Below are positions 1-64,000 of a DNA stretch of 64,000 bases, in pieces (the first letter of the stretch is position 1; every line of letters starts with the position of its first letter). Below the pieces are notes generated by a model, which saw only the letters and a list, made by a program, of their open reading frames with translations, was not told the origin of the DNA and made no database searches. The position numbers and the translations under genes are program-made. This DNA comes from Chloroflexota bacterium (GTDB lineage Bacteria; Chloroflexota; Limnocylindria; Limnocylindrales; CSP1-4), in contig JACPOS010000017.1 in the NCBI GenBank assembly GCA_016191395.1, forward strand, positions 124,001 through 188,000, written 5' to 3'.

Positions 1-2
1 TC

Positions 3-656
3 CTGCTCCTGTGCCGGCTGAACAGCTGGTCCACGGACGGGTACTGGCTGGACGAGCATCCGGCCCAGGTCGCGTATCGCGAGGCCGTGGCGACGGCGTT
101 CGGGACCACGCCCGCAAAGCTCCGACTGGGCATCGATGGCTGCGGCGTCGCGACCTACGCGTTCCCGTTGCGGGAGATCGCGCGGGCGTACGCGTTCCTC
201 GCGGATCCATCCGCGGTGGCGTCCTCGGATCCGCGGGCGGCGCTCGCCGGCTCGCTGACGCTCGTACGCGACGCGATGCTCGCTCACCCGGACCTGGTCG
301 CCGGCACGCGTGACCGGATCGACACCTCGATCATGAAGGCGCTCCCCGGCCGGATCATCTCCAAGGGCGGGATGGAGGCGCTGCGCGGCCTCGCGATCCT
401 CCCCGGCCCGCGGGCTCGCAGCCAGTCCGCCGCCGCCTCCGGCATGGCCATCAAGATCGAAGACGGCGATGGCTACGACCGGGGCACGTGGGCGGCCTCG
501 ATCGAGGCGCTGGCACAGGCCGGCGTGCTCGACGGCCAGCCGCTGCGCGTCCTCGGTCGGTACCACCGCCCGATCACGCCGGATCCGCACGGTCGTGCGG
601 CCGCGGAGGCGGTGGCCGCCTTCGAGCTCGCGCCGGTGGGTGAGCTCGCGCGGTAG
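3..656 (+). CDS. L-asparaginase II family protein, 3' part
   Basis: The reading frame is already open at the window edge, so the N-terminal part lies outside and the listed 87 start is internal. The visible part reads Y-W-L-x-E-HP-x-Q, then LGIDGCGVATYAFPL and a Gly-rich SGMAIKIEDGDGY segment, all typical of the asparaginase II family (PF06089), which hydrolyses L-asparagine to aspartate and ammonia in the cytoplasm or envelope. The tail ends at a TAG before a 210-base gap in which I see no gene. Family assignment rests on remembered motifs; substrate is not shown. The missing start prevents checking for a signal peptide. Confidence 0.85.
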   Translation: MLLCRLNSWSTDGYWLDEHPAQVAYREAVATAFGTTPAKLRLGIDGCGVATYAFPLREIARAYAFLADPSAVASSDPRAALAGSLTLVRDAMLAHPDLVAGTRDRIDTSIMKALPGRIISKGGMEALRGLAILPGPRARSQSAAASGMAIKIEDGDGYDRGTWAASIEALAQAGVLDGQPLRVLGRYHRPITPDPHGRAAAEAVAAFELAPVGELAR

Positions 657-865
657 GCGCCGCTTCGAGCGCCCCCGAACCCCACGTTGAGCGCCTCTTC
701 GAGCGCGCCGCCACGATCGATGTCTCGGTCGTGATGCAAGTGGGATCATCAAACCCCGCGGTGATTACCCCACGGGCATCACCGGCGAGATAGGTCCACC
801 GCCGGGAAGCGTGGGCGGCGGCCGCATGCGCGACCGGCGCCGCGCTCTCGGCATACGCTTGCGCC

Positions 866-2167
866 ATGCGCGGCCAGCCTGATCCGACCGAGGACCCGTA
901 TCGAACGCTTGGCCTGGAGCCCGGCGCGTCGGCGGCCGAGGTCAAGCGCGCCTACCGGCTCCTGGCCAAGGCATTCCATCCCGATTCGGCCGGGGAGGCG
1001 GCGGTTCCGCGCTTCCTCGCCATCCATGCGGCCTACGAGCAGCTGAAGACCGGCAAGCCGGTCGCCGGCCCGCGGACATCGCGGCCGGCGCCTCCGCCCG
1101 CTGCCGAGCCGTGGCGAGCCGATCCATCGAGAGCACGTGCCGCGCGCGAGCGAGCGAGGTCGGCACGGAGCGGACCCACGACCGGCGCGCGGCCGACGGG
1201 CGCGACCGGGTCGGCCGGACCGACCGGCCGGACCGGTCGAGCGAACCCGACGGGCACCGGAGCTGCCTCGGGATCCGGCGGCGGGTCCGCGGGCAGCTCG
1301 TCGAGCGGGACACGCAAGTCGGGTCGGCGACGCGATACGCGCAAGGCGACGATGGGCTCCACCTCGTACGACGAGGCGCGGGACCCAAGCGACGCGACGT
1401 GGAGTGGTGCGTCCTGGTATGGCCCCTCGTCGGGCGAGTACTGGATCGTCAACCCACGGGAGTACGCGGACCCGCGCAAGCACGGGCCCGAGTACCTCCA
1501 GCGCGCCCGACGACCGCTCGCAGGCGACGCTCCCGATGAGTCCCACGCCCGGCCCGGAACGGCGCCAGAGTCATTTGCGACGGGCGGGGCGGCGAGTGGC
1601 AGCGAATCCGCGCGGTACGCCGGCACAGCACGTCCCGCAGGTGGCGCATGGCGTGCTGGGCCCGTGCCGGCGCCAGGCGTCGGAATCCATCGATCTGTAC
1701 CGGCCGAGTCGGCAGCCGAGCCGGACCAGGCAGAGGCCCTCGGCGCTGCGTCACGCGCCTGGCTCGGTGGACCGGCAGACGACCCCATCCGACGGCTCGG
1801 CCTCGCGCTCGTGGCCTGGCCGCCGATCGGCATCGCGGCCGCCGCGGCAATCGGCGAGGTCACCGGGTGCGCCTCCTTCTCGGCCGTGTGCAGCGGCCCC
1901 GAGCCGCTCCTTCCGTGGCTTGCCCAGGCCGCGATCCTCGGCCTGCTCCTGCTCCTCCCGCCGATCGCACGGCTGCTCGCGGGCGGCGCCATCGGCGTCC
2001 TGATCGCGCTCGTGCCGATCACCGTGTTCCTGCTGTCCATCGGCGGCGGCTCGGCGCCCCAGGCCGGCGTCGTCCTCGCGGTGCTGCTCGGGGTCGCCTG
2101 GTTGGTCGGCATCGGCTGGGCGGCGAGGACCCTTCGATGGCGCCCCGGCGCGGGACCGACCTCGTGA
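866..2167 (+). CDS. J-domain (DnaJ-like) protein with C-terminal membrane segments
   Basis: Residues about 10-60 form a J domain: YRTLGLEPGAS, then an AYRLLAKAFHPD helix with the diagnostic HPD tripeptide that stimulates the DnaK ATPase. A long Gly/Ser/Thr/Pro-rich linker (about residues 70-300) follows, and the last ~120 residues hold about four hydrophobic helices. There is no G/F zinc-finger or substrate-binding DnaJ C-domain, so this is a type III J protein that would recruit Hsp70 to the membrane rather than a general DnaJ. The low-complexity linker carries repeated GPTG/ATG-like tracts. The stop overlaps the GTG start of the metal regulator downstream, suggesting co-transcription. The client is unknown. 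Confidence 0.85.
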   Translation: MRGQPDPTEDPYRTLGLEPGASAAEVKRAYRLLAKAFHPDSAGEAAVPRFLAIHAAYEQLKTGKPVAGPRTSRPAPPPAAEPWRADPSRARAARERARSARSGPTTGARPTGATGSAGPTGRTGRANPTGTGAASGSGGGSAGSSSSGTRKSGRRRDTRKATMGSTSYDEARDPSDATWSGASWYGPSSGEYWIVNPREYADPRKHGPEYLQRARRPLAGDAPDESHARPGTAPESFATGGAASGSESARYAGTARPAGGAWRAGPVPAPGVGIHRSVPAESAAEPDQAEALGAASRAWLGGPADDPIRRLGLALVAWPPIGIAAAAAIGEVTGCASFSAVCSGPEPLLPWLAQAAILGLLLLLPPIARLLAGGAIGVLIALVPITVFLLSIGGGSAPQAGVVLAVLLGVAWLVGIGWAARTLRWRPGAGPTS

Positions 2168-2913
2168 GCCACTCGAGCGGGCACGGGAGCGAGAGCCGGC
2201 ATCGATCGCCGAGCGACCTCTCCAGCACCGCACAGGAGTACCTGCTCACGCTCCGGATCATGGCCGGGGACGGCTCCCGGATCACCGCGTCGCAGGTCGC
2301 GCGGAAGCTCGGCGTGAGCACGCAGGCAGCGAGCGAGATGTTCCGCAGGCTGGCGAACGACGGGCTGGTCGCCCTCGCGGAGGGCCGTGAGCTGCAGCTG
2401 ACGAAACCCGGTCGCACGGCGGCGGATGGCATCTTCCGCCGGCACGCCCTGTGCGAGTGGCTGCTCGCCGAGATCGTGGGCCTCGGCTGGGCGGAATCGG
2501 ATGTCGAGGCGGAGCGGCTCCAGGCCGCAATCTCGCCACGCGTCGAGGCGCAGCTCGACGAGCTCCTGGGCCATCCCGAGACGTGCCCGCATGGCAACCC
2601 GCTCGATGCCGAGACGGCCAGGCGGAGGCCCGCCGGCGTCCCCCTGGCATCGATCGAGGCCGGCCAGCGTGCGACGATCTACCGGATCACCGAGGCTGCC
2701 GAGGAGGATGCGGGGCTGCTGTCGTACCTCGAGGCGCGCGGGCTTCGGCCTGGCGCCCACGTGAACGTCCTCGCACGATCGGAATCGCTGGACTCGCTCA
2801 CGCTCGATGGCCCGCTCGGTCGCGCCACGTTGGGCCTCCGGCCCGCGGCGCTCGTCCTGGTGCTGCCCGGCGAGGCCGATCCCGCGCTCTTCCACCGCGT
2901 TCCGGGCCGCTGA
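2164..2913 (+). CDS. DtxR/MntR-family metal-dependent repressor with FeoA-like domain
   Basis: A winged helix lies at the N-terminus (SSTAQEYLLTLRIM, then ITASQVARKLGVSTQAASEM as the recognition helix-turn-helix), followed by the dimerisation/metal domain (FRRHALCEWLLAEIVGLGW, and the CPHGNPLD motif typical of DtxR proteins) and a C-terminal SH3-like FeoA domain (PLASIEAGQRATIYRI). About 249 residues matches IdeR/DtxR lengths. Such proteins sense Fe2+ or Mn2+ and repress uptake genes. The GTG start gives a 4-base GTGA overlap with the J-protein gene; an in-frame ATG at 2137 is an alternative. It is a candidate regulator for the FTR1 iron permease at 47.6-48.4 kb, by inference only. Confidence 0.88.
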   Translation: MSHSSGHGSESRHRSPSDLSSTAQEYLLTLRIMAGDGSRITASQVARKLGVSTQAASEMFRRLANDGLVALAEGRELQLTKPGRTAADGIFRRHALCEWLLAEIVGLGWAESDVEAERLQAAISPRVEAQLDELLGHPETCPHGNPLDAETARRRPAGVPLASIEAGQRATIYRITEAAEEDAGLLSYLEARGLRPGAHVNVLARSESLDSLTLDGPLGRATLGLRPAALVLVLPGEADPALFHRVPGR

Positions 2914-2940
2914 CGGGTCGTACCCGCTAGGCTTCCGGCG

Positions 2941-4446
2941 ATGCCAGCACCACGCGTCCGCATCGCGCCCAGCCCCACCGGCCCGCTGCACATCGGAACG
3001 GCGCGGACGGCGCTGTTCAACTACCTGTACGCGCGCCGGACCGGTGGCACGTTCGTCCTCCGACTCGAGGACACGGACGTCGTGCGAAGCACCGTCGGGT
3101 TCGAGGCCGACATCCTCGACCAGCTCCACTGGCTGGGGCTGACGTGGGACGAAGGCCCGGATGCAGCCGGCGGCGACGACCGCGGCCCGTTCGCGCCGTA
3201 CCGGCAGATGCAGCGACTGGACAGCTATGCCGCGGCCGCGGCGGACCTGCTCGCCCGCGACCTCGCCTACCCGTGCTTCTGCACGCCCGACGAGCTGGAG
3301 GCGGATCGCAAGGCCAGCGAGGCCGCCCACCTGCCGCCCAAGTACATCGGGCGCTGCTCGGCGCTCACCGTGGACGAGCGCGCCGACCGCGTCGCGAAAG
3401 GATTGCCCGGCGCGCTCCGCTTCCGCGTCCGCGCGGACAAGATCAGGTTCGACGACCTGGTCCGCGGCGAGGTGGAGATCGATACCGCCAACCTCGGCGG
3501 CGACTTCGTGATCGTCCGCGGCAACGGCACGCCGCTGTACCACTTCACGGTGGTGGTCGACGACGCGGCGATGGAGATCACCCACATCATCCGCGGCGAG
3601 GACCACCTCTCGAACACGCCGAAGCACATCCTGCTGTTCCAGGCGCTTGGGCACGAGGTGCCGAAGTTCGCCCACCTGCCGCTCATCCTCAACCCGGACC
3701 GCACGAAGATGAGCAAGCGCAAGAGCCAGACCGCGATCGCGGACTACCGCGCGCAGGGCTTCGTGCCGGAGGCGATGGTCAACTTCCTGTCGCTGCTGGG
3801 CTGGTCCATCGGGACGGAGGAGGAGATCCTCACGCTGGACGAGCTCGCCGGCCGGTTCGACCTGGAGCACGTCCAGAAGGGCGGTGCCGTCTTCGACAAG
3901 GACCGCCTGGAGTGGCTGAACGGCCAGTGGATCCGCAAGCTCTCGTCCGAGGAGCTCATCGAGCGGCTCCTGCCCTTCCTCGAGGCCGACCGGCAGGCCG
4001 GCCGGATCGACCGCGTGCCGGCCCCCGAGGAGCTTCGCCCGCTGGTCCCGATCATCCAGGAGCGCCTGCCGACGCTCGGCGCGATCGGCGAGCTGATCGG
4101 CTTCCTGTGGGTGGACCACGTGACGCTCGATCCGTCGATGCTGGTGCCGAAGCGCTGGGATCGCGCGACGGCGCTCGCGGGGCTCCGTGCCGCGCGGGAG
4201 ACGATCAACGATTCGGTCGGCGCGGTGACCTTCGAGGCGGACGCGCTGGAGCCGCCGATGCGCGCCCTCGCCGAATCGAGCGGCTGGAAGGCCGGGGACC
4301 TGTTCATGGCCATCCGCGTCGCGGTCACCGGTCGAACCGCCACGCCGCCGCTGTTCGACTCGCTCGTCGCGCTCGGGCGCGACCGGGTCCTCGAGCGGCT
4401 CGACGCCGCCATCTCGACGCTCGCCGGAGTGGAGGACGCTGCCTGA
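2941..4446 (+). CDS. gltX: Glutamyl-tRNA synthetase
   Basis: Charges tRNA-Glu (possibly also tRNA-Gln in a non-discriminating organism) with glutamate in the cytoplasm. The class I signature is visible: PSPTGPLHIGTARTALFNY (HIGH-type motif) near residue 10 and KMSKRKSQT (KMSKS loop) near residue 257. The CFCTPDEL segment and the helical anticodon-binding C-terminus (DRLEWLNGQWIRKLS onward) are in the right order, and 501 residues is normal. The gene starts at ATG 27 bases after the metal regulator and overlaps the next gene by one base in TGATG. I see no frameshift or missing catalytic motif. Confidence 0.97.
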   Translation: MPAPRVRIAPSPTGPLHIGTARTALFNYLYARRTGGTFVLRLEDTDVVRSTVGFEADILDQLHWLGLTWDEGPDAAGGDDRGPFAPYRQMQRLDSYAAAAADLLARDLAYPCFCTPDELEADRKASEAAHLPPKYIGRCSALTVDERADRVAKGLPGALRFRVRADKIRFDDLVRGEVEIDTANLGGDFVIVRGNGTPLYHFTVVVDDAAMEITHIIRGEDHLSNTPKHILLFQALGHEVPKFAHLPLILNPDRTKMSKRKSQTAIADYRAQGFVPEAMVNFLSLLGWSIGTEEEILTLDELAGRFDLEHVQKGGAVFDKDRLEWLNGQWIRKLSSEELIERLLPFLEADRQAGRIDRVPAPEELRPLVPIIQERLPTLGAIGELIGFLWVDHVTLDPSMLVPKRWDRATALAGLRAARETINDSVGAVTFEADALEPPMRALAESSGWKAGDLFMAIRVAVTGRTATPPLFDSLVALGRDRVLERLDAAISTLAGVEDAA

Positions 4447-4856
4447 TGTCGCATCACGTGACCCACGCGTCGGTCACCGCGTGGCTGGAGCGCTACATGC
4501 ACGCCTGGGAGACGTACGACCCGGCGGAGATCGGCGACCTGTTCAGCGAGGACGCCGAGTACCGCTGGCACCCGTGGGACGAGCCGGAGGTCGGCCGAGA
4601 CGCCATCGTCCATGCCTGGCTCAATCCTGGCGGCAATGCCAGCTCGCGCGACGTGCCCGGCACGTTCGTCGGCGAACTTCACCCATTCGTCGGCAATGGC
4701 AACCGCGCGGTCGCGGTCGGAACGTGCACCTACTGGACGGACGCGACCCGCAGCAAGGTCGACAAGGTCTACTACAACAACTGGCTCCTCGAGTTCGACG
4801 AGGACGGCAGGTGCAGCTCGTTCACCGAGTACTACATGAAGGCCCGCGTCAGCTGA
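4446..4856 (+). CDS. SnoaL/NTF2-like fold protein
   Basis: A 136-residue cone-fold protein. The N-terminal helix (VTAWLERYMHAWETYDPAEIGDLFSEDAEYRW) followed by strands such as YWTDATRSKVDKVYYNNWLLEF matches the SnoaL/nuclear transport factor 2-like superfamily, whose members bind or isomerise small hydrophobic ligands. ATG is chosen because it overlaps the gltX stop in TGATG, which implies translational coupling; the long upstream extension in the ORF track is the gltX shadow. No catalytic residues can be fixed from sequence alone, so the substrate is unknown. Confidence 0.75.
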   Translation: MSHHVTHASVTAWLERYMHAWETYDPAEIGDLFSEDAEYRWHPWDEPEVGRDAIVHAWLNPGGNASSRDVPGTFVGELHPFVGNGNRAVAVGTCTYWTDATRSKVDKVYYNNWLLEFDEDGRCSSFTEYYMKARVS

Positions 4857-4869
4857 CGCTGCGCCCAGG

Positions 4870-5691
4870 ATGTCCACCGACCGCGACGCGACGGGAACCT
4901 GGCATTACGGTCTGATCGCGCGCTGGTGGGCCGAGTTCAACGAGCCCGATCCGATCGAGGTCGAGTATCTCGTCTCGGCCATCCGGCGCTACGGCGAGCC
5001 CGCGCTCGATCTCGGCTGCGGCAACGGACGTGTCCTCCTGCCGCTCCTCGAGGCGGGCCTCGACGTCGATGGGGTGGACGTCTCGGAGGACATGATCGAC
5101 CTCGCCCGTACCGCCGCCGATGGGGCGGGCTTCAAGCCAATGCTCCTCGTCCAGGCCAAGCAGGACCTCGATCTCGACCGGCGCTTTCAGACGATCTTCA
5201 TGGTCGGCGTGTTCGAGATCGGCGGGACCAGGGCGTGGGACCGCGAAGGCCTCCGTCGAGTCTTCGAGCACCTGCTGCCGGGCGGTACCTTGCTGATCAA
5301 CCACGAGCTGCCGTACTCGGGCCTCGAGTCGGACCGATGGGCCCGCTGGCTACCAACGCGTCCCGTGCAATTCCCGGAACCGTGGCGCGAGCCAGGCGAC
5401 CGCCGGCGGCTCGCGGACGGCGACGAGCTGGAGCTGGTGGCCCGGCGGATCTCGTTCGACCCACTTGGGCAGCGCGAGACCCTCGAGATGCGGGCGCGGC
5501 TCTGGCACAACGGCGCCGTCGTCCGCGAGGAAACGGCTCGACTCGACGAGAACCTGTACTTCGCCCAGGAGATCGTGGCGCTCCTCGAAACAACCGGCTT
5601 CGAAGGCATTGAGGTGCAGTCGGGCTACAGCGGCAGCCCCGCCGGGCCGGACGATCCGATCGTCATGTTCGTCGCCCACCGTCCGCACTGA
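4870..5691 (+). CDS. Class I SAM-dependent methyltransferase
   Basis: Motif I is clear: ALDLGCGNGRVLLPLLEAGLDVDGVDVSEDM, the Rossmann SAM-binding loop with the acidic residue at the end of strand 2. Motif II/III-like strands follow (FQTIFMVGVFEIGG; LLPGGTLLINHELPY). At 273 residues it is a single-domain Methyltransf_25/11-type enzyme. It starts 13 bases after the SnoaL-like gene and probably shares its transcript with gltX. The acceptor substrate cannot be deduced. The N-terminal residues GTWHYGLIARWWAEFN resemble small-molecule methyltransferases rather than rRNA enzymes. Confidence 0.83.
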   Translation: MSTDRDATGTWHYGLIARWWAEFNEPDPIEVEYLVSAIRRYGEPALDLGCGNGRVLLPLLEAGLDVDGVDVSEDMIDLARTAADGAGFKPMLLVQAKQDLDLDRRFQTIFMVGVFEIGGTRAWDREGLRRVFEHLLPGGTLLINHELPYSGLESDRWARWLPTRPVQFPEPWREPGDRRRLADGDELELVARRISFDPLGQRETLEMRARLWHNGAVVREETARLDENLYFAQEIVALLETTGFEGIEVQSGYSGSPAGPDDPIVMFVAHRPH

Positions 5692-5709
5692 GCCAACTCG
5701 CCGTTAACA
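5692..5709 (-). promoter_or_regulatory. Possible weak Pho-box-like repeats before response regulator
   Basis: In the 40-base gap before the response regulator, the bottom strand reads GTTAACG, four bases, then GTTGGCT, an 11-base spacing like the stronger Pho boxes at 6457 and 28286. Only two units are seen and the second is poor. If real it would imply autoregulation of the regulator gene. This is a weak inference. Confidence 0.25.
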
Positions 5710-5731
5710 ATCGTCCTTATGATCGATCGCG

Positions 5732-6421
5732 ATGGCCAAGACGATCCTCGTCGTGGAGGACGAGCCGACACTTCGCGAGACACTCGCTGAATCCCTGGAA
5801 GCCGATGGCTATCGGGCCGTCCAGGCCGCGGACGGGCGCGCCGCGCTGGCGAGCTTTCGAGCGGAGAAGCCGGACCTGGTCCTGCTTGACCTGATGCTGC
5901 CGGAGCTGTCCGGGCTCGAGGTGACCCGCCAGATCCGTGCCGAATCAACCATCCCCATCGTGATGCTCACCGCGCGCGACAGCGAGGTTGACAAGGTGGT
6001 CGGGCTGGAGCTCGGCGCGGACGACTACGTCACCAAGCCGTTCAGCTTCCGTGAGCTGTCCGCCCGGATTCGGGCCGTGCTGAGGAGAGGCGAATCGACG
6101 GGCGATCCGCTGCCGCCGCGGGTTCCGCTCGGGCTGGTCCAGGTGGACCTCGCCGGGCATCGGGTGCTGCGCAACGGCGCGGAGATCCCGATCAAGCCCA
6201 AGGTGTTCGAGCTCCTGGCGTTCCTCCTGCGCCATCAGGGCCAGGTGATGAGCCGCGACCAGCTGCTGGAGCAGGTCTGGGGCTACGACTACGCCGGCGA
6301 GACCCGCACCGTGGACGTGCACGTCCACTGGCTCCGCGCGGCGGTCGAGCCGGACCCGGCGATCCCGACGCTGATCCAGACTGTCCGCGGCGTTGGGTAC
6401 GTGCTGCGCCGCCCCGCCTGA
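5732..6421 (+). CDS. OmpR/PhoB-family response regulator, probable phosphate regulator
   Basis: A 229-residue two-domain regulator. The receiver has the acidic pair VVEDEPTLRE, the phospho-acceptor D in LVLLDLMLPELSG (about D53), the T/S in IVMLTARDS and the K in YVTKPFS. The winged-helix effector follows (PIKPKVFELLAFLLRHQGQVMSRDQLLEQVWGY, then TRTVDVHVHWLRAAVE and IQTVRGVGYVLRRP). This is the RegX3/PhoP/PhoB subfamily. No kinase is adjacent; the nearest candidate is the PhoR-like kinase at 18987. Pho-box repeats directly downstream, and the pit gene, support a phosphate role by context. Confidence 0.9.
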   Translation: MAKTILVVEDEPTLRETLAESLEADGYRAVQAADGRAALASFRAEKPDLVLLDLMLPELSGLEVTRQIRAESTIPIVMLTARDSEVDKVVGLELGADDYVTKPFSFRELSARIRAVLRRGESTGDPLPPRVPLGLVQVDLAGHRVLRNGAEIPIKPKVFELLAFLLRHQGQVMSRDQLLEQVWGYDYAGETRTVDVHVHWLRAAVEPDPAIPTLIQTVRGVGYVLRRPA

Positions 6422-6456
6422 GCGCCGGCGGGCCGGGTCGGGGGATCGGGAGAGAC

Positions 6457-6485
6457 GTTCACGAAGCGATCACGGCCCGTTGACG
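6457..6485 (+). promoter_or_regulatory. Triple 11-base Pho-box repeat
   Basis: Three heptamers on the top strand are each separated by four bases: GTTCACG, GATCACG and GTTGACG. Direct repeats of GTTCACC-like heptamers at 11-base spacing are the known binding pattern of actinobacterial PhoP/RegX3. The array lies 35 bases after the response regulator stop and immediately upstream of the small unknown gene at 6507. It closely resembles the array before pstS at 28286-28325, which is the best internal evidence that both belong to one regulon. Confidence 0.7.
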
Positions 6486-6506
6486 GTGCCAGCCGACCAT
6501 GACGGC

Positions 6507-6929
6507 ATGGCGGCGATGATCTCGACAACCCAAGCTCCAACGGGCGGGGTCGCGCACGCCATGAACCTGCCGGTCGAGGTGCCGACCCGACGTGAGGGTC
6601 CAGCCGCGATCGAGCCCGGGGAGCCCGCTCGCGAGCTCGACACCGAGGTGACCCGCCTCCTCCGGGTCCGCGGCGGCGAGCTCGCCGAGCCGCTCCTCTG
6701 GCAGCGGCCGAGCCACCGGCGCGAGACGGAGGACGTCGTCGCGCACCTCGCCCCGATCCACTCTCGGCTTGCGCTCCTCTCGTCCTGGGGGCGCGAATCA
6801 CACCGCAGCTCAGCGGTTCGCCTGGCCTATGCAATCGTCTGGCTGCGCCTCGCCCAGCGTCGAGCCGGTGAGTTCGGGCCGCGGGCGGGTCGCAGCGCGC
6901 GCACGAGGGTCCTTAGAGCACGCGGCTGA
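6507..6929 (+). CDS. Small unknown protein, probably phosphate-regulated
   Basis: I do not recognise a family. The product is 140 residues from ATG 6507, or 122 from ATG 6561, which has a better ribosome site (GGGCGGGG about 11 bases upstream) and leaves room for a promoter after the Pho boxes. The C-terminal half is helical and Arg-rich (EVTRLLRVRGGELAEPLLWQ; HLAPIHSRLALLSSWG; VRLAYAIVWLRLAQRR). There is no signal peptide and no cysteine. It overlaps the convergent pit gene by 17 bases. The Pho-box array just upstream is the main reason to believe it is real. A role in phosphate stress is inference from position only. Confidence 0.5.
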   Translation: MAAMISTTQAPTGGVAHAMNLPVEVPTRREGPAAIEPGEPARELDTEVTRLLRVRGGELAEPLLWQRPSHRRETEDVVAHLAPIHSRLALLSSWGRESHRSSAVRLAYAIVWLRLAQRRAGEFGPRAGRSARTRVLRARG

Positions 6930-7917
6930 GGATCTCCCAGGAGAGCCAGGCCACCGCTCCGGACGCAGGGATCGTGAGCACCCAGGCGACGAGGATGTTC
7001 CCGGCGACGCCCCAGCGAACCGCCGAGAACCGGTCGCTCGCGCCAACCCCGATGATCGCCGACGAGATCACGTGGGTCGTCGAGACGGGCATGCCGAAGT
7101 AGGACGCGCCCACGATGATCGTCGCCGCCGTCGTCTCAGCGGCGAACCCATGCACCGGGTCCAGCTTCACGACACGCTGGCCCATCGTCTTGATGATCCG
7201 CCAGCCGCCGGCCGCGGTACCGAACGAGATCGCCGTCGCGGCCAGGAGGATCACCCACAGGGGCACGACCGGCTTCGCGATGACGCCACCCGCCACAAGC
7301 GCCAGGGTGATGATGCCCATCGTCTTCTGGCCGTCATTCGAGCCGTGGCTGAAGGCCATGTAGGCGGCGGACAGGAGCTGCAGTCGCCGGAAGCGGTCGT
7401 TGATGCGCTTCGGGTGGGCTTTCTTGAAGACGTTGAGCAGCAGGACCATCAGCCCGAAACCGACCATGACGCCCAGGATCGGCGAGGCAACGAGCGGGAA
7501 GATGACCTTGTCGTAGATGCCCTGCCCGTTGAGCGACGACAGGCCCGATGACGCGATCGCGGACCCGATCAGGCCGCCGATCAGGGCGTGGCTGGAGGAC
7601 GAGGGGATGCCGAGCCGCCAGGTGATCAGGTTCCAGGTGATCGCGCCGACGAGCGCTGCCGCCACCACGATCTGGCCGTCGTCGCCGGCCGGCGTCGTGG
7701 CGATCCCCGAGGCGATGAACTTGGCCACCGCCGTGCCGCTCAGGGCGCCGACGAAGTTCGCTGCCGCGGACATGAGGATGGCGTGGCTCGGCCGCAGGGC
7801 CCTCGTGGACACGGATGTCGCGATCGCGTTCGCGGTGTCGTGGAAGCCGTTGATGTAGTCGAATCCGACCGCGAGCACGACGACCAGAACCAGGAGGAGA
7901 CTCAAACCTTCGGGCAC
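6913..7917 (-). CDS. pit: Pit-family low-affinity inorganic phosphate transporter
   Basis: PiT (PF01384) symporter importing phosphate or metal-phosphate. Both family repeats are present: GFDYINGFHDTANAIATSVSTRAL in the N-terminal half, and SHGSNDGQKTMGIITLAL followed by YFGMPVSTTHVISSAIIGVG in the second. About ten membrane helices are visible in 334 residues, a length like short bacterial Pit proteins. It starts at GTG and is divergent from proS with a 55-base gap. The usual operon partner, a DUF47 PhoU-like protein, is not adjacent but lies at 18.3 kb. No Pho box is evident in its own promoter gap, consistent with constitutive Pit expression. Confidence 0.93.
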   Translation of the reverse strand: MPEGLSLLLVLVVVLAVGFDYINGFHDTANAIATSVSTRALRPSHAILMSAAANFVGALSGTAVAKFIASGIATTPAGDDGQIVVAAALVGAITWNLITWRLGIPSSSSHALIGGLIGSAIASSGLSSLNGQGIYDKVIFPLVASPILGVMVGFGLMVLLLNVFKKAHPKRINDRFRRLQLLSAAYMAFSHGSNDGQKTMGIITLALVAGGVIAKPVVPLWVILLAATAISFGTAAGGWRIIKTMGQRVVKLDPVHGFAAETTAATIIVGASYFGMPVSTTHVISSAIIGVGASDRFSAVRWGVAGNILVAWVLTIPASGAVAWLSWEILSRVL

Positions 7918-7972
7918 AGTCCGAGGCTAGCAGCGGCGTCGTTCCGTCGCCGCCCGGTATCCTTCGCATCCC

Positions 7973-9688
7973 ATGCGACTGAGCGAGCTGTTCTTCAGCA
8001 CCCTTCGGGACGATCCGGGCGAGGCAGAGATGCCATCGCATCGGCTGCTGCTGCGCGCGGGCTATCTCCGCCAGCTCGGGTCGGGGATCTACTCGCTCCT
8101 GCCCCTGGGCAAGCGTGTCAGCGACCGGGTTGAGCAGGTCGTCCGCGAGGAGATCAACGCGATCGGCGGGCAGGAGATGGAGATGCCCGTCGTCCATCCG
8201 GCGGAGGTCTGGAAGGAGAGCGGGCGCTACTTCAAGATCGGGCCGGAGTTGGTCCGGTTCAAGGATCGCGGCGAGCGCGACATGGTCCTCGCGATGACCC
8301 ACGAGGAAGTGGTTGCGCTCCTGCTCCGCGACATCGTCCAGAGCTACCGCCAGCTGCCGATGATCGTCTACCACTTCCAGACGAAGTTCCGCGATGAGCC
8401 TCGCTCCCGCGGCGGCCTCATCCGCGTGCGCGAGTTCGTGATGAAGGACTCGTATTCGTGCGACCTCGACGACGCCGGCCTCGACGTGAACTACAAGAAG
8501 CACTACGTGGCCTACGAGAAGATCTTCAAGCGGCTCGGGCTCGATGCGATCGCCGTCGGCGCCGACGTCGGAATCATGGGCGGCACGGGCGCGCACGAGT
8601 TCATGGTCGTCAACGACTTCGGCGAGGACACGCTTGTCCTTTGCGACAGTTGCGGCTACGCGGACAACCAGCAGATCGCGATCGTCGGCAAGCCGGAGCC
8701 CGCGGCCGAGGACGCCCTCCCGATGGAGGACGTCGAGACACCCGGCGCCACGACCATCGACGCGCTCGCGACGTTCATGGGCATCCCGAAGTCAAAGACG
8801 GCGAAGGCCGCGTTCTTCATGACCGGCGACGACCGGTTCGTCGTCGCGATCGTCCGCGGTGACTACGACGTGAACGAGACCAAGCTCGTCAACACCGTCA
8901 AGGCTCGCCGCGGCCTGCGGCCCGCGACGGTCGAGGAGATCAAGGCGCGCGGCATGGAGGCCGGCTACGGCTCACCGATCGGCGCCCGGGATTCCGTGGT
9001 TGTCGTGGACGAGCTCGTCATGCGCTCACCGAACCTCGTCGCGGGCGCGAACCGCCTCGGCTGGCACGTGAAGAACGTCAATGTCCCGCGCGACTACACG
9101 CCGGACCACGTCGCCGAGATCACGAACGCGCGCGAGGGCGATCCCTGCCCCACCTGCGGGGCGCCCATCAAGCTCCGGCAGGGGATCGAGGTCGGCAACA
9201 TCTTCAAGCTCGGCACGGACTTCACGAACGCCTTCGGGTCCATGTACCTGGGCGAGGATGGCGAGCGCCACCCGATCGTCATGGGCTCGTACGGGATCGG
9301 GCTCGGGCGCAACGTGGCGTGCATCGTGGAGGCCCACCACGACGAGAAGGGCATCGCCTGGCCGGATGAGGTCGCGCCGTTCGCGGCACACCTGGTCACG
9401 ATCGGTGCGGCGCGCGACCCCAAGGTCCTCGAGACCGCCGAGCGCCTCCACCGGCTGGCGGCGGATGCCGGCCGGGACATCCTCTATGACGACCGCGACG
9501 AGTCGCCCGGCGTGAAGTTCACCGACGCCGAGCTCCTCGGGATGCCCTGGATCCTGACGGTGTCGCCGCGTTCCCTCGCCGCGGGCGGCATCGAGCTCAC
9601 CCGTCGCGCCACTGGCGAGCGCTCTACCCAGCCGATCGAGGCCGTCGAGGGCTACCTGCGCAGCGTGTTCCCCATCCCGATCGCCTAG
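7973..9688 (+). CDS. proS: Prolyl-tRNA synthetase, bacterial type with editing insertion
   Basis: Class II synthetase of 571 residues, almost the length of E. coli ProRS. Motif 1 region (LLRAGYLRQLGSGIYSLLPLGKRV), motif 2 (FQTKFRDEPRSRGGLIRVREFVMKDSYS) and motif 3 (PIVMGSYGIGLGRNVACIVE) are intact. The INS editing domain, which removes Ala-tRNA-Pro, sits between motifs 2 and 3 (DALATFMGIPKSKTAKAAFF; VVAIVRGDYDVNETKLVN), and the anticodon domain is at the end. A CDSCGYADNQQ cysteine pair lies before the insertion. The ATG start follows a short divergent promoter gap shared with pit. Confidence 0.97.
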   Translation: MRLSELFFSTLRDDPGEAEMPSHRLLLRAGYLRQLGSGIYSLLPLGKRVSDRVEQVVREEINAIGGQEMEMPVVHPAEVWKESGRYFKIGPELVRFKDRGERDMVLAMTHEEVVALLLRDIVQSYRQLPMIVYHFQTKFRDEPRSRGGLIRVREFVMKDSYSCDLDDAGLDVNYKKHYVAYEKIFKRLGLDAIAVGADVGIMGGTGAHEFMVVNDFGEDTLVLCDSCGYADNQQIAIVGKPEPAAEDALPMEDVETPGATTIDALATFMGIPKSKTAKAAFFMTGDDRFVVAIVRGDYDVNETKLVNTVKARRGLRPATVEEIKARGMEAGYGSPIGARDSVVVVDELVMRSPNLVAGANRLGWHVKNVNVPRDYTPDHVAEITNAREGDPCPTCGAPIKLRQGIEVGNIFKLGTDFTNAFGSMYLGEDGERHPIVMGSYGIGLGRNVACIVEAHHDEKGIAWPDEVAPFAAHLVTIGAARDPKVLETAERLHRLAADAGRDILYDDRDESPGVKFTDAELLGMPWILTVSPRSLAAGGIELTRRATGERSTQPIEAVEGYLRSVFPIPIA

Positions 9689-9888
9689 CGGCCGGTCGTG
9701 CACTCGATGCACGATTGCGCGGGCGGGCCCGATACTTCACGGGTTTTCGAGCCGTTTTAGCCGCTGCGGCGGCCCAACCGTACGTCCGGCGCACGATCCA
9801 ACCGCCGGCGCGCCTCCCTCGTCCAACCGCCCGCGCTATCGAACATCTGCCGCACGATCAGCGGCTGCAACGCGCCTGGGTCGGAGCG

Positions 9889-10539
9889 CTATTCGTCGTC
9901 GTCGAGTGCATCGAGGACGCCGTCCTCCACCTCGGTGCCGTCGAGGCCGACGATCGTTCCGGAGGCAGCGCCGATGTCGCCCTCGCGCTCCTCGATCGCC
10001 TTGGCGAGCAGGATGCTGGAGTCGTGGAGCAGCTGCTCCGGGTCGTCCAGGCGCACGATGGAGAACTGGATGCTCGGCGGGAACGACGCGCCGATCGTGA
10101 TCTCGCCGATCCGATAGGCCGAGTCGCGGGCCTTCAGGCTCGCGTTGGCCTTCTCCTGCAGCGACGTCGCCTTCACCACCACGTCCGCAAGGATCTTGGG
10201 GTCGATGCGTTCGAGCGCGGTCGTGAACCCGTGCTTCGCCTTCTTGAGCGCCGCTCGGGCGCGCGCCTTGGTGGCGGGGTCCTTGATGGTTGCGGCAGTG
10301 GCAGCCGCCGCACGTCCGCCGATGTCCGCCCCGGCCTTCGCGGCCTGCGACCCGACGTCGACGGAGACCTTGGCGGCGGTGCTCGCCGCCGCGCCCGCAG
10401 CCTGCCTCGCCCGCTCGATGAAGGTCATCGGCCGGGGCTGGCCTGTCACCTGGTCGAAGATGTGACCGGGTGGCAGGGGCGCGGTGGCCGTTTCGGGCGT
10501 CGGCGATTCGTCGGGCGGTTGCTGGGCCTCGTCAGACAT
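9889..10539 (-). CDS. Unknown cytoplasmic Ala-rich protein
   Basis: Not a family I recognise. The 216-residue product has a Pro/Glu/Thr-rich head, an Ala-rich helical middle (ARQAAGAAASTAAKVSVDVGSQAAKAGADIGGRAAAATAATIKD, which looks amphipathic), a basic helix (KARARAALKKAKHGFTTALERIDPK) and a more globular C-terminus (YRIGEITIGASFPPSIQFSIVRLDDPEQLLHDSS) ending in acidic DALDDDE. There is no signal peptide or membrane helix. It stands alone between proS and a secreted protein gene transcribed away from it. The Ala/Lys repeats resemble membrane-associated or apolipoprotein-like helices, but that is only appearance. Confidence 0.7.
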   Translation of the reverse strand: MSDEAQQPPDESPTPETATAPLPPGHIFDQVTGQPRPMTFIERARQAAGAAASTAAKVSVDVGSQAAKAGADIGGRAAAATAATIKDPATKARARAALKKAKHGFTTALERIDPKILADVVVKATSLQEKANASLKARDSAYRIGEITIGASFPPSIQFSIVRLDDPEQLLHDSSILLAKAIEEREGDIGAASGTIVGLDGTEVEDGVLDALDDDE

Positions 10540-10679
10540 GCGGTCCCCTTCGCGAATCTGGCTGGCCGAGATGATATGCCCACATCTCCGGAGGATTTGC
10601 CGAAGCCAACTGCCACGTAAGCCGGTGATAAGCGCCCGTTCTCATCCTTTGCGGAGCAACTTCGCACGGTGGGGAACCG

Positions 10680-11660
10680 ATGAGACGAGCACCTGTTGCG
10701 CTCCTCCTGTCCTTGCTCGGGGTCGCCGGCGCGCCGCCAGCCACCGCCGAGGCAGCATCCGCGCCGTTGAAGACCGTCAGCCGGTACATGACCACGCTGA
10801 ACTCTTCCACACTGTACGACGAGGGATGCGCCCAGGGCACGAAGGCATGGCAGACCTTCGCTGCCCAGAGCCTGGTGGTGGTGCTGGACTTCGGGACCCC
10901 GGTCAAGTTCACCGATGGGAGCTGGGGAGCCAGCATGTGGGGCGCTCCGAACCAGAGGACCTCGGCGATCCGCGACGCCGTGAAGTGGTACGCGACCGGG
11001 TTCCACCAGTGCTCCGCCGAGGACAACAGCGATCAGCTGCGGCTCGCCGTCGGGACGAGCAACGACGGATCCGCGGTCGCAGCCACCAGCGGTGCGGATG
11101 CCCACGGCCGGGCCTGGGCCACGATGATCAACGAGCTGCAGGCATGGGTCGCGGGGCGCTCGGAAGGGCAGACGGTCTCGTTCGCGGGGGCCAACGACAT
11201 CGAGCCCGGATTCGGCGACCCGGACGACGCGAGGGCCTGGGTCAAGGGGTATGACGCGGTCACCAACTGGCAGCTCTACGACTTCGGCAGCGCGGACGGC
11301 TGCTCCTCGACCGCCATCACGAGCTATGAGTGCGGGACCTCGGCGCACCCTGCCTGGTCCGCGGAGGACCTGTGGTTCGTCTCCTGGGGCGCCTCGGTGG
11401 CGTGGCCGCTGCCGGAGATCTACGTCAATCCGCCGCCCGGCAACCCGATCCAGGCCAAGCAGTGGTACTGGGTGAGCAAGTACTCGGTGGCGGTCCACGG
11501 CAGCAGGCTGCTGTTCAAGGGCGCATTCACCGAATACGCGGCAGACAGTTCCACCAACACTGCGGCGCAGGGCTGGACCCAGCTGTACACGCAGGTCAAC
11601 GCCGATTCGTCGACCGCGACGACACCGGCGTGGTCGACCGACATCACCTGGGCGAACTGA
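10680..11660 (+). CDS. Unknown secreted protein
   Basis: The N-terminus (MRRAPVALLLSLLGVAGAPPATAEAAS) is a signal peptide with a likely A-x-A cleavage near residue 25. The mature ~300 residues are rich in Trp, Tyr and Ser and hold several Cys (DEGCAQG, HQCSAED, DGCSS, YECGT) that could pair after export. Stretches such as VVVLDFGTPVKF, AGANDIEPGFGDPDDARAWVKGYD and YDFGSADGCSS recall secreted glycoside-hydrolase-like TIM barrels, but I cannot name the family. It is 12 bases upstream of a second secreted gene, so the two probably form an operon. Confidence 0.75.
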   Translation: MRRAPVALLLSLLGVAGAPPATAEAASAPLKTVSRYMTTLNSSTLYDEGCAQGTKAWQTFAAQSLVVVLDFGTPVKFTDGSWGASMWGAPNQRTSAIRDAVKWYATGFHQCSAEDNSDQLRLAVGTSNDGSAVAATSGADAHGRAWATMINELQAWVAGRSEGQTVSFAGANDIEPGFGDPDDARAWVKGYDAVTNWQLYDFGSADGCSSTAITSYECGTSAHPAWSAEDLWFVSWGASVAWPLPEIYVNPPPGNPIQAKQWYWVSKYSVAVHGSRLLFKGAFTEYAADSSTNTAAQGWTQLYTQVNADSSTATTPAWSTDITWAN

Positions 11661-11672
11661 GGGGGTCGCGAC

Positions 11673-12227
11673 ATGCGTTCGAACCACTCCGGTCGGTCCG
11701 TCGTCTCGTCGCTCGTGGTGACGCTCGCGCTGCTGGCCGGTGGCGCGGTCGCACTCGCAGCACCCGGGACGTCGCGCGTGAGCTCGCTCGGCTCCGAGAA
11801 GGCGGCGATCGAGGCGAGCTACGACGCGCAGCGCCGCGCCGCCCCGACAGGCGGCCCCAAGGCCGCCGGGGCGCAGCGGCCGCCCGCCGCCTCCACGCCG
11901 GAGCCATGGCCGGCCGGAATCTTCGATGAGACCGAGGCGCCCTTCCCGGCCGGGCGCTACACGATCGTCAACCGTTGGCAGCAGGACTTCGGCGGCCACC
12001 ACGTCGTCGTCTACGCCGGCGCCCTCGGCACGGACCCGTCGCAGGGCGTGCTCGTGGTGATGGTCTACGCATTGGACAGCTCGAACGTCTCCATCCGCGA
12101 GATCAGGAGCTCGGATCGCCAGGGAGCGCTTCGAATCGGGAGCGCCCTCGGCCGCGTGCTCGCGGTGCGTGTTGCAACAGGCGCCGCCCTCACCTTCGAT
12201 GCGGAAGCCGGTCGCTTCCTGCCTTGA
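11673..12227 (+). CDS. Unknown secreted or anchored protein
   Basis: A 184-residue product beginning with a basic region and a hydrophobic helix (VVSSLVVTLALLAGGAVALAAPG), either a signal peptide or an N-terminal anchor. An Ala/Pro-rich linker leads to a compact beta-rich C-terminal half (GRYTIVNRWQQDFGGHHVVVYAGAL; GVLVVMVYALDSSNVSIREI; LRIGSALGRVLAVRVATGAALTFDAEAGRFLP). No catalytic motif is seen. A GAGGGGG ribosome site precedes the ATG, and the gene follows the previous secreted gene closely, so they may act together outside the cell. It converges on the M55 peptidase gene. Confidence 0.75.
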   Translation: MRSNHSGRSVVSSLVVTLALLAGGAVALAAPGTSRVSSLGSEKAAIEASYDAQRRAAPTGGPKAAGAQRPPAASTPEPWPAGIFDETEAPFPAGRYTIVNRWQQDFGGHHVVVYAGALGTDPSQGVLVVMVYALDSSNVSIREIRSSDRQGALRIGSALGRVLAVRVATGAALTFDAEAGRFLP

Positions 12228-12245
12228 GGCGGCTCTTGCGACAGG

Positions 12246-13235
12246 TCAGGCCTGTCCGGTCTCCAGGCCTTCCCACCGGGCGGCGATCTGCGGAGTGATC
12301 CATTGTTCCATCGGATCGCCGGCCCACGACCGAAACACCTTGTCGGTGCGCGTGAAGGCATCGCGAGGGAAGCTGCGGCTGCTCGCTTCGCTGCTCGGAT
12401 CGAGCCCTTCGAGGCTCCAGGAATAGGGCGCCCACGCCGCATCGATCGCGGCGTAGATGGCCGTATCCATCGGCTCGCCGTCGGCACGCCAGTCCGTTGC
12501 CTGAATCCGGAACTCCGTCCGGCTCGTGCGAACCCATCCGGCGGCTCCCATGGGCGCCGCCGCATCGTCGCTGTTCTGGATGCTTGCCTCGAGCAGCAGG
12601 TCGTGCGGGGAGTATCCATGCCGCTTCCCGGCATCGCGGACCGCCGCGCGCGCAAATGCCCGGATCGCTGCTGCGCTCTCGTCCTGCGTGGCGAACATCG
12701 GCCTCGGCGTCCGCCGGTCAACGCCGGACTGAACCGCGAGGAACGGGACGTCGGACAGGAAGCCGAGCTCGGCGCCGAGCGCCTCGGAGCCGACGATCCC
12801 GAGAACCGGAACGGTCCCCGTCAGGGCCCACCACTGGCTCTCGTTGAAGAGCTCGCCGTTCAGGCGGAGTCGTAGCCCCGGCAGGATCGTGTGCGAGGCG
12901 AAGCTCGGGCTGCCGCCGCGCGCATGGCAGCCGACCTGGAGGACCGCATCCGCGTGGTCTCGTAGTTCCGGCGTGTACCAATCGTCGATCTTGGTCACGC
13001 CTGATGGGAGCGAGTCGGTGATGAGGTTGGGCCACTCGATCTCGCCGGCGCCGTGGTGGTTGAGGATCGCGACCTCGGTCGCACCGCCGTCGAGCAGCCC
13101 GAGCGCCGCCGCCGTCACGTCGCTCGTCAGCTTCTGGCGGCCCGTGCGCCAATAGTCCTCGTAGATCGGGCAGAGCTCGGCGAAATCGCGGAGCTGCGCC
13201 ACGCCCTCCATGTCGAAGATGATCGCGACGCGCAC
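12246..13235 (-). CDS. M55-family D-aminopeptidase (DppA-like)
   Basis: Zinc-dependent M55 peptidases release D-amino acids from short peptides. Metal-ligand motifs are in order: FDMEGVA (D and E) at the N-terminus, LNHHGAGE near residue 60, GCHARGG near residue 104, and LNGELFNE near residue 130, followed by GIVGSEALGAE. The 329-residue length exceeds B. subtilis DppA (about 274) because of a C-terminal extension (ATDWRADGEPMDTAIYAAIDAAW onward). There is no signal peptide, so it is probably cytoplasmic and acts on imported or recycled cell-wall peptides. It starts at GTG. No dipeptide importer is adjacent. Confidence 0.88.
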   Translation of the reverse strand: MRVAIIFDMEGVAQLRDFAELCPIYEDYWRTGRQKLTSDVTAAALGLLDGGATEVAILNHHGAGEIEWPNLITDSLPSGVTKIDDWYTPELRDHADAVLQVGCHARGGSPSFASHTILPGLRLRLNGELFNESQWWALTGTVPVLGIVGSEALGAELGFLSDVPFLAVQSGVDRRTPRPMFATQDESAAAIRAFARAAVRDAGKRHGYSPHDLLLEASIQNSDDAAAPMGAAGWVRTSRTEFRIQATDWRADGEPMDTAIYAAIDAAWAPYSWSLEGLDPSSEASSRSFPRDAFTRTDKVFRSWAGDPMEQWITPQIAARWEGLETGQA

Positions 13236-13310
13236 GACGGCTCCCTTTTCGCAGGGCCCTCCCTGGGCTGCAGGGGGACCGAAGATACCGGATCCAACCC
13301 GCCTCGTGAC

Positions 13311-14741
13311 TCACTGCTGCGCAGGCGTGATCCATGCGCTAGCTGCTGGGAGCTGTCGACCATCGAACGACTGCACGATGATGCGGACGCTCCAGCGATA
13401 GACGTCGATGCCGTGCCCGAGCGTCGGTGAGGGGAGGGGAGACACGCCAGGGATGTAGGGCGGCGATGGCGGCCCGGCCACGACATCGAGCTGGATGGGG
13501 ATGTCGCAGTGCGATCCAGCCGTGCATCGGTTCGAGAGGTCGATGCCGTGCCATCGCGCCGCTCCGCCCAGGTCGAGGGGCATGGTCGAGGTGCCGATCC
13601 CCAGCGTGGCGTCGGCTCCCATGCCGGCCTTGTCATCGACGCCGGCGATGCGTGTCTGCAGGATCACGCGCAGGTTTGCATATGGCACCTGAAGGGCCGC
13701 AGCGGCGAGGTGGAGCGTGTAGCCGCCATGCCACGTCAGACGGACGTGATCCAGCTCGATCTGCGCCACCTGCGCGCCGGAGTCGGCGAGACCCATCTTC
13801 CCCGTGTAGTCGCCAACGCCGTCAGCCTTCAGCGAGAGCAACGAGTCGTCGCGTGCGCTGCCCGTGGTCAAGCGCATGACGAGGAGGGCGACCGTCGCGC
13901 TGACGAAGATCCGCGCTCCGCCGATGCAGCCCGCTCGGCAACTGTCGGTCAGGTCCAGCGCCGCCGTGGTGAACTCGTATTCGTTGCCGTCGCGCGTCAA
14001 GTCGGACACGAACCGCGGGTCGTCCGGCACGATCCGGATGGGCTCGAACGAATCGGTTTCTGGGCCGCTCCCGTACCGGTTGGTCGACGGCGTGGAATCG
14101 GGATTCTTGTCGCTGCCGGCGCGGGTGGATACCTCGAGGCGGAGTCTTGTGAACGGGCTTTCCGGCTTCGTGACCGACCAGGTGAGGTGGCGGACGGCGA
14201 TCTCGTCCGAAGCCACGCGGATCGGCTCCGAAACGACGACACCTGTCGGCGGCAACGGCGCTGGGGACGTGGCCATCGTCGCGGCCGCCATGAGGGCCCC
14301 CATCCCAATGGGCGCGAGCCGGCTGCGAGCGAGACGCGACACCACTCGGCTTTGGGATGCTGAAGGTCGCGGACGGCCGGCGACGGCCACGGCTGCTAGC
14401 ACGGCTGGAACCGCGAGAAGGTCTGTCGGGTCCATCACCACAACCACCTGCCGGAGGTCTCCGTGCCCGGTCAGCGACAGGGCTGCGATCCACTGCAAGG
14501 CGCCGAGTCCCCATGCGTAGGAAGCCGCGCCCGCTGGCGTGAGCTTGACGAGGGCGAAGGCAAGCGCGGTCAGCCCAGCCGCAGCCGGGAGGAGTCGCGC
14601 CGCGTCGCGTCGGAGTAGCAGTGCCGCCGACTCGGCCAGCAGCAGCGGAAAGAAGACCACCCCCGCCACATCGGAGAGCTTCCCGGTGGCGAATCCCGGA
14701 AAGGCGTCCTTCAGGACATGGTCGTTGAGCAGAAGTGCCAC
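13311..14741 (-). CDS. Unknown membrane protein with large C-terminal domain
   Basis: The first ~180 residues contain four or five hydrophobic helices (VAGVVFFPLLLAESAALLL; LLPAAAGLTALAFALVKLT; LLAVPAVLAAVAVAG) before a ~290-residue polar, beta-rich domain with repeated VRHLTWSVTKPESPFTRLRLEV-like strands and Cys pairs (DSCRAGCIGG; NRCTAGSHC) that suggest disulphides outside the membrane. I do not recognise a family. The first in-frame start is GTG; tandem TGA stops lie ~55 bases upstream, so it cannot begin much earlier. An 8-base palindrome (14806-14833) lies in its promoter region. Confidence 0.7.
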   Translation of the reverse strand: MALLLNDHVLKDAFPGFATGKLSDVAGVVFFPLLLAESAALLLRRDAARLLPAAAGLTALAFALVKLTPAGAASYAWGLGALQWIAALSLTGHGDLRQVVVVMDPTDLLAVPAVLAAVAVAGRPRPSASQSRVVSRLARSRLAPIGMGALMAAATMATSPAPLPPTGVVVSEPIRVASDEIAVRHLTWSVTKPESPFTRLRLEVSTRAGSDKNPDSTPSTNRYGSGPETDSFEPIRIVPDDPRFVSDLTRDGNEYEFTTAALDLTDSCRAGCIGGARIFVSATVALLVMRLTTGSARDDSLLSLKADGVGDYTGKMGLADSGAQVAQIELDHVRLTWHGGYTLHLAAAALQVPYANLRVILQTRIAGVDDKAGMGADATLGIGTSTMPLDLGGAARWHGIDLSNRCTAGSHCDIPIQLDVVAGPPSPPYIPGVSPLPSPTLGHGIDVYRWSVRIIVQSFDGRQLPAASAWITPAQQ

Positions 14742-14805
14742 GGCGGCGGCGATCGCAAACCGGATGCAGCAGCATCCTCCCGCGCGCCCGCCGCGGCAGC
14801 GTCAT

Positions 14806-14833
14806 CATGTTCGATCCCCCCTCCACGAACATG
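14806..14833. promoter_or_regulatory. Small palindrome upstream of membrane-protein gene
   Basis: CATGTTCG and CGAACATG form a perfect 8-base inverted repeat around a 12-base spacer, 65 bases before the leftward gene at 14741. It could be an operator. No cognate regulator is known. Confidence 0.3.
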
Positions 14834-14975
14834 GCGTGAGTGATGATCCACGGGTCCGCAACGGCCGAAAGGTCCCGATCGCGCGAAGTCGGACACACCA
14901 TCGCCGCGCTCGTCCCGTCGACATTTCCTCGCGATCTCTTGCGGAGCGAACCGCTCTAGGTCCAGCATTGACTCC

Positions 14976-15302
14976 ATGGGCCAAGCGTCTCGCCCAGCCT
15001 GGCTCACTGTCGGCGCCCCGCGCCTCGCCATCGCCGGGGTGGTCATGCCGCTGTGGTTCCTGGGCTTCTCGACGATCCTCGCCCTCACGCGCACCGGCTA
15101 CGACCTGGTCTGGGACCCGATCAGCAGGCTGGGCGCGAATGGCGCGGCGGATCCGCTGATCTGGCAGGTCGGCGGCTTCCTCGCGGCCGCCGTACACGAG
15201 GTCCTCGACCGATCCGGTGGAGTGGTCTTTGGCGAGGGCGATGCAGTCAACGGCGGCTGCGAGCTTGGTGATTCCGGGATCTGGCAGGTCGACCGGAACT
15301 AG
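14976..15302 (+). pseudogene. Truncated DUF998-like membrane protein fragment
   Basis: The first ~70 residues look like the N-terminus of a DUF998 membrane protein: a long hydrophobic helix (AIAGVVMPLWFLGFSTILAL) followed by TRTGYDLVWDPISRLGANG, the G-Y-D-x-x-x-x-x-IS-x-LG signature of that family. After GGFLAAA the similarity stops, the sequence becomes polar (VHEVLDRSGGVVFGEGD) and the frame ends at 15302. DUF998 proteins normally have about six helices in about 200 residues, so most of the gene is missing. From 15303 to 15389 I see nothing that could be the rest. Confidence 0.5.
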
Positions 15303-15389
15303 GCGCTGTCCCGCACCGCGAGCGGCCTCAGGACCTCTCCACTCGAGGATGATCAATGCAGCGCAAGGGCCCATCGGAGTTCACCGACC

Positions 15390-15860
15390 CTACCGTAGGT
15401 GAGCCCGGATGCGCTCGGCGGCTGCAATCATCGCGGCCGGCTCCATCTGCTCGCCGGCCCTGAACATTCGAACCTGAAGCTCCGGACCGTGCGCATCATG
15501 CTCAGCCATCAGGGCATCACTTACCGGTTGGACGACGAAGTGGATATGGCCTGGCTTGCGATCGGCGTGTGACCAGAGGGTCGCGTACACCTGCCCGGGA
15601 CCGTTTCCGACCTCTGATGCCGCGAGCGTGACGGCCTGAGCAACGCGGGCGAGCACGGCGCCAAGCTCGGTCGCCTCGGCGGCATTGAGGTCGGCGAGGT
15701 GGACGACGTGTCGGGCCGGCTTGACGATGACGGTTCCAACGCCGAGTGGACCGATGCAATGCTCGACGACCCAATTGCCGAGGGTGGCGATGCGCCCGCC
15801 TGCAACCCCTTCAGGCCGCTCGATCAATTCGCAGGCGAAGCAGTCCGCGACCTCACGCAT
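15390..15860 (-). CDS. HIT-like nucleotide-binding protein
   Basis: Histidine-triad superfamily. The core shows FACELIERPEG at the start, VVEHCIGPLGVGTVIVKPARHVVHLADL in the middle, and RKPGHIHFVVQPV carrying the H-x-H of the triad near the end; the third position reads V-V-Q rather than H-x-x, so the triad is incomplete and activity is uncertain. HIT enzymes hydrolyse or transfer nucleotide monophosphates. I choose ATG 15860; the ORF track's TTG at 15899 would add 13 residues. The CFAC cysteine pair may bind zinc together with downstream histidines. Confidence 0.7.
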   Translation of the reverse strand: MREVADCFACELIERPEGVAGGRIATLGNWVVEHCIGPLGVGTVIVKPARHVVHLADLNAAEATELGAVLARVAQAVTLAASEVGNGPGQVYATLWSHADRKPGHIHFVVQPVSDALMAEHDAHGPELQVRMFRAGEQMEPAAMIAAAERIRAHLR

Positions 15861-15935
15861 GTGCCGAGGCCAGTCTCCGATGCGGCGCCAGCAGGTCAAG
15901 CGCCGATAGCGCGGAGAGTGGAGGTTCGGGCGCCG

Positions 15936-16871
15936 TCATGGGCTCCGCCGCTCAACGACAGCGAAGGCAAAGGTCAGCGCCGCCATCCCGAGGAGCAGAT
16001 GGAACAGGGCATACCGGGCGGCCACCTGGGGATAGATCTCGATCGGCACGTAGCGGGCCATCTGGACCACCGCCGGGTCGAGCTCACCGGTCATGGGGTC
16101 TCCGAACTCGGCGAACCCTTCGTCCCAACTCACGATCCGTCCGTCGGGCGTGCGAAGCATGAAGTCGATAGCGCGGCCTGCTCCGACGGAGGCGTACTCG
16201 GCGACGAGGCTCTCGCCGGCCATAAGGCGCTCATTGCCCTGGCTGACCAGCAGGTTCGCGATGACGACGAGCGCGGCCGCGGCCAAGAGGGCCGGGAGCA
16301 GCCTGCCGAGCACTGCGCCGACGACCATGGCAATCCCGAACGCCGACATGCCGGCCGCCATCGGGCCGAACCCCGAGTAGGGAAGCGCCTCGAAGCCGAT
16401 AGGTTGCGACAGGTCGATGCCGGGGGCTTGCAGGCCCAGCATCGCTTTCATGACCTCGGCGCTGACCACCCCGAGCACGACGATGACGGCGAGCAGCGGG
16501 AGCGTCCGCTGCGCGAGCCAATGGCGCCGCGACACGTCGACCGACCAGGCGAGCACAGCGGTTCGCTGGTCGAGCTCCTTCGCAATCGCCACGATCCCGA
16601 GGATCAGGCCGGCGACGGCCGGCAGCGCGATTGCGAAGATCCCGACGAGGCCACTCCACTTGCTGGCAAACGACGCGTAGGCCTGCGCATCGAACTGGCG
16701 CCCGAAGCAGATCGCCGAGGTTGATTCCGTGTCGAGGCAGGCGATGGGGAGATCGAACGCGAGCAGCCGTACCGCGACCCCGGCGGCCGCGAGCAACAGG
16801 AGCGCGGTCACCCCGGCAACACCGAGCAGCTCCGTTCGCATCGGCCGCATCGCCGCGCGTAGGCTCGTCAT
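15936..16871 (-). CDS. ABC-2 type transporter permease
   Basis: A 311-residue membrane protein with about six helices (ELLGVAGVTALLLLAAAGVAVRLLAF; LVGIFAIALPAVAGLILGIVAIAKEL; LPLLAVIVVLGVVSAEVMKAM; MAAGMSAFGIAMVVGAVLGRLLPALLAAAALVVIANLL). The segment KELDQRTAVLAWSVDVSRRHWLAQR resembles the coupling region of ABC-2 exporters. The ATG overlaps the stop of the ATPase gene (ATGA), so the two subunits are translationally coupled. The long extracellular loop after helix 1 contains two cysteines. The cargo is unknown; the unit may pump lipids, peptides or drugs. Confidence 0.85.
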   Translation of the reverse strand: MTSLRAAMRPMRTELLGVAGVTALLLLAAAGVAVRLLAFDLPIACLDTESTSAICFGRQFDAQAYASFASKWSGLVGIFAIALPAVAGLILGIVAIAKELDQRTAVLAWSVDVSRRHWLAQRTLPLLAVIVVLGVVSAEVMKAMLGLQAPGIDLSQPIGFEALPYSGFGPMAAGMSAFGIAMVVGAVLGRLLPALLAAAALVVIANLLVSQGNERLMAGESLVAEYASVGAGRAIDFMLRTPDGRIVSWDEGFAEFGDPMTGELDPAVVQMARYVPIEIYPQVAARYALFHLLLGMAALTFAFAVVERRSP

Positions 16872-17725
16872 GCGGCTTGCCGCCCGAGCGCCAAGTAGCC
16901 GATCACGACCTCCTCGAGTGAGCTGCGTCGCCCGATCGACTGGTCCGTCGACCGCACGAGGAGGTGGCGCGCGTTGCCCTGGCCCGGGAAGCCAGCGACG
17001 ACATCGAGGCCAACGACCGGCGCACCGTCCTCGAGGATCCGGTGGTTGCCGAGCGACGACGCGACCGTGTCCTGGAACAGGACGCGGCCGTCGCCCAGGA
17101 CAAGCAGCCGATCCGCGACCGATTCGATCTCGGAGATCACGTGGGATGACAGCACGATGCTGACGTCGCCGCCCTTCGCCGCGTCCGACGCGACCCCGAG
17201 GAACTCCCGTCGCGCCAGGGGATCGAGGCTCGCGAGCGGCTCGTCGAGGAGGAGCAGCGGTGCGCGCGTCCCAAGGGCGATCGCAAGGCTGATCTGGGCC
17301 TGTTCGCCACCGCTGAGCTGGCCCGCCCTCGACGCCGGCGAGATGCCGAGCGCGACCAGGCGCTCCCGGGCATGCGCGATGTCGAACGTCGGCCGCAACG
17401 CGAGGCACAGTCGAAGGTGATCCTCGACGGGCATGTCCCGGTACAGCGCGGGCGCCTGCGGCACGTAGCCGAGCCTGTGGAGGGCGTCGCCGCGCCGTCG
17501 GGCGGGGTCGACCCCGAGGACGCGCAGGCCGCCCTTGGTCGGCCGCTCGAAACCGACGCACATCTTCAGGAGGGTCGACTTGCCCGCGCCGTTCGGGCCA
17601 AGCAGGGCCGTGATACCACCCGCGGGAATGGTCACGGTGAGGTCGCTCACCGCCACCGTCCGTCGGTAGCGCTTCGTCAGCGAGTGCGTCTCGAGCACCG
17701 GTCCGTCGGACGCGGTTCCGCTCAT
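16868..17725 (-). CDS. ABC transporter ATP-binding protein
   Basis: A 285-residue nucleotide-binding subunit of an ABC-2 exporter. Walker A (LLGPNGAGKSTLLK), Q-loop (LGYVPQAPALY), ABC signature (GQLSGGEQAQISLA), Walker B (LLLLDEPLASLDPL) and the H-switch (IVLSSHVISEIE) are all present. The C-terminal ~70 residues (GRVLFQDTVASSLGNHRILED onward) are the regulatory extension common in this class. The ATG start at 17725 is chosen because the domain begins ten residues later; the longer frame in the track runs into the upstream gene. It probably forms an operon with the SnoaL-like gene upstream. Confidence 0.92.
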   Translation of the reverse strand: MSGTASDGPVLETHSLTKRYRRTVAVSDLTVTIPAGGITALLGPNGAGKSTLLKMCVGFERPTKGGLRVLGVDPARRRGDALHRLGYVPQAPALYRDMPVEDHLRLCLALRPTFDIAHARERLVALGISPASRAGQLSGGEQAQISLAIALGTRAPLLLLDEPLASLDPLARREFLGVASDAAKGGDVSIVLSSHVISEIESVADRLLVLGDGRVLFQDTVASSLGNHRILEDGAPVVGLDVVAGFPGQGNARHLLVRSTDQSIGRRSSLEEVVIGYLALGRQAA

Positions 17726-17741
17726 ACAGCGCGGGCGACTG

Positions 17742-18134
17742 TCACGCGAACGCCTCGCGCCCGGTGACATCGACCTCGGTTGGCCATGCCGTAATCCACG
17801 CCTCGCTGAAGGCCCCGTGCTCGAGGTGATAGACGTCGAGCCCGCGCCAGGCGTCGCCGAATGTCGAGCCTCGAGGCACGACGACGAGCGTCTCGTCATG
17901 CACCAGGACCTCGTACGGAGGCACCGTGATGGGACCGAGGGCAGCGAGAAATCGCTCGTACAGTGACCGAGCATCCGTGATGCCATGGAATGTCCCATCG
18001 AATTGGCCGGCGCTTCGAACGTGAATGACGATCTCCGGCGAGAAGGGTGCAACTATCTCGTCGACCTTCCCCGACTCAAGGCCCTGATACAGGCGTCGCA
18101 AGAAGGCGAGGTTCCGAGTTCGCTCCGCGTTCAT
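17742..18134 (-). CDS. SnoaL-like fold protein
   Basis: A 130-residue protein of the SnoaL/NTF2-like superfamily: helix NLAFLRRLYQGLESGKVDEIVAPFSPEIVIHV, then a strand-rich part (VLVHDETLVVVPRGSTFG; WRGLDVYHLEHGAFSEAWITAWPTEVD). The final segment matches the pattern of ketosteroid-isomerase-like ligand pockets. The ATG at 18134 is preferred over the longer track start because the helix begins there and the upstream residues (IRSRRGRGEDD) look non-coding. It lies 17 bases before the ABC exporter genes, suggesting a three-gene operon. The ligand is unknown. Confidence 0.75.
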   Translation of the reverse strand: MNAERTRNLAFLRRLYQGLESGKVDEIVAPFSPEIVIHVRSAGQFDGTFHGITDARSLYERFLAALGPITVPPYEVLVHDETLVVVPRGSTFGDAWRGLDVYHLEHGAFSEAWITAWPTEVDVTGREAFA

Positions 18135-18190
18135 GTCGTCTTCGCCCCTCCCTCGCCGTGATCTGATCCAGTCGGATCGGGCCGGAAACG

Positions 18191-18205
18191 CTGACAGCAT
18201 GTCAG
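18191..18205. promoter_or_regulatory. Palindrome before the SnoaL-ABC operon
   Basis: CTGACA, three bases, TGTCAG is a perfect inverted repeat 57 bases before the leftward operon start. It is a plausible repressor site. No regulator gene sits next to it. Confidence 0.3.
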
Positions 18206-18289
18206 GGTCCCTGTCGATTGGAACGTCTGCCTATCGTGCGCATCGGCTCGGCTGCGGATCACCCCGGTTCGGCCCGTGTTAAGCACGAA

Positions 18290-18907
18290 TCAGGCGTGTT
18301 TAATGGTTATCCGCTCGATGATGTTGGCGACGTCCTCGGCCTTGTCGATCGTCTGCTCGAGGAGACCGTAGATCTCCTTCCACTTGATGACCTCGAGCGG
18401 ATGGCCGCCGCCACTGAAGAGGTCCGCGATCGCCTTGCGGGCGAGCTGGTCACCCTCGTTCTCCAGGCGATGGACCTCGATCCAGTACTTCTCCAGGCCC
18501 TTGAAGCCGCGCAGGTTCGTGAGCGCCTCGTGGAGCTGCTCGCATTGCTTGACGATGATCGCGGCCTGCTGGACCGCGACCGCGGTCGGCGCCTCGATGC
18601 GATAGAGGATGAACGTGTCCGCCGATTCCTCGATGAAGTCGATCACGTCGTCGAGGGCGCTGATCAGCGCGTGGATCTCCTCGCGGTCGAACGGGGTGAC
18701 GAACGTCTTCTCCAGCCGCCGGCCGATCTCGTGGCTGATCTCGTCGCCGACGTGCTCGGCGTCGCGGATCTCCCGCGCTCGGTCCTCGGGGTTGTCGTAC
18801 GTGCGGAGCATCGCCTCGAACAGGCGCGCCGCGCCGAGCACGTTCGCCGCGTCCTCCACGAACATGTCGTAGAAGCGCTCTTCCCGGGGGATCAGGTTCA
18901 ACCGCAT
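18290..18907 (-). CDS. DUF47 PhoU-like protein
   Basis: A 205-residue all-helical protein of the DUF47/TIGR00153 family, usually encoded beside Pit transporters and thought to modulate them. The sequence starts LIPREERFYDMFVEDAANVLGAARLFEAML and shows the metal-binding-like E-x-x-x-D patterns of PhoU relatives: DAEHVGDEISHEIGRRLEKTFVTPFDREEIHALISALDDVIDFIEE. Both repeats of the three-helix unit are visible. It is divergent from the PhoR-like kinase with a ~79-base gap, whereas pit itself is 10 kb away. ATG 18907 is chosen as the conserved start. Confidence 0.92.
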   Translation of the reverse strand: MRLNLIPREERFYDMFVEDAANVLGAARLFEAMLRTYDNPEDRAREIRDAEHVGDEISHEIGRRLEKTFVTPFDREEIHALISALDDVIDFIEESADTFILYRIEAPTAVAVQQAAIIVKQCEQLHEALTNLRGFKGLEKYWIEVHRLENEGDQLARKAIADLFSGGGHPLEVIKWKEIYGLLEQTIDKAEDVANIIERITIKHA

Positions 18908-18986
18908 CGACCCAAGGGTAGCGTCCGACGGGGTGAGCGTCCGACGCGCAGCGCCGCGCGCCGGCGGTGTGTGCGATGCTCGCGCC

Positions 18987-20312
18987 GTGGATGGGCTCGT
19001 GCTCGCTTTCGTCGCCGCGCAGGCGATCGTCCTTGCGATCGCGCTCGGGATCGCGTGGTCGCGCGGCCGGACGCTTGAGGCGGTCGAGGAATCGCTGCGC
19101 GATGCCGAGCCTGCCGGTGCCACGGCGCCCGCCGACGAGGACGTGACCGATCGACTGCGGCGCCTCCGACGGCGCGCCGAGAACGCAGAGTTCACGCTGG
19201 GCCAGCGACTCCGCGACCTCGCCTACCTCGCGGACCTCGTGGGCGTCGGGATCGTGCGGCTGACCGACGAGCTGCGCGTCGAGGTCGCCAACACCGCCGC
19301 GCACGTGTTCCTCCGCCGCGCGCCCGGCTCGATGGTCGGGCATACCGCGATCGAGGCACTCGGTGACCATCGGGTCGAGGCGATCGCTCGCGGCGCGCGC
19401 GAGGCCGGCTGGTCGAGCGGCGAGGTGGCGCTGGCCGACGAGGCGGGCTCCACCGGCGCGACCCTCGTCGTCCGCGCTCGTCGATCGCCGATCCTCGGCG
19501 TATGGCTCGTGCTCGAGGACGTCGCGGAGCTGCGCCGCCTCCAGCGCATCCGCACCGAATTCATCGACAACCTGTCGCACGAGCTGCGCACGCCGATCAC
19601 GACGATCGGGCTGCTGACGGAATCCCTCGCGCGCGACGCCGAAGGGGCAGAGGCGGCGCTCGCTCCCGTGCCGCCGAAGATGCGCGAGCGCATCGGGAAG
19701 CTGGAGGTGGAAACGGGCAACATTGCGCAGATGGTTGCCGAGCTCCTGGACCTCGCGCGGATCGAGAGCGGCGGGCGCCAGCTGTTGCTCGACGACGTGG
19801 ATCTTGGTCGGATCGCGACGGAATCCGTGGAGCGGCTGCGGACGTTCGCGGACCGTCAGGGCGTCACGCTGCTGGTGGAGGTCGACCCCGGCCTGCCGCC
19901 GGTCCGCGGCGAGGCGTCGCGGCTGGGGCAGGTGTTCGCGAACCTCGTCCACAACGCGGTGAAGTTCGGCCCGTCCGGGACCGAGGTTCGGGTCCACGTT
20001 GCTCGTGCCGCCGGCAGCCGGCCGGCGATGCTCGTCGCGAGCGTCAGCGACAACGGGCCCGGCGTCTCCGCGGCAGATCAGGCGCGCATCTTCGAGCGCT
20101 TCTACAAGGCGGATCGAACCCGCACTGCGGGCGGCGGCACCGGCCTGGGCCTCGCCATCGCGCGCCACATCGTGGAGGGACACGGAGGCGTGATTCGGGT
20201 GGAATCCGAGGAGGGCAGGGGAGCCACCTTCGAGTTCACGATCCCGGTCTCGGACGCTCCGGCCGAGCGCGCACCCGCCACGGCCGCAGCGCCGGGAGCC
20301 GCCCGTGGCTGA
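18987..20312 (+). CDS. PhoR-like sensor histidine kinase
   Basis: A membrane-linked kinase of 441 residues. One N-terminal hydrophobic helix (LVLAFVAAQAIVLAIALGIAW), a PAS-like region (LADLVGVGIVRLTDELRVEVANTAA), HisKA with FIDNLSHELRTPITT (phospho-His about residue 198), and HATPase_c with N box (FANLVHNAVKFGP), G1 (VSDNGPGV) and G2 (GGGTGLGLAIARHIVEGHGG). This layout matches PhoR/SenX3. GTG 18987 begins just before the helix; the 18933 ATG would add an unlikely Arg-rich head. The most likely partner is the response regulator at 5732. It overlaps the next gene by 8 bases. Confidence 0.92.
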   Translation: MDGLVLAFVAAQAIVLAIALGIAWSRGRTLEAVEESLRDAEPAGATAPADEDVTDRLRRLRRRAENAEFTLGQRLRDLAYLADLVGVGIVRLTDELRVEVANTAAHVFLRRAPGSMVGHTAIEALGDHRVEAIARGAREAGWSSGEVALADEAGSTGATLVVRARRSPILGVWLVLEDVAELRRLQRIRTEFIDNLSHELRTPITTIGLLTESLARDAEGAEAALAPVPPKMRERIGKLEVETGNIAQMVAELLDLARIESGGRQLLLDDVDLGRIATESVERLRTFADRQGVTLLVEVDPGLPPVRGEASRLGQVFANLVHNAVKFGPSGTEVRVHVARAAGSRPAMLVASVSDNGPGVSAADQARIFERFYKADRTRTAGGGTGLGLAIARHIVEGHGGVIRVESEEGRGATFEFTIPVSDAPAERAPATAAAPGAARG

Positions 20313-21063
20313 CGACCTCCACGTCGCGACGCTCAACCTGCGCAACATCGCGGATCGATGGCCGGAGCGGATTCCGCTGCTCCTGTCGGACATGGCCGCG
20401 CTCCAGCCGGACCTGATCGGGCTGCAGGAGTGCGTGTTCTCGGTCGGGCAGGATCGGCTGCTCGGCGCCGCCGGCGAAGGCCACTACGCCTCCCGCCAGG
20501 GCTGGGCCGGACGCCCGGAGTACGGCAACGCCGTCCTGGGTCGTGCGCCGCTCACGCTCGGGGACAGCGAGCGCATCGACCTCGGCCGCAATCGCTCCGC
20601 GCTCCGGGTCCCGGCCTCGCTCCCGAGTGGCGCGACCCTGAGCTTCGTCGTGACCCACCTCCACCATCTCGTCCCGGACGAGTCGGCTCGCGAGGAGCAG
20701 GCTCGCGCGCTGACCGAGTGGCTTGCGCCGGTGGAGGGGCCGCTCGTGGTCGTCGGCGACTTCAACGCGGAGCCCGTGGAGTCCACGTACCGGGTCATGC
20801 TCGATGCCGGCTTTCGCTCCTCGTCGGCGGAGGCCAACGGCGCCGAGCCGGCCGTGACGTGGCCGTCCGGCATCCAGGCGCCGGGCATGGACGTGGACGG
20901 GGAGCCCGGCTGCCTCGACTACATCTGGGTCCGCGGGCCGATCACCGTCCAGTCCTGCCGCCTCGCGTTCGACCGCCCCGCGGTGAACGACCCGACGCTG
21001 TACCCGTCGGACCACCTCGGGCTCAGCGCCCGAATCCGGATCGGCGACCAGGCGACCCGCTGA
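20305..21063 (+). CDS. Endonuclease/exonuclease/phosphatase (EEP) family hydrolase
   Basis: All EEP catalytic motifs are in order: TLNLRN, GLQECVF, a THLHHL motif, GDFNAEP, DYIWVRG and PSDHLGLS, with Mg2+ coordinated by the N, E, D and H residues. At 252 residues with no signal peptide it is probably cytosolic. Family members cleave nucleic acids, phosphoinositides or other phosphodiesters. It starts at GTG within the last codons of the kinase gene and overlaps the GDPD gene by one base, so kinase, EEP and GDPD form one operon; a role in recovering phosphate from esters is inferred from that. Confidence 0.85.
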   Translation: MADDLHVATLNLRNIADRWPERIPLLLSDMAALQPDLIGLQECVFSVGQDRLLGAAGEGHYASRQGWAGRPEYGNAVLGRAPLTLGDSERIDLGRNRSALRVPASLPSGATLSFVVTHLHHLVPDESAREEQARALTEWLAPVEGPLVVVGDFNAEPVESTYRVMLDAGFRSSSAEANGAEPAVTWPSGIQAPGMDVDGEPGCLDYIWVRGPITVQSCRLAFDRPAVNDPTLYPSDHLGLSARIRIGDQATR

Positions 21064-21740
21064 TGCACACCCTCCGCCTGGCTCACCGCGGCGACTGGCG
21101 CGTGGCGCCGGAGAACTCGCTGGCCGCGATGGAAGCCGCGCTCAAGGGTCCGATGTGCGACGGCCTGGAGTTCGACGTCCGCAGCTCGTTCGACAACGTC
21201 CCGGTGCTCCTCCACGACGAGACCCTGGCCCGCGTCCAGCGCGTCCCGCTGACCTGCTCGACCCTCACCGCAGAACAGCTCGCCGAGCACGGCGTGCCGA
21301 CGCTGGCGCAGGTGCTTGCCGTCGCCGACTGCGAGTTCTTCCTCGACGTGGAGCTGAAGGAGCCGGTCGCCGCCGCACTCGACGCCCTCGAGCTGGAGCG
21401 CGGGAGAGTGGAGAACGACGGCCGGGCGGTGGTCTGCAACGCGGCCGTCTCGTCATTCAAGGCACCGATCCTCGCCTGGCTCTCCGTGCAGCGGCCCACC
21501 TGGGTCCGATGGCTGAACGCGCTCGACGTCTCGCCGACGACGATCGAGCTCGCGACGTCGCTCGGTTGCTCGGCGATCTCTGCCGAGTGGCACACGATCG
21601 ATGCGGAGGCCGTCGCCCGCGCGAGCGCGGCCGGCCTCCAGGTCGCCGCCTGGACCGTCCGCGAGCTCGAGGACTACCGCCGCCTCGAGGCGCTCGGCGT
21701 CAGCGCCATCTGCGTCGAGGCCGCCGCGCTCGACGGCTAG
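21063..21740 (+). CDS. Glycerophosphodiester phosphodiesterase family protein
   Basis: Hydrolyses glycerophosphodiesters to glycerol-3-phosphate and an alcohol. The GDPD signature is at the N-terminus: LAHRGDWRVAPENSLAAMEAAL, then GLEFDVRSSFDNVPVLLHDETLARV (E, D and H of the active site), FFLDVELKEP, and the C-terminal GLQVAAWTVRE. At 225 residues it is a compact single-domain form with no signal peptide. Its ATG overlaps the EEP stop (TGATG). The stop codon overlaps the convergent arsM stop by two bases, leaving no room for a classic terminator. Confidence 0.9.
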   Translation: MHTLRLAHRGDWRVAPENSLAAMEAALKGPMCDGLEFDVRSSFDNVPVLLHDETLARVQRVPLTCSTLTAEQLAEHGVPTLAQVLAVADCEFFLDVELKEPVAAALDALELERGRVENDGRAVVCNAAVSSFKAPILAWLSVQRPTWVRWLNALDVSPTTIELATSLGCSAISAEWHTIDAEAVARASAAGLQVAAWTVRELEDYRRLEALGVSAICVEAAALDG

Positions 21741-22594
21741 TTCGCGGCGACGGCGGGCTTCGTGGCCCGGATGATCGCGGAGTGCATGCCGTCGGTGAGC
21801 TGATGCGTGGGCACCACCTCGACGTTCGTAAGGCCGACCGCTCGCAGGCCGTCGCGCATCTCGCGGAACGACAGCGCGCCCGCGATGCAGCCCACGTACG
21901 AGCCGCGCTCGGCGCGCTGGGCCGGTGTCAGCAGGTCGTCGGCCACCACGTCGCTGACTCCCACGCGGCCACCGGGCCGCAGGACACGCGCGATCTCGGC
22001 GAACACGGCGTCCTTGTCGGACGCGAGGTTGATGACGCAGTTGCTGATCACGACGTCGACGCTCGCGTCGTCCAGCGGCAGGGCCTCGATGGTGCCCTTT
22101 CGGAACTCGACGTTGTCGGCGCCCGCCTCGGCGGCGTTGCGCCGGGCCAGGCTGAGCATCTCGTCCGTCATGTCGACGCCGATCGCGCGACCAGTCGGGC
22201 CCACGCGGCGCGCGGAGAGGAGGACGTCGATGCCGCCGCCGGAGCCAAGGTCCAGGACGGTCTCGCCCTCGCGCAGCTCGGCGACCGCGATCGGGTTGCC
22301 GCACCCGAGCGACGCGAGAACGGCCGCGTTCGGCAGGCCCTCGCGCTCTGCCGCGTCGTACAGCTCCAGGCCGTACGTGGCGGAGGCATCGCTGCAGCAC
22401 GCGTCGTCGCAGCAGTTGGCGGCGGTTGCCTCCGGCGCGGCCTTGACGATGTCGTGGACCGACGTTGCCGTGGCGGCCGCGATCGCGGCTTCCGCGTAGC
22501 GGTCGCGGACGGTCTGCTGGATCTCGTTGAGCTGGAGATTCTGGTCGGTCACGGGAGTGGCTCCTGCTGATGGCGGGACGCGCTGGTCAGTCAT
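21737..22594 (-). CDS. arsM: Arsenite S-adenosylmethionine methyltransferase
   Basis: Methylates As(III) to mono-, di- and trimethylated forms using SAM. A 285-residue class I methyltransferase with motif [21 protein letters not shown] and the ArsM hallmarks [17 protein letters not shown] and YVGCIAGAL, supplying the three conserved As(III)-binding cysteines. The N-terminal CCDDACC cluster is an extra Cys-rich segment seen in many bacterial ArsM proteins. It is divergent from arsR with a small Cys-ended gene between. No efflux pump (ArsB/Acr3) is seen in the window, so volatilisation may be the main arsenite exit. Confidence 0.95.
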
Positions 22595-22621
22595 GGGGCC
22601 CGGGGGCCGAACGGGCTTCGG

Positions 22622-22834
22622 TCAGGCCGGGCAGTTGCACGCGTCGGTCGCGGCGGGGCCGGCGAACGCGAGGCGGAGGCGGGTCAGGAAGCTCTCGCGG
22701 GCTGGCATGGCTGGCTCCGCCTGGCGGTGGTCGGTCGTGATGCGGGCCTCGCGAAGTGCCGTGTCGTGGAAGTGGTTGCGGGTGTCCGGGGTCTCGCCCC
22801 CGAACGACCAGTTGGTGAGGTATGCCTCGGACAT
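22622..22834 (-). CDS. Small arsenic-locus protein ending in CNCPA
   Basis: A 70-residue product that I do not recognise. ATG 22834 is chosen because AGGAG stands 9 bases upstream; the longer frame runs through the arsR operator. It contains TNWSFGGETPDTRNHFHDTALREA, a basic C-terminal helix (ESFLTRLRLAFAG) and the terminal motif ACNCPA. Two closely spaced cysteines beside arsM could bind arsenite, or the C-terminus could be modified, but both are guesses. It lies 27 bases upstream of arsM on the same strand, downstream of the ArsR palindrome, so it should be induced with arsM. Confidence 0.6.
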   Translation of the reverse strand: MSEAYLTNWSFGGETPDTRNHFHDTALREARITTDHRQAEPAMPARESFLTRLRLAFAGPAATDACNCPA

Positions 22835-22871
22835 ATCAGATGACTCCTGTCGGTCTGTCGATCGCCTGTCT

Positions 22872-22934
22872 GTATCGATGGACGTCAATATTGCACCCAT
22901 ATCGACGCTTGTCAATATCGACATTCATCGATAC
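22872..22934. promoter_or_regulatory. arsO: Long inverted-repeat operator between arsR and the arsM operon
   Basis: Two 22-base arms face each other: the left begins GTATCGATG and ends CAATATTG, the right is its near-complement ending CATCGATAC, with about three mismatches and a 19-base spacer. Local AT content is much higher than the surroundings. The arms bracket both divergent promoters, and the right arm ends directly at the arsR start, as expected for ArsR/SmtB repressors that bind long imperfect palindromes containing ATA-n-TAT cores. Confidence 0.75.
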
Positions 22935-22944
22935 CATGCGGGTC

Positions 22945-23310
22945 ATGGTCAAGTCACTCGACCCGGACATCCAGCTCCTCGCCGCCCTCGCCGACCCGAC
23001 GCGGATGGAGATCCTGCGCGAGCTCGCGGGCCAGCCCGAGGTCTGCGCCTGCGACTTCACATCGTGCTGCACGGTCTCGCAGCCCACGGTCTCGCACCAC
23101 CTCAAAGTGCTTCGGGACGCCGGCGCCGTCACCTCGGAGCGACGGGGGAACTGGGTCTTCTACCGGCTTGCCCCGAACCTGAAGGATCGTCTCGGCGCGA
23201 TTGCCCAGGGCCTTGCGCCCGGCAACGGCCTGATCCAGGTCTCAGGGCTTCGAGGGCGCGCCGCACGAACGCGGCCGACCCCCGTGCCGGCGCCTTCGGC
23301 GAGCGCCTGA
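22945..23310 (+). CDS. arsR: ArsR-family arsenic-responsive repressor
   Basis: Winged-helix repressor of 121 residues (124 from ATG 22936). The domain reads LLAALADPTRMEILRELAGQPEVCACDFTSCCTVSQPTVSHHLKVLRDAGAVTSERRGNWVFYRL in order. The cysteines in VCACDFTSCC, just before the recognition helix SQPTVSHHLKVL, form the inducer site for As(III). The C-terminal tail is Arg/Pro-rich and probably disordered. The operator abuts the start, so the transcript may have almost no leader. It ends four bases short of the convergent arsC stop. Confidence 0.93.
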   Translation: MVKSLDPDIQLLAALADPTRMEILRELAGQPEVCACDFTSCCTVSQPTVSHHLKVLRDAGAVTSERRGNWVFYRLAPNLKDRLGAIAQGLAPGNGLIQVSGLRGRAARTRPTPVPAPSASA

Positions 23311-23314
23311 CGCC

Positions 23315-23764
23315 TTAGGGCGCGGCTCGGGCGCCACCCCTGCTCGCGAGCGCGAGCGGCACGAACGTCCGGATCCGGCCGGAGATCTCCGTCATCGCCT
23401 TCTCGAAGGCCTCCAGGCGCTGCGCGTCGGTGCCCTCCGCTTCCACGGGATCATCGATGCCCCAGTGGAGCGTCTCGCTGCCGCCGGGAAATACCGGGCA
23501 GGATGCGCGCGCCCGGTCGCAGACCGTGATCACGTAGTCGAACCGCTGGCCCAGGAACCGGCCCACGGACTTCGACTCCGCGCCGGAGATGTCGATGCCG
23601 GCCCTCGCGAGCGCCTTGATCGTCAGCGGATGGACGCCCCGGGGATCGACACCCGCGCTCACGACCTCGAACGCGGCGCCTCCGTCGCGACGCAGGATCG
23701 CTTCGGCCATCTGGCTCCGGGCGGAGTTCCCCGTGCAGACGAAGATCACGCGAATTGCCGTCAC
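23315..23764 (-). CDS. arsC: Arsenate reductase, low-molecular-weight phosphatase type
   Basis: Reduces As(V) to As(III). The P-loop VFVCTGNSARSQMAEAIL carries the nucleophilic Cys and Arg, with the catalytic Asp-Pro in WGIDDPVEAEG and a VCDRARASCP segment supplying further cysteines as in thioredoxin- or mycothiol-type enzymes. Length 149 is typical. It starts with GTG overlapping the phoU stop (GTGA), so it is the last gene of the pst-phoU operon and not of the ars operon, despite lying four bases from arsR. Thioredoxin reductase is elsewhere, at 51.1 kb. Confidence 0.93.
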   Translation of the reverse strand: MTAIRVIFVCTGNSARSQMAEAILRRDGGAAFEVVSAGVDPRGVHPLTIKALARAGIDISGAESKSVGRFLGQRFDYVITVCDRARASCPVFPGGSETLHWGIDDPVEAEGTDAQRLEAFEKAMTEISGRIRTFVPLALASRGGARAAP

Positions 23765-24450
23765 GGGTTGAGGTCCTCGATCTGGCCGGTGGCCAGGTAC
23801 ACGACGTCCTCGGCGATGTTTGTGACCCGATCGCCGATGCGCTCGAAATCATGGGCCGCGAACAGGATTCGCGTGCCGCGTTCCACGTTGGCCGGGTCTG
23901 CGCGCATCAGCTCGACGACCTCCGAGAACACGCGGTGATAGAGGTGATCGATCTCGTCGTCGCCGGCGGCTACCGCGCGCGCCTGGTGCTCGTCGACGTC
24001 GATGAGCGCGCCGGCGATCGCGCGGACGAGGTTGGCCGCGATCCTGCCCATTGCCGCGAGGTCGGCGTACGGGCGCATCGCGGGCGTTCCGGCGAGCTTG
24101 CGGGCCTGCTTCGCGACGTCGCCCGCGTGATCGCCGATCCGCTCGAGTTCGTACGTGACGCGATCCAGTGACAGCAGGAAGCGCAGGTCGCGGGCGACTG
24201 GCTGCTGCAGAGCGATCGTCGTCGTGATCAGCGCGGATGCCTCGCGCTGGGCCTCGTCGACGCGCGCGTCTCCGTCGATCACGGCGGTCGCGAGGGTCGC
24301 GTCGCGCGCCTCCATGGCCTGGATCGCGGCACGGATCTGCTGCTCCACCAGGGAGGCCATGCGCAGGACCTGGTCCTTGACCTCCCGCTCGCCGCGGTCG
24401 AGTGCCTCGCGCCGTGCGGAGAACGCGGCACCCACCGGCTCGGTGGCCAT
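23761..24450 (-). CDS. phoU: Phosphate transport regulator PhoU
   Basis: A two-repeat helical protein of 229 residues that restrains phosphate signalling by bridging the Pst transporter and the kinase. Each repeat has the metal-binding E-R-x-x-D-x-x-x-N/D motif: VTYELERIGDHAGDVAKQA in repeat 1 and AAHDFERIGDRVTNIAEDVVYLATG in repeat 2. The ATG at 24450 is shared by one base with the pstB stop; the longer frame in the track overlaps pstB. With the DUF47 protein, the window encodes two PhoU-type regulators, for Pst and Pit respectively. Confidence 0.96.
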   Translation of the reverse strand: MATEPVGAAFSARREALDRGEREVKDQVLRMASLVEQQIRAAIQAMEARDATLATAVIDGDARVDEAQREASALITTTIALQQPVARDLRFLLSLDRVTYELERIGDHAGDVAKQARKLAGTPAMRPYADLAAMGRIAANLVRAIAGALIDVDEHQARAVAAGDDEIDHLYHRVFSEVVELMRADPANVERGTRILFAAHDFERIGDRVTNIAEDVVYLATGQIEDLNP

Positions 24451-25304
24451 CAGCCGAACCGCCCGGAGATGTAGTCCTCGGTCAGGCGCTCGCGGGGGTT
24501 CGTGAAGATCTTCACCGTGTCGTCCACCTCCACCACGTAGCCGGCCCGATCCTCGCCCATGGTGAGGAAGACCGTGCGATCCGAGGCGCGTGCCGCCTGC
24601 TGCATGTTGTGGGTCACGATGACGATCGTGTAGTCGCGCTTCAGCTCGGCCATCAGCTCCTCGATCTGGAGCGTGGAGCGGGGATCGAGCGCGGAGCACG
24701 GCTCGTCCATGAGGATGACCTCTGGCTCCACGGCGATCGTGCGCGCGATGCACAGACGCTGCTGCTGCCCGCCGGACAACGCCATGCCGTGCTGCTTCAG
24801 CTTGTCTTTGACCTCGTTCCAGAGCGCCGCGCGCCGCAGGCTCTGCTCCACCAGTTCGTCCAGGTTGCCCTTGAACCCGTTGATCCGCGGCCCGAACGCG
24901 ACGTTGTCGTAGATCGACTTCGGAAACGGGTTCGGCTTCTGGAAGACCATGCCGATCCGCCGCCGGACGGCGACCGGATCCACGCCCGGCCCGTACAGAT
25001 CCTGGCCTCCGAACTGGATATGCCCGTCCGTCCGATACGAGGGGATGAGGTCGTTCATCCGGTTCAGGGTGCGCAAGAGCGTGGTCTTTCCGCAGCCCGA
25101 CGGGCCGATCAGCGCCGTGACCTCGCGGGCGCCGATGTCGATCGATACGTCCTTCACGGCCCGGAACGAGCCGTACCAGCAGCTGACGCCGTGCATTCGA
25201 AGGACGGTCTCGCGCTCCGCTACCGGGAGCGTGGGCGTGATCGGTGGCAGCGGCGCGATCGTGACGCCGATCGCCGGCTGCCGTGGCGCTAACAGGCTGG
25301 GCAT
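24450..25304 (-). CDS. pstB: Phosphate ABC transporter ATP-binding protein
   Basis: Energises high-affinity phosphate import. 284 residues with Walker A ([20 protein letters not shown]), Q-loop ([23 protein letters not shown]), signature ([15 protein letters not shown]), Walker B ([13 protein letters not shown]) and switch ([16 protein letters not shown]). These are PstB-specific forms. The N-terminal ~35 residues ([21 protein letters not shown]) are an extra Pro-rich head before the core. The start is ATG 25304, 14 bases after pstA, and the ORF-track version that extends into pstA is a shadow. Confidence 0.97.
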
Positions 25305-25318
25305 CGAGCCGGACTCCT

Positions 25319-26221
25319 CTACCACTGGAGATGCCGCGACAGGCGGGCGCGGACGATGATCGCGAGGCCGTTGAGCAGGAGCATGAGGACCAGGAGGACG
25401 AGGATCGCCGCCGCCGCGATGCCGTGGAACGCGTCCTGCGGGCGGCTGGCCCACTGGTAGACCTGGATGGGCAGGACCGTGAAGCCCTCCTGGAATGGGG
25501 TCGGGAGGAAGGTCACGAAGCTGGCCGCGCCCACGACGATGATCGGGGCCGCCTCGCCGATCGCCCGCGCCATGGCCAGGATGATCCCGGTCATGATCCC
25601 GGGCGCTGCGGCCGGGAGGATGGATCGGCGGACCATCTGCCAGCGCGTCGCCCCGAGCGCGTACGCCCCCTCTCGCTGCGAATCCGGCACGGATCGGAGC
25701 GCCTCCATCGTGGCGATGATCACGACGGGCATGATCAGGAGGGCGAGGGTGAGCGCGGCCGCGATCGGCGAGCGGCCGAGCTGGAGTGCCCGCGCGAAGA
25801 GCGCAAGCCCGAAGATCCCGTACACGATGGATGGCACGCCGGCGAGATTCGAGATGTTCGTCCGCAGGATCCGGTTGAACAGCGTGTTCGCCGCGTACTC
25901 CTCGAGGTAGATGGCCGCAGCCACGCCCAGCGGGAAGCTGATCGCCCCGACCATCAGGCCGATCTCGATCGAACCGACCAGGGCCGGCAGGATGCCCGCC
26001 TGCTCCGGGCGCCTCGACGGCGTGCCGGTGATGAAGTCCAGGTCGATGTACGGCAGGCCCTTCGTGATGACGTCGTACAACAGGAGGACGAGGGCGAGCA
26101 GCAGGAGCCCGATTGCGGCCATGCACGCGCCGAGGAAGCTGGTCCCGGCGAGCTTGCGCCGGGCAATCTGGGGTTCGAAGCGGGGCCGGGCCCCGACGGC
26201 GGGCGGGGAAGCCGTGCTCAC
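25319..26221 (-). CDS. pstA: Phosphate ABC transporter permease PstA
   Basis: Membrane subunit with about six helices in 300 residues. The EAA-type coupling loop is visible as [55 protein letters not shown]. The N-terminal [47 protein letters not shown] segment is diagnostic for PstA over PstC. It uses GTG, overlapping the pstC stop by four bases. Confidence 0.96.
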
Positions 26222-27129
26222 GAGTACCGATTCCGGAACCGGGCGACGATCCGGTTGCTGATCAGGTTGAGCCCGAGCGTGATCGCGAAGAGCACGAGCC
26301 CCACGGCGAACAGCGACTTGAACTGGAGCGAATCCTGGGGCGTGTCGCCGCTGGTGATCTGGGCGATGAAGCCAGCCATGGTGCCGCCCTGCTCGAGCGG
26401 ATCGAGCGTCAGGCGTGGGTTGAAGCCCATCGCGAGCACGACGGCCATCGTCTCGCCGACGGCGCGCGACATGGCCAGGATGATCGAGGACATGATCCCC
26501 GACAACGCCGCCGGGAAGATCACCTTGCGCGTCACTTCGAAGCGGGTGGCCGCCATGGCAAAGGCACCCTCGCGGAGGCCGCGCGGCACGGCCCGCAGCG
26601 CATCCTCGGACAGCGACGCGATGAGCGGCGTCACGAGGAGCCCGACGACGAGGCCCGCCGACAGCATGTTGAACGTCCCGATCTCGGGCAGGATCGGCTT
26701 CAGCAGCTCCGGCGTGATGAAGTTGAGGGCGAAGAACCCGAGCACGATCGTCGGGATCCCGGCGAGCGTCTCGAGGACCGGCTTCACGATCGTCCGCGTC
26801 CGGTTCGACGCGTATTCGCCGAGGTACACCGCTGCCAGGAGGCCGAGCGGCACCGCCACGACGAGCGCGATGAGGGCGACGCCCAGGGTCCCGGCGACGA
26901 GCGGGATGACGCCGAACCTGAACGGCAGGATGGAGGCCGACCAGACGGTCCCGGTCAGAAAGTCGATCGGGTTCACGAAGGCGAAGAACTGGACGGCCTG
27001 GAGCAGGAGCACGAGAACGATCCCGGCGGTCGTCACGATGCCCGCGCCCGCGGCGGAGGCGAGGAGCAGCTCGATCACGCGCTCGGTCGCGGATCGCCGC
27101 AGGACGAGGGGCCGGCCGTCCGTAGTCAT
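26218..27129 (-). CDS. pstC: Phosphate ABC transporter permease PstC
   Basis: 303 residues with about six helices. PstC features include [35 protein letters not shown], then [34 protein letters not shown] and the coupling loop [53 protein letters not shown]. It starts at ATG 82 bases after pstS, and that gap holds a stable hairpin. Confidence 0.96.
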
Positions 27130-27161
27130 GCCGCGGTGCTGAACCTCCAGGAACGACGGGA

Positions 27162-27193
27162 ACGCACCGACCCGGTTGCCCGGGCCGGTGCGT
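27162..27193 (-). other. Stable hairpin between pstS and pstC
   Basis: The transcript would fold ACGCACCGGCCCGG against CCGGGTCGGTGCGT around a GCAA loop: a 14-pair stem with one mismatch and a stable tetraloop. No T-run follows, so it is not a classic terminator. Hairpins in this position commonly protect the abundant binding-protein message and lower expression of the membrane subunits. Confidence 0.6.
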
Positions 27194-27211
27194 CAGCGGT
27201 GATCGATCGGC

Positions 27212-28222
27212 CTACTTGAGTGCCGCCTCCAGGGCCGCCTTCGACTTGGCCAGGACATCGGGCTGGGCCTCGATGTACCCGGTCTCGTCGACGAACGTGT
27301 TGACGTTGTCGAGGTAGTAGCGAACGAAGGCCGCGACCTCCGGTCGAAGCAGCGCCCTCGTGGATGGGTAGATGAACAGCGGGCGGGCGAGTGGCTTGTA
27401 GGTCCCGTTGTTCACGTTTGCGGCGGAAGGCTCAACGCACCCCTTGCCGCTGTCGATCGCGACCGCCTTGATCTTGTCGAGGTTCTCCTCGAGGTAGGCG
27501 AAGCCGAAGTAGCCCAGCGCATCCTTGTCACCGGCGACGCCGGTCACCAGGGCGTTGTCGTCCTCCGATGGCGTGTAGTCGGAGCGACTCTGCTTTGCCT
27601 TGCCGTTGATGACCTCGGTGAAGTAGTCGAAGGTCCCGGAGTCCGGGCCGGGCCCGAACAGCTTGATCGGCTCGGCCGGGAACATCGGGTCGACCTGGTT
27701 CCAGGTGGACACCGTGCTGCCCTGATCCCACATGAGCTTGAGCTGCGCCGTGGTCAGGCAGGTCGCCCACGTGTTGTTCTTGTTGACGACCACCGACAGT
27801 GCGTCCGTCGCGATGCCGAGCTCGAGGTAGCTCACCCCGGCGTCCTTGCACAGGGTTGCCTCCGACTTCGCGTCCGCCGTGTCTGCGGTCTTGATCGGGC
27901 GCGACGCGTCGTTCATGTCCGTCTCGTTGTTGCAGAAGCGCTTGAACCCGCCGCCCGTGCCCGCGAAGGCGACGGTCACCTTGACCCCGCTGTTCGCCTT
28001 CTGGAACTCCTCGGCCACGGCCTCGGTGATCGGGTAGACCGTGCTGGAACCGTCGATGTTCACGGCGCCGGACAGTGGCGCGGCGGCTGTTGCGCCGGGT
28101 GTCATTGTGGGGGCCGTGGTCGCTCCGGACGTCGGTGCCGTCGCGGCGCCGCCGCCACACGCGGCGATCACGAACGCCGCGGTCGCGAGCAGCGCGAGAC
28201 CCCTGGTTCTGGATGTGGTCAC
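27212..28222 (-). CDS. pstS: Phosphate-binding lipoprotein PstS
   Basis: Extracytoplasmic phosphate receptor, 336 residues. The signal reads LALLATAAFVIAACGGG, with a lipobox whose Cys at about residue 22 would be lipidated, then a Thr/Ala/Pro spacer. Phosphate-site motifs are IDGSSTVYPITEAVAEEF, FAGTGGGFKRFC, DASRPI and GPGPDSGTFDYFTEV. Cys residues (FCNNE; TLCKD; ATCLTT; GKGCVEP) may form disulphides. The GTG start is preceded by GGGAGGA, and a four-unit Pho box lies 65-105 bases upstream. It is the first gene of pstSCAB-phoU-arsC. Confidence 0.96.
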   Translation of the reverse strand: MTTSRTRGLALLATAAFVIAACGGGAATAPTSGATTAPTMTPGATAAAPLSGAVNIDGSSTVYPITEAVAEEFQKANSGVKVTVAFAGTGGGFKRFCNNETDMNDASRPIKTADTADAKSEATLCKDAGVSYLELGIATDALSVVVNKNNTWATCLTTAQLKLMWDQGSTVSTWNQVDPMFPAEPIKLFGPGPDSGTFDYFTEVINGKAKQSRSDYTPSEDDNALVTGVAGDKDALGYFGFAYLEENLDKIKAVAIDSGKGCVEPSAANVNNGTYKPLARPLFIYPSTRALLRPEVAAFVRYYLDNVNTFVDETGYIEAQPDVLAKSKAALEAALK

Positions 28223-28285
28223 TCGATGCGTCCTCCCTGGACATGCACACAGGCGTTGTCGTACGAGGAGATCGTCGAGTTGAGG

Positions 28286-28325
28286 CGTGAACGGGGTGTC
28301 GGCCCCGTGTTAACAGTCGATCAAC
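28286..28325 (-). promoter_or_regulatory. Four-unit Pho box before pstS
   Basis: On the bottom strand, heptamers GTTGATC, GTTAACA, GCCGACA and GTTCACG follow one another with exactly four bases between each. Three of the four fit GTTNAN and the third is degenerate. The 11-base period puts all units on one face of the helix, as with PhoP/RegX3/PhoB-type binding. The array starts only 24 bases after the stop of the upstream unrelated gene and ends 63 bases before the pstS GTG. Confidence 0.8.
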
Positions 28326-28348
28326 GGCGCCCTATGCCCAGCGCGGGT

Positions 28349-28702
28349 TCAGCCCTCGGCGACGTACCGCCGTTCGCCGTTCGCGGGGTCGATGAGCACG
28401 CGCATGCGCCGGCCCGTCGTCGGGTCGATGAACAGCTCGGGGGTAGGGCGGAAGCGAGGCTCCAGCTGGGCCCCCGCCGGCTCGCCGCCGCCCGGCCCGG
28501 TCGGCCCGTTGGTGATCTCCGCCGAGGCTGACCGGTAGCGATGCCGCTCCACCGCGACGATCACGACCAGGAACGCGCCGAAGCCAGCAAGCTCCAGCCC
28601 GGGGATCGCGCCACCGCCGGGCAGCGCCGCGATCACGCCGATGCCCGCGAGCATCAGGAGCAGCCCGAAGACGACGAGGATCCCCCGGATGACGGCGCTC
28701 AC
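28349..28702 (-). CDS. Small unknown membrane protein
   Basis: 117 residues with two membrane helices (VIRGILVVFGLLLMLAGIGVIAAL and LELAGFGAFLVVIVAVER) and a cytoplasmic C-terminal tail containing PELFIDPTTGRRMRVLIDPANGERRYV, a short repeat of D-P-x-x-G-x-R-R-x-x-V that may be a small structural motif. I do not know the family. It starts at GTG and is the last of three genes (DUF971, YbjQ-like, this one) read together. Confidence 0.7.
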   Translation of the reverse strand: MSAVIRGILVVFGLLLMLAGIGVIAALPGGGAIPGLELAGFGAFLVVIVAVERHRYRSASAEITNGPTGPGGGEPAGAQLEPRFRPTPELFIDPTTGRRMRVLIDPANGERRYVAEG

Positions 28703-28714
28703 CCCGCGGCCGCT

Positions 28715-29059
28715 CTACTCGCTTGCCTGCGTGGCCGAGGCGTCTGGCTCCACGACCACCGCGGTGCCGTACGCGACGATCTCGGACATCGTGCCGGCGA
28801 GCCCGCTGCTGTCGAAGCGCATCGAGATGACCGCGTTCGCGCCCATCAGGGTCGCGTTCTTGACGAGGCGGTCCAGCGCCTGTCGGCGGGTGTCCTCGAG
28901 AAGCTGGGTGTACTCGTGGATCTCGCCGCCGCCGAGCGAGCGGAGGCCGGCAATCAGGTTGCCGGAGAAGCCGCGGCTGCGGACCACGAGGCCGAACGTC
29001 TGGCCCTTCGTCTCGACGACGCGGTGACCGGCGATGAACGGTGCGGTGCTGACGATCAC
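28715..29059 (-). CDS. YbjQ/DUF74-family protein
   Basis: A 114-residue protein of the YbjQ (heavy-metal-binding-like, PF01906) family: IVSTAPFIAGHRVVETKGQTFGLVVRSRG, then ALDRLVKNATLMGANAVISMRFDSS with the conserved A-L-G/M-A-N-A-V-x-x-x-R-F-D signature, and a final strand EIVAYGTAVVVEP. Family structures are pentameric rings of unknown function. GTG 29059 is chosen because it makes a GTGA overlap with the DUF971 gene and is preceded by GGGGGG; ATG 29077 or 29086 are alternatives. Confidence 0.85.
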   Translation of the reverse strand: MIVSTAPFIAGHRVVETKGQTFGLVVRSRGFSGNLIAGLRSLGGGEIHEYTQLLEDTRRQALDRLVKNATLMGANAVISMRFDSSGLAGTMSEIVAYGTAVVVEPDASATQASE

Positions 29060-29451
29060 GATCTGACCCCCCTGCATTCGGGACATGAGCAGCGCTCGCG
29101 CAGCAGCGCGAACGGGTAGTAGCCGGTGTGATGGCCGTCGCCCCAGGTGGGTGCGAGGGCGTACGAGCCGACGAGGTGCACGTCGACGAGCCGGGTCTGC
29201 TCGTCGGTGAGGGTCGGCGATGTGTCCAGCCAGCCCGGCAGGCCGGCCTCGCCGCGACAGAAGGCACATGGGCACAGCCAGCGCAGGTCGTGCGCGCCGT
29301 ACATGGTCACGTGGCCGTCCGCCCACGCGAGCTCCAGGGTGCCGGCACCCCGGTCCGCGTGGATCTTCGTCGGGGTCGTCCGGTCGCCGGACGGCATGGA
29401 GCGCTCGATGGGCGCGCCGCCGGGCATTGCGTGGTTGTCCGCAGTGGTCAT
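29056..29451 (-). CDS. DUF971 domain protein
   Basis: 131 residues. The DUF971 core (PF06155) reads IHADRGAGTLELAWADGHVTMYGAHDLRWLCPCAFCRGE and then SYALAPTWGDGHHTGYYPFALLRE, as in the N-terminal domain of gamma-butyrobetaine hydroxylase-like proteins and in proteins near Fe-S maturation factors. Four cysteines in CPCAFC plus CSCPEC at the end could bind zinc or an Fe-S cluster; the CSCPEC tail is unusual for stand-alone DUF971 proteins. It heads the three-gene leftward operon and is divergent from the NatA-like ABC gene. Confidence 0.8.
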   Translation of the reverse strand: MTTADNHAMPGGAPIERSMPSGDRTTPTKIHADRGAGTLELAWADGHVTMYGAHDLRWLCPCAFCRGEAGLPGWLDTSPTLTDEQTRLVDVHLVGSYALAPTWGDGHHTGYYPFALLRERCSCPECRGVRS

Positions 29452-29490
29452 GCCGTGGATTCTGCGCCGGAATCGGGACCATCGGCTAAC

Positions 29491-29507
29491 GGACCCCCCG
29501 GGGGTCC
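29491..29507. promoter_or_regulatory. GC-rich palindrome in divergent promoter region
   Basis: GGACCCCCCGGGGGTCC is a perfect 17-base inverted repeat about a single central base, lying between the DUF971 and NatA-like starts. A TATGCT that could serve as a -10 element follows about six bases later. It may be an operator for either operon. Confidence 0.35.
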
Positions 29508-29528
29508 CGGGCTATGCTCCGGCGCACC

Positions 29529-30532
<1,004 letters not shown>

Positions 30533-30536
<4 letters not shown>

Positions 30537-31873
30537 GCGCGCCCCAGTCGGCCATTCCGGAACGCGTGGAGCCGGGCACGGTGGCGAACTCGTGGCTCGT
30601 CGCCCGGCGCGAGTTCCGCGAGCGTGTCCGCAGCCGGCTGTTCTTCGTGTCGACGCTCCTGCTGGCCGGCCTTGCCGTCGCGGTGTCGCTGACACCCGTG
30701 CTGGTCCAGTTCGCCGATCGTGGCACGACCACCAAGATCGCCGTGGTCAGCGACGACCCCGCCCTCACGGCCTCGTCCATCCAGATCCTCAACGGGATCC
30801 TGAACCCGACGCCCGTACCGGGCAAGGCGGATCTCTACTCCTTCGAATCTGCGACCGCTGGCCAGGCGAACGCCGAGACCGTCGCCGGCGGCGCCTACGA
30901 TGCGGCGCTCGTCGCGACCCGCCTGCAATCGGGGCAGATCACGTTCCAGCTGCTGACCAGCGAGCGGATCGGCACGGATCGGGTCCAGCTGATCCAGGTC
31001 GGCTCACTCGCCATCGGCATCTTCGACTGGATCAAGGTCAACGGCGCCGGGGTGACGGGGCCATTCCTTGCGCCGCGGTTCGACTCCGCCCAGGTCTCGG
31101 GTGGGGGCGGCGGAACCGCGGGGCCGGTCGGGGCGAGCGAGTTCGCCGGCCGCCGGATCGTCGGCGTCGTGTTCGTCGTCCTCATCTTCATCACGCTCGT
31201 GATCTACGGGATGTGGGTCGCGGCCGGTGTCGTCGCGGAGAAGTCCAGCCGGGTCATGGAGCTCCTCATCAGCGCCGCCACGCCGGCACAGCTGATCACC
31301 GGCAAGGTGGTCGGGATCGGGCTTGCCGGGCTCGTCCAGTACGTCGCGATCCTGATCCCGGCGCTGACGACGCTGTTCCTCCAGGACCGCATCGCGGGCG
31401 CGTTGCTCGGCGGCTCCAGCGGCGTCCAGCTGTCCCTCTCCGCCCTCAGCCCGGGCCTGCTCGCGGCCTACGGCGGCTTCTGGATCCTGGGATTCATCCT
31501 GTACGCGCTGATCTACGCGGCGGCCGGCTCGCTCGTGAGCCGGGCGGAGGATCTCCAGGTCCTCGCGCTGCCGCTCAGCATCATCGCCATCGTCGGCTAT
31601 CTCATCGCCGTCATGGCCCTGTCAGGTGGGATCAGCGGCGAGGTCCGCTTCGCATCCTGGGTGCCGTTCTGGAGCCCGTTCGTGATGCTCACCCGCCTCA
31701 CCGTCGCGCACGTGGAGCCGTGGGAGATCGCGCTGTCCTACGGGCTGTTGATCGCCGCGATCCCGCTCGTCGGCATCGTCGCGGTCCGCGTGTACTCCGC
31801 CGGCGTGCTCCTGTACGGGCAGCGCCCCGGCGCGCGAGCCATCGTGGGGGCCATCCTCCGACCACCCGTCTGA
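30533..31873 (+). CDS. ABC-2 permease, NatB-like
   Basis: 446 residues. The cytoplasmic head ([39 protein letters not shown]) leads into helix 1, then a large ~150-residue extracytoplasmic domain ([22 protein letters not shown] onward), then about five helices including [56 protein letters not shown], the ABC-2 coupling motif. This architecture is that of NatB/YhaP exporters. It probably expels a cation, drug or lipid, and specificity cannot be read from sequence. Confidence 0.9.
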
Positions 31874-31890
31874 TCCGGCGGCATCTGGGG

Positions 31891-31930
31891 CGCGCTGCGC
31901 CGCGCCGCGCCGCGCCGCGCCGCGCCGCGC
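31891..31930. repeat. CGCGC pentamer tandem repeat
   Basis: Eight consecutive five-base units: CGCGC, one TGCGC, then six CGCGC units, just after the NatB-like stop codon. The tract is slippage-prone and non-coding. Confidence 0.85.
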
Positions 31931-31958
31931 CCATGTGCGTCTCTTGTCGGCGCAATTC

Positions 31959-32046
31959 GATGACCGTCGCTGCATCATGGGCTCGGGCGGCTCCAACGGA
32001 GGGGGACGCACCTCCCCCGCACCACCTTGATGCAGCGAATGTCATC
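31959..32046. other. Long inverted repeat between convergent genes
   Basis: A 19-base arm GATGACCGTCGCTGCATCA at 31959-31977 pairs with its near-complement at 32028-32046 (two mismatches). Within the 50-base loop a smaller hairpin, GGGGGA-CGCACC-TCCCCC, is nested. The element sits between the stop codons of two convergent genes (31873 and 32088). It could be a bidirectional terminator, an RNA structure or a REP/MITE-like relic. There is no U-run on either side, so simple intrinsic termination is doubtful. Confidence 0.55.
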
Positions 32047-32087
32047 AAAATCCGTCGTCGGGGACATCGACGGGCGGTGGCTGACGC

Positions 32088-32828
32088 CTACTCCTCGTCG
32101 AACTCCAATGGAAGGCGGCGGATGAGTGCCAGGACGTGCTCGCTCCGGCCGGTGGCGTAGCCGGCGATGTCCGTTGCCGCGGCCATCGCAGCCGCATCCG
32201 CCCGGGCGCTCGTCGCGCCGCCCACCGCCACGCTGCGCCAGAGCCTGCTGCGGACGCCGGGCAGGTATGGGCTGGTCCGCTGCCGAGCTCGGATCCCGAA
32301 GAGACCCTGGCCGGTGACGGCCTCGAACAGGGCCTTTCCTTCGGCCGCGATCGACGGAACCGCGACGACCTCGTCGCCGGGTCGGAGGGCCTGGCGGAGG
32401 AAGGCGCGCCGCTTATCCAGGGTGAGGTTCAGGAGCGACCGCCCGTCGAGGTCGAGGATGTCGAACGCGAGGTAGGAGAGGGGACGCCCCGGCTCGCCCG
32501 CGAACCGCCGCGCGAGCTCCTCGTGATCCAGGCGTCCGGCGTCATCGACGACCACGATCTCGCCGTCGAGGACGGCCGACCGTGCGGCCACGCGTGCGGC
32601 GAGCCCAGCCAGATCCAGCGGCGCCGGGCCCCGCGTGCCGTCCTCGGCCACGAGCGCGACGTCGCCCATGCCGGCCTCGGCCGCAGGACCGATCAGCGCC
32701 AGTGCGCGTGCGCCGCCCCAGATCGGCTCGAACAGGTGCGCCGACGAGTCGAATGCCTCCGGCAACGGCCGCGCGAGCATCGGTCGCAACCCCGACGGCA
32801 GCCTCGGCACCGGCGGGTCGAGCCGCAT
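32088..32828 (-). CDS. Catalytically degenerate ATP-dependent DNA ligase-like protein
   Basis: The fold order follows a LigD/LigC-type adenylation domain, but the catalytic residues are lost. Where active enzymes have E-P-K-W-D-G-F-R, this protein has FEPIWGGAR (residues 33-41): the nucleophilic Lys is Ile36 and the Asp is Gly38. LDGEIVVVDD (motif III) and YLAFDILDLDGRSL (IIIa) are kept. Motif IV reads GLFGIRARQ instead of GLEGVMAKR, with SPYLPGVRSRLWRSV replacing the Lys-containing motif V. There is no OB-fold domain. 246 residues from ATG, or 256 from GTG 32858. The frame is intact. It is divergent from deoC. Confidence 0.75.
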   Translation of the reverse strand: MRLDPPVPRLPSGLRPMLARPLPEAFDSSAHLFEPIWGGARALALIGPAAEAGMGDVALVAEDGTRGPAPLDLAGLAARVAARSAVLDGEIVVVDDAGRLDHEELARRFAGEPGRPLSYLAFDILDLDGRSLLNLTLDKRRAFLRQALRPGDEVVAVPSIAAEGKALFEAVTGQGLFGIRARQRTSPYLPGVRSRLWRSVAVGGATSARADAAAMAAATDIAGYATGRSEHVLALIRRLPLEFDEE

Positions 32829-32876
32829 GGTGAGCTGGTCTGAAACGCCGTCCACGCGGTGTATCCTGCCACTCCC

Positions 32877-33857
32877 ATGGCCGTCCGCCAGCCAGACACC
32901 CTCTCCCGCGAGCGCGCCAGCGAGCTCGTCAGCGCGTGGGCGGGCGGGCGCCCCGGGCCGCTCGGGAGCGTGCTCGGGCGCCAGACCGCGGTGGACCAGG
33001 TTGGGGTGGAGCTGCGCGTCGAGACGCTCAAGAAGCGCTCGATCAAGAAGGCCTCCAAGCTGTGGGCCCTGGACCTCGCGATCCGGATGATGGATCTGAC
33101 GACCCTCGAGGGCCGCGACACCCCGGGCAAGGTCCGCGCGCTGTGCGCGAAGGCGATGCACCCCAGGCCCGGCGATCCCACCATCCCGAGTGTCGCCGCG
33201 ATCTGCCTCTACCCGTCGCTCATCGCCGAGGCGAAGGATGCGCTGCGCGGCTCCACCGTCCGGGTGGCGAGCGTTGCCACCGGCTTCCCGTCCGGCCAGA
33301 CGTTCCGGGACATCAAGGTCGCCGAGGTCAAGGCTGCCGTTGCCGCGGGCGCAGACGAGGTCGACATGGTCATCGACCGCGGTGCGTTCCTCGCGGGCGA
33401 CTACGCGACCGTCTACGACGAGATCGTCGAGATCAAGGACGCGTGCGGCGAGGCGCACCTCAAGGTGATCCTGGAAACGGGAGAGCTGGGCACGTTCGAC
33501 CAGGTCCGGCGCGCGAGCATCCTTGCCATGGCTGCCGGCGCCGATTTCATCAAGACCTCCACGGGCAAGATCCAGCCGGCGGCGACGCTGCCGGTGACGC
33601 TCGTCATGCTCGAGGCGATCCGCGACTTCGAGAAGGCGACGGGGCGCGCCGTCGGGATGAAGCCGGCCGGCGGGATCCGGACCGCCAAGGAGGCCGTGCA
33701 GTACCTCGTGGTGCTGTACGAGACGCTCGGCCCCCGGTGGATGACGCCGGAGCGGTTCCGCTTCGGTGCCTCGACCCTGCTCAACGACGTGCTGATGCAG
33801 ATCGAGAAGGAGCGCACGGGCCGCTACCAGGACCCCGACCACTTCACGATCGACTGA
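32877..33857 (+). CDS. deoC: Deoxyribose-phosphate aldolase
   Basis: Cleaves 2-deoxyribose-5-phosphate to glyceraldehyde-3-phosphate and acetaldehyde. The 326-residue length is of the longer DERA class. Core motifs: TIPSVAAICLYPSLIAEAKDAL, RVASVATGFPSGQTF, AGADEVDMVIDRGAFLAG, LKVILETGEL (catalytic Lys/Glu region), GADFIKTSTGKI (Schiff-base Lys) and VGMKPAGGIRTAKEAVQYL. ATG 32877 is preferred over the upstream ATG at 32859. Acetaldehyde made here could be oxidised by the aldehyde dehydrogenase at 37.8 kb. Confidence 0.96.
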   Translation: MAVRQPDTLSRERASELVSAWAGGRPGPLGSVLGRQTAVDQVGVELRVETLKKRSIKKASKLWALDLAIRMMDLTTLEGRDTPGKVRALCAKAMHPRPGDPTIPSVAAICLYPSLIAEAKDALRGSTVRVASVATGFPSGQTFRDIKVAEVKAAVAAGADEVDMVIDRGAFLAGDYATVYDEIVEIKDACGEAHLKVILETGELGTFDQVRRASILAMAAGADFIKTSTGKIQPAATLPVTLVMLEAIRDFEKATGRAVGMKPAGGIRTAKEAVQYLVVLYETLGPRWMTPERFRFGASTLLNDVLMQIEKERTGRYQDPDHFTID

Positions 33858-33898
33858 CCGGCCGGAACCCCACGGGTCTCCCGACCGTCAGCGCATCG

Positions 33899-34846
33899 AT
33901 GGCCACCTTCCGATCTGTCCGAGCCGCGACGACGAGACTCGCCGTTTCGCTCCTTGTCGTCCTCGTCGCGGCCGGTTGCGGCGGGGCGGCGAGTGGAACC
34001 GCCGGACCCTCGACGGTGCCGGCACCGACGGGCGGCGCCACGCTGACGGCGGGCCAGCTGCGCCTCCTCGTCATCGAGCGGTTCGGCGAGCGCTGGTATT
34101 GCGACCCGGACGAGTACCCGATCGCACGCGGCACCGAGCAGCAGCGCGCGATCGAGCGCTACGCGGAGATGGTCGCCGAGGGCGACATCTACAGGGCCGT
34201 GGCCGCGAAGCTCGGCATCAACGTCGCCGGCGCCATCACCGATGCGCAGAAGGTCGCGATCTACCATCTCTGGAAGGTCGCCCTGTCCATCCCGTTCGAC
34301 CCCATCGGGGACGGCCGGTACCGCTTCGACTACCTCGCGGCGCCGAAGGACGGCGGCGTCCAGGGCCTGCGCACCGCGGGCATCGTGAGCGCGGATGGCT
34401 CGATGGTGATCGAACAACAGGCGCCCGCCGGCGAGCCGAACTGCCCGATCTGCCTGGCGCGCGAAACCCGCATTGACACGCCCGGCGGGTCCATCGCGGT
34501 GCAGGACCTCCGCCTGGGCGACACGATCTGGACCCTCGATCGCGACGGCCACCGCGTCGCGGGCACGGTGATCGCGCTGGGATCCACCACCGCGCCGCCG
34601 GACCACCGCGTGATCCGGCTCACCCTCACCGACGGCCGGACCGTCACCGCGTCGCCCGGTCACCCGCTGGCGGATGGGCGCCAGTTCGGTGATCTCGCCG
34701 TCGGCGACCCCGTCGACGGGAGCGCGATCGCGAGCCTCGAAACCCTGCCCTATTCGGGCGGAGAGACGTTCGACCTCGTCGCGTCGGGCGCTACGGGGAT
34801 CTACTTCTCTGACGGCATCCCGCTCGGGAGCACGCTGAACCGCTAG
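33899..34846 (+). CDS. Lipoprotein with C-terminal Hint domain
   Basis: A signal with lipobox (AVSLLVVLVAAGCGG) is followed by a Thr/Pro spacer and an unrecognised helical domain (LRLLVIERFGERWYCDPDEYPIARG; IERYAEMVAEGDIYRAVAAKLGI). From about residue 183 a Hint (hedgehog/intein) fold begins: CPICLARETRIDTPGGSIAVQDLRLGDTIWTLD (block A, with candidate nucleophile Cys), LTLTDGRTVTASPGHPLADG (block B with H), FGDLAVGDPVDGS, and a closing YFSDGIPLGSTLN. The chain stops right after it, so no C-extein exists and it could self-cleave but not splice. It starts 41 bases after deoC. Function is unknown. Confidence 0.78.
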   Translation: MATFRSVRAATTRLAVSLLVVLVAAGCGGAASGTAGPSTVPAPTGGATLTAGQLRLLVIERFGERWYCDPDEYPIARGTEQQRAIERYAEMVAEGDIYRAVAAKLGINVAGAITDAQKVAIYHLWKVALSIPFDPIGDGRYRFDYLAAPKDGGVQGLRTAGIVSADGSMVIEQQAPAGEPNCPICLARETRIDTPGGSIAVQDLRLGDTIWTLDRDGHRVAGTVIALGSTTAPPDHRVIRLTLTDGRTVTASPGHPLADGRQFGDLAVGDPVDGSAIASLETLPYSGGETFDLVASGATGIYFSDGIPLGSTLNR

Positions 34847-36735
34847 GCGGACGCGGCGGAGCCTGCGGGTTCCGGCGCCGCCCCGGCCTCGCGCGCGGCG
34901 ACCCCCGCGAGTCGCTCCACCCCGGGCACCGTTCGGGCCAGGAAGTCCATCACCACGCCCAGCTGGCGGATGCGCTCCTCGATGTCGAACGAGGAGTGGC
35001 CGGTCGGGAACAGGTACAGCTCGTGCGGGTGATTGCGTGCCTTCAGCCGCTCCACGTAGTTGAGGATCTGCGGCAACGGGCAGCGGCTGTCGTTCTCGCC
35101 GGCCGTGATCAGCAGCGGCGAGGTGACCCGGTCCACGTACTCGATCGGGGAGCGCTCCCGCATCAGCTGCGGCACCTCCTTCGGCTCGCCGCCGAGCAGC
35201 GCCCGGTCGTACGCCTGGAGCAGCGGCGATTCGTCGCCGTACGCGGAGACGTAGTCGGCCACGGGCACGCCCGCGACGCCGGAGATGAACCGCCCGGGAT
35301 GCATGCCCTGCGTCAGGAGCGTCAGGTAGCCACCCCACGACCAGCCGGCGATGGCCGAGCGCGCCGGGTCGGCGAGGCCGCTCGCAAGCAGGTCGTCGTG
35401 GCCGGCGACGAGATCCTCGACCTCCGGCCAGCCGATGTTGCCGATGAGCGCGTCGCGCCATGCGGCGCCGAAGCCGATCGAGCCGCGGTAGTTGAGCATC
35501 GCGACCTGGAAGCCCATGTCCACGATGGCCTGGACGAGCGGGGACCAGGAGTCGAGGTCCACGGCGGTCGGGCCGCCGTGGATGAGCATGAGGGTGGGCC
35601 ACGGCCTGGCGCCGCCGTCCGGCTCCACGCGCCAGCCCTGCACGCGCTGGCCGTGTGGGTTCTCGTAGGTCCAGGGGATGTACGGCCTGCCCGGTGGCGC
35701 CGGCCGCGGTGCGGTGAGGACCGGCTCGTCGCGGCCAGTCTGGAAGATCACGCCGGGATGCTCGCCGCGCTGCAGGCGGTACCAGACCGTGCCATCGGGG
35801 CGGACTCGTGCGCCGGTCAGGCTCCCGATCTCGATCGGCAACGGGCTGACCTCATTCGTCGAGAGGTCGAGTCGGTGGAGGTAATGGCGGCCGTCAAGGA
35901 GCTCGAACAGCAGCACGGCCGAGGCGTCCGGCCACCAGTCCGCGACCTCCGTGAACCGGTCCCACGGGATCGGCAGGTCCATGACCTCACCGGTCTCGAT
36001 GTTCCAGATCGCCGGCGCGCGCTCCCCACGTCGCTCGTGGCCGATGGCCAGTCGCTGATCGCCCGGGATCGGCGACCACGCGAATGCGCATAGCGCGAGG
36101 CCCTCGTCACGCAGGTCCGCGACCACGGCGCCGGTGCGGGCGTCGAGGATCCGGAGGGACGGGTGGATCTGGTCGCCGTGCTCGGAGTGCTCGATGCAGA
36201 CGAGGGTCTCGTCCGCCGAGAGCGCGCCCTGATCCGTGCCGGCCATGAGCGCGCCGGACCCGCCGAGCTCGATCGATTCCGGGCTGCTGGCGAGCATCCG
36301 CACATCGCCGTTCGCCTCGGCTCCGTACACGGCGAACTTCTCGTGGTCGCTGACGGCCGCGAACGTGCGCTTCCGGCCGATGGCGAGGCCATCGTCCCAC
36401 CCGCTCGGAAGTCCCTCGAGCAGCGGCTCGGCGTCACCGCCGGCGAACGGGGCGGCGACCCACATTCCCGATTCGTCGCCGGTGAGGTCGCGATGCCACA
36501 CGACCCACTCGCCGTCCGGCGTGATCTCGCCGGAGATCAGGCCAACAGGCTCCGTCGTGATCTGGCGGCGCTCGCCGGTCGCGCGATCCCACGCGTGGAG
36601 CTGGTAGATGCCGCTCTCCGACGACGTGTACACGAGGCGGTCCGGCGCATGGCTGGACCAGATCGGGAAGCCGACGATGGGGGCTCGAAAGCGGCGCTTC
36701 CAGAGGGGTTCGGGATCGGGCACGCCGGGCAGCAT
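34843..36735 (-). CDS. S9-family serine peptidase (prolyl oligopeptidase-like)
   Basis: 630 residues: an N-terminal beta-propeller (repeats such as ITPDGEWVVWHRD; LVYTSSESGIYQLHAWDRATGERRQIT; RVRPDGTVWYRL) capping a C-terminal alpha/beta hydrolase. The catalytic triad is readable: Ser in IAGWSWGGYLTLL, Asp in ITAGENDSRCP, His in FPTGHSSFD, with LMLIHGGPTA as the oxyanion region. This is the acylaminoacyl-peptidase/DPP group (S9C). There is no signal peptide, so it is likely a cytosolic peptide scavenger. ATG 36735 is chosen; the longer frame crosses the divergent LLM gene. It converges on the Hint gene with a four-base overlap. Confidence 0.92.
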   Translation of the reverse strand: MLPGVPDPEPLWKRRFRAPIVGFPIWSSHAPDRLVYTSSESGIYQLHAWDRATGERRQITTEPVGLISGEITPDGEWVVWHRDLTGDESGMWVAAPFAGGDAEPLLEGLPSGWDDGLAIGRKRTFAAVSDHEKFAVYGAEANGDVRMLASSPESIELGGSGALMAGTDQGALSADETLVCIEHSEHGDQIHPSLRILDARTGAVVADLRDEGLALCAFAWSPIPGDQRLAIGHERRGERAPAIWNIETGEVMDLPIPWDRFTEVADWWPDASAVLLFELLDGRHYLHRLDLSTNEVSPLPIEIGSLTGARVRPDGTVWYRLQRGEHPGVIFQTGRDEPVLTAPRPAPPGRPYIPWTYENPHGQRVQGWRVEPDGGARPWPTLMLIHGGPTAVDLDSWSPLVQAIVDMGFQVAMLNYRGSIGFGAAWRDALIGNIGWPEVEDLVAGHDDLLASGLADPARSAIAGWSWGGYLTLLTQGMHPGRFISGVAGVPVADYVSAYGDESPLLQAYDRALLGGEPKEVPQLMRERSPIEYVDRVTSPLLITAGENDSRCPLPQILNYVERLKARNHPHELYLFPTGHSSFDIEERIRQLGVVMDFLARTVPGVERLAGVAAREAGAAPEPAGSAASA

Positions 36736-36796
36736 AGCGCCCGCTCGTGATCCTTCGCGTCGGCAACGGCTGACGCTCTCCGGTACCGTTGCCGGG

Positions 36797-37723
36797 ATGG
36801 CAACCGGCATCGGCGGGATCGGTGGGCGCGCGCTCGCGGCACGGCTCGGTCGTGTCGGCGTGTGGAACTTCGCGCTGCAGCGGCTCGGCGCGCGAGATGA
36901 GGGCGCCGCGATCCGCGAGTACGAGCGCCTCGGGTACAGGGCCGTCTGGATGCCCGAGAGCCTCGGCAGCAAGGAGGTCTTCGCCCACGCCTCGATCCTG
37001 CTTGCCGCGTCGGAGCGCGTCGTCGTGGCGCCGGGCATCGCCAGCATCTACGCCCGCGACCCGATGGCGATGGCCAACGGCGCGCGCGCCGTCGCCGAGG
37101 CGTTCCCGGGCCGGTTCGTGCTGGGCATCGGCGTGAGCCACGCGCCATCCGTGGCGATGCGAGGCGGCAGCTACGGCAAGCCCGTCGAGACGATGGCCGC
37201 CTACCTCGACGGGATGGCCGCCGCGTCCTACGCGGGCCCCGAGCTGGGCGAGCCCGTGCCGCTGGTCCTTGCGGCGCTGGGGCCCAGGATGCTGGAGCTC
37301 GCGGCGACGTGCGCAGACGGGGCGCATCCCTACTTCGTGCCGGTGGAGCACACACCCATCGCCCGCGCGACCCTCGGGGGCGAGCCATGCCTCGCCGTGG
37401 AGCAGACCGCGGTGCTGACGACGGACGCCGACGAGGCGAGGCGCATCGGGCGCGCGTTCGCGAAGCACTACCTCGCGCTGCCAAACTACGCCAACAACCT
37501 GCGCCGCCTCGGCTGGCCGGACGACGACATCGCCAACGAGGGCAGCGACGCGCTCATCGACGCGGTGATCGCCTGGGGCGACGTCGACGCGATCGTGGCT
37601 CGGGTCAAGGCGCACCTCGACGGCGGCGCGGACCATGTCTGCGTCCAGCTCCGCGCCGAATCGTCGTCGGACCCCGCCCTCGCCGGGTACGCGGAGCTCG
37701 CTGCGGGGCTGCTGGCGCTCTGA
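36797..37723 (+). CDS. LLM-class (F420-dependent-like) oxidoreductase
   Basis: 308 residues of the luciferase-like monooxygenase superfamily, in a subgroup resembling TIGR03620. Barrel markers are RVGVWNFALQRLGARDEGAAIREYERLGYRAVWMPESLGS, VVVAPGIASIYARDP, ARAVAEAFPGRFVLGIGVSHAPSV and a C-terminal VKAHLDGGADHVCVQL. Such proteins commonly bind F420, fitting the F420 synthesis genes at 54-57 kb, but FMN use is possible. It is divergent from the S9 peptidase and 43 bases upstream of the aldehyde dehydrogenase. Its substrate is unknown. Confidence 0.88.
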   Translation: MATGIGGIGGRALAARLGRVGVWNFALQRLGARDEGAAIREYERLGYRAVWMPESLGSKEVFAHASILLAASERVVVAPGIASIYARDPMAMANGARAVAEAFPGRFVLGIGVSHAPSVAMRGGSYGKPVETMAAYLDGMAAASYAGPELGEPVPLVLAALGPRMLELAATCADGAHPYFVPVEHTPIARATLGGEPCLAVEQTAVLTTDADEARRIGRAFAKHYLALPNYANNLRRLGWPDDDIANEGSDALIDAVIAWGDVDAIVARVKAHLDGGADHVCVQLRAESSSDPALAGYAELAAGLLAL

Positions 37724-37766
37724 CGACGACGCCGGTCCGGCCCGACCCGGCGCGTATCATGCCCGC

Positions 37767-39290
37767 GTGACCACGGATTCGAAGGCGCTCCGACCCTGGT
37801 CGGGGGATCGGGCCCCGGCGGACTGGGGCCTCGGCGATGGGCAGGCGGTGCCCTGGGAGTACGCGCCGGCGCCCGAATCCCGCGATGTCGTGACGCTGAA
37901 GCCGCGGTACGGGCTGTTCATCGACGGGCGCGAGGTCCAGGCCTCTGACGGCGGGATCTTCAGGAGCGTCAACCCGGCTACCGAGGAGGTCATCGCGGAG
38001 GTCGCGAAGGCGACGACGGCGGACGTCGATCGAGCAGTACGCGCCGCGCGCCGCGCGCAGAAGACGCGCTGGGGCAGCCTGCCCGGCAAGGAGCGCGCGA
38101 AGTACCTCTTCCGGATCGCGCGGATCCTCCAGGAGCGGAGCCGCGAGTTCGCGGTCCTCGAGACGATGGACTCCGGCAAGCCGATCAAGGAATCACGCGA
38201 CGTCGACGTGCCGCTCGCGGCGAACCACTTCTGGTACTACGCGGGCTGGGCGGACAAGCTCGACTACGCGTTCCCAGGGCGGGTCGCGAAGCCACTCGGC
38301 GTCGCCGCGCAGGTGATTCCCTGGAACTTCCCGCTGCTGATGCTGGCCTGGAAGATCGCGCCGGCCCTGGCCGCCGGGAACACGGTCGTCCTCAAGCCAG
38401 CCTCCACGACGCCGCTGACTGCCCTCCTGTTCGCGGAGGTGTGCCAGCAGGCGGACCTGCCGGCGGGGGTCGTCAACATCGTGCCGGGACCGTCCGACAT
38501 CGGGATGCACCTCGTGAGCCACCCCGACGTCGACAAGGTCGCGTTCACCGGCTCCACCGGTGTGGGCAAGCTGATCCACAAGGCCATCGCGGGCACCGAC
38601 AAGGCGCTGACCCTGGAGCTCGGCGGCAAGGCTGCGAACATCGTGTTCGAGGATGCCGCGCTGGACCAGGCGGTCGAGGGCATCGTCAACGGCATCTACT
38701 TCAACCAGGGCGAGGTGTGCTGCGCGGGGTCGCGCCTCCTCGTCCAGGAGTCCATCCAGGGCCCGCTCATCGAGAAGCTCAAGGACCGACTGTCCACGAT
38801 CCGGGTGGGGGACCCGCTGGACAAGAACACGGATGTCGGCGCGATCAACTCGAAGGCGCAGCTGGAGAAGATCACGGAGCTGGTCGCGGCGGGCGTCGCC
38901 GAGGGTGCGGAGCTCTATCAGCCTGCCTGCGACCTGCCGGAGCGCGGCTACTTCTTCCGGCCCACGCTGTTCACGAACGTCGCCCAGAGCCATCGGATCG
39001 CGCAGGAGGAGATCTTCGGGCCGGTGCTGTCCGTCCTGACGTTCCGAACGCCCGACGAGGCGGTCGAGAAGGCGAACAACACGCCGTACGGGCTGTCCGC
39101 GGGCGTGTGGACGGAGAAGGGTTCGCGAATCCTCTGGATGGTCCGCAAGATGAAGGCCGGCGTCGTGTGGGCGAACACGTTCAACCGCTTCGATCCTACC
39201 TCGCCCTTCGGCGGCTACAAGGAATCCGGCTTCGGGCGGGAGGGCGGCATGCAGGGCCTCCACGCCTACGTTCGCCTCGAGGACCGCTGA
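37767..39290 (+). CDS. NAD(P)-dependent aldehyde dehydrogenase
   Basis: 507 residues, full length. Cofactor and catalytic motifs are complete: VIPWNFPLLMLAWKIAPALAAGNTVVLKPAS, FTGSTGVGKLI, LELGGKAANIVF (general base Glu), NQGEVCCAGSRLLVQ (nucleophile Cys), EEIFGPVLSVLTF and PFGGYKESGFGREGG. GTG 37767 is the likely start. A preceding Pro/Trp-rich head of about 40 residues is unusual. The stop overlaps the ATG of a 76-residue frame, which in turn overlaps the second aldehyde dehydrogenase. Acetaldehyde from DeoC is a plausible substrate by neighbourhood. Confidence 0.95.
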   Translation: MTTDSKALRPWSGDRAPADWGLGDGQAVPWEYAPAPESRDVVTLKPRYGLFIDGREVQASDGGIFRSVNPATEEVIAEVAKATTADVDRAVRAARRAQKTRWGSLPGKERAKYLFRIARILQERSREFAVLETMDSGKPIKESRDVDVPLAANHFWYYAGWADKLDYAFPGRVAKPLGVAAQVIPWNFPLLMLAWKIAPALAAGNTVVLKPASTTPLTALLFAEVCQQADLPAGVVNIVPGPSDIGMHLVSHPDVDKVAFTGSTGVGKLIHKAIAGTDKALTLELGGKAANIVFEDAALDQAVEGIVNGIYFNQGEVCCAGSRLLVQESIQGPLIEKLKDRLSTIRVGDPLDKNTDVGAINSKAQLEKITELVAAGVAEGAELYQPACDLPERGYFFRPTLFTNVAQSHRIAQEEIFGPVLSVLTFRTPDEAVEKANNTPYGLSAGVWTEKGSRILWMVRKMKAGVVWANTFNRFDPTSPFGGYKESGFGREGGMQGLHAYVRLEDR

Positions 39291-39520
39291 TGCCGCTGCG
39301 CGCCTTCACCGGGCCGGACGGTCAGTCCTCGTATTGGCTCGCCGGTGACACGAGCGGGCCTCGTGGTCGGTTCCGTGACCGTTTCCTGGGTCCTGGCGCC
39401 GCATTCGTGCCTGATTCGAGACTGCCAGTCCTACCTGCAGCACGACCCGCCCGATTCCCGGACCTTCCGTCCCACCTGGACGCGTGCACTTGGTCGCATT
39501 CCTTGGGGAAGACGCTCTGA
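39290..39520 (+). CDS. Possible small protein between two aldehyde dehydrogenase genes
   Basis: A 76-residue frame whose ATG overlaps the preceding stop (TGATG) and whose TGA overlaps the next ATG in the same way. This double coupling makes it more than a random ORF. The product begins MPLRAFTGPDGQSSYWLAGD, is Arg/Pro/Phe-rich with no membrane helix, and I recognise no family. Codon composition is less biased than in its neighbours, so it could instead be a spacer or a decayed gene. Confidence 0.35.
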   Translation: MPLRAFTGPDGQSSYWLAGDTSGPRGRFRDRFLGPGAAFVPDSRLPVLPAARPARFPDLPSHLDACTWSHSLGKTL

Positions 39521-40509
39521 TGGCGGTCCCGAAGCGACCGTCCAAGGCGAGCGCCGCCGCGAAGGCTGGTGTCGCGAAGACGGGCGCCGTGGCACGCGCG
39601 GTGCGCGCCCGGGTCGAGCCGGCCGCCGCGCGGATCGACGTCCGCAAGACGTGGAAGCTGTATATCGGCGGCGCGTTCCCGCGCAGTGAGTCGGGGCGCT
39701 CGTACGTCGTGAGCGCCTCGGACGGGACGCCGTACGCCAACGCGGTCCGGGCCTCGCGCAAGGACCTCCGAGACGCCGTGCGTGCGGCGCGCGGCGCGTT
39801 CCATCCGTGGGCCGACCGCACGGCGATGAACCGCGGCCAGATCCTCTACAGAGTCGCCGAGCTCATGGAGGGCCGCCGGGACCAGTTCGAGGCGGAGGTG
39901 GCGCTCGCGGAAGGTCTCCGGGCGGACAGGGCGCGGGAGGTCGTCGCCAGGGCCATCGATCGCTGGGTCTGGTACGCGGGCTGGGCGGACAAGATCGCCC
40001 AGGTGCTGGGGTCGTCCAACCCGGTCGCATCGGACTACTTCAACTTCACGATCCCGGAGGCGACCGGCGTCGTCGGCATCGTCGCGCCGGAGTCGTCGTC
40101 GCTGCTCGGCCTGATTTCGCGCCTGGCGCCACCGCTGGTGGCCGGCAACAGCGTCGTGGTCCTCGCCTCCGAGACGCGGCCGCTTCCCGCGGTCAGCCTG
40201 ACCGAGGTGCTGGCCACCTCCGACGTGCCCGGCGGCGTCATCAACGTCCTGACCGGCCGAAAGCACGAGCTGGTGCCCGTCCTCGCGGCCCACGAGGATG
40301 TCGACGCGCTCGATGTGTGGGGCGTCCCCGACGACCTGCGCACCGCAGTGGAGCTCTCTGCCGCCGACAGCGTCAAGCGGGTTGCCCGCCGCCCCAAGGG
40401 CGTCGCGGACGCGAGGTTCGACTGGCTGGACGATCGCGCCAGCGAGCGCCCGGAGTGGATCGCCGCGTACCTGGAGATGAAGACGGTCTGGCACCCGATC
40501 GGGGTCTAA
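39520..40509 (+). CDS. Shortened aldehyde dehydrogenase paralogue, no catalytic domain
   Basis: 329 residues. A 50-residue Ala/Lys-rich head (KRPSKASAAAKAGVAKTGAV) precedes an ALDH N-terminal half: TWKLYIGGAFPRSESGRSYVVSASDGTPYANAVRASRKDLRDAVRAARGAF, WYAGWADKIAQVLG, and VGIVAPESSSLLGLISRLAPPLVAGNSVVVLASE. Where a full enzyme continues into the catalytic domain, this one has a DVWGVPDDLRTAVE stretch and jumps to the ALDH-like C-terminus MKTVWHPIG. The nucleophile Cys and base Glu are absent. The frame is intact and coupled upstream, so it looks like a retained non-catalytic partner rather than debris. Confidence 0.8.
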   Translation: MAVPKRPSKASAAAKAGVAKTGAVARAVRARVEPAAARIDVRKTWKLYIGGAFPRSESGRSYVVSASDGTPYANAVRASRKDLRDAVRAARGAFHPWADRTAMNRGQILYRVAELMEGRRDQFEAEVALAEGLRADRAREVVARAIDRWVWYAGWADKIAQVLGSSNPVASDYFNFTIPEATGVVGIVAPESSSLLGLISRLAPPLVAGNSVVVLASETRPLPAVSLTEVLATSDVPGGVINVLTGRKHELVPVLAAHEDVDALDVWGVPDDLRTAVELSAADSVKRVARRPKGVADARFDWLDDRASERPEWIAAYLEMKTVWHPIGV

Positions 40510-40526
40510 GGATTTCCTACATTCGG

Positions 40527-40550
40527 ATCGTTCAGTATTGACTGAACGAT
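40527..40550. promoter_or_regulatory. Palindromic operator of the GbsR/MarR-ABC operon
   Basis: ATCGTTCAGT and ACTGAACGAT form a perfect 10-base inverted repeat around ATTG, followed by an extra half-site CTGAACG. It sits 24 bases before the regulator start and probably overlaps the promoter, suggesting autorepression. Confidence 0.7.
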
Positions 40551-40573
40551 CTGAACGGCATACCGTCGGGCAC

Positions 40574-41041
40574 ATGACCCCGGGCGAGAGCCGCTTCGTG
40601 GAGGAGATGGGCCAGTTCCTGGGCTCGCTGGGGATGACCCCGATGTCGGGCCGGATGTGGGGTTGGCTGCTCATCTGCGAGCCGGCGGAGCAGACCGCCG
40701 CGGAGATCGCCGAGGCGCTCCAAGCGAGCCGCGGCGCGATCAGCGGAACGGCCCGCCTCCTGGCGACCAGCGGACTCATCCGTCGCTCGACGCGCGGCGG
40801 CGACCGGCGCGAGTACTTCAGCGCCCCGCCCGAGGGCCTGGACTCGCTCCTCGGCAGCGCCGCCGGGATCTATCGGCAGATGCGAACGATCGCCGAACGC
40901 GGCCTCGAGGCGGTCTCCGATCGCTCGGTCGAGTCGCGCACCCGGCTCCAGGAGTTCCACGATGTCATGGCGTTCGTCGAGCGGGAGGTCCCGCGAGTGA
41001 TCGCCACGTACCTGAGCGAACGCTCGGAAGGAAGGCGATGA
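40574..41041 (+). CDS. GbsR/MarR-like transcriptional regulator
   Basis: 155 residues. The family reads FVEEMGQFLGSLGMTPMSGRMWGWLLICEP, then a helix-turn-helix (TAAEIAEALQASRGAISGTARLLATSGLI) and wing (RRSTRGGDRREYFSA), matching the GbsR branch of MarR-type proteins. A C-terminal helical dimerisation region follows. Its stop overlaps the ABC ATPase start (ATGA), so it controls its own operon and the exporter. The effector is unknown; related systems respond to drugs or osmolytes. Confidence 0.88.
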   Translation: MTPGESRFVEEMGQFLGSLGMTPMSGRMWGWLLICEPAEQTAAEIAEALQASRGAISGTARLLATSGLIRRSTRGGDRREYFSAPPEGLDSLLGSAAGIYRQMRTIAERGLEAVSDRSVESRTRLQEFHDVMAFVEREVPRVIATYLSERSEGRR

Positions 41042-41955
41042 CCGCGATCATCCAGGCAGAGAAGCTCACGAAGTCGTACGGCCCGTTCCGCGGCATCGTC
41101 GACGTGGACCTGGAGGTCAACCAGGGCGAGATCTTCGGGTTCCTCGGGCCGAACGGCGCCGGCAAGACCACGACGATCCGGATCCTCCTGGACCTCATCC
41201 GGCCCACGTCTGGGCGCGCACGGGTCTTCGGGATCGACGCCGCCGACGACCCGGTCCAGATCCACCGCCGCCTCGGCTACCTGCCGGGGGAGTGGAACCT
41301 GTACGACCGGCTCACCGGCATGGAGACCATCACCTACTTCGCGAACCTTCGCGGCGGCGTGGACCGGAAGTACGTGGAGGAGCTCGTCCAGCGCCTGGAC
41401 CTCGACCCGTCCCGCCGGTTCCGCGAGTATTCGAAGGGCAACAAGCAGAAGGTCGGGCTCATCTGCGCACTCCAGCATCGTCCGGAGCTGCTGATCCTCG
41501 ACGAGCCGACGTCCGGCCTTGACCCGCTCGTCCAGCAGACGTTCAACGAGCTGCTGTTCGAGGGCCGTGCCGCGGGACGCACTGTGTTCCTCTCCTCGCA
41601 CATCATCAGCGAGGTCGAACGGACCTGCGACCGTGTCGCGATCATCCGCGAGGGCCGCATCGTCCGGCTGGACACGGTCGAAGGAGTTCGGTCCCTGGCC
41701 GCCCACGAGGTGGAGCTGCGCTTCGCCGAGCCCGTGGCCGCGGCGCCGTTTGCGGCGATCGAGGGCGTGACGCACGTCACCGAGGAGGGCCGTACGCTGC
41801 GAATGCTCGTGACCGGGCCGATCGCGCCCGTCGTGCGCCTCGCCGGCCAGTACGACCTCGTGGACTTCGTCAGCCGCGAGCCCTCGCTCGAGGAGGTGTT
41901 CCTCGCCGAGTACGAGACCGTGCCGGCGACGCCGAGCACTCCTTCGGCTCGATGA
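41038..41955 (+). CDS. ABC exporter ATP-binding protein
   Basis: 305 residues. Walker A ([18 protein letters not shown]), Q-loop (LGYLPGEWNLYDRLT), signature (REYSKGNKQKVGLICAL), Walker B (LLILDEPTSGLDPL) and switch (VFLSSHIISEVERT). A C-terminal regulatory region of about 85 residues (HEVELRFAEPVAAAPFAAIEGVTHV) is present. Paired with the large 12-helix permease, this is the layout of polyketide-antibiotic-type exporters. Translationally coupled at both ends. Confidence 0.93.
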   Translation: MTAIIQAEKLTKSYGPFRGIVDVDLEVNQGEIFGFLGPNGAGKTTTIRILLDLIRPTSGRARVFGIDAADDPVQIHRRLGYLPGEWNLYDRLTGMETITYFANLRGGVDRKYVEELVQRLDLDPSRRFREYSKGNKQKVGLICALQHRPELLILDEPTSGLDPLVQQTFNELLFEGRAAGRTVFLSSHIISEVERTCDRVAIIREGRIVRLDTVEGVRSLAAHEVELRFAEPVAAAPFAAIEGVTHVTEEGRTLRMLVTGPIAPVVRLAGQYDLVDFVSREPSLEEVFLAEYETVPATPSTPSAR

Positions 41956-43637
41956 GCAGCGCGCTCGCCACGACCGCGGTTCTCGACCGGGTGCCACCGT
42001 CCCTGCGCGCCCGCGTCCTCGGACTCGGGTCCGTCTTCGGGAAGGCGTTCCGCGACAGCCGCCGGACCGCCATCGGACTCGGCGTGGTCTTTGCCCTCGT
42101 CATGCTCGTGACCGCATCGCAGGTGGCGACCCAGTTCGCCACCATCGAGGAGCGCGTCCAGGTCGCCGTGCAGCTCCAGGCACTGCCGGCCATCTTCCAG
42201 GGCATGCTCGGCGAGCCGATCCACATCGAGCTGATGGGCGGCTTCCTGTCCTGGCGGGTCCTGAACTTCCTGCCCGTCATGCTCGGCATCTGGTCGATCG
42301 TCGCGCTGTCCGGCACGCTGGCAGGGGAGCTCGGCCGCGGCAGCATGGACATGCTCGCCAGCGCCCCGGTGAGCCGGGCACGCCTTGCCGTGCAGAAGCT
42401 GGCCGGCTACCTCGCCGCGCTCGGCGTGACCACGCTGATCCTGGTCCTCGGGCTGGTCGCCGCCTTCGCGGCGTTCTCGGTCCTGCCCGGCGACTCGGTG
42501 GGCCTCGGCGCGATCGCCGCCCATGCGGTCTGGATCTACCTCACGATCCTGGTCCCCGGCGCGGTGGCATTTGCCCTCGCGCCGATCACGGGGCGAAACG
42601 GGGCTCTTGGCGTCGGCGCGATCGTGCTGTTCGGCAGCTTCGTCATCAACGGCTTCGCGAGCAGCGTGTCGGTCTTCGAGACCCTGCGGCCGCTCTCGTA
42701 CTTCGGCCTGACCGCCGAGCATCGGCCGCTCGCGGACCGTTACGACTGGGGATCCGTCGGCGCGCTCGCCGTGATCACCGCCGCGCTGCTTGCCCTCGGC
42801 GTGCTCGCATTCGCACGCCGCGACCTGCTCCAGCCCTCGAGCGGGCGCCTGCGACTCCCGAGCATCGGTCTGTGGCTCCGCGAGCCCTTTACCCGCGCCT
42901 TCGGTGAGCGACTGCCGTCGGCGATCGTGTGGGGCCTCGGCCTCGGCCTGTTCGGCCTGGTCATCGCGACCTCGGCGGACCAGTTCGTCGCGAGCATGGG
43001 CGCGATCCCGCAGGTCACTCAGATGATCAAGCAGATCTTCCCGGGCCAGGACATCCTCTCGACGGGCGGCTTCCTGCAGCTCGCCTTCTTCTCCGAGGCG
43101 ATCATCGTCGTGGGCCTCGCGGCCGGCGGATTCGTCGGGGGCTGGGCCTCGGACGAGGCCGATCGACGCCTGGAGCTGATCCTCGGCGCGCCGGTGTCGC
43201 GTGCCCGCTGGGCGCTCCGTAGCGCGACCGCGGTGATGGGTGCGATCGCGGTCATGACGGCCGTCATGGCCGTCGGCGTGGTGATCGGGGCGGCGACCCA
43301 GGTCGGCAACGCGCTCAACCTCCTGCCCGGCATGGCGGTGCTCGGCCTGTACGGGATGGCGCTCGCCGGCATCGGCCTCGCCGTCGGCGGACTCATCCGG
43401 CCCAGCCTCGCGGCGCCGGTGACGATCATCCTTGGGTTGGCGTTCTACCTCATCGACCTGATCGGCTCGATCCTGGACCTCCCGGATTTCATCGTCGACC
43501 TCGCGCTCAACCGGCACCTCGGCCGGCCGATCCTCGGCAGCTACGACGATGTGGGCATCGTGGTGTCCGTGGCGCTCGCCGTCGGCGGCGTGATTCTGTG
43601 TGCCGTGGGCGTGCGCCGGCGCGACATCGGGCGCTAG
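41952..43637 (+). CDS. ABC permease of the polyketide-antibiotic exporter type
   Basis: 561 residues with about twelve membrane helices in two homologous halves, each starting with an EFRDSR-like amphipathic head (GKAFRDSRRTAIGLGVVFALVMLV; PFTRAFGERLPSAIVWGLGLGLFGLVIA). Both halves carry the coupling pattern LAGELGRGSMDMLASAPVSRARL and GGWASDEADRRLELILGAPVSRARW. It resembles COG3559 exporters (TnrB3-like), often under TetR, MarR or GbsR control and linked to antibiotic or ionophore efflux. The natural substrate is unknown. Confidence 0.9.
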   Translation: MSSALATTAVLDRVPPSLRARVLGLGSVFGKAFRDSRRTAIGLGVVFALVMLVTASQVATQFATIEERVQVAVQLQALPAIFQGMLGEPIHIELMGGFLSWRVLNFLPVMLGIWSIVALSGTLAGELGRGSMDMLASAPVSRARLAVQKLAGYLAALGVTTLILVLGLVAAFAAFSVLPGDSVGLGAIAAHAVWIYLTILVPGAVAFALAPITGRNGALGVGAIVLFGSFVINGFASSVSVFETLRPLSYFGLTAEHRPLADRYDWGSVGALAVITAALLALGVLAFARRDLLQPSSGRLRLPSIGLWLREPFTRAFGERLPSAIVWGLGLGLFGLVIATSADQFVASMGAIPQVTQMIKQIFPGQDILSTGGFLQLAFFSEAIIVVGLAAGGFVGGWASDEADRRLELILGAPVSRARWALRSATAVMGAIAVMTAVMAVGVVIGAATQVGNALNLLPGMAVLGLYGMALAGIGLAVGGLIRPSLAAPVTIILGLAFYLIDLIGSILDLPDFIVDLALNRHLGRPILGSYDDVGIVVSVALAVGGVILCAVGVRRRDIGR

Positions 43638-43677
43638 CGGAGCGCGCCGCACGGGCTTCGCGCCGCACACTTAGCGC

Positions 43678-44631
43678 ATGCCAACGCTCGCCATCGCACT
43701 CGTCCTCATCGCCGCCGTGCTGCATGCCGGCTGGAACGTCCTGCTCAAGACGTCCGGGGACACGCTCTGGACGGCCGTCCGGCTCCAGGCGATCGGCACG
43801 GCGATCCTCCTGCCGGTCGGGATCTGGGCCTGGTTCGCGAACGGGATGCCCGGCGTACCTGCGGAAGCCATCGGCCTCGCGCTGCTGTCCGGCGTGCTCG
43901 AGGCCGTCTACTTCGTGTGCCTCTCGTCCGCCTACCAGCGTGGTGCGCTGTCGCTCGTGTATCCGCTGGCGCGCGGCAGCGCCCCGCTGCTGGCGGTGCT
44001 CGTGGGGATCCTGCTGCTCGGGGAGCACCTGGTGCCGCTGGCGATCGCGGGGGTTGCGAGCCTGCTCGCCGGGATCCTGCTCGTGTCCAGGCCGTGGCGG
44101 GCGCTCCAGGCGGCTGGCGCGGAGCACCGGGGCGCGATCGGGTTCGCGCTGGCGACCGGGGCATCGATCGCCGCGTACTCCGCGGTTGACCGGCTGGGTG
44201 TGCGGCTGACCGAGCCGTGGATCTATGGCTCCATGCTCGCGGTGATTGCGACGACGCTCCTTGCCATCGCCGTGATCGGCGGACGACGGCTGGGCGTGCT
44301 GGCGCCCGCTCCCGTGCCGGTTCCGGTGCTCGGCGAGCTGCCCGACGATCCGCCGCGGGCCGTCGTGCCGCGCCGCAGCCGTTCGGTGGTCCTTGCGCGC
44401 GACGCCGTTGCCGGCGTGCTCTCGCTGGGGGCGTACCTGCTGGTGCTGAGCGCCTACGCGATCGCACCGCTCGCCACCGTTGCCCCGCTGCGTGAATCGG
44501 GGATCGTGCTGGCGGCGGCGTGGGGGTCGCTGAAGCTCGGCGAGGCGGCTGGCGGGCGCGAGGCGACGACGCGCATCCTCGCCGCGGGCCTCGTGGTGAT
44601 CGGTGCGATCACGCTGGCCGTAGCGCGCTGA
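43678..44631 (+). CDS. EamA/DMT-superfamily permease
   Basis: 317 residues, ten predicted helices in two EamA repeats: TLAIALVLIAAVLHAGWNVLLKTSGD with the family's early A-x-x-H-A-x-W-N motif, and later SLVYPLARGSAPLLAVLVGILLLGE and ATVAPLRESGIVLAAAWGSLKLGE. A hydrophilic loop (RRLGVLAPAPVPVPVLGELPDDPPRAV) separates the two halves. DMT permeases export amino acids, nucleosides or drugs. The gene stands alone, 40 bases after the ABC permease. Confidence 0.9.
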   Translation: MPTLAIALVLIAAVLHAGWNVLLKTSGDTLWTAVRLQAIGTAILLPVGIWAWFANGMPGVPAEAIGLALLSGVLEAVYFVCLSSAYQRGALSLVYPLARGSAPLLAVLVGILLLGEHLVPLAIAGVASLLAGILLVSRPWRALQAAGAEHRGAIGFALATGASIAAYSAVDRLGVRLTEPWIYGSMLAVIATTLLAIAVIGGRRLGVLAPAPVPVPVLGELPDDPPRAVVPRRSRSVVLARDAVAGVLSLGAYLLVLSAYAIAPLATVAPLRESGIVLAAAWGSLKLGEAAGGREATTRILAAGLVVIGAITLAVAR

Positions 44632-44906
44632 GCCTGGATCCCGGGCTGCAAAGAGACGCCTTTCCGTTTCATTCGAACGTGACCGGCCAGATCCGCGGTG
44701 CTCCCGCCGTCTCAGGGTCGGCCAACCGCCGCTCACCTCCCGAATCAGCCGCAGCTCCCGCTCCAGGGCGCCGAACGAGACCCGTCCGCCCAAAGCGCTC
44801 GGCATGTGGCGAGTTGTGACCGATTGAATCCGACCGAGTGGTTCGTTTCAAACGGAATGCTGCGGCGCGGGAACGCGAGGCTCTCGATCGGCACCGCGAG
44901 ACCGTC
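44632..44906. other. Non-coding interval between two DMT genes
   Basis: I find no supported gene. A faint inverted repeat, TTCCGTTT at 44662-44669 against AAACGGAA at 44850-44857, flanks the region. A bottom-strand stretch translating as LERELRLIREVSGGWPT looks faintly like a homing-endonuclease-associated repeat, too short to call. Confidence 0.4.
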
Positions 44907-45839
44907 CTACGCGGTGGGCTTGGGCTCCGGGGCGCGGCGGCCGTAGAGCTGCCGCTGGAGGAAGCGCCCGTTCACGAGGGCGATGCCGCCCAGGACGAGC
45001 GCGGTGCCGGCGAGCACGACCGGGTCGATCTTCTCCTGGAACATGAGCGCGCCCGAGACGATGCCGATCACCGGCAGGAAGTAGGCGAGGATGGACGTCC
45101 TCGTCGCGCCGATGCGCGAGAGCAGCCGGAAGTTCAGCAGATAGGCCGCCCCGGACCCGAACACGCCCAGCCACGCCACGGCCAGCAGCGCGTCGCCGTT
45201 CCAGGCGACCGCGAATGGATGCTCGTTGATCAGCGCGAGCGCCGACACCATGACGAACGCGAACCCGACCTGGAAGACCGCGGGGATCATCGGGCGCAGG
45301 CCGCGCATGTTCCGCCGCGAGTAGACCGCGCCGATGCCGTACGAGATCGTGGAGCCGACGAGCGCGAGCTCGCCGGAGATCTCGCTGCCCGTGCTCGTGG
45401 CGAGCCCCGGACTGACGATGATGATCACGCCGGCGTAGCCCACGAGCAGGCCAAGGAGCCGCCCCAGGGTGATCGGCTCGTCGTGGAGGACGAGCGCCGC
45501 GACCACGATCACGACCAGCGGCGTGGCCCCGTTGATGATCGCCGCGATGGCGGAGTCGACGGAGCGCTCCGCGGTCGTGATGAGCGTGAACGGGATGACG
45601 ATGTTCACGACCGCCATCACGAGCAGGTGCATGTAGATGCGCGGGTTCCTGGGCAATGGCTCGCGCGCGACGGCGACCACGGTCGCCAGGAACACGAACC
45701 CGATGAACAGCCGCGTCGCGATCAGCGTGAACGTCGGCAGGGTCTGGACGCCGAGCTTGATGAAGGCGTAGCTCGTGCCCCACATCAGGGCAAGGACGAG
45801 GAGCGTGAGCCAGTCTCGCTGCGTCGGCCGGGCGATCAT
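44907..45839 (-). CDS. EamA/DMT-superfamily permease
   Basis: 310 residues with ten helices. Repeat 1 begins [40 protein letters not shown] (the [10 protein letters not shown] motif is typical of the family) and repeat 2 includes [21 protein letters not shown] and [28 protein letters not shown] 45839 marks the start of the first helix; the longer frame in the track crosses the LuxR remnant. It is distinct in sequence from the other DMT gene 300 bases away and points toward it. Confidence 0.9.
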
Positions 45840-45919
45840 CGCGGCAGTGTACCGTGACCTTGGCCTAGCGCATTGGGCCAAGAGCGCGAGCTGCTGCCCG
45901 CGCGATGGGAGCGTTTCAG

Positions 45920-46374
45920 CGCGCCGCCCGGGGCACGCTTGCCGGTTCGGGTCGCGCGTGGGCCGCGGCGCCGCCACCCTCGCGACCATCGCGGCGATCT
46001 CGGCGCGGCGCGAGCCACCGAGCTTGGAGAGGATAGTGCTCGATGTGAGCGTTCACGGTCTTCGGCGCCACGAACAGCTCCTCGCCGATCTCTCCGTTTG
46101 TCAGCCCTTCCGCAACCATGCGCGCGACCTCGAACTCGCGCACGGTCAACGGAGCCCAGGGCTCCTGCTCGCCGGCCCGGCTCCGTGCCGCTCGCTGGAG
46201 CTCCTCGGTCCGCCGCAGCAATGGCAGGCTCTCGAGCCGCCTGGCGGTGGGGAGCACCTCGTCGAGGACGGGAAGCGCCTCCGCGTGCCGGTGCGCGCGA
46301 ATCAATGCACTCGCCAAGTCCATGCGCGCCAGGCTGGACTCCCAGATCCTGCCGCGGGTGACCATCATCTTCCG
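45920..46374 (-). pseudogene. Frameshifted LuxR-family regulator remnant
   Basis: Reading leftward, [24 protein letters not shown] resembles the end of a TPR array, followed by the LuxR helix-turn-helix [40 protein letters not shown]. Then one extra base near 46035 breaks the frame; dropping it restores [21 protein letters not shown], the normal end of the domain. The large ATPase/TPR N-terminus expected upstream is absent, and adenosine deaminase begins on the other strand at 46468. So it is a double casualty: truncated and frameshifted. Confidence 0.8.
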
Positions 46375-46467
46375 CTGACCTCGGCAGCGCCACGACCGAA
46401 GCCCGCCGGCGGCCGCGCCCCGGCGGGCTTCTCCCTGCCTGCCCGCGGGACTACCATCCCGCCACCG

Positions 46468-47568
46468 ATGCTCACGCTCGACACGATCCGGCAGGCGCCC
46501 AAGGCACTCCTGCACGACCATCTGGACGGCGGCCTGCGCCCGGCGACCGTCGTCGATCTAGCCCGCGAATTCGGCTACCGAGGCCTCCCCACGACCGACG
46601 TGGACGACCTCGCGACGTGGTTCCGGCGCGGCGCCGACCGCAAGTCGTTGGAGCTGTACCTGGAGACCTTCGCCCACACCGTTGGCGTGCTCCAGGACCG
46701 TGACGCGATCATCCGGGTCGCCGCCGAGTGCGCCGAGGACCTCGCAGCAGACGGCGTCGCGTACGCCGAGGTGCGCTACGCCCCCGAGCTGTCCACGGAG
46801 AAGGGCATGACGCTCGACGAGGTCGTCGAGGCGAACCTGGAGGGGTTCCGGATCGGGAGCGTGAAGGCCGCCGAGGCCGGGCACCCGATCGTCATGAAGG
46901 TCCTGGTGACCGCGATGCGCCAGGCCGCGCGATCGGTGGAGGTGGCGGAATGCGCCATCCGCTGGCGCGACGCCGGCGTCGTCGGGTTCGACATCGCCGG
47001 CCCGGAAGCCGGCTACCGACCCACCCGCCACCTGGAGGCGTTCGACAGGATCCGCCACGAGAACTTCCACATCACGATCCACGCCGGCGAGGGCTTCGGG
47101 CTGCCATCCATCTGGGAGGCGCTCCAGTTCTGCGGCGCGGAGCGACTGGGCCACGGCGTGCGGATCGTGGACGACATCAAGGTCCTGGACGACGGCTCGG
47201 TGGAGCTGGGCCGCCTTGCGGCGTTCGTCCGCGACCGACGCGTCCCGCTGGAGATGTGCCCGACCTCGAACATCCACTCCGGCGCCGCAACGTCCGTCGA
47301 GGAGCACCCGATCGACCTGCTGCGCAGGCTCCGGTTCCGCGTGACGGTCAACACCGACAACCGGCTGATGTCCAATGTCTCGGTCTCGAGCGAGTTCAAG
47401 GCGCTGGACGAGGCGTTCGGGATCGGGCTTGGCGAGATGGAATGGCTGACGATCAACGCCATGAAGTCCGCGTTCGCCCCGTTCGACGAGCGCCTCCGGA
47501 TCATCAACGAGGTCGTGAAGCCGGGCTACGCCCACCTCCGACAGGCGGCGGTCACCGTCCGGCCCTGA
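46468..47568 (+). CDS. add: Adenosine deaminase family protein
   Basis: Converts adenosine or deoxyadenosine to inosine forms, releasing ammonia. 366 residues with the Zn-site motifs [12 protein letters not shown] (H-x-H), [32 protein letters not shown] and [12 protein letters not shown] (catalytic Asp). HDHLDGG replaces the more common HVHLDGA; this variant occurs in actinobacterial enzymes, so adenine deaminase activity is less likely. ATG 46468 follows a short gap after the LuxR remnant. Together with deoC and mtnP it indicates nucleoside salvage. Confidence 0.94.
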
Positions 47569-47589
47569 GTGCAGCGCCCCGGCGGGGCC

Positions 47590-48420
47590 TCAGCCGCTCG
47601 CGGCGGCCCGGGGCCGCGAGATCATCGGCCGGTCGAGCATGAAGAGGATCAGGACGGGTACGAGGTAGACGAGGTAGCCGATGAGCTCGAGCACCGTCGG
47701 CGCGGACCGGTAGCCGAAGAGCCCTTGCAGCACGCTGCCGAGCGGGCTCGTGTCCGAGAGGACAGCGTCCAGGTTGAACGCCTCGCCCGCGTTCGAGATC
47801 AGGCCGGACTCCCCGAGCTCGTTGATCGCGAAGGCGACGAGCCCTGCCGCAACGAAGATGAGGATCGCGCCCGTGACCGTGAAGAACCGGCGCAGGTTCA
47901 CCCGCGCGCCGGCGACGAAGATCGCCCAGCCTACGCCGATCGCCGCGGCGAGGCCCAGCACGCCGCCCAGCACGGTATCGATGCCGCTGCCGTTGAAGGA
48001 CAGGATCGGGACGAGGAAGAGCACCGTCTCCACGCCCTCGCGGATCACCGAGACGAACGCCAGGGTGACGAGCGCGAGCGTGCCCCCGTCGGAGATCGCG
48101 AGATCCACGCCGCGTTCCAGCTCGCCCTTCAGGGCCCGGCCCTGCCGGCGCATCCAGAACAGCATCCACGTCAGGACGACGACCGCGACGACCGCGGCGA
48201 TCGCCTCGGCGGTGGCCTGGATGATCTCGGGAAGCTCGGAGATCGTGAGCGACACGACGATGCCGATCGCCACCGACAGCGCGACGGCGGCGCCCACGCC
48301 GAGGGCGACCTTGCCGAGCGCGTCGCGTCGGCCGATCTTGACGAGGTACGCGGCGACGATGCCGACGATGAGGGCCGCCTCGAGGCCCTCGCGGAGCATC
48401 AGGATGAACGTGGCGAGCAT
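47590..48420 (-). CDS. efeU: FTR1-family iron permease (EfeU-like)
   Basis: 276 residues with seven or so helices and both R-E-G-x-E iron motifs: LMLREGLEAALIVGIVAAY at the start and VSVIREGVETVLFLVPIL in the middle, as in Ftr1p/EfeU, which carry Fe3+ or oxidised Fe2+. There is no EfeO or EfeB gene next to it, so it works alone or with distant partners. Two tandem palindromes (48443-48479) lie immediately upstream, suggesting metal-dependent repression, perhaps by the DtxR-like protein at 2164. Convergent with add. Confidence 0.92.
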   Translation of the reverse strand: MLATFILMLREGLEAALIVGIVAAYLVKIGRRDALGKVALGVGAAVALSVAIGIVVSLTISELPEIIQATAEAIAAVVAVVVLTWMLFWMRRQGRALKGELERGVDLAISDGGTLALVTLAFVSVIREGVETVLFLVPILSFNGSGIDTVLGGVLGLAAAIGVGWAIFVAGARVNLRRFFTVTGAILIFVAAGLVAFAINELGESGLISNAGEAFNLDAVLSDTSPLGSVLQGLFGYRSAPTVLELIGYLVYLVPVLILFMLDRPMISRPRAAASG

Positions 48421-48442
48421 GTCGGGGACGCTTCCTCAGTGG

Positions 48443-48479
48443 TCAAGGTGTCTTGCGCGACAGGGTCAAGGTGCCTTGA
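48443..48479. promoter_or_regulatory. Duplicated palindromic operator before efeU
   Basis: TCAAGG-TG-CCTTGA at 48466-48479 is a perfect 6+2+6 palindrome; a near copy, TCAAGG-TG-TCTTGC, lies 23 bases closer to the gene at 48443-48456. Two copies about two helical turns apart suggest a dimer-of-dimers repressor. Just beyond, AGGTTAGCATGACC faintly resembles half of an iron box. Confidence 0.65.
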
Positions 48480-48541
48480 GTTCCGAAGGTTAGCATGACC
48501 GTTCGGCGTTCGCCAACGCGGCCGGTCCGAGCCCTCCGGAC

Positions 48542-49033
48542 CTATGCGATGACGTCCGGCCTGCGGTACGGGCCGGTGACGACCACTTCGCCCTCGGACT
48601 CGAACGGCTCGGGTCCGGTGTTGCGGACCACGTACCGATGGTGCACCTCGGTGGCGCCGGCAGAGAGCATCGCGTTCACGGGGCAGTACTTCGTTGCCGA
48701 GAGCTCGATGGCGCGGCGGATGGCGGCCTCCTCGACGACCGGCCCCTCCACCTCGTGCGTCACGATCGCGAGCGTCAGCACCTGCGGGTATTCGTCGCGC
48801 TGCGTCGCTTCGACGTGGATGCGATAGGCGCTGATCACCTGGCGCTTCTTGACCGCGATGGCTACCACGTCCATGGCCGAGCAGGCGCCGAGGCTCACGG
48901 CCACCGTCTCCATTGGGCTGAGCTCGCCGGCCGTCGGGGTCTCGCCGTACACGATCGTGCGCTTCGAGCCGGTCGTCGCGACGAAGCGCATCCCGCCCTC
49001 GTGCTCGATCGTCGCCGAGCGGATCCGGCTCAT
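48542..49033 (-). CDS. OsmC-family peroxide/thiol reductase
   Basis: 163 residues. The OsmC fold reads RTIVYGETPTAGELSPMETVAVSLGACSAMDVVAIAVKKR, with one catalytic Cys in GACSAMD, and the second in AIELSATKYCPVNAML, the pair that reduces organic hydroperoxides or carries persulphide. IHVEATQRDEYPQVLTLAIVTHEVEG is the usual central strand region. The ATG overlaps the stop of the upstream ABC exporter by four bases. It lies in a cluster with thioredoxin reductase, implying redox defence. Confidence 0.92.
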   Translation of the reverse strand: MSRIRSATIEHEGGMRFVATTGSKRTIVYGETPTAGELSPMETVAVSLGACSAMDVVAIAVKKRQVISAYRIHVEATQRDEYPQVLTLAIVTHEVEGPVVEEAAIRRAIELSATKYCPVNAMLSAGATEVHHRYVVRNTGPEPFESEGEVVVTGPYRRPDVIA

Positions 49034-51048
49034 GCTGCGCCCGCCGTCGCTCCGGCCGATGAGGTGTGCGCGGCTGCCTCCGCCTCCGCGATCTCGAACT
49101 GCTCATGGTAGAGGCGGGCGTAGAGGCCGCCCTTCGCGAGCAGCGAGGCATGGGTTCCGCGCTCGACGATGCGACCGCCTTCGTACACCAGGATCAGGTC
49201 GGCGCGGAGGATCGTGGACAGGCGGTGGGCGATCGCGATCGTGGTACGGCCACGCTCGAGCTGCTCCAGCGCCCGCTGGATGAGCCGCTCGCTGACGGTG
49301 TCGAGCGCCGAGGTCGCCTCGTCGAGGATCAGGATCCGCGGGTCCTTCAGCAGGACGCGCGCGATCGCGACGCGCTGCTTCTCGCCGCCCGAGAGCTTGT
49401 AGCCGCGCTCGCCGACGATGGTGTCGTAGCCCTGCGGCAGCTCCATGACGCGGTCGTGGATCGCGGCGGCACGCGCCGCGGCCTCCACCTCGGCCTGGGT
49501 CGCCTCCGGCTTCGCGTACATCAGGTTCGCGCGCACCGTGTCGTGGAAGAGGTATGTCTCCTGGGTCACGAAGCCGATCACCCGCCCAAGCGACACGAGG
49601 CTGAGCTTGCGAACGTCGATACCGTCGATCTCGACCGCGCCCTGCTCCACGTCGTAGAGCCTCGGGACGAGGTAGGTCGTGGTCGTCTTGCCCGAGCCCG
49701 ATGGGCCCACGAGCGCCACCAGGTCGCCCGGCCGGGCCTCGAAGTCGATGTCGCGGAGGCCGAACGGCGTGAGGTCGAGCAGCGGAGGGACCACGACCGG
49801 CTCGACGGGAAGGGGCGCATCGGCCGCCTCGCCGGCGCCGGCCGCATCGCCCGCGCCGGATCCGTCGGCCGCGGCCGGAACGGGCGGCGGGGTGGGGTAC
49901 GTGAACGAGACGTCGCGGAAGCGGATGCGGCCCGCGACGGGCTGCGCGGCGAGGTCGATCGCGTCCGGCGCGTCCACGATCTCCGCGTCGAGCTCCAGGT
50001 ACTCGAAGATCCGGTCGAACAGGGCCAGCGCGCCCTGGATCTCGACCTGCACGTTGAGCAGCTGGCCGAGCGGGAAGAAGAGCCGCGACTGGAGCGTGGT
50101 GAACGCGACGATGTCGCCGATGGTCGGCGCCGTTGGGTCGCCCTGCACCGCGAGGTAGCCGGCGAGCCAGTAGACGAATGCCGGCGTGATCGAGAAGACG
50201 GTGCCGATGATCATGAAGAACCAGCGCCCCACCATGGCCTGGCGGACCTGGAGCGTGGCCAGCCGGCGATTGAGCTTGCTGAACCTGTCGATGGCCGTCT
50301 GCTGCTGGCCGAACGTCTTGCTCAGGAGCATGCCCGACACCGAGAGGGTCTCCTCGGTCGCGGCGGACATCTCGGCGAGCGATCTCTGCGTCTCGCCGCG
50401 CACCTCGCGGTTGACCTTCCCGACGCGGAAGGTCAGGTACATGAAGAACGGCAGCATCCCGAGGCTCAGGAGCGTCAGCCGCCAGTCGATGATGAACATC
50501 GCGATGACCGTGCTGATCGCGATCGCGACGTTGGAGGTCAGCGAGGCCGCGGTGTCGGTCACCACCGACTGCACGCCGCCGACGTCGTTCGCGAGCCGGC
50601 TCTGGATCTCGCCAGTCCTGGTCTCCGTGAAGAACCGCAGCGGCATCTTCTGGAGGTGGGCGTACAGGGCCGTCCGCAGGTCGTGCATGACGTTCTGGCC
50701 AATGATGTTGTTGAGGTAGCTCTGGCCCACGCCGATCAGCCCGGACACGATCGGCAGGACGATCATCAGTCCGACGAACAGGTTGAGCAGGCCCCAGTCG
50801 CGCTGCGGGATGGCGACGTCGATGAGGAGCTTGAGCAGGATCGGGTTGATGAGCCCGACGAAGCTCGTGAGCAGGATCGCGACGAGGACGACGCCGACCT
50901 TGGCCCGGTACGGGCGGAAGAACGCGACGATCCGCCGGACGGTGTGGCCCCGACGCTCCCTCGGAACGGCCGGCTGGTCGCCGGAGCCGCCGCGGAACAT
51001 CCGGCCCGACGGCCCGCCGCCCGCCTGGGCCCGGCGCTGGAAGCCCAT
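49030..51048 (-). CDS. ABC exporter, fused membrane and ATPase domains
   Basis: A 672-residue half-transporter (MsbA/MDR-like). The transmembrane domain (about residues 25-330) has six helices and coupling helix ENLRTGEIQSRLANDVGGVQSVV-type motifs (FFTETRTGEIQSRLANDV). The ATPase domain has Walker A (VGPSGSGKTTTTYLVPR), signature (YKLSGGEKQRVAIARVLL), Walker B (ILILDEATSALD) and switch (IAIAHRLSTI). A ~45-residue Ala/Gly/Pro-rich insert (AAADGSGAGDAAGAGEAAD) sits inside the ATPase domain after FRDVSFTYP, where normal proteins have a short turn. It is between trxB and osmC. Confidence 0.93.
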   Translation of the reverse strand: MGFQRRAQAGGGPSGRMFRGGSGDQPAVPRERRGHTVRRIVAFFRPYRAKVGVVLVAILLTSFVGLINPILLKLLIDVAIPQRDWGLLNLFVGLMIVLPIVSGLIGVGQSYLNNIIGQNVMHDLRTALYAHLQKMPLRFFTETRTGEIQSRLANDVGGVQSVVTDTAASLTSNVAIAISTVIAMFIIDWRLTLLSLGMLPFFMYLTFRVGKVNREVRGETQRSLAEMSAATEETLSVSGMLLSKTFGQQQTAIDRFSKLNRRLATLQVRQAMVGRWFFMIIGTVFSITPAFVYWLAGYLAVQGDPTAPTIGDIVAFTTLQSRLFFPLGQLLNVQVEIQGALALFDRIFEYLELDAEIVDAPDAIDLAAQPVAGRIRFRDVSFTYPTPPPVPAAADGSGAGDAAGAGEAADAPLPVEPVVVPPLLDLTPFGLRDIDFEARPGDLVALVGPSGSGKTTTTYLVPRLYDVEQGAVEIDGIDVRKLSLVSLGRVIGFVTQETYLFHDTVRANLMYAKPEATQAEVEAAARAAAIHDRVMELPQGYDTIVGERGYKLSGGEKQRVAIARVLLKDPRILILDEATSALDTVSERLIQRALEQLERGRTTIAIAHRLSTILRADLILVYEGGRIVERGTHASLLAKGGLYARLYHEQFEIAEAEAAAHTSSAGATAGAA

Positions 51049-51059
51049 CCCGGACCGGC

Positions 51060-52232
51060 CTACCAAGCCGTCAGCGTGTTGGCTTCGGTGATGCCCTGCG
51101 ACTCGAGCCAGCGCTCCGCATCGATCGCCGCCATGCAGCCGTCGCCGGCGGCGGTGACGGCCTGGCGGTAGCGATGGTCGTGGACGTCGCCCGCGATGAA
51201 CACGCCCTCGATCTCGCTGTTGGTCTTGTCGCGGACCACGAGATAGCCCTTCGCGTCGAGCTCCAGCCACTCGCGGAAGGCCTCCGTGTTGGGCTGGTGG
51301 CCGATGGCGATGAACAGCCCGTCGGCCGCCATCTGGCGCTCGACGCCGGTCTCGGTATCCACGAGCCGCAGGCCGGTGACGCGCTCCTCGCCGAGGACCT
51401 CCTCCACTTCCGTGTTCGTATGGATCTCGATCTTGGGGTTCTGTCGCGCGCGCTCCACCATGATCCGGCTGGCCCGGAACTCGTCACGCCTGTGGAGCAT
51501 GTGCACCTTGGACGCGAAGCGCGTGAGGTAGGACGCCTCCTCGAACGCGGTGTCGCCACCGCCGACGACGGCGATCTCCTTGTCGCGGAAGAAGAAGCCG
51601 TCGCAGGTCGCGCACGCGGACACGCCGCGGCCGCGCAGCCGCGTCTCGCTGTCGAGACCCAGCCACATCGCTGACGCACCGGTCGCGACGATCACGGCCT
51701 GCGCCTTGTACTCGACGCCGCGTGCCCAGATCCGGAACGGCCGGGACGAGAGATCGACCCGGTCGATGTCGACGTCCACGATGTGCGTGCCGAAGCGTTC
51801 CGCCTGGGCGCGGAACAGGGCCATGAGGTCTGGACCCTGGATGCCGTCAGGGAAGCCCGGGTAGTTCTCCACGTCGCTCGTGAGCATGAGCTGACCGCCC
51901 GGCGTGGACCCGGCAAGCACGATGGGCTCCAGGTTCGCCCGCGCGGCGTAGATCGCCGCCGTCAGGCCCGCCGGCCCCGAGCCGACGATGAGCAGCTTGG
52001 TCTCGGTCCGGCCCTCCGATGCCGAGACGAAGCCCGGGCCGCCCGGAGCGGCCGCGACGGCCGGCCCGCCGAAATCGATGGCCAGGTCCGGCAGGGGAGC
52101 GGGCGCGTACGGCGCCGCGACGGAGGTGTCCGAGGAGAAGTCGATCGAAAGACCGCCGAAGCTGGGCAGGGTGGTCGGGTTGGCCGGCGCAGGGGGGAGG
52201 CCCACCGCGTCGTCCGTTTGCTGTTTGCTCAT
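51060..52232 (-). CDS. trxB: Thioredoxin reductase with N-terminal extension
   Basis: Flavin-dependent NADPH:thioredoxin reductase. FAD motif KLLIVGSGPAGLTAAIYAARANLEPI, redox centre SACATCDGFFFRDK, NADPH motif IAVVGGGDTAFEEASYL, and FIAGDVHDHRYRQAVTAAGDGCMAA are intact. The 390-residue chain is about 70 longer than E. coli TrxB because of a Pro/Ala-rich, Asp-containing head (MSKQQTDDAVGLPPAPANP; SIDFSSDTSVAAPYAPAPLPDL). A strong CsoR-like palindrome lies 23 bases before the ATG, so the gene may be induced by copper or reactive sulphur. Downstream genes are the ABC exporter and osmC. Confidence 0.94.
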   Translation of the reverse strand: MSKQQTDDAVGLPPAPANPTTLPSFGGLSIDFSSDTSVAAPYAPAPLPDLAIDFGGPAVAAAPGGPGFVSASEGRTETKLLIVGSGPAGLTAAIYAARANLEPIVLAGSTPGGQLMLTSDVENYPGFPDGIQGPDLMALFRAQAERFGTHIVDVDIDRVDLSSRPFRIWARGVEYKAQAVIVATGASAMWLGLDSETRLRGRGVSACATCDGFFFRDKEIAVVGGGDTAFEEASYLTRFASKVHMLHRRDEFRASRIMVERARQNPKIEIHTNTEVEEVLGEERVTGLRLVDTETGVERQMAADGLFIAIGHQPNTEAFREWLELDAKGYLVVRDKTNSEIEGVFIAGDVHDHRYRQAVTAAGDGCMAAIDAERWLESQGITEANTLTAW

Positions 52233-52254
52233 TGACGCAAGTCTACCATGCGGG

Positions 52255-52271
52255 ATACCCCCAGGGGGTAT
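52255..52271. promoter_or_regulatory. CsoR/CstR-type operator before trxB
   Basis: ATACCCCCAGGGGGTAT is a perfect palindrome about its centre. It has the TACCCC-n-GGGGTA form known for CsoR (copper) and CstR (persulphide) repressors. The site lies in the 41-base gap between the F420/LLM gene and the trxB start, close enough to overlap its promoter. Confidence 0.7.
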
Positions 52272-52273
52272 GG

Positions 52274-53173
52274 CTAGGAATCGCGCATCTGGGGCAGGAG
52301 CGTGCTCCCGAGGAGCTCCAGCGTGTCTGTCCGCCAGACGTCGGCGACGCTGAACAGGATGTGCTGGGCGCCAGCATCGGCCAGCTCGCCGTACCGGTCG
52401 ATGATCCGTGCCGGCGTCTCCGTGCCGCCGGTCCCGTCGCGACTCACGCGCAGGTTTCCCTGGAGCGTGGATCGCTCGATGTCGTCGTAGGGCCGGCCAA
52501 CTGCCTCGCAGTGTGCCTTGAGCACCTGCCACTTGTGGTGGATCTTCTCCGGTCCGCCGAAGACGTTCGTGGCGTCGCCGTACTGCGCCACGAGCCGCAG
52601 GGTCTTCTGCTCCCCGCCGCCGCCGATCATGATCGGGACGCGCGGCCGCGAGATGGACTGGGGGGAGTTGAGCAGCCGCGTCGGCCGGTAGAGGCGCCCG
52701 TGGAGGGCGCGCTGCGAGCCCAGGTCGCCCTCGAACATCGCGTGCGCGATCTGGAGCGTCTCCTCCAGCATCTCGAAGCGGACGCCGAGGGGCGGAAAGT
52801 CGAACCCGAGACCCTCCGACTCCTCCTGGTTCCACGCGGCCCCGAGGCCGAGCCAGGCCCGCCCGCCGGACAGCACGTCCAGCGTGGTGGCGGCCTTCAC
52901 CCAGATGCCGGGGTGGCGGTAGTGGATGCCGCCCACCATCAGCCCGATCCGCGCGCGCTTCGTGTGCGCCGCGATGAATCCGAGCGCGGTCCAGCCCTCC
53001 AGCATCGGCTCCTCCGGGCGGCCCACGCCTCGGATCTGGAACAGGTGGTCCATGACCCAGATGGAATCGAAGCCCACCTCGTCGGCCGTCCGGACGATGC
53101 GCTCGAGGTGCCCGGCGAGCTCGCGGGCTCCGCCCGGAAAGGTGAACGACGAGACCTGCAGGCCGAACTTCAC
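52274..53173 (-). CDS. LLM-class F420-dependent-like oxidoreductase
   Basis: 299 residues of the TIGR03560-like group. Motifs include KFGLQVSSFTFPGGARELAGHLERIVRTADEVGFDSIWVMDHLFQI, IGLMVGGIHYRHPGIWVKAATTLDVLSGGRAWLGLGAAW and VPIMIGGGGEQKTLRLVAQYGDATNVF. GG-x-G near PIMIGGGGE is the phosphate/flavin region. It starts at GTG and lies 25 bases after a GT87-like gene in the F420 operon direction, so it may be co-expressed with the cofactor genes. Substrate unknown. Confidence 0.9.
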   Translation of the reverse strand: MKFGLQVSSFTFPGGARELAGHLERIVRTADEVGFDSIWVMDHLFQIRGVGRPEEPMLEGWTALGFIAAHTKRARIGLMVGGIHYRHPGIWVKAATTLDVLSGGRAWLGLGAAWNQEESEGLGFDFPPLGVRFEMLEETLQIAHAMFEGDLGSQRALHGRLYRPTRLLNSPQSISRPRVPIMIGGGGEQKTLRLVAQYGDATNVFGGPEKIHHKWQVLKAHCEAVGRPYDDIERSTLQGNLRVSRDGTGGTETPARIIDRYGELADAGAQHILFSVADVWRTDTLELLGSTLLPQMRDS

Positions 53174-53197
53174 GAGGGCAGCGTATCCGCGGATGCG

Positions 53198-54274
53198 CTA
53201 GGCGGGATCGCTCGCCGGGAAGCCCGCCGAGAGTCGACGGTCGACGGCCCGGACGATGCGCCATTCGGGCGCGGTCGCGAGGACCGCCACCGCGGGGACC
53301 ACGAACCAGTTGGCCCACAGCTGGGGCGTCAGGAGCAGGGACGCGCTGACCGCCAGGAGGAAGCCACCGGGCCCATCCAGGCGCCGGACGAGGACGAGCA
53401 ACGGCACCCCGAGCCCCACCACCCACGACAGCAGCTTCGCGACATCTGGGCCCAGCAAGGGCGCGAGGCGAACCTGGGGCGCGAAGTTCGTGGCACCGGG
53501 CCAGGGCACCATGTTGAGCTGGCTCCTGATCATGTCGTAGATCGCTCCAGGGTCCTGGACCAGGACGATCACCGTCAGGACGGCAAGGATCCCCCCGGCA
53601 ACCACGACCGACTTCCGCGCCGGGCCGGGCCGGTCGCGTGCCGCGAGCAGCCACAGGCCCAGCGTGGCCGCCGGCAGGATCTTGACCGACGCGAGCACGA
53701 GCCCGGCGGCCATGAGCGCGGTCGATCCCCGGCGCCGTCCGATCCAGACCAGCGCGACCCCGAGGGCCACGATGGCGTTCGGATTCGCGTAGTGGATCTG
53801 GTCGATGAGGCCCAGCCAGGCGCCGTTGATCGGGGGCCGGAGCAGGATCGTCGCGATGAGCAGGCCGGTGCCCCACCACAGCCGTCGCGGCCAGGCCACG
53901 GCAACGGCGGCGGCCAGGGTCGCCGCCATGACCGCGGCCCAGGTGACCGCCCGGATGGCCGCGGGCACGAGCATGAACGGCTGGTAGAGCACGGCGCTGT
54001 AGGGCGGGTGGAGGGACCACGTGTAGGTGGGGATCTGGGCTCCCACCGCGAACTGTGACCATGGCCCGGTGACGTACTCCGGCCTGGTCAGGGGGAGGCC
54101 CGCGGCGAGGCGCTTGAGCCCATCCTCCAGCCACCTCCAGTCAGAACCCCAGTCCGAGGCGGGCAGGAGCACCACGATGCGTTCCACGTAAGGCATGACC
54201 GTGATGATGAACAGCACGACGACCGCATTGGCCAGGATCAGCCGTCGGAGCAGGTCCCAGCGTTCGGGCGACAC
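53198..54274 (-). CDS. GT87/DUF2029-like membrane glycosyltransferase
   Basis: 358 residues with about nine helices. After the first helix (LILANAVVVLFIITVMPYVERIVVLL), a periplasmic-type loop contains SDWGSDWRWLEDGLKRLAAGLPL, with D/E residues as expected for the catalytic acid of polyprenyl-phosphate-sugar transferases, followed by YTWSLHPPYSAVLYQPF. This is the pattern of GT87 (DUF2029, PF09594) mannosyl- or arabinosyl-transferases. GTG start, 2 bases after cofE, so co-transcription with the F420 genes is likely even if function is separate. Confidence 0.78.
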   Translation of the reverse strand: MSPERWDLLRRLILANAVVVLFIITVMPYVERIVVLLPASDWGSDWRWLEDGLKRLAAGLPLTRPEYVTGPWSQFAVGAQIPTYTWSLHPPYSAVLYQPFMLVPAAIRAVTWAAVMAATLAAAVAVAWPRRLWWGTGLLIATILLRPPINGAWLGLIDQIHYANPNAIVALGVALVWIGRRRGSTALMAAGLVLASVKILPAATLGLWLLAARDRPGPARKSVVVAGGILAVLTVIVLVQDPGAIYDMIRSQLNMVPWPGATNFAPQVRLAPLLGPDVAKLLSWVVGLGVPLLVLVRRLDGPGGFLLAVSASLLLTPQLWANWFVVPAVAVLATAPEWRIVRAVDRRLSAGFPASDPA

Positions 54275-54276
54275 GG

Positions 54277-55083
54277 TCAGCGAAACAGGTCCATGGATTC
54301 CGGCATGAGCACGTCGCGAATGGAGCCTTCGGCGCGGATGAACCGGGCGCCACGGACCAGCGCGACGGGGCGCCCCGACCGCTTCCCGAGCGTCAGCTCC
54401 GCCGCCGAGGCGAGCTCGTCCGCAACGCCGCGGACCGTGGACTTCATCACTCGCCCGTCACGGTCAGGCGTGCCGCGGAGGTCCTCTAGAGGTTGCAGGC
54501 CCGAGACGCCGATCGCGACGTCGACGATCCCGTAGCGCCACGGGCGCCCGAACGAGTCCGACACGATCACCGGGACATCGACCCCGGTGGCCTCGCGAAC
54601 GGCGACACGGATTCGGCCGGCCGATGCGTCCGGATCGTCCGGCAGCAGGGTGACGATGGTGCCCCTGTCCGGCCCCACGTTCGAGGCGTCGATACCGCCG
54701 TTCGCGCACACGAACCCGTGGGTCGTCTCCGTGATCACGACCCCATTGTCCATTCGCACGACGCGCTTCGCGTGACGGAGCACCAGCTCCACCTGCCGGG
54801 CGTCTCGATCCCATCGCTCGGCGAACGCGACGGCCTCCGGGCGCGGCTCGATGGCCGTGAGGTCGGCGATCGCGCCCTCCGCCTTCGAGACGACCTTCTG
54901 GGTGACCACGAGCACGTCGTCGCCATGCGCGGGCAGCGCCCCGGGCGTTGCGCGCAGGGCATCGACCACGATCTGGGCGAGGTCGTCGTCCGTCTGGATC
55001 TCGGGAATGCCCTCCAGTGCGATGACCTCGAGGTGCGACGGCTCGCGAGGCGGTCTCGACCCTCCCGGCGTGGGGTCAACCAT
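54277..55083 (-). CDS. cofE: Coenzyme F420-0:L-glutamate ligase
   Basis: Adds glutamates to F420-0 using GTP. 268 residues with the CofE pattern: IPEIQTDDDLAQIVVDAL, VLVVTQKVVSKAEG, NGVVITETTHGFVCANGGIDASNVG (metal and GTP region), IVSDSFGRPWRYGIVDVAIGVSGLQPLEDLRGTPD and RGVADELASAAELTLGK. Actinobacterial FbiB carries an extra nitroreductase domain that reduces dehydro-F420-0; here it is absent, so that step must be done by another protein or bypassed. ATG 55083 overlaps the cofC stop by 8 bases. Confidence 0.95.
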   Translation of the reverse strand: MVDPTPGGSRPPREPSHLEVIALEGIPEIQTDDDLAQIVVDALRATPGALPAHGDDVLVVTQKVVSKAEGAIADLTAIEPRPEAVAFAERWDRDARQVELVLRHAKRVVRMDNGVVITETTHGFVCANGGIDASNVGPDRGTIVTLLPDDPDASAGRIRVAVREATGVDVPVIVSDSFGRPWRYGIVDVAIGVSGLQPLEDLRGTPDRDGRVMKSTVRGVADELASAAELTLGKRSGRPVALVRGARFIRAEGSIRDVLMPESMDLFR

Positions 55084-55726
55084 GGATCGCCCCCAGGGCC
55101 GCCTCGGCGACCACGAGGTCGTCGGGCGTGTCGACGTCCAGGGCCAGCGGCCCATCGCCCTCGAGGAAGGTCGCCCCGGCTCGAGCGGCGGCGGACCGGT
55201 GGACATCGCGGCTGGCCACGCCGAACCGGGGATCGATCACGTTCGGCGGGCTCATGAGCAGGGCATTCGTGCCGCTGCCGTGCTGGTCGGTCACGAGCAC
55301 CACGAGACCGGCGGTGCGCGGAGCGACTCCGACCGCGGCCGCCTCGACAAGGGCGTCGACCACCGTGGCGCTGATCCCGGGCAGGTCCGCGGGCAGGACG
55401 ACGACGGCGGTCGCGCCTCTTGCGACGGCAACGGATCGGGCGGCCGCGATGGCGCCGTTCAGCCCGGGCACCCGCTCCACGAGGCCCACGGCCCGGTTGT
55501 CGCGCGCGATGCCCGCGGCGTCGGGGTCCATGGTCACGACGATGGTTCCGACGATGCGCCCGGCGTCGCGGGTCGCCACCAGGGTCCGGCGGAGCATGTC
55601 CACGACCAGGTCCCGCCGCTCCTCCGCATCGAGGTTGCCGCCGAGTCGTGTCTTGGCGGTCTCGAGTCCCCGGATAGGGACGAGCGCCCACGTGCGCGAG
55701 AGATCGGCGCGGGTGCTGGGCTCCAC
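55076..55726 (-). CDS. cofC: Phospholactate/phosphoenolpyruvate guanylyltransferase
   Basis: Activates 2-phospho-L-lactate or PEP with GTP in the first committed F420 step. 216 residues in a nucleotidyltransferase fold: WALVPIRGLETAKTRLGG (GTP loop), VERVPGLNGAIAAA, AVVVLPADLPGIS (metal Asp pair), GTNALLMSPPNVIDPRFG and LALDVDTPDDLV. Starts at GTG. It sits between cofD and cofE as a single transcriptional run. Whether PEP or phospholactate is preferred cannot be read from the sequence. Confidence 0.93.
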   Translation of the reverse strand: MEPSTRADLSRTWALVPIRGLETAKTRLGGNLDAEERRDLVVDMLRRTLVATRDAGRIVGTIVVTMDPDAAGIARDNRAVGLVERVPGLNGAIAAARSVAVARGATAVVVLPADLPGISATVVDALVEAAAVGVAPRTAGLVVLVTDQHGSGTNALLMSPPNVIDPRFGVASRDVHRSAAARAGATFLEGDGPLALDVDTPDDLVVAEAALGAIHG

Positions 55727-55754
55727 GCCGCCATCCTACCGGCGCGCGGGCCGG

Positions 55755-56705
55755 TCAGCGATCGAGCGCCGGCTGGAGGATCTCGCCCGCGAGCCGGGCG
55801 CGCCCGGGGTCACCGGCCATGATCGTGTCGGTCACGAGGGTGCGCATGCCGAGCGCCTGGATGGGCGCCTCGAGTGCTGCGTCGATCCGGTCGAGCACGA
55901 ACAGGTCGATCAGGCCGACGTATTGCCGCGCCACGCCCAGGGCGCTCGCCTCGTGTCCCAGCGAGACCAGCATCCGGTCCGCGGGGCCCTTGAGCGCCGC
56001 GCCGCCGATGATCCCGGACACGGCGACCACCGGCACTCTTCGCGCGCGCGCGCCCTGGACCGCGGCCGCCACGCCCGCCACGTCGAGGATCGGTCGGATG
56101 GAGACGAACGGGTTCGATGGCGCGATCACGATCGCCTCGGCCGCCTGGATCGCCGCCTCGACCTCCGGGGTCGCGCTCGCGTCCTCGATCCCCTGGAACC
56201 GAACCTCGTGGACCGTCGGCTCCTGGTGGAGGCGCACGAAGTAGTCCTGGAACGCGAGCCAACCGTCGTCGGTGCGGACCTCGGTCCGGACGGGCGCATC
56301 GGACATCGGGAGGATCGTGGCCGCGACGCCGAGCGAGCGCTGCAGGTCGCGCGCGATCACGGTCGGGCGGTCGCCGCGACGCAGGCGCGCGGTTCGGACG
56401 ATGTGGGTCGCCAGGTCTCGATCACCGAGCCGGAACCACGTCTCCTCGCCGTACCGACCCAGCATGTCCGCCGCGGCGAACGTCTCGCCGGCGAGGCCCC
56501 AGCCCCACTCGCGGTTGTCGATGCCGGCGAGCGTGTACATGACCGTGTCGTGGTCCGGCGACACGAGCAGCCCGTGGCGCTCCACGTCGTCAGCGGTGTT
56601 GACGATGACCGTGAGCCCCGGGCCCAGGTGGGCCTGGAGCCCGTGCGCCAGGCGCGCGCCGCCGACGCCACCGGCGAGAAGGACGACCTGGCCGTTGCTG
56701 CTCAT
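55755..56705 (-). CDS. cofD: 2-phospho-L-lactate transferase
   Basis: Transfers the activated lactyl or enolpyruvyl group to Fo to give F420-0 or its dehydro form. 316 residues with VVLLAGGVGGARLAHGLQAHLG at the start (glycine-rich loop binding Fo/GDP), VIVNTADDVERHGLLVSPDHDTVMYTLAG, EVEAAIQAAEAIVIAPSNPFVSIRPIL and VAVSGIIGGAALKGPADRML. First gene of the cofD-cofC-cofE run; a stem-loop terminator for the neighbouring gene lies just upstream. The Fo synthase genes (cofG/H or fbiC) are not in the window. Confidence 0.96.
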   Translation of the reverse strand: MSSNGQVVLLAGGVGGARLAHGLQAHLGPGLTVIVNTADDVERHGLLVSPDHDTVMYTLAGIDNREWGWGLAGETFAAADMLGRYGEETWFRLGDRDLATHIVRTARLRRGDRPTVIARDLQRSLGVAATILPMSDAPVRTEVRTDDGWLAFQDYFVRLHQEPTVHEVRFQGIEDASATPEVEAAIQAAEAIVIAPSNPFVSIRPILDVAGVAAAVQGARARRVPVVAVSGIIGGAALKGPADRMLVSLGHEASALGVARQYVGLIDLFVLDRIDAALEAPIQALGMRTLVTDTIMAGDPGRARLAGEILQPALDR

Positions 56706-56717
56706 TCAGGGGTAGAT

Positions 56718-56750
56718 GATGAGGCCCGCCGGGAACCGGCGGGCCTCATC
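56718..56750 (-). terminator. Stem-loop between beta-propeller gene and cofD
   Basis: GATGAGGCCCGCCGG pairs perfectly with CCGGCGGGCCTCATC around GAA, a 15-pair stem. It lies 24 bases after the stop of the leftward beta-propeller gene and 12 bases before the cofD start. No long T-run follows, but the stability and position suggest it insulates cofD from upstream transcription. Confidence 0.7.
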
Positions 56751-56773
56751 GGGTTCGTGACGGACGGTTTGCG

Positions 56774-59536
56774 TCAGTCGAGCAGCGCCTCGAGGTTGAA
56801 GCGCCAGATCCCGCGGCCGTGGGTCGCGGCGTAGAGGTAGCCGTCCGGGCCAACCTCGACGTCCGTCGTCACGGTGACCGGGAGCGCCGTGCCGAGCCGG
56901 AACCAGGTCCCCGAGGGACCGGGAGTCCGGTACACGACACCGAGGTCGGTGCCCACGACGAGCCCACCGTTGGACAGCACCTTGATGCTGTTCGCCGGGA
57001 CATCGGGGAAGTCACCGCCGGCCGTGTTGTCGAGCGAGGTCCAGGTCGCACCGTGATCGGTGGACTTGAACACGTGCCCGACGCCCGCACCCGGGCCCTC
57101 GGTGAAGCGGCGGCTGAAGCCGTTCATCACCACGTACAGGTTGCCGGAGCCATCGACGGCGGCGCCGCCGACGTACCGGTTCGGGATGCCGGCAGCCTCG
57201 AGATTCGCCGACGACACAGGCTGAGTCCAGGTCCAGACCCCCGCCACGTAGTGCCCGACGGCGATGCCTCGGGTGAAGCCGCTGTTGTTGCACGTGCCGC
57301 ACCAGCCGGCGATGGCCCATTCGCCGTTGTAGGCCATGGCAGTGGCGACCTTGGTCGGGTCCGCAAAGGTATAGACCTTCGTCCACTCGGAGCCGGACCG
57401 GATGGCGAAGCCCTTCTTCTGGAACCAGATGGAGTTGCCGCCGGCAAGCCAGTTGTTGATGTTTCCGGCATCGGCCACGAACGGCGCGATGAACCGGGCA
57501 TTGATGTCCGGGGGCGCGACCTTGAAGGTCGTCGACTGGGACAGGTCGAGGAAGGCGTTGGGGTTCGTGACCGGGTCCGGGTTGGCGCAGGTCTGCGTCA
57601 CCGAGAGTGACAGGACCACGTACTCCTGGAGGATGTTGCAGCCGTCGTTCGGGTCGACGAGGACGTCGCCGCCATCGCCGCCGAAGTTGGAGCTCATCTT
57701 GGCGCCGCCGATCCGGTAGATCGAGCCGCCGTTGTCCTGCAGTCCACCGCTGATGATCACGCCGCTACCCGCGGGCGTCCGCGGGTTCGCGCCGTTGGCA
57801 TTTCCGATGCCCACCGCGTAGTACTGGAGGGCGTCGATGGTGCCGTCATTGAGGCTCTGCCAATCGGTGGCGTTGCCGTTCTTGTTGACGGAGCCGTTCA
57901 GCGGCCGGCGGTAGACGCCACCGTCGTTGCCGGCGAAGAAGTACTTGACGCCGTTGTACGTGCCGACCGCCGCGGAGTGCTGGTCGGGGTGCGTCGTCTG
58001 CGGGCAGCGGTTCGGCGTGCCGGTGTTGGGCGGGTACAGCGAATCGGGTGCCCAGCAGGGGAAGTAGAAGTTCCAGTACGGCCCGACGGTGGTCCAGGTC
58101 GAGCCGCCGTTCTTCGTCTCGTAGATCTCCTCGAGCCCGGCGTAGACGTGGTTGGCGTCCGTCGGGTCGACGAGCAGGAACTGGTTGTACCAGCTCTGGA
58201 TGCCGGGGCCGTAGCCCTTGCCGCCGACGCTCTGCTTGAGCGCGGAGCCGGCGTTCGCGAGCTTCGTGGACTCCGCGATCTTGGTGTACGGCCCGGCGAT
58301 GGACCCGCTGTTTGAGACATAGATCCCGTCGAGGTAGCTGTTCACAGTTCCGACTGGCTTCTGCAACAGGATCGGGGACTGGTTCATGACGTACAGCTTC
58401 TGGCCGTCGGAAGACCAGGCGAAGCTGACGTTGCCGATGTCCTTGGGGTTGATCGCGCCGCCCGGGTTGACCTTGGTCCAGGTCGCGCCCGCGTCCTTCG
58501 ACTCGTAGAAGCCGTTGTAGGCATCTCCGTTGCGCCAGCCGGCCGCGGCGATGATGTGGGAGGCGTTCGCCGGGTCGACGGCGATGTCGTTCACGATGTT
58601 CTTGTACGCCGCGTTGGGGTCGCCCGCGCTCGCGCCGCCCGGCATGAACGCCGGGTTCGGGGCGAAGGCGAGGGTCCAGGGGCCGGCGTTCGTGTTGTCG
58701 GCGTGGGACCAGACGCCCCGCAGCGTGGCGGCCCAGACCTTGCCGCGGCCGTCGAAGCGAAGGGCGTTGATGGTCGTGCTCTCGAGCTCCGTTCCGCCGA
58801 CGCGGTCGCTCGGAGCGAACGTGCCGGAGGTCGGGCTCGCGAGGCGGTAGACGCCGCTGCCCACGTAGCTCGTGCCGCCCGTGTTGGCCTCGCCGGTGGC
58901 GTACCAGAGCGCGCCGTCAACGGCCGCGATCTGGAGGTCGCCGGACGAGAGCGAGGGAAGCGAATCCGCGATCGGGGTCCAGTTGCCGCCGCCCTGCGAC
59001 GAGCGCCAGACGCCGCCGTCGGCGCCGCCGACGTAGACATGGCCGCTGTTGTCGGCCGCGAGGGCGGTAATGCGGCCCGTTACGAGGCCGGAGCCGCCGC
59101 TGGAGTTGGAGTAGTAGTCGCGGTACATCGGATCATCCGCGTCGTACCGGACGGCGGTGACGTCCGTCCAGGTGCCGGCGATCGGGGTCAGGGCCGTCAG
59201 CTGCGCGAACGCCGTGCTGTACGCGCCGGGGGCGACGATGCCGGGGGCCGTGCGGGCCTCCGCCCACTGGGCGGCGATGGTGGCCGCCTCGGCGGACTCG
59301 CTGGCTGCGCCACCCTGGACGGAGCCTGCGACCATCTCCTCGAACGGCTTCGACTCGCCTGCCTTGGCGGCCTCGGCGGCCTCGCCGGCCTCGTCGAGGA
59401 AGTCCCGGGCGACACGCGGAAGGCCGTTGTCGCTGGCGGGGGGGTGGATCATGCCGGCCACGGTCAGCGCTGCGCCGACCAGGACCAGCACCGCCGCGAA
59501 CACGAGGACGCGGCGGAACGTCAGTGAATTGGTCAA
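56774..59536 (-). CDS. Large secreted beta-propeller (sortilin/BNR-like) protein
   Basis: 920 residues. The best start is TTG 59536, with GGAGGA nine bases upstream; the following helix VLVFAAVLVLVGAALTVAGM acts as a signal or anchor. After a ~100-residue Ala/Glu-rich region come many propeller blades with the Asp-box/BNR pattern S-x-D-x-G-x-T-W (SKDAGATWTKV, TKNGGSTWTTV, STDHGATWTSL) and VYVGGADGGVWRS, YAATHGRGIWRF. Such proteins are sortilin/VPS10 or sialidase-like propellers; no catalytic triad is evident. A terminator follows. Function on the outer surface is unknown. Confidence 0.85.
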   Translation of the reverse strand: MTNSLTFRRVLVFAAVLVLVGAALTVAGMIHPPASDNGLPRVARDFLDEAGEAAEAAKAGESKPFEEMVAGSVQGGAASESAEAATIAAQWAEARTAPGIVAPGAYSTAFAQLTALTPIAGTWTDVTAVRYDADDPMYRDYYSNSSGGSGLVTGRITALAADNSGHVYVGGADGGVWRSSQGGGNWTPIADSLPSLSSGDLQIAAVDGALWYATGEANTGGTSYVGSGVYRLASPTSGTFAPSDRVGGTELESTTINALRFDGRGKVWAATLRGVWSHADNTNAGPWTLAFAPNPAFMPGGASAGDPNAAYKNIVNDIAVDPANASHIIAAAGWRNGDAYNGFYESKDAGATWTKVNPGGAINPKDIGNVSFAWSSDGQKLYVMNQSPILLQKPVGTVNSYLDGIYVSNSGSIAGPYTKIAESTKLANAGSALKQSVGGKGYGPGIQSWYNQFLLVDPTDANHVYAGLEEIYETKNGGSTWTTVGPYWNFYFPCWAPDSLYPPNTGTPNRCPQTTHPDQHSAAVGTYNGVKYFFAGNDGGVYRRPLNGSVNKNGNATDWQSLNDGTIDALQYYAVGIGNANGANPRTPAGSGVIISGGLQDNGGSIYRIGGAKMSSNFGGDGGDVLVDPNDGCNILQEYVVLSLSVTQTCANPDPVTNPNAFLDLSQSTTFKVAPPDINARFIAPFVADAGNINNWLAGGNSIWFQKKGFAIRSGSEWTKVYTFADPTKVATAMAYNGEWAIAGWCGTCNNSGFTRGIAVGHYVAGVWTWTQPVSSANLEAAGIPNRYVGGAAVDGSGNLYVVMNGFSRRFTEGPGAGVGHVFKSTDHGATWTSLDNTAGGDFPDVPANSIKVLSNGGLVVGTDLGVVYRTPGPSGTWFRLGTALPVTVTTDVEVGPDGYLYAATHGRGIWRFNLEALLD

Positions 59537-59679
59537 AGCCAGGTTTCCTCCACCTGCATGTCGTCGTTCGACGACCTTCCGTGCCTCCTCCGGCACCGGG
59601 CGTTGGCCGAGTCTAGTCCTGCAGGCAGATCCGTGGATATCGGTCCGGTGCCGGATCGCACCGCCGATTCGACCGGAGG

Positions 59680-60612
59680 TCAGCCGAGGAGCGCGCGGAC
59701 CTCCGGCAGGCGGTCGATGGTCTCGTGATCGAAGGGTGCCGGCATGCGCACGATGACCGTCGAGAAGCCGAGGTCGAGATACGGCTGGAGGGTCGCGGCG
59801 ATCGTCGCCGGCGAACCGAGCAGCAACGGAACGCCACCACCACCGTCGGTGATGCCGTTGAAGTCGAGCTGTCTGGCGCGTGCGGCCTCGGCGGCCTTGA
59901 CGGTGTCGCGGATGATGGTGGGGAAGCTGACAGTCAGCTCGATCGTGGACATGTCCCGACCGGCGTCCGCGCAGTGCGCGGCGAGGATGTCGAGATAGCC
60001 CTTCAGCGTGTCGATGTCGCCGCTGGTGTTCCACGCATCCGCGTGGCGCGCGACCGTTCGCAGGGTCTTCTTCGGCCCGCTGCCGCCGACCAGGATCGGG
60101 AGATGGGCCTGCACGGGGCGCGGCTCGCACAGCGCGTCCTTCAGCGTGTAGAAGCGGCCCTCGTGGCTCACGAGCTCCCCGTCGAAGAGGCGGCGCATCA
60201 GCGGCACCGCCTCCTCCAGCTTGTCAAGGCGCTCGCCGACGCTCGCGCCGAAGTCGATGCCGAAGGCCTCGTGCTCGCGCTCGAACCAGGCGCCGCCGAT
60301 GCCGAGGATGGCCCGCCCGTCCGAGACGTGGTCCAGCGTGACCGCGAGCTTCGTCGTCACGCCCGGATTGCGGAACGTGTTCGCACCGACCATGAGGCCC
60401 ACTCGGACGCGCTTCGTGATCGCGGCAACGGCGGTCAGGAGCTCCCAGCCCTCGAAGATGGGCTGCTGCCAGGGGCCCTGGATGGCGAGCAGGTGGTCCC
60501 ACGTCCAGATCGAATCCCAGCCGGCGGCCTCGGCGGCGAGGGCCGAGTCGCGGTACTCCGGCCACGTCGTGGACTGGGGCCACAGCTGCAGCCCGAACTG
60601 GACGCGTGCCAT
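59680..60612 (-). CDS. LLM-class F420-dependent-like oxidoreductase
   Basis: 310 residues, TIGR03560-like. The motifs are QFGLQLWPQSTTWPEYRDSALAAEAAGWDSIWTWDHLLAI, VGLMVGANTFRNPGVTTKLAVTLDHVSDGRAILGIGGAW and LPILVGGSGPKKTLRTVARHADAWN. It is a paralogue of the protein at 52274, and the WDH tripeptide near the start is typical of F420-binding barrels. ATG 60612 is chosen; the track's longer start lies inside the next gene. It follows the PPOX gene by 8 bases, forming a small F420-use operon. Confidence 0.9.
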   Translation of the reverse strand: MARVQFGLQLWPQSTTWPEYRDSALAAEAAGWDSIWTWDHLLAIQGPWQQPIFEGWELLTAVAAITKRVRVGLMVGANTFRNPGVTTKLAVTLDHVSDGRAILGIGGAWFEREHEAFGIDFGASVGERLDKLEEAVPLMRRLFDGELVSHEGRFYTLKDALCEPRPVQAHLPILVGGSGPKKTLRTVARHADAWNTSGDIDTLKGYLDILAAHCADAGRDMSTIELTVSFPTIIRDTVKAAEAARARQLDFNGITDGGGGVPLLLGSPATIAATLQPYLDLGFSTVIVRMPAPFDHETIDRLPEVRALLG

Positions 60613-60619
60613 GGGACGC

Positions 60620-61048
60620 CTACTCCTCGAGGTGGTCGTGGACGGCGGTGATGCGCAGCCGGAACGAGATCCGCTCCTGGGTCCGGAAGCTGGCGACGCT
60701 CTCGTCATCGTCCTCGTCGTAGCGGACGGCGAGGGACACGATGTCCTCGCGGGCGGTGGCGACGTCGTCGATCACCTGCTCCACGACGACCTGCAGCCCC
60801 ACCCAGCGCATCGCGTCCTCGGGGTCCGTGACGGCAAGGGACGCCCGACCAGCCGCGCGCAGCTCCGCCGGCCAGCGCCGCGGACTCCGGCTGTTGACCA
60901 GGATCCGGTCGTCCGGCTCCAGCCGGAACCAGATCACCGCCTGGTGCGGCGTCCCGTCGGCACCGGCGGTCGCGAGCGTCGGGTAGAGCGGCTTCTCGAG
61001 GAACTCGCGGACACGCTCGGACAGGGGTGCCGGAGGTGGGAGGTCCAT
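60620..61048 (-). CDS. PPOX/FDOR-class F420-dependent-like oxidoreductase
   Basis: 142 residues with a split beta-barrel: VREFLEKPLYPTLATAGADGTPHQAVIWFRLEPDDRILVNSRSPRRWPAELRAAGRASLAVTDPEDAMRWVGLQ. The TLATAGADGTPH and WPAELR patterns match flavin/deazaflavin oxidoreductases of the FDOR-B type (Rv1155-like), which reduce small molecules with F420H2. ATG 61048 is used. It is upstream of and probably co-transcribed with the LLM gene at 59680. No N-terminal export signal is present. Confidence 0.88.
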   Translation of the reverse strand: MDLPPPAPLSERVREFLEKPLYPTLATAGADGTPHQAVIWFRLEPDDRILVNSRSPRRWPAELRAAGRASLAVTDPEDAMRWVGLQVVVEQVIDDVATAREDIVSLAVRYDEDDDESVASFRTQERISFRLRITAVHDHLEE

Positions 61049-61300
61049 CGCCCGGATGGTACGGCGGGGAGCCGGCCACTGCGGAGATCGTGCTCGGTGC
61101 GTCGAGGTGCAAGCGTGCACCAGAGTTTCGGTAGCACCGGCGAACCCGCCGAGACCCGGCTTCGCATGGCCCTCGACGGCTGGATCGAACCGCAGACGCA
61201 CGGTGCGATGTCTGCAATGGCCACGTGACGGTCGTGCCGGGTCGACGCACGCCCGCCGCCCGCCCTAGCGTGCCTTCGATGCACGATCGTCCGTTGGCTC

Positions 61301-61969
61301 CTACGCCAGGCGCTCGCCGGCCTCGATGGGGATGTCCAGGCGGTTCTCCGGTGGCGCGAGCGGACAAGACCATCGCGGGTCGAACGCGCACGACGGGTGG
61401 AACGCGAAGTTGAAGTCGAGGATGAGCGAGTCTGGTGCCGTTCCGGCGCCGAGATCCGCGCTCTTCGCGGTGTCCAGCAGGTACCGGCCTGCGCCGTACG
61501 TCTCGCGGCCGTTCGTCGCGTCGCGGAACGGGAGGAACAGGCCGCCCGCGTAGCCCGCCATCCAGTAGAGCCCCAGCCTCCGCGCGCCTTCGGGGAACGG
61601 CACCGCCACCCGCCCGATCCGTGTGAACGCCTCCTCGCCGCCGGTGCTGATCGGGAGGGCGAGGCTGAAGCCCCCGAATCCGGGAGCCACGGTCTCCACG
61701 GGGTCGGACTCCACGGCCACCTCGAATCGCAGCCGCGGATCGTATGGCCAGTGCCGCGCTCGGAAGGACGCGCGATCCGCGACCGGGACCGGCGACTGCG
61801 AATGACCGCGGAGGAGCTCCTCGCGCGCCTCGCGCCAAAGCTGCCACGCGGCGGACGGGTCGCGAGCGGCCTGGGCGCGGACGGTCGCGTACAGGTCGGA
61901 GACGCGCCGGCGCCACTCGGCCAGCGCAAGCCGCTCGGCCGCCGTCGGCTCGCCGCCGGTCTTGTTCAA
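61301..61969 (-). CDS. DUF1684 domain protein
   Basis: The DUF1684 (PF07920) signature is unmistakable at the C-terminus: YGAGRYLLDTAKSADLG, SLILDFNFAFHPSCAFDPRWSCPLAPPENRLDIPIEAGERL. An N-terminal helical part (AERLALAEWRRRVSDLYATVRAQAARD) and WREAREELLRGHSQSPVP also fit. The start is uncertain: TTG 61969 gives 222 residues and begins after the upstream gene; the longer frame overlaps that gene. The function of the family is unknown. Confidence 0.83.
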   Translation of the reverse strand: MNKTGGEPTAAERLALAEWRRRVSDLYATVRAQAARDPSAAWQLWREAREELLRGHSQSPVPVADRASFRARHWPYDPRLRFEVAVESDPVETVAPGFGGFSLALPISTGGEEAFTRIGRVAVPFPEGARRLGLYWMAGYAGGLFLPFRDATNGRETYGAGRYLLDTAKSADLGAGTAPDSLILDFNFAFHPSCAFDPRWSCPLAPPENRLDIPIEAGERLA

Positions 61970-61982
61970 GGGTGGCCGGCGG

Positions 61983-62354
61983 TCAGGCGCGGCGGCGGCC
62001 CATCCCGCGTACGACGATGAAGACGCCGAGCAGGATGAGCCCGGGCGGCCAGACGTCGTCCCACGGCACATTCGGCATGTCCACCTTCAACGTCACGTCG
62101 GCGAGGAACCACAGCCCGGCCGCAAGGACGATGAGGCCCCACAACCGGACGGCCGTCTCCCCGGCACGCTGGATCGTGGGGTCGTTGGCCAGTCGCTGGC
62201 CGGCCGCCTCGGCCTCCCGCCCCAGCCGCTCGCCGGCGGCGCCCATCTCGCGCCCGAAGCCCTCGACGCGCTGCTCGAACGTTGGCTTCGGCGTTATGGT
62301 GTCGGCACGACCCGCGCCTGGAGCTGCGTTTGGATCCGGCGTTGCTTCCGTCAT
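61983..62354 (-). CDS. Small unknown membrane protein
   Basis: 123 residues: a charged N-terminal region with amphipathic helix (RVEGFGREMGAAGERLGREAEAAGQRLANDP) followed by two membrane helices (VRLWGLIVLAAGLWFLADVTLKV and GLILLGVFIVVRGM), and a short basic tail. This is a common architecture for envelope stress or scaffold proteins, but I cannot name it. It is just upstream of the DUF1684 gene and divergent from mtnP. Confidence 0.7.
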   Translation of the reverse strand: MTEATPDPNAAPGAGRADTITPKPTFEQRVEGFGREMGAAGERLGREAEAAGQRLANDPTIQRAGETAVRLWGLIVLAAGLWFLADVTLKVDMPNVPWDDVWPPGLILLGVFIVVRGMGRRRA

Positions 62355-62449
62355 CGCGGTCTCCTCCAGCCGATCGGAACGCAGCGATCATCGTATTCCG
62401 ATCCGCGACTAGAATCCGCGGGCACATCGGCTCGCGGGAGGTAGGCGCA

Positions 62450-63298
62450 TTGGCACACCAGGCCGAGATCGGGGTCTTCGGCGGCTCCGGTTTCTACTCG
62501 CTGCTGGAGGACGTCCGCGAGGTCAAGGTGGACACGCCGTACGGCGCGCCATCCGACTCCTTCTTCCTCGCCACCGTCGCGGGTCGTTCCGTGGCGTTCC
62601 TCCCGCGCCATGGGCGCAGGCACACGATCCCGCCGCACAAGATCAACTACCGGGCCAATGTCTGGGCGATGCGCTCGCTCGGCGTGAAGGCCGTGATCTC
62701 GCCCTGCGCCGCGGGGTCGCTTCAGCTCCACGTCAAGCCGGGTGACTTCGTGGTCTCCGACCAGTTCGTCGATCGAACGCGGAACCGGGTCGACACGTTC
62801 TACGACGGCCCGATCGTGACCCACCTGTCGTCCGCGGACGTCTACGACCCGGTGCTGCGCGCGCTGGCGGTCCAGACGATCAAGGATCACGGCATCGAGG
62901 TCCATGACGGCGGGACGGTGGTCGTCATCTCCGGCCCGCGGTTCTCGACCAAGGCGGAGTCGAAATGGTTCAGCGACGCCGGCTGGGAGGTCATCAACAT
63001 GACCCAGTACCCGGAGGCATGGCTGTGCCGCGAGCTCGGGATCGCGGTCGTGAACATCGCGCTCATCACGGACTACGACGCGGGCGTCCACGAGGGCACC
63101 GAGGCGGTGGACGCGATGAGCGTCCTCGAGGTCTTCGCCCAGAACGCGGACCGCATCCAGAAGGTGGTGCTGGATCTCATCGGCCGCTTCCCGGCGGATC
63201 TCGACGCCCTGGGCGCGGCCGCCGCGCTCGGTCCGACGCGCGGCGACGGGCACACGATCTCGCCCGAGGACATCCGGCTGTTCGAAACGGGGCTGTGA
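62450..63298 (+). CDS. mtnP: S-methyl-5'-thioadenosine phosphorylase
   Basis: Converts methylthioadenosine and phosphate to adenine and methylthioribose-1-phosphate. 282 residues with EIGVFGGSGFYSLLEDV, RHGRRHTIPPHKINYRANVWAM (phosphate and ribose site), VVVISGPRFSTKAES, NMTQYPEAWLCRELGIAVVNIALITDYDAGV (the purine Asp pocket). TTG 62450 is taken because GGGAGG lies 8 bases upstream and the domain begins at residue 7; this is a less common start. It overlaps the next gene by four bases (GTGA). Confidence 0.95.
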   Translation: MAHQAEIGVFGGSGFYSLLEDVREVKVDTPYGAPSDSFFLATVAGRSVAFLPRHGRRHTIPPHKINYRANVWAMRSLGVKAVISPCAAGSLQLHVKPGDFVVSDQFVDRTRNRVDTFYDGPIVTHLSSADVYDPVLRALAVQTIKDHGIEVHDGGTVVVISGPRFSTKAESKWFSDAGWEVINMTQYPEAWLCRELGIAVVNIALITDYDAGVHEGTEAVDAMSVLEVFAQNADRIQKVVLDLIGRFPADLDALGAAAALGPTRGDGHTISPEDIRLFETGL

Positions 63299-64000
63299 CG
63301 CTTCCGATCGGTGTCTCGCTCGGGACGATCGGCGCGACGGCGTCGTGGTGGCTCGAGAGTGCACGGCGGCTCGAGGCGGCCGGCTATCGGACGGTCTGGG
63401 CGTGGGACCACTTCGTGGGCGGCAAGGACAGGTCCGTGCCGGTGCTGGAGCAGTGGACGATCCTCGCGGCGGCGGCCGGTGCGACCTCCCGGATTGGCAT
63501 CGGGACGTTCGTCACGAACGTCATGAACCGCCACCCCGCCGTGGTCGCGCGCATGGCGGCGACGCTCCAGGCAGCGAGCGGTGGGCGACTGACGGTTGGC
63601 ATCGGGATCGGCGGGAACGAGGCGGAGCACCGGGCGTACGGCATCGGGTTCCCCGAGGTCCCCGAGCGCGCGGATCGCCTCGAGGAGGCGGTGCAGGTGA
63701 TCACGGCGCTCTGGACCGGCGGGCCGGTCACGCGGCCAAGTCCCTTCTACCCGCTCGCGGATGCCCACGCGGTCCCCGTGCCGGAGCCGGCTCCGCGGCT
63801 GTTGATCGGCGCGGCGTCGCCTCGGGGCCTGCGAATCGCCGCTGCGCACGCCGACGGCTGGGCCGCCGAGGTCGGGGATTTCGAGCGCCTCATGCCGGTC
63901 TACCTGGAGGCCCTGGCGGCTGCGGGCAGGTCGCGCTCGGATGCGTGGATCGCCGTCGGATTCGGGTCCGGGAAGAGCGGTCAGGACGTGCTGACCGACA
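63295..64000 (+). CDS. LLM-class F420-dependent-like oxidoreductase, 5' part
   Basis: Runs off the right edge, so it is not in the ORF track. From GTG 63295 (overlapping the mtnP stop) it reads LPIGVSLGTIGATASWW, then LEAAGYRTVWAWDHFVGGKD, IGIGTFVTNVMNRHPAVVARMAATLQAASGGRLTVGIGIGG and RLLIGAASPRGLRIAAAHADGWAAE. The WAWDHF motif and barrel layout mark an F420-type LLM protein. About 235 residues are visible; the C-terminus is missing. Coupled to mtnP, so it may act in nucleoside or sulphur metabolism, by inference only. Confidence 0.87.
   Translation, partial: MTLPIGVSLGTIGATASWWLESARRLEAAGYRTVWAWDHFVGGKDRSVPVLEQWTILAAAAGATSRIGIGTFVTNVMNRHPAVVARMAATLQAASGGRLTVGIGIGGNEAEHRAYGIGFPEVPERADRLEEAVQVITALWTGGPVTRPSPFYPLADAHAVPVPEPAPRLLIGAASPRGLRIAAAHADGWAAEVGDFERLMPVYLEALAAAGRSRSDAWIAVGFGSGKSGQDVLTD

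Follow-up and report, generated by a model that had tools for sequence, protein, structure and literature searches.

Among the closest described systems, the pstS promoter of E. coli K-12 carries two Pho boxes, that is four 11-nt units, read from the record as CTGTCAT, CTGTCAT, CTTACAT and CTGTCAC, with the third deviant; the upstream region reads CTGTCATAAAA CTGTCATATTC CTTACATATAA CTGTCACCTGT TTGTCC TATTTT. In this organism PhoB sites overlap the −35 region, and a structural model has room for PhoB and sigma at the same time (PMC3348028); the spacing has to be kept strictly (PMC10294691). For Streptomyces, the PHO box unit bound by PhoP is GTTCACC followed by 4 nt (PMC7866108, PMC2605767, PMC4415409), with two such units at pstS (PMC7866108, PMC2605767). 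The cyanobacterial SphR boxes are made of CTTAACCT units (8 bp + 3 bp; PMC1906773), and the Microlunatus PolR site is GTTCACnnnnnGTTCaC, two units under a DevR-like regulator that is thought to be oxygen-responsive (PMC6754071). The SenX3-RegX3 pair of M. tuberculosis is also a phosphate-starvation system; it enters the comparison through the regulator protein. The literature searched contained no account of a Pho operator from the phylum considered here. This phylum is plausibly Chloroflexota, and the class Limnocylindria, to judge from a sister family whose genomes measure about 1 Mb, as known for Limnocylindraceae.

The window (the whole stretch of 64,000 nt that was analysed; features in table 1) contains on its minus strand, at 28325-28286, four 7-mers in exact 11-nt phase, the third without the TT of the others, as the first-pass annotation had described. 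The box ends 63 nt before the GTG start of pstS, and GGGAGG within these 63 nt is a plausible site for ribosome binding. The window contains a single instance of the phased pattern, against 0.03 matches expected in shuffles, even at 2 mismatches, as does the 2.42-Mb assembly (89.9% complete) when up to 2 mismatches are allowed, with no match for the reversed control. Rfam and tRNA scans of the window gave no matches. The features by which a Pho box is recognized are found together at this site: at least two direct repeats of 7 conserved and 4 variable nt in 11-nt phase, a position before phosphate-acquisition genes (pstSCAB-phoU), a fixed spacing to a −10 element with the box in place of the −35, and a probable cognate PhoB/PhoR pair in the genome. 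The prediction that the box is a genuine Pho-type operator, a further instance of a type of switch already known, is well supported.

Table 1. Positions in the window of the predicted operator, promoter and genes discussed in the text.
Feature	Position	Strand	Remarks
Pho box unit 1, GTTGATC	28319..28325	-	TT in 14/15 orthologues aligned by eye
Pho box unit 2, GTTAACA	28308..28314	-	highest conservation among units; TT 15/15, A5 15/15
Pho box unit 3, GCCGACA	28297..28303	-	conserved weak unit; TT never, A5 near-invariant
Pho box unit 4, GTTCACG, promoter-proximal	28286..28292	-	TT 15/15, A5 15/15
Predicted −10 element, GACGAT (xAnnnT)	28271..28276	-	A and T at both positions in 40/40 sites
pstS, phosphate-binding lipoprotein	27212..28222	-	TIGR02136, 264.8 bits (cut-off 206.6)
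pstC	26218..27129	-	TIGR02138, 243.9 bits
pstA	25319..26221	-	TIGR00974, 276.1 bits
pstB	24450..25304	-	TIGR00972, 384.6 bits
phoU	23761..24450	-	TIGR02135, 187.6 bits
arsC-like low-molecular-weight phosphatase/arsenate reductase, last gene of operon	23315..23764	-	PF01451, 78 bits
Probable cognate response regulator PhoB (RegX3/PhoB type)	5732..6421	+	G029 orthologue lies next to box and pstS
Probable cognate histidine kinase PhoR	18933..20312	+	HisKA and HATPase; orthologue of the G029 kinase between PhoB and box
Pit-type low-affinity transporter	6913-7917	-	by sequence
PhoU_div/DUF47 protein	18290-18913	-	domain match

The operon behind the box is pstSCAB-phoU-arsC on the minus strand. The five genes from pstS to phoU each score above their curated NCBIfam cut-off, and the arsC-like product, which reaches 119.6 bits against TIGR02691, is under the cut-off of that profile.

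Some features of the surroundings deserve mention in their own right. The window has the character of a phosphate island, with PhoB, a Pit-type transporter, a PhoU_div/DUF47 protein and PhoR (5732-7917 and 18290-20312) besides the pst operon. Genes for arsM, arsR and the arsC-like protein adjoin the operon (21737-23764), and the end of phoU is overlapped by arsC; such a linkage makes sense because arsenate is taken up by phosphate transporters.

The regions upstream of PstS orthologues in related genomes were read, and 15 of them could be aligned by eye, gap-free, to the four-unit layout. Units 2 (GTTAAC) and 4 (GTTNA) retain TT and A in every one of them and unit 1 in all but one, while unit 3 has TT in none of the 15 and A at position 5 in all; for units 1-4, C stands at position 4 in 6, 0, 4 and 5 of the 15 regions, respectively. 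When the pattern, which imposes TTNAY on unit 1 and leaves the bases 3' of unit 4 unconstrained, was searched throughout the order, 48 exact matches were obtained in 126 genomes and none with the reversed pattern. Downstream of most of the sites with a readable flank, tblastn identified pstS, or a regulator gene followed by pstS; 3 of 44 pattern sites (L069, L078, L082) do not precede pst and were excluded from the profile. A class-wide search, with the −10 constrained and unit 3 left free, yielded 53 exact matches in 177 genomes, the controls giving none, and among the unique sites unit 3 has TT in 0/52 and A5 in 51/52. These sites come from 20 genera, and the binomial values, which assume independence, overstate the case because the sites share ancestry. 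Alignment of related pstS upstream regions, the check that had been proposed with the initial identification, thus came out strongly in favour of a Pho-type operator; on the other hand, to call the site a rare direct view of such an operator was too strong, the same site being present in dozens of related genomes.

The same counts dispose of the reading that GTTNA words merely happen to follow one another in this GC-rich intergenic stretch. Isolated short motifs of such a type are indeed common, and a search of the genome itself with two units and a −10 gave 8 matches against 4 in the controls. Nevertheless, the four-unit match stands at 1 against 0.03 expected, the order- and class-wide matches stand against controls of 0, and the flanks of the box are without conservation in the 40 usable pst-linked sites, so that a chance origin is refuted and its probability is negligible. 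The two-unit search had been directed at a wider regulon and, at 8 matches against 4, is unusable for that purpose; one of its matches, just behind phoB (6468-6500), is not claimed.

Several lineages depart from the pattern. In the g24 family, with genomes of about 1 Mb, neither the order-wide nor the class-wide search gave a match, and the pstS upstream regions contain TTAAC words at a different spacing. In genome G029, the region upstream of pstS (L027/L062) carries a weakened, apparently three-unit box, a weaker variant that fails the pattern, with PhoB and PhoR adjacent to pstS. In the genus of the window's own genome (g1), a close PstS and the box are absent from most genomes and PhoB is nearly always present, which may reflect either a patchy distribution of the pst operon or incomplete assemblies. 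A contig search with PstS matched only two distant proteobacterial loci.

Turning to the promoter, no sigma-70 consensus −35/−10 pair and no separate −35 hexamer were found. All 40 pst-linked sites collected with no constraint on the −10 carry A as the 7th and T as the 11th base past the 44-nt box. The A and T of AnnnT are the two key positions of the −10 hexamer. In the window the corresponding hexamer, GACGAT, is a poor match to TATAAT, and the distance between the last conserved A, in unit 4, and the −10 is 12 nt, equal to that of E. coli pstS. A 17-nt spacer would put a −35 on unit 3, from position 5 into the following linker.

From this arrangement, the box and GACGAT are predicted to form a standard PhoB-activated promoter of pstSCAB-phoU in which the box replaces the −35, a reading to which a probability of roughly 0.88 may be given. 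On phosphate starvation PhoR would phosphorylate PhoB, two dimers of which would bind head-to-tail, one on units 1-2 and one on units 3-4; the promoter-proximal dimer would recruit sigma region 4 of RNA polymerase, standing in for the −35, and transcription would start from the GACGAT −10. PhoB would be held on unit 3 by cooperativity rather than by sequence, and, judging from the geometry, this unit may stay weak because sigma region 4 must sit there too.

The degenerate third unit had originally been taken to set a graded response, with units 1-2 and 4 filling first and unit 3 only at high levels of phospho-PhoB, expression rising with starvation. Occupancy graded by unit strength has been described for Streptomyces PhoP operators (PMC7866108), and unit 3 is the weakest unit both in the window and in its relatives. 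However, its weakness is found at the same position throughout the class, where the unit overlaps the would-be −35. E. coli pstS shows it as well, and so, with a different sequence, does much of a phylum sample. Of the 400 genomes in this sample 163 have an exact match, the reversed control giving far fewer matches, non-zero in AT-rich genomes. Only 16 of 95 phylum matches have a complete TTNA as unit 3, a lead rather than a measurement, as the 95 were hand-picked from the matches listed, favouring a TAnnnT −10. Inside the class unit 3 keeps A5 and loses TT, whereas in the hand-picked matches from outside it tends to keep T3 and lose A5. Because the weakness is conserved across the class and present in much of the phylum sample and at E. 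coli pstS, it does not resemble a locally tuned setting, and the near-invariance of A5 indicates a unit that is kept and not decaying. A graded response set by local tuning is therefore unlikely, and the weakness seems to belong to the standard layout as a conserved element of design.

With regard to the regulators, the PhoB and PhoR candidates of table 1 are likely to be the pair that serves the box. In G029 the order is OmpR-type response regulator, histidine kinase, box region, pstS, each adjoining the next. The box-side response regulator of G029 scores about 332-334 bits against the window PhoB and about 190 against the next regulator of the window's genome, and its kinase 395 bits against the window PhoR and 130 against the next kinase. 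The E/D, D53, T and K residues of the receiver are intact in the window PhoB, the nearest solved protein of which is M. tuberculosis RegX3 (240.6 bits, full length). Since it reaches 241 bits with the curated PhoB profile, under the cut-off of 296, its identity as PhoB rests on synteny and orthology. The two genes are approximately 13 kb apart and do not form one operon. Most genomes of the order have one orthologue of the response regulator; it is single-copy in 33 of the 39 box-bearing genomes checked, and 19 of these 33 have it on the contig of the box, 5-26 kb off. Several genomes have PhoB and lack a matching box, and the pst operon is missing from most genomes of the window's own genus, so that either PhoB must act on further targets or loss of the operon must be frequent.

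It could be argued that the box serves another member of the OmpR family instead of PhoB. The genome has 15 matches to OmpR-type C-terminal domains, direct repeats of such spacing are often used in this family, the mycobacterial PhoP virulence regulator recognizes 7-bp repeats with a 4-bp spacer (PMC4832192), and the window response regulator is also high-scoring as MtrA-like. This alternative is nevertheless very improbable in the light of the gene order of G029, which ties the window regulator and kinase to box and pstS, of the gap between the two regulator scores given above, and of the proximity of PhoB to the box in 19 genomes.

A further observation concerns the sister genera g2, g3 and g32, in which the gene immediately preceding pstS codes for a PhoB-like protein that the window's genome lacks (L060:3319-4107 in G015, L061:2985-3902 in G016, and L123-L147). 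Pfam did not detect a receiver domain in the two such proteins tested, and the acceptor Asp and Lys are absent in all 25 aligned sequences (one of them a fragment with no acceptor column; Asp, 0/24 readable). The recognition helix RTVDVHVRWL is kept in g2 and in most g32 members, and is altered in g3. The gene for the PhoB-like protein mostly has the pstS box at its end or overlapping that end; in g2 and part of g32 a further four-unit box with a −10 precedes this gene itself, and the g3 operator consists of three units, again with a weak middle one. Most genomes with the degenerate regulator also keep a canonical PhoB. Tentatively, and with a chance somewhat below even, the degenerate regulator, incapable of being phosphorylated, may partner PhoB or compete with it at the same box in a dedicated pst feedback loop. 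Aspartate-less receivers are known, in Chloroflexi as well (PMC4395418); none was found connected with a Pho box in the papers searched.

The alignments provide a sharp consensus that can be tested, TTNAY-N6-TTRAY-N9-A-N7-TTNA followed at a fixed distance by an AnnnT −10, which permits phosphate-regulated promoters to be predicted in uncultured bacteria. Since the layout of E. coli pstS, deviant third unit and exact spacing included, appears again in a distant phylum, what the weak unit does becomes approachable by experiment. The likeness to E. coli extends to the replacement of the −35 by the box and to the pstSCAB-phoU operon downstream, whereas the units are GTTNAC instead of CTGTCAT, the −10 is GACGAT instead of TATTTT, and the spacers here are GC-rich. 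With the Streptomyces PHO box the site shares 11-nt units, the initial GTT, A5, pstS as target and a related regulator, but it has four units instead of two, position 4 is free, being A in unit 2, and the consensus GTTCACC is not reproduced, GTTCAC occurring only in unit 4; the accessible portions of the Streptomyces accounts (PMC7866108, PMC2605767) contain no description of a conserved weak third unit. The cyanobacterial SphR boxes resemble it in the TTAAC core, the 11-nt period, the presence of at least three tandem units and the pst targets (PMC1906773), unit 2 with its GTTAAC recalling the cyanobacterial sequence, and differ in having three units and belonging to another phylum. The Microlunatus PolR site has a near-identical unit, the same period and a position before pst/pit genes (PMC6754071), and differs in the number of its units and in its regulator. 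The designation as a box of actinobacterial type, made in the first-pass annotation, thus holds for the regulator, nearest to RegX3, and for the GTTCAC word used by Streptomyces PhoP and Microlunatus PolR; it does not hold for the free position 4, the four units and the geometry. Since its units lie between those of Streptomyces and of cyanobacteria and its geometry is that of E. coli, the predicted operator would best be filed not as actinobacterial but as a separate sequence type of Pho box.
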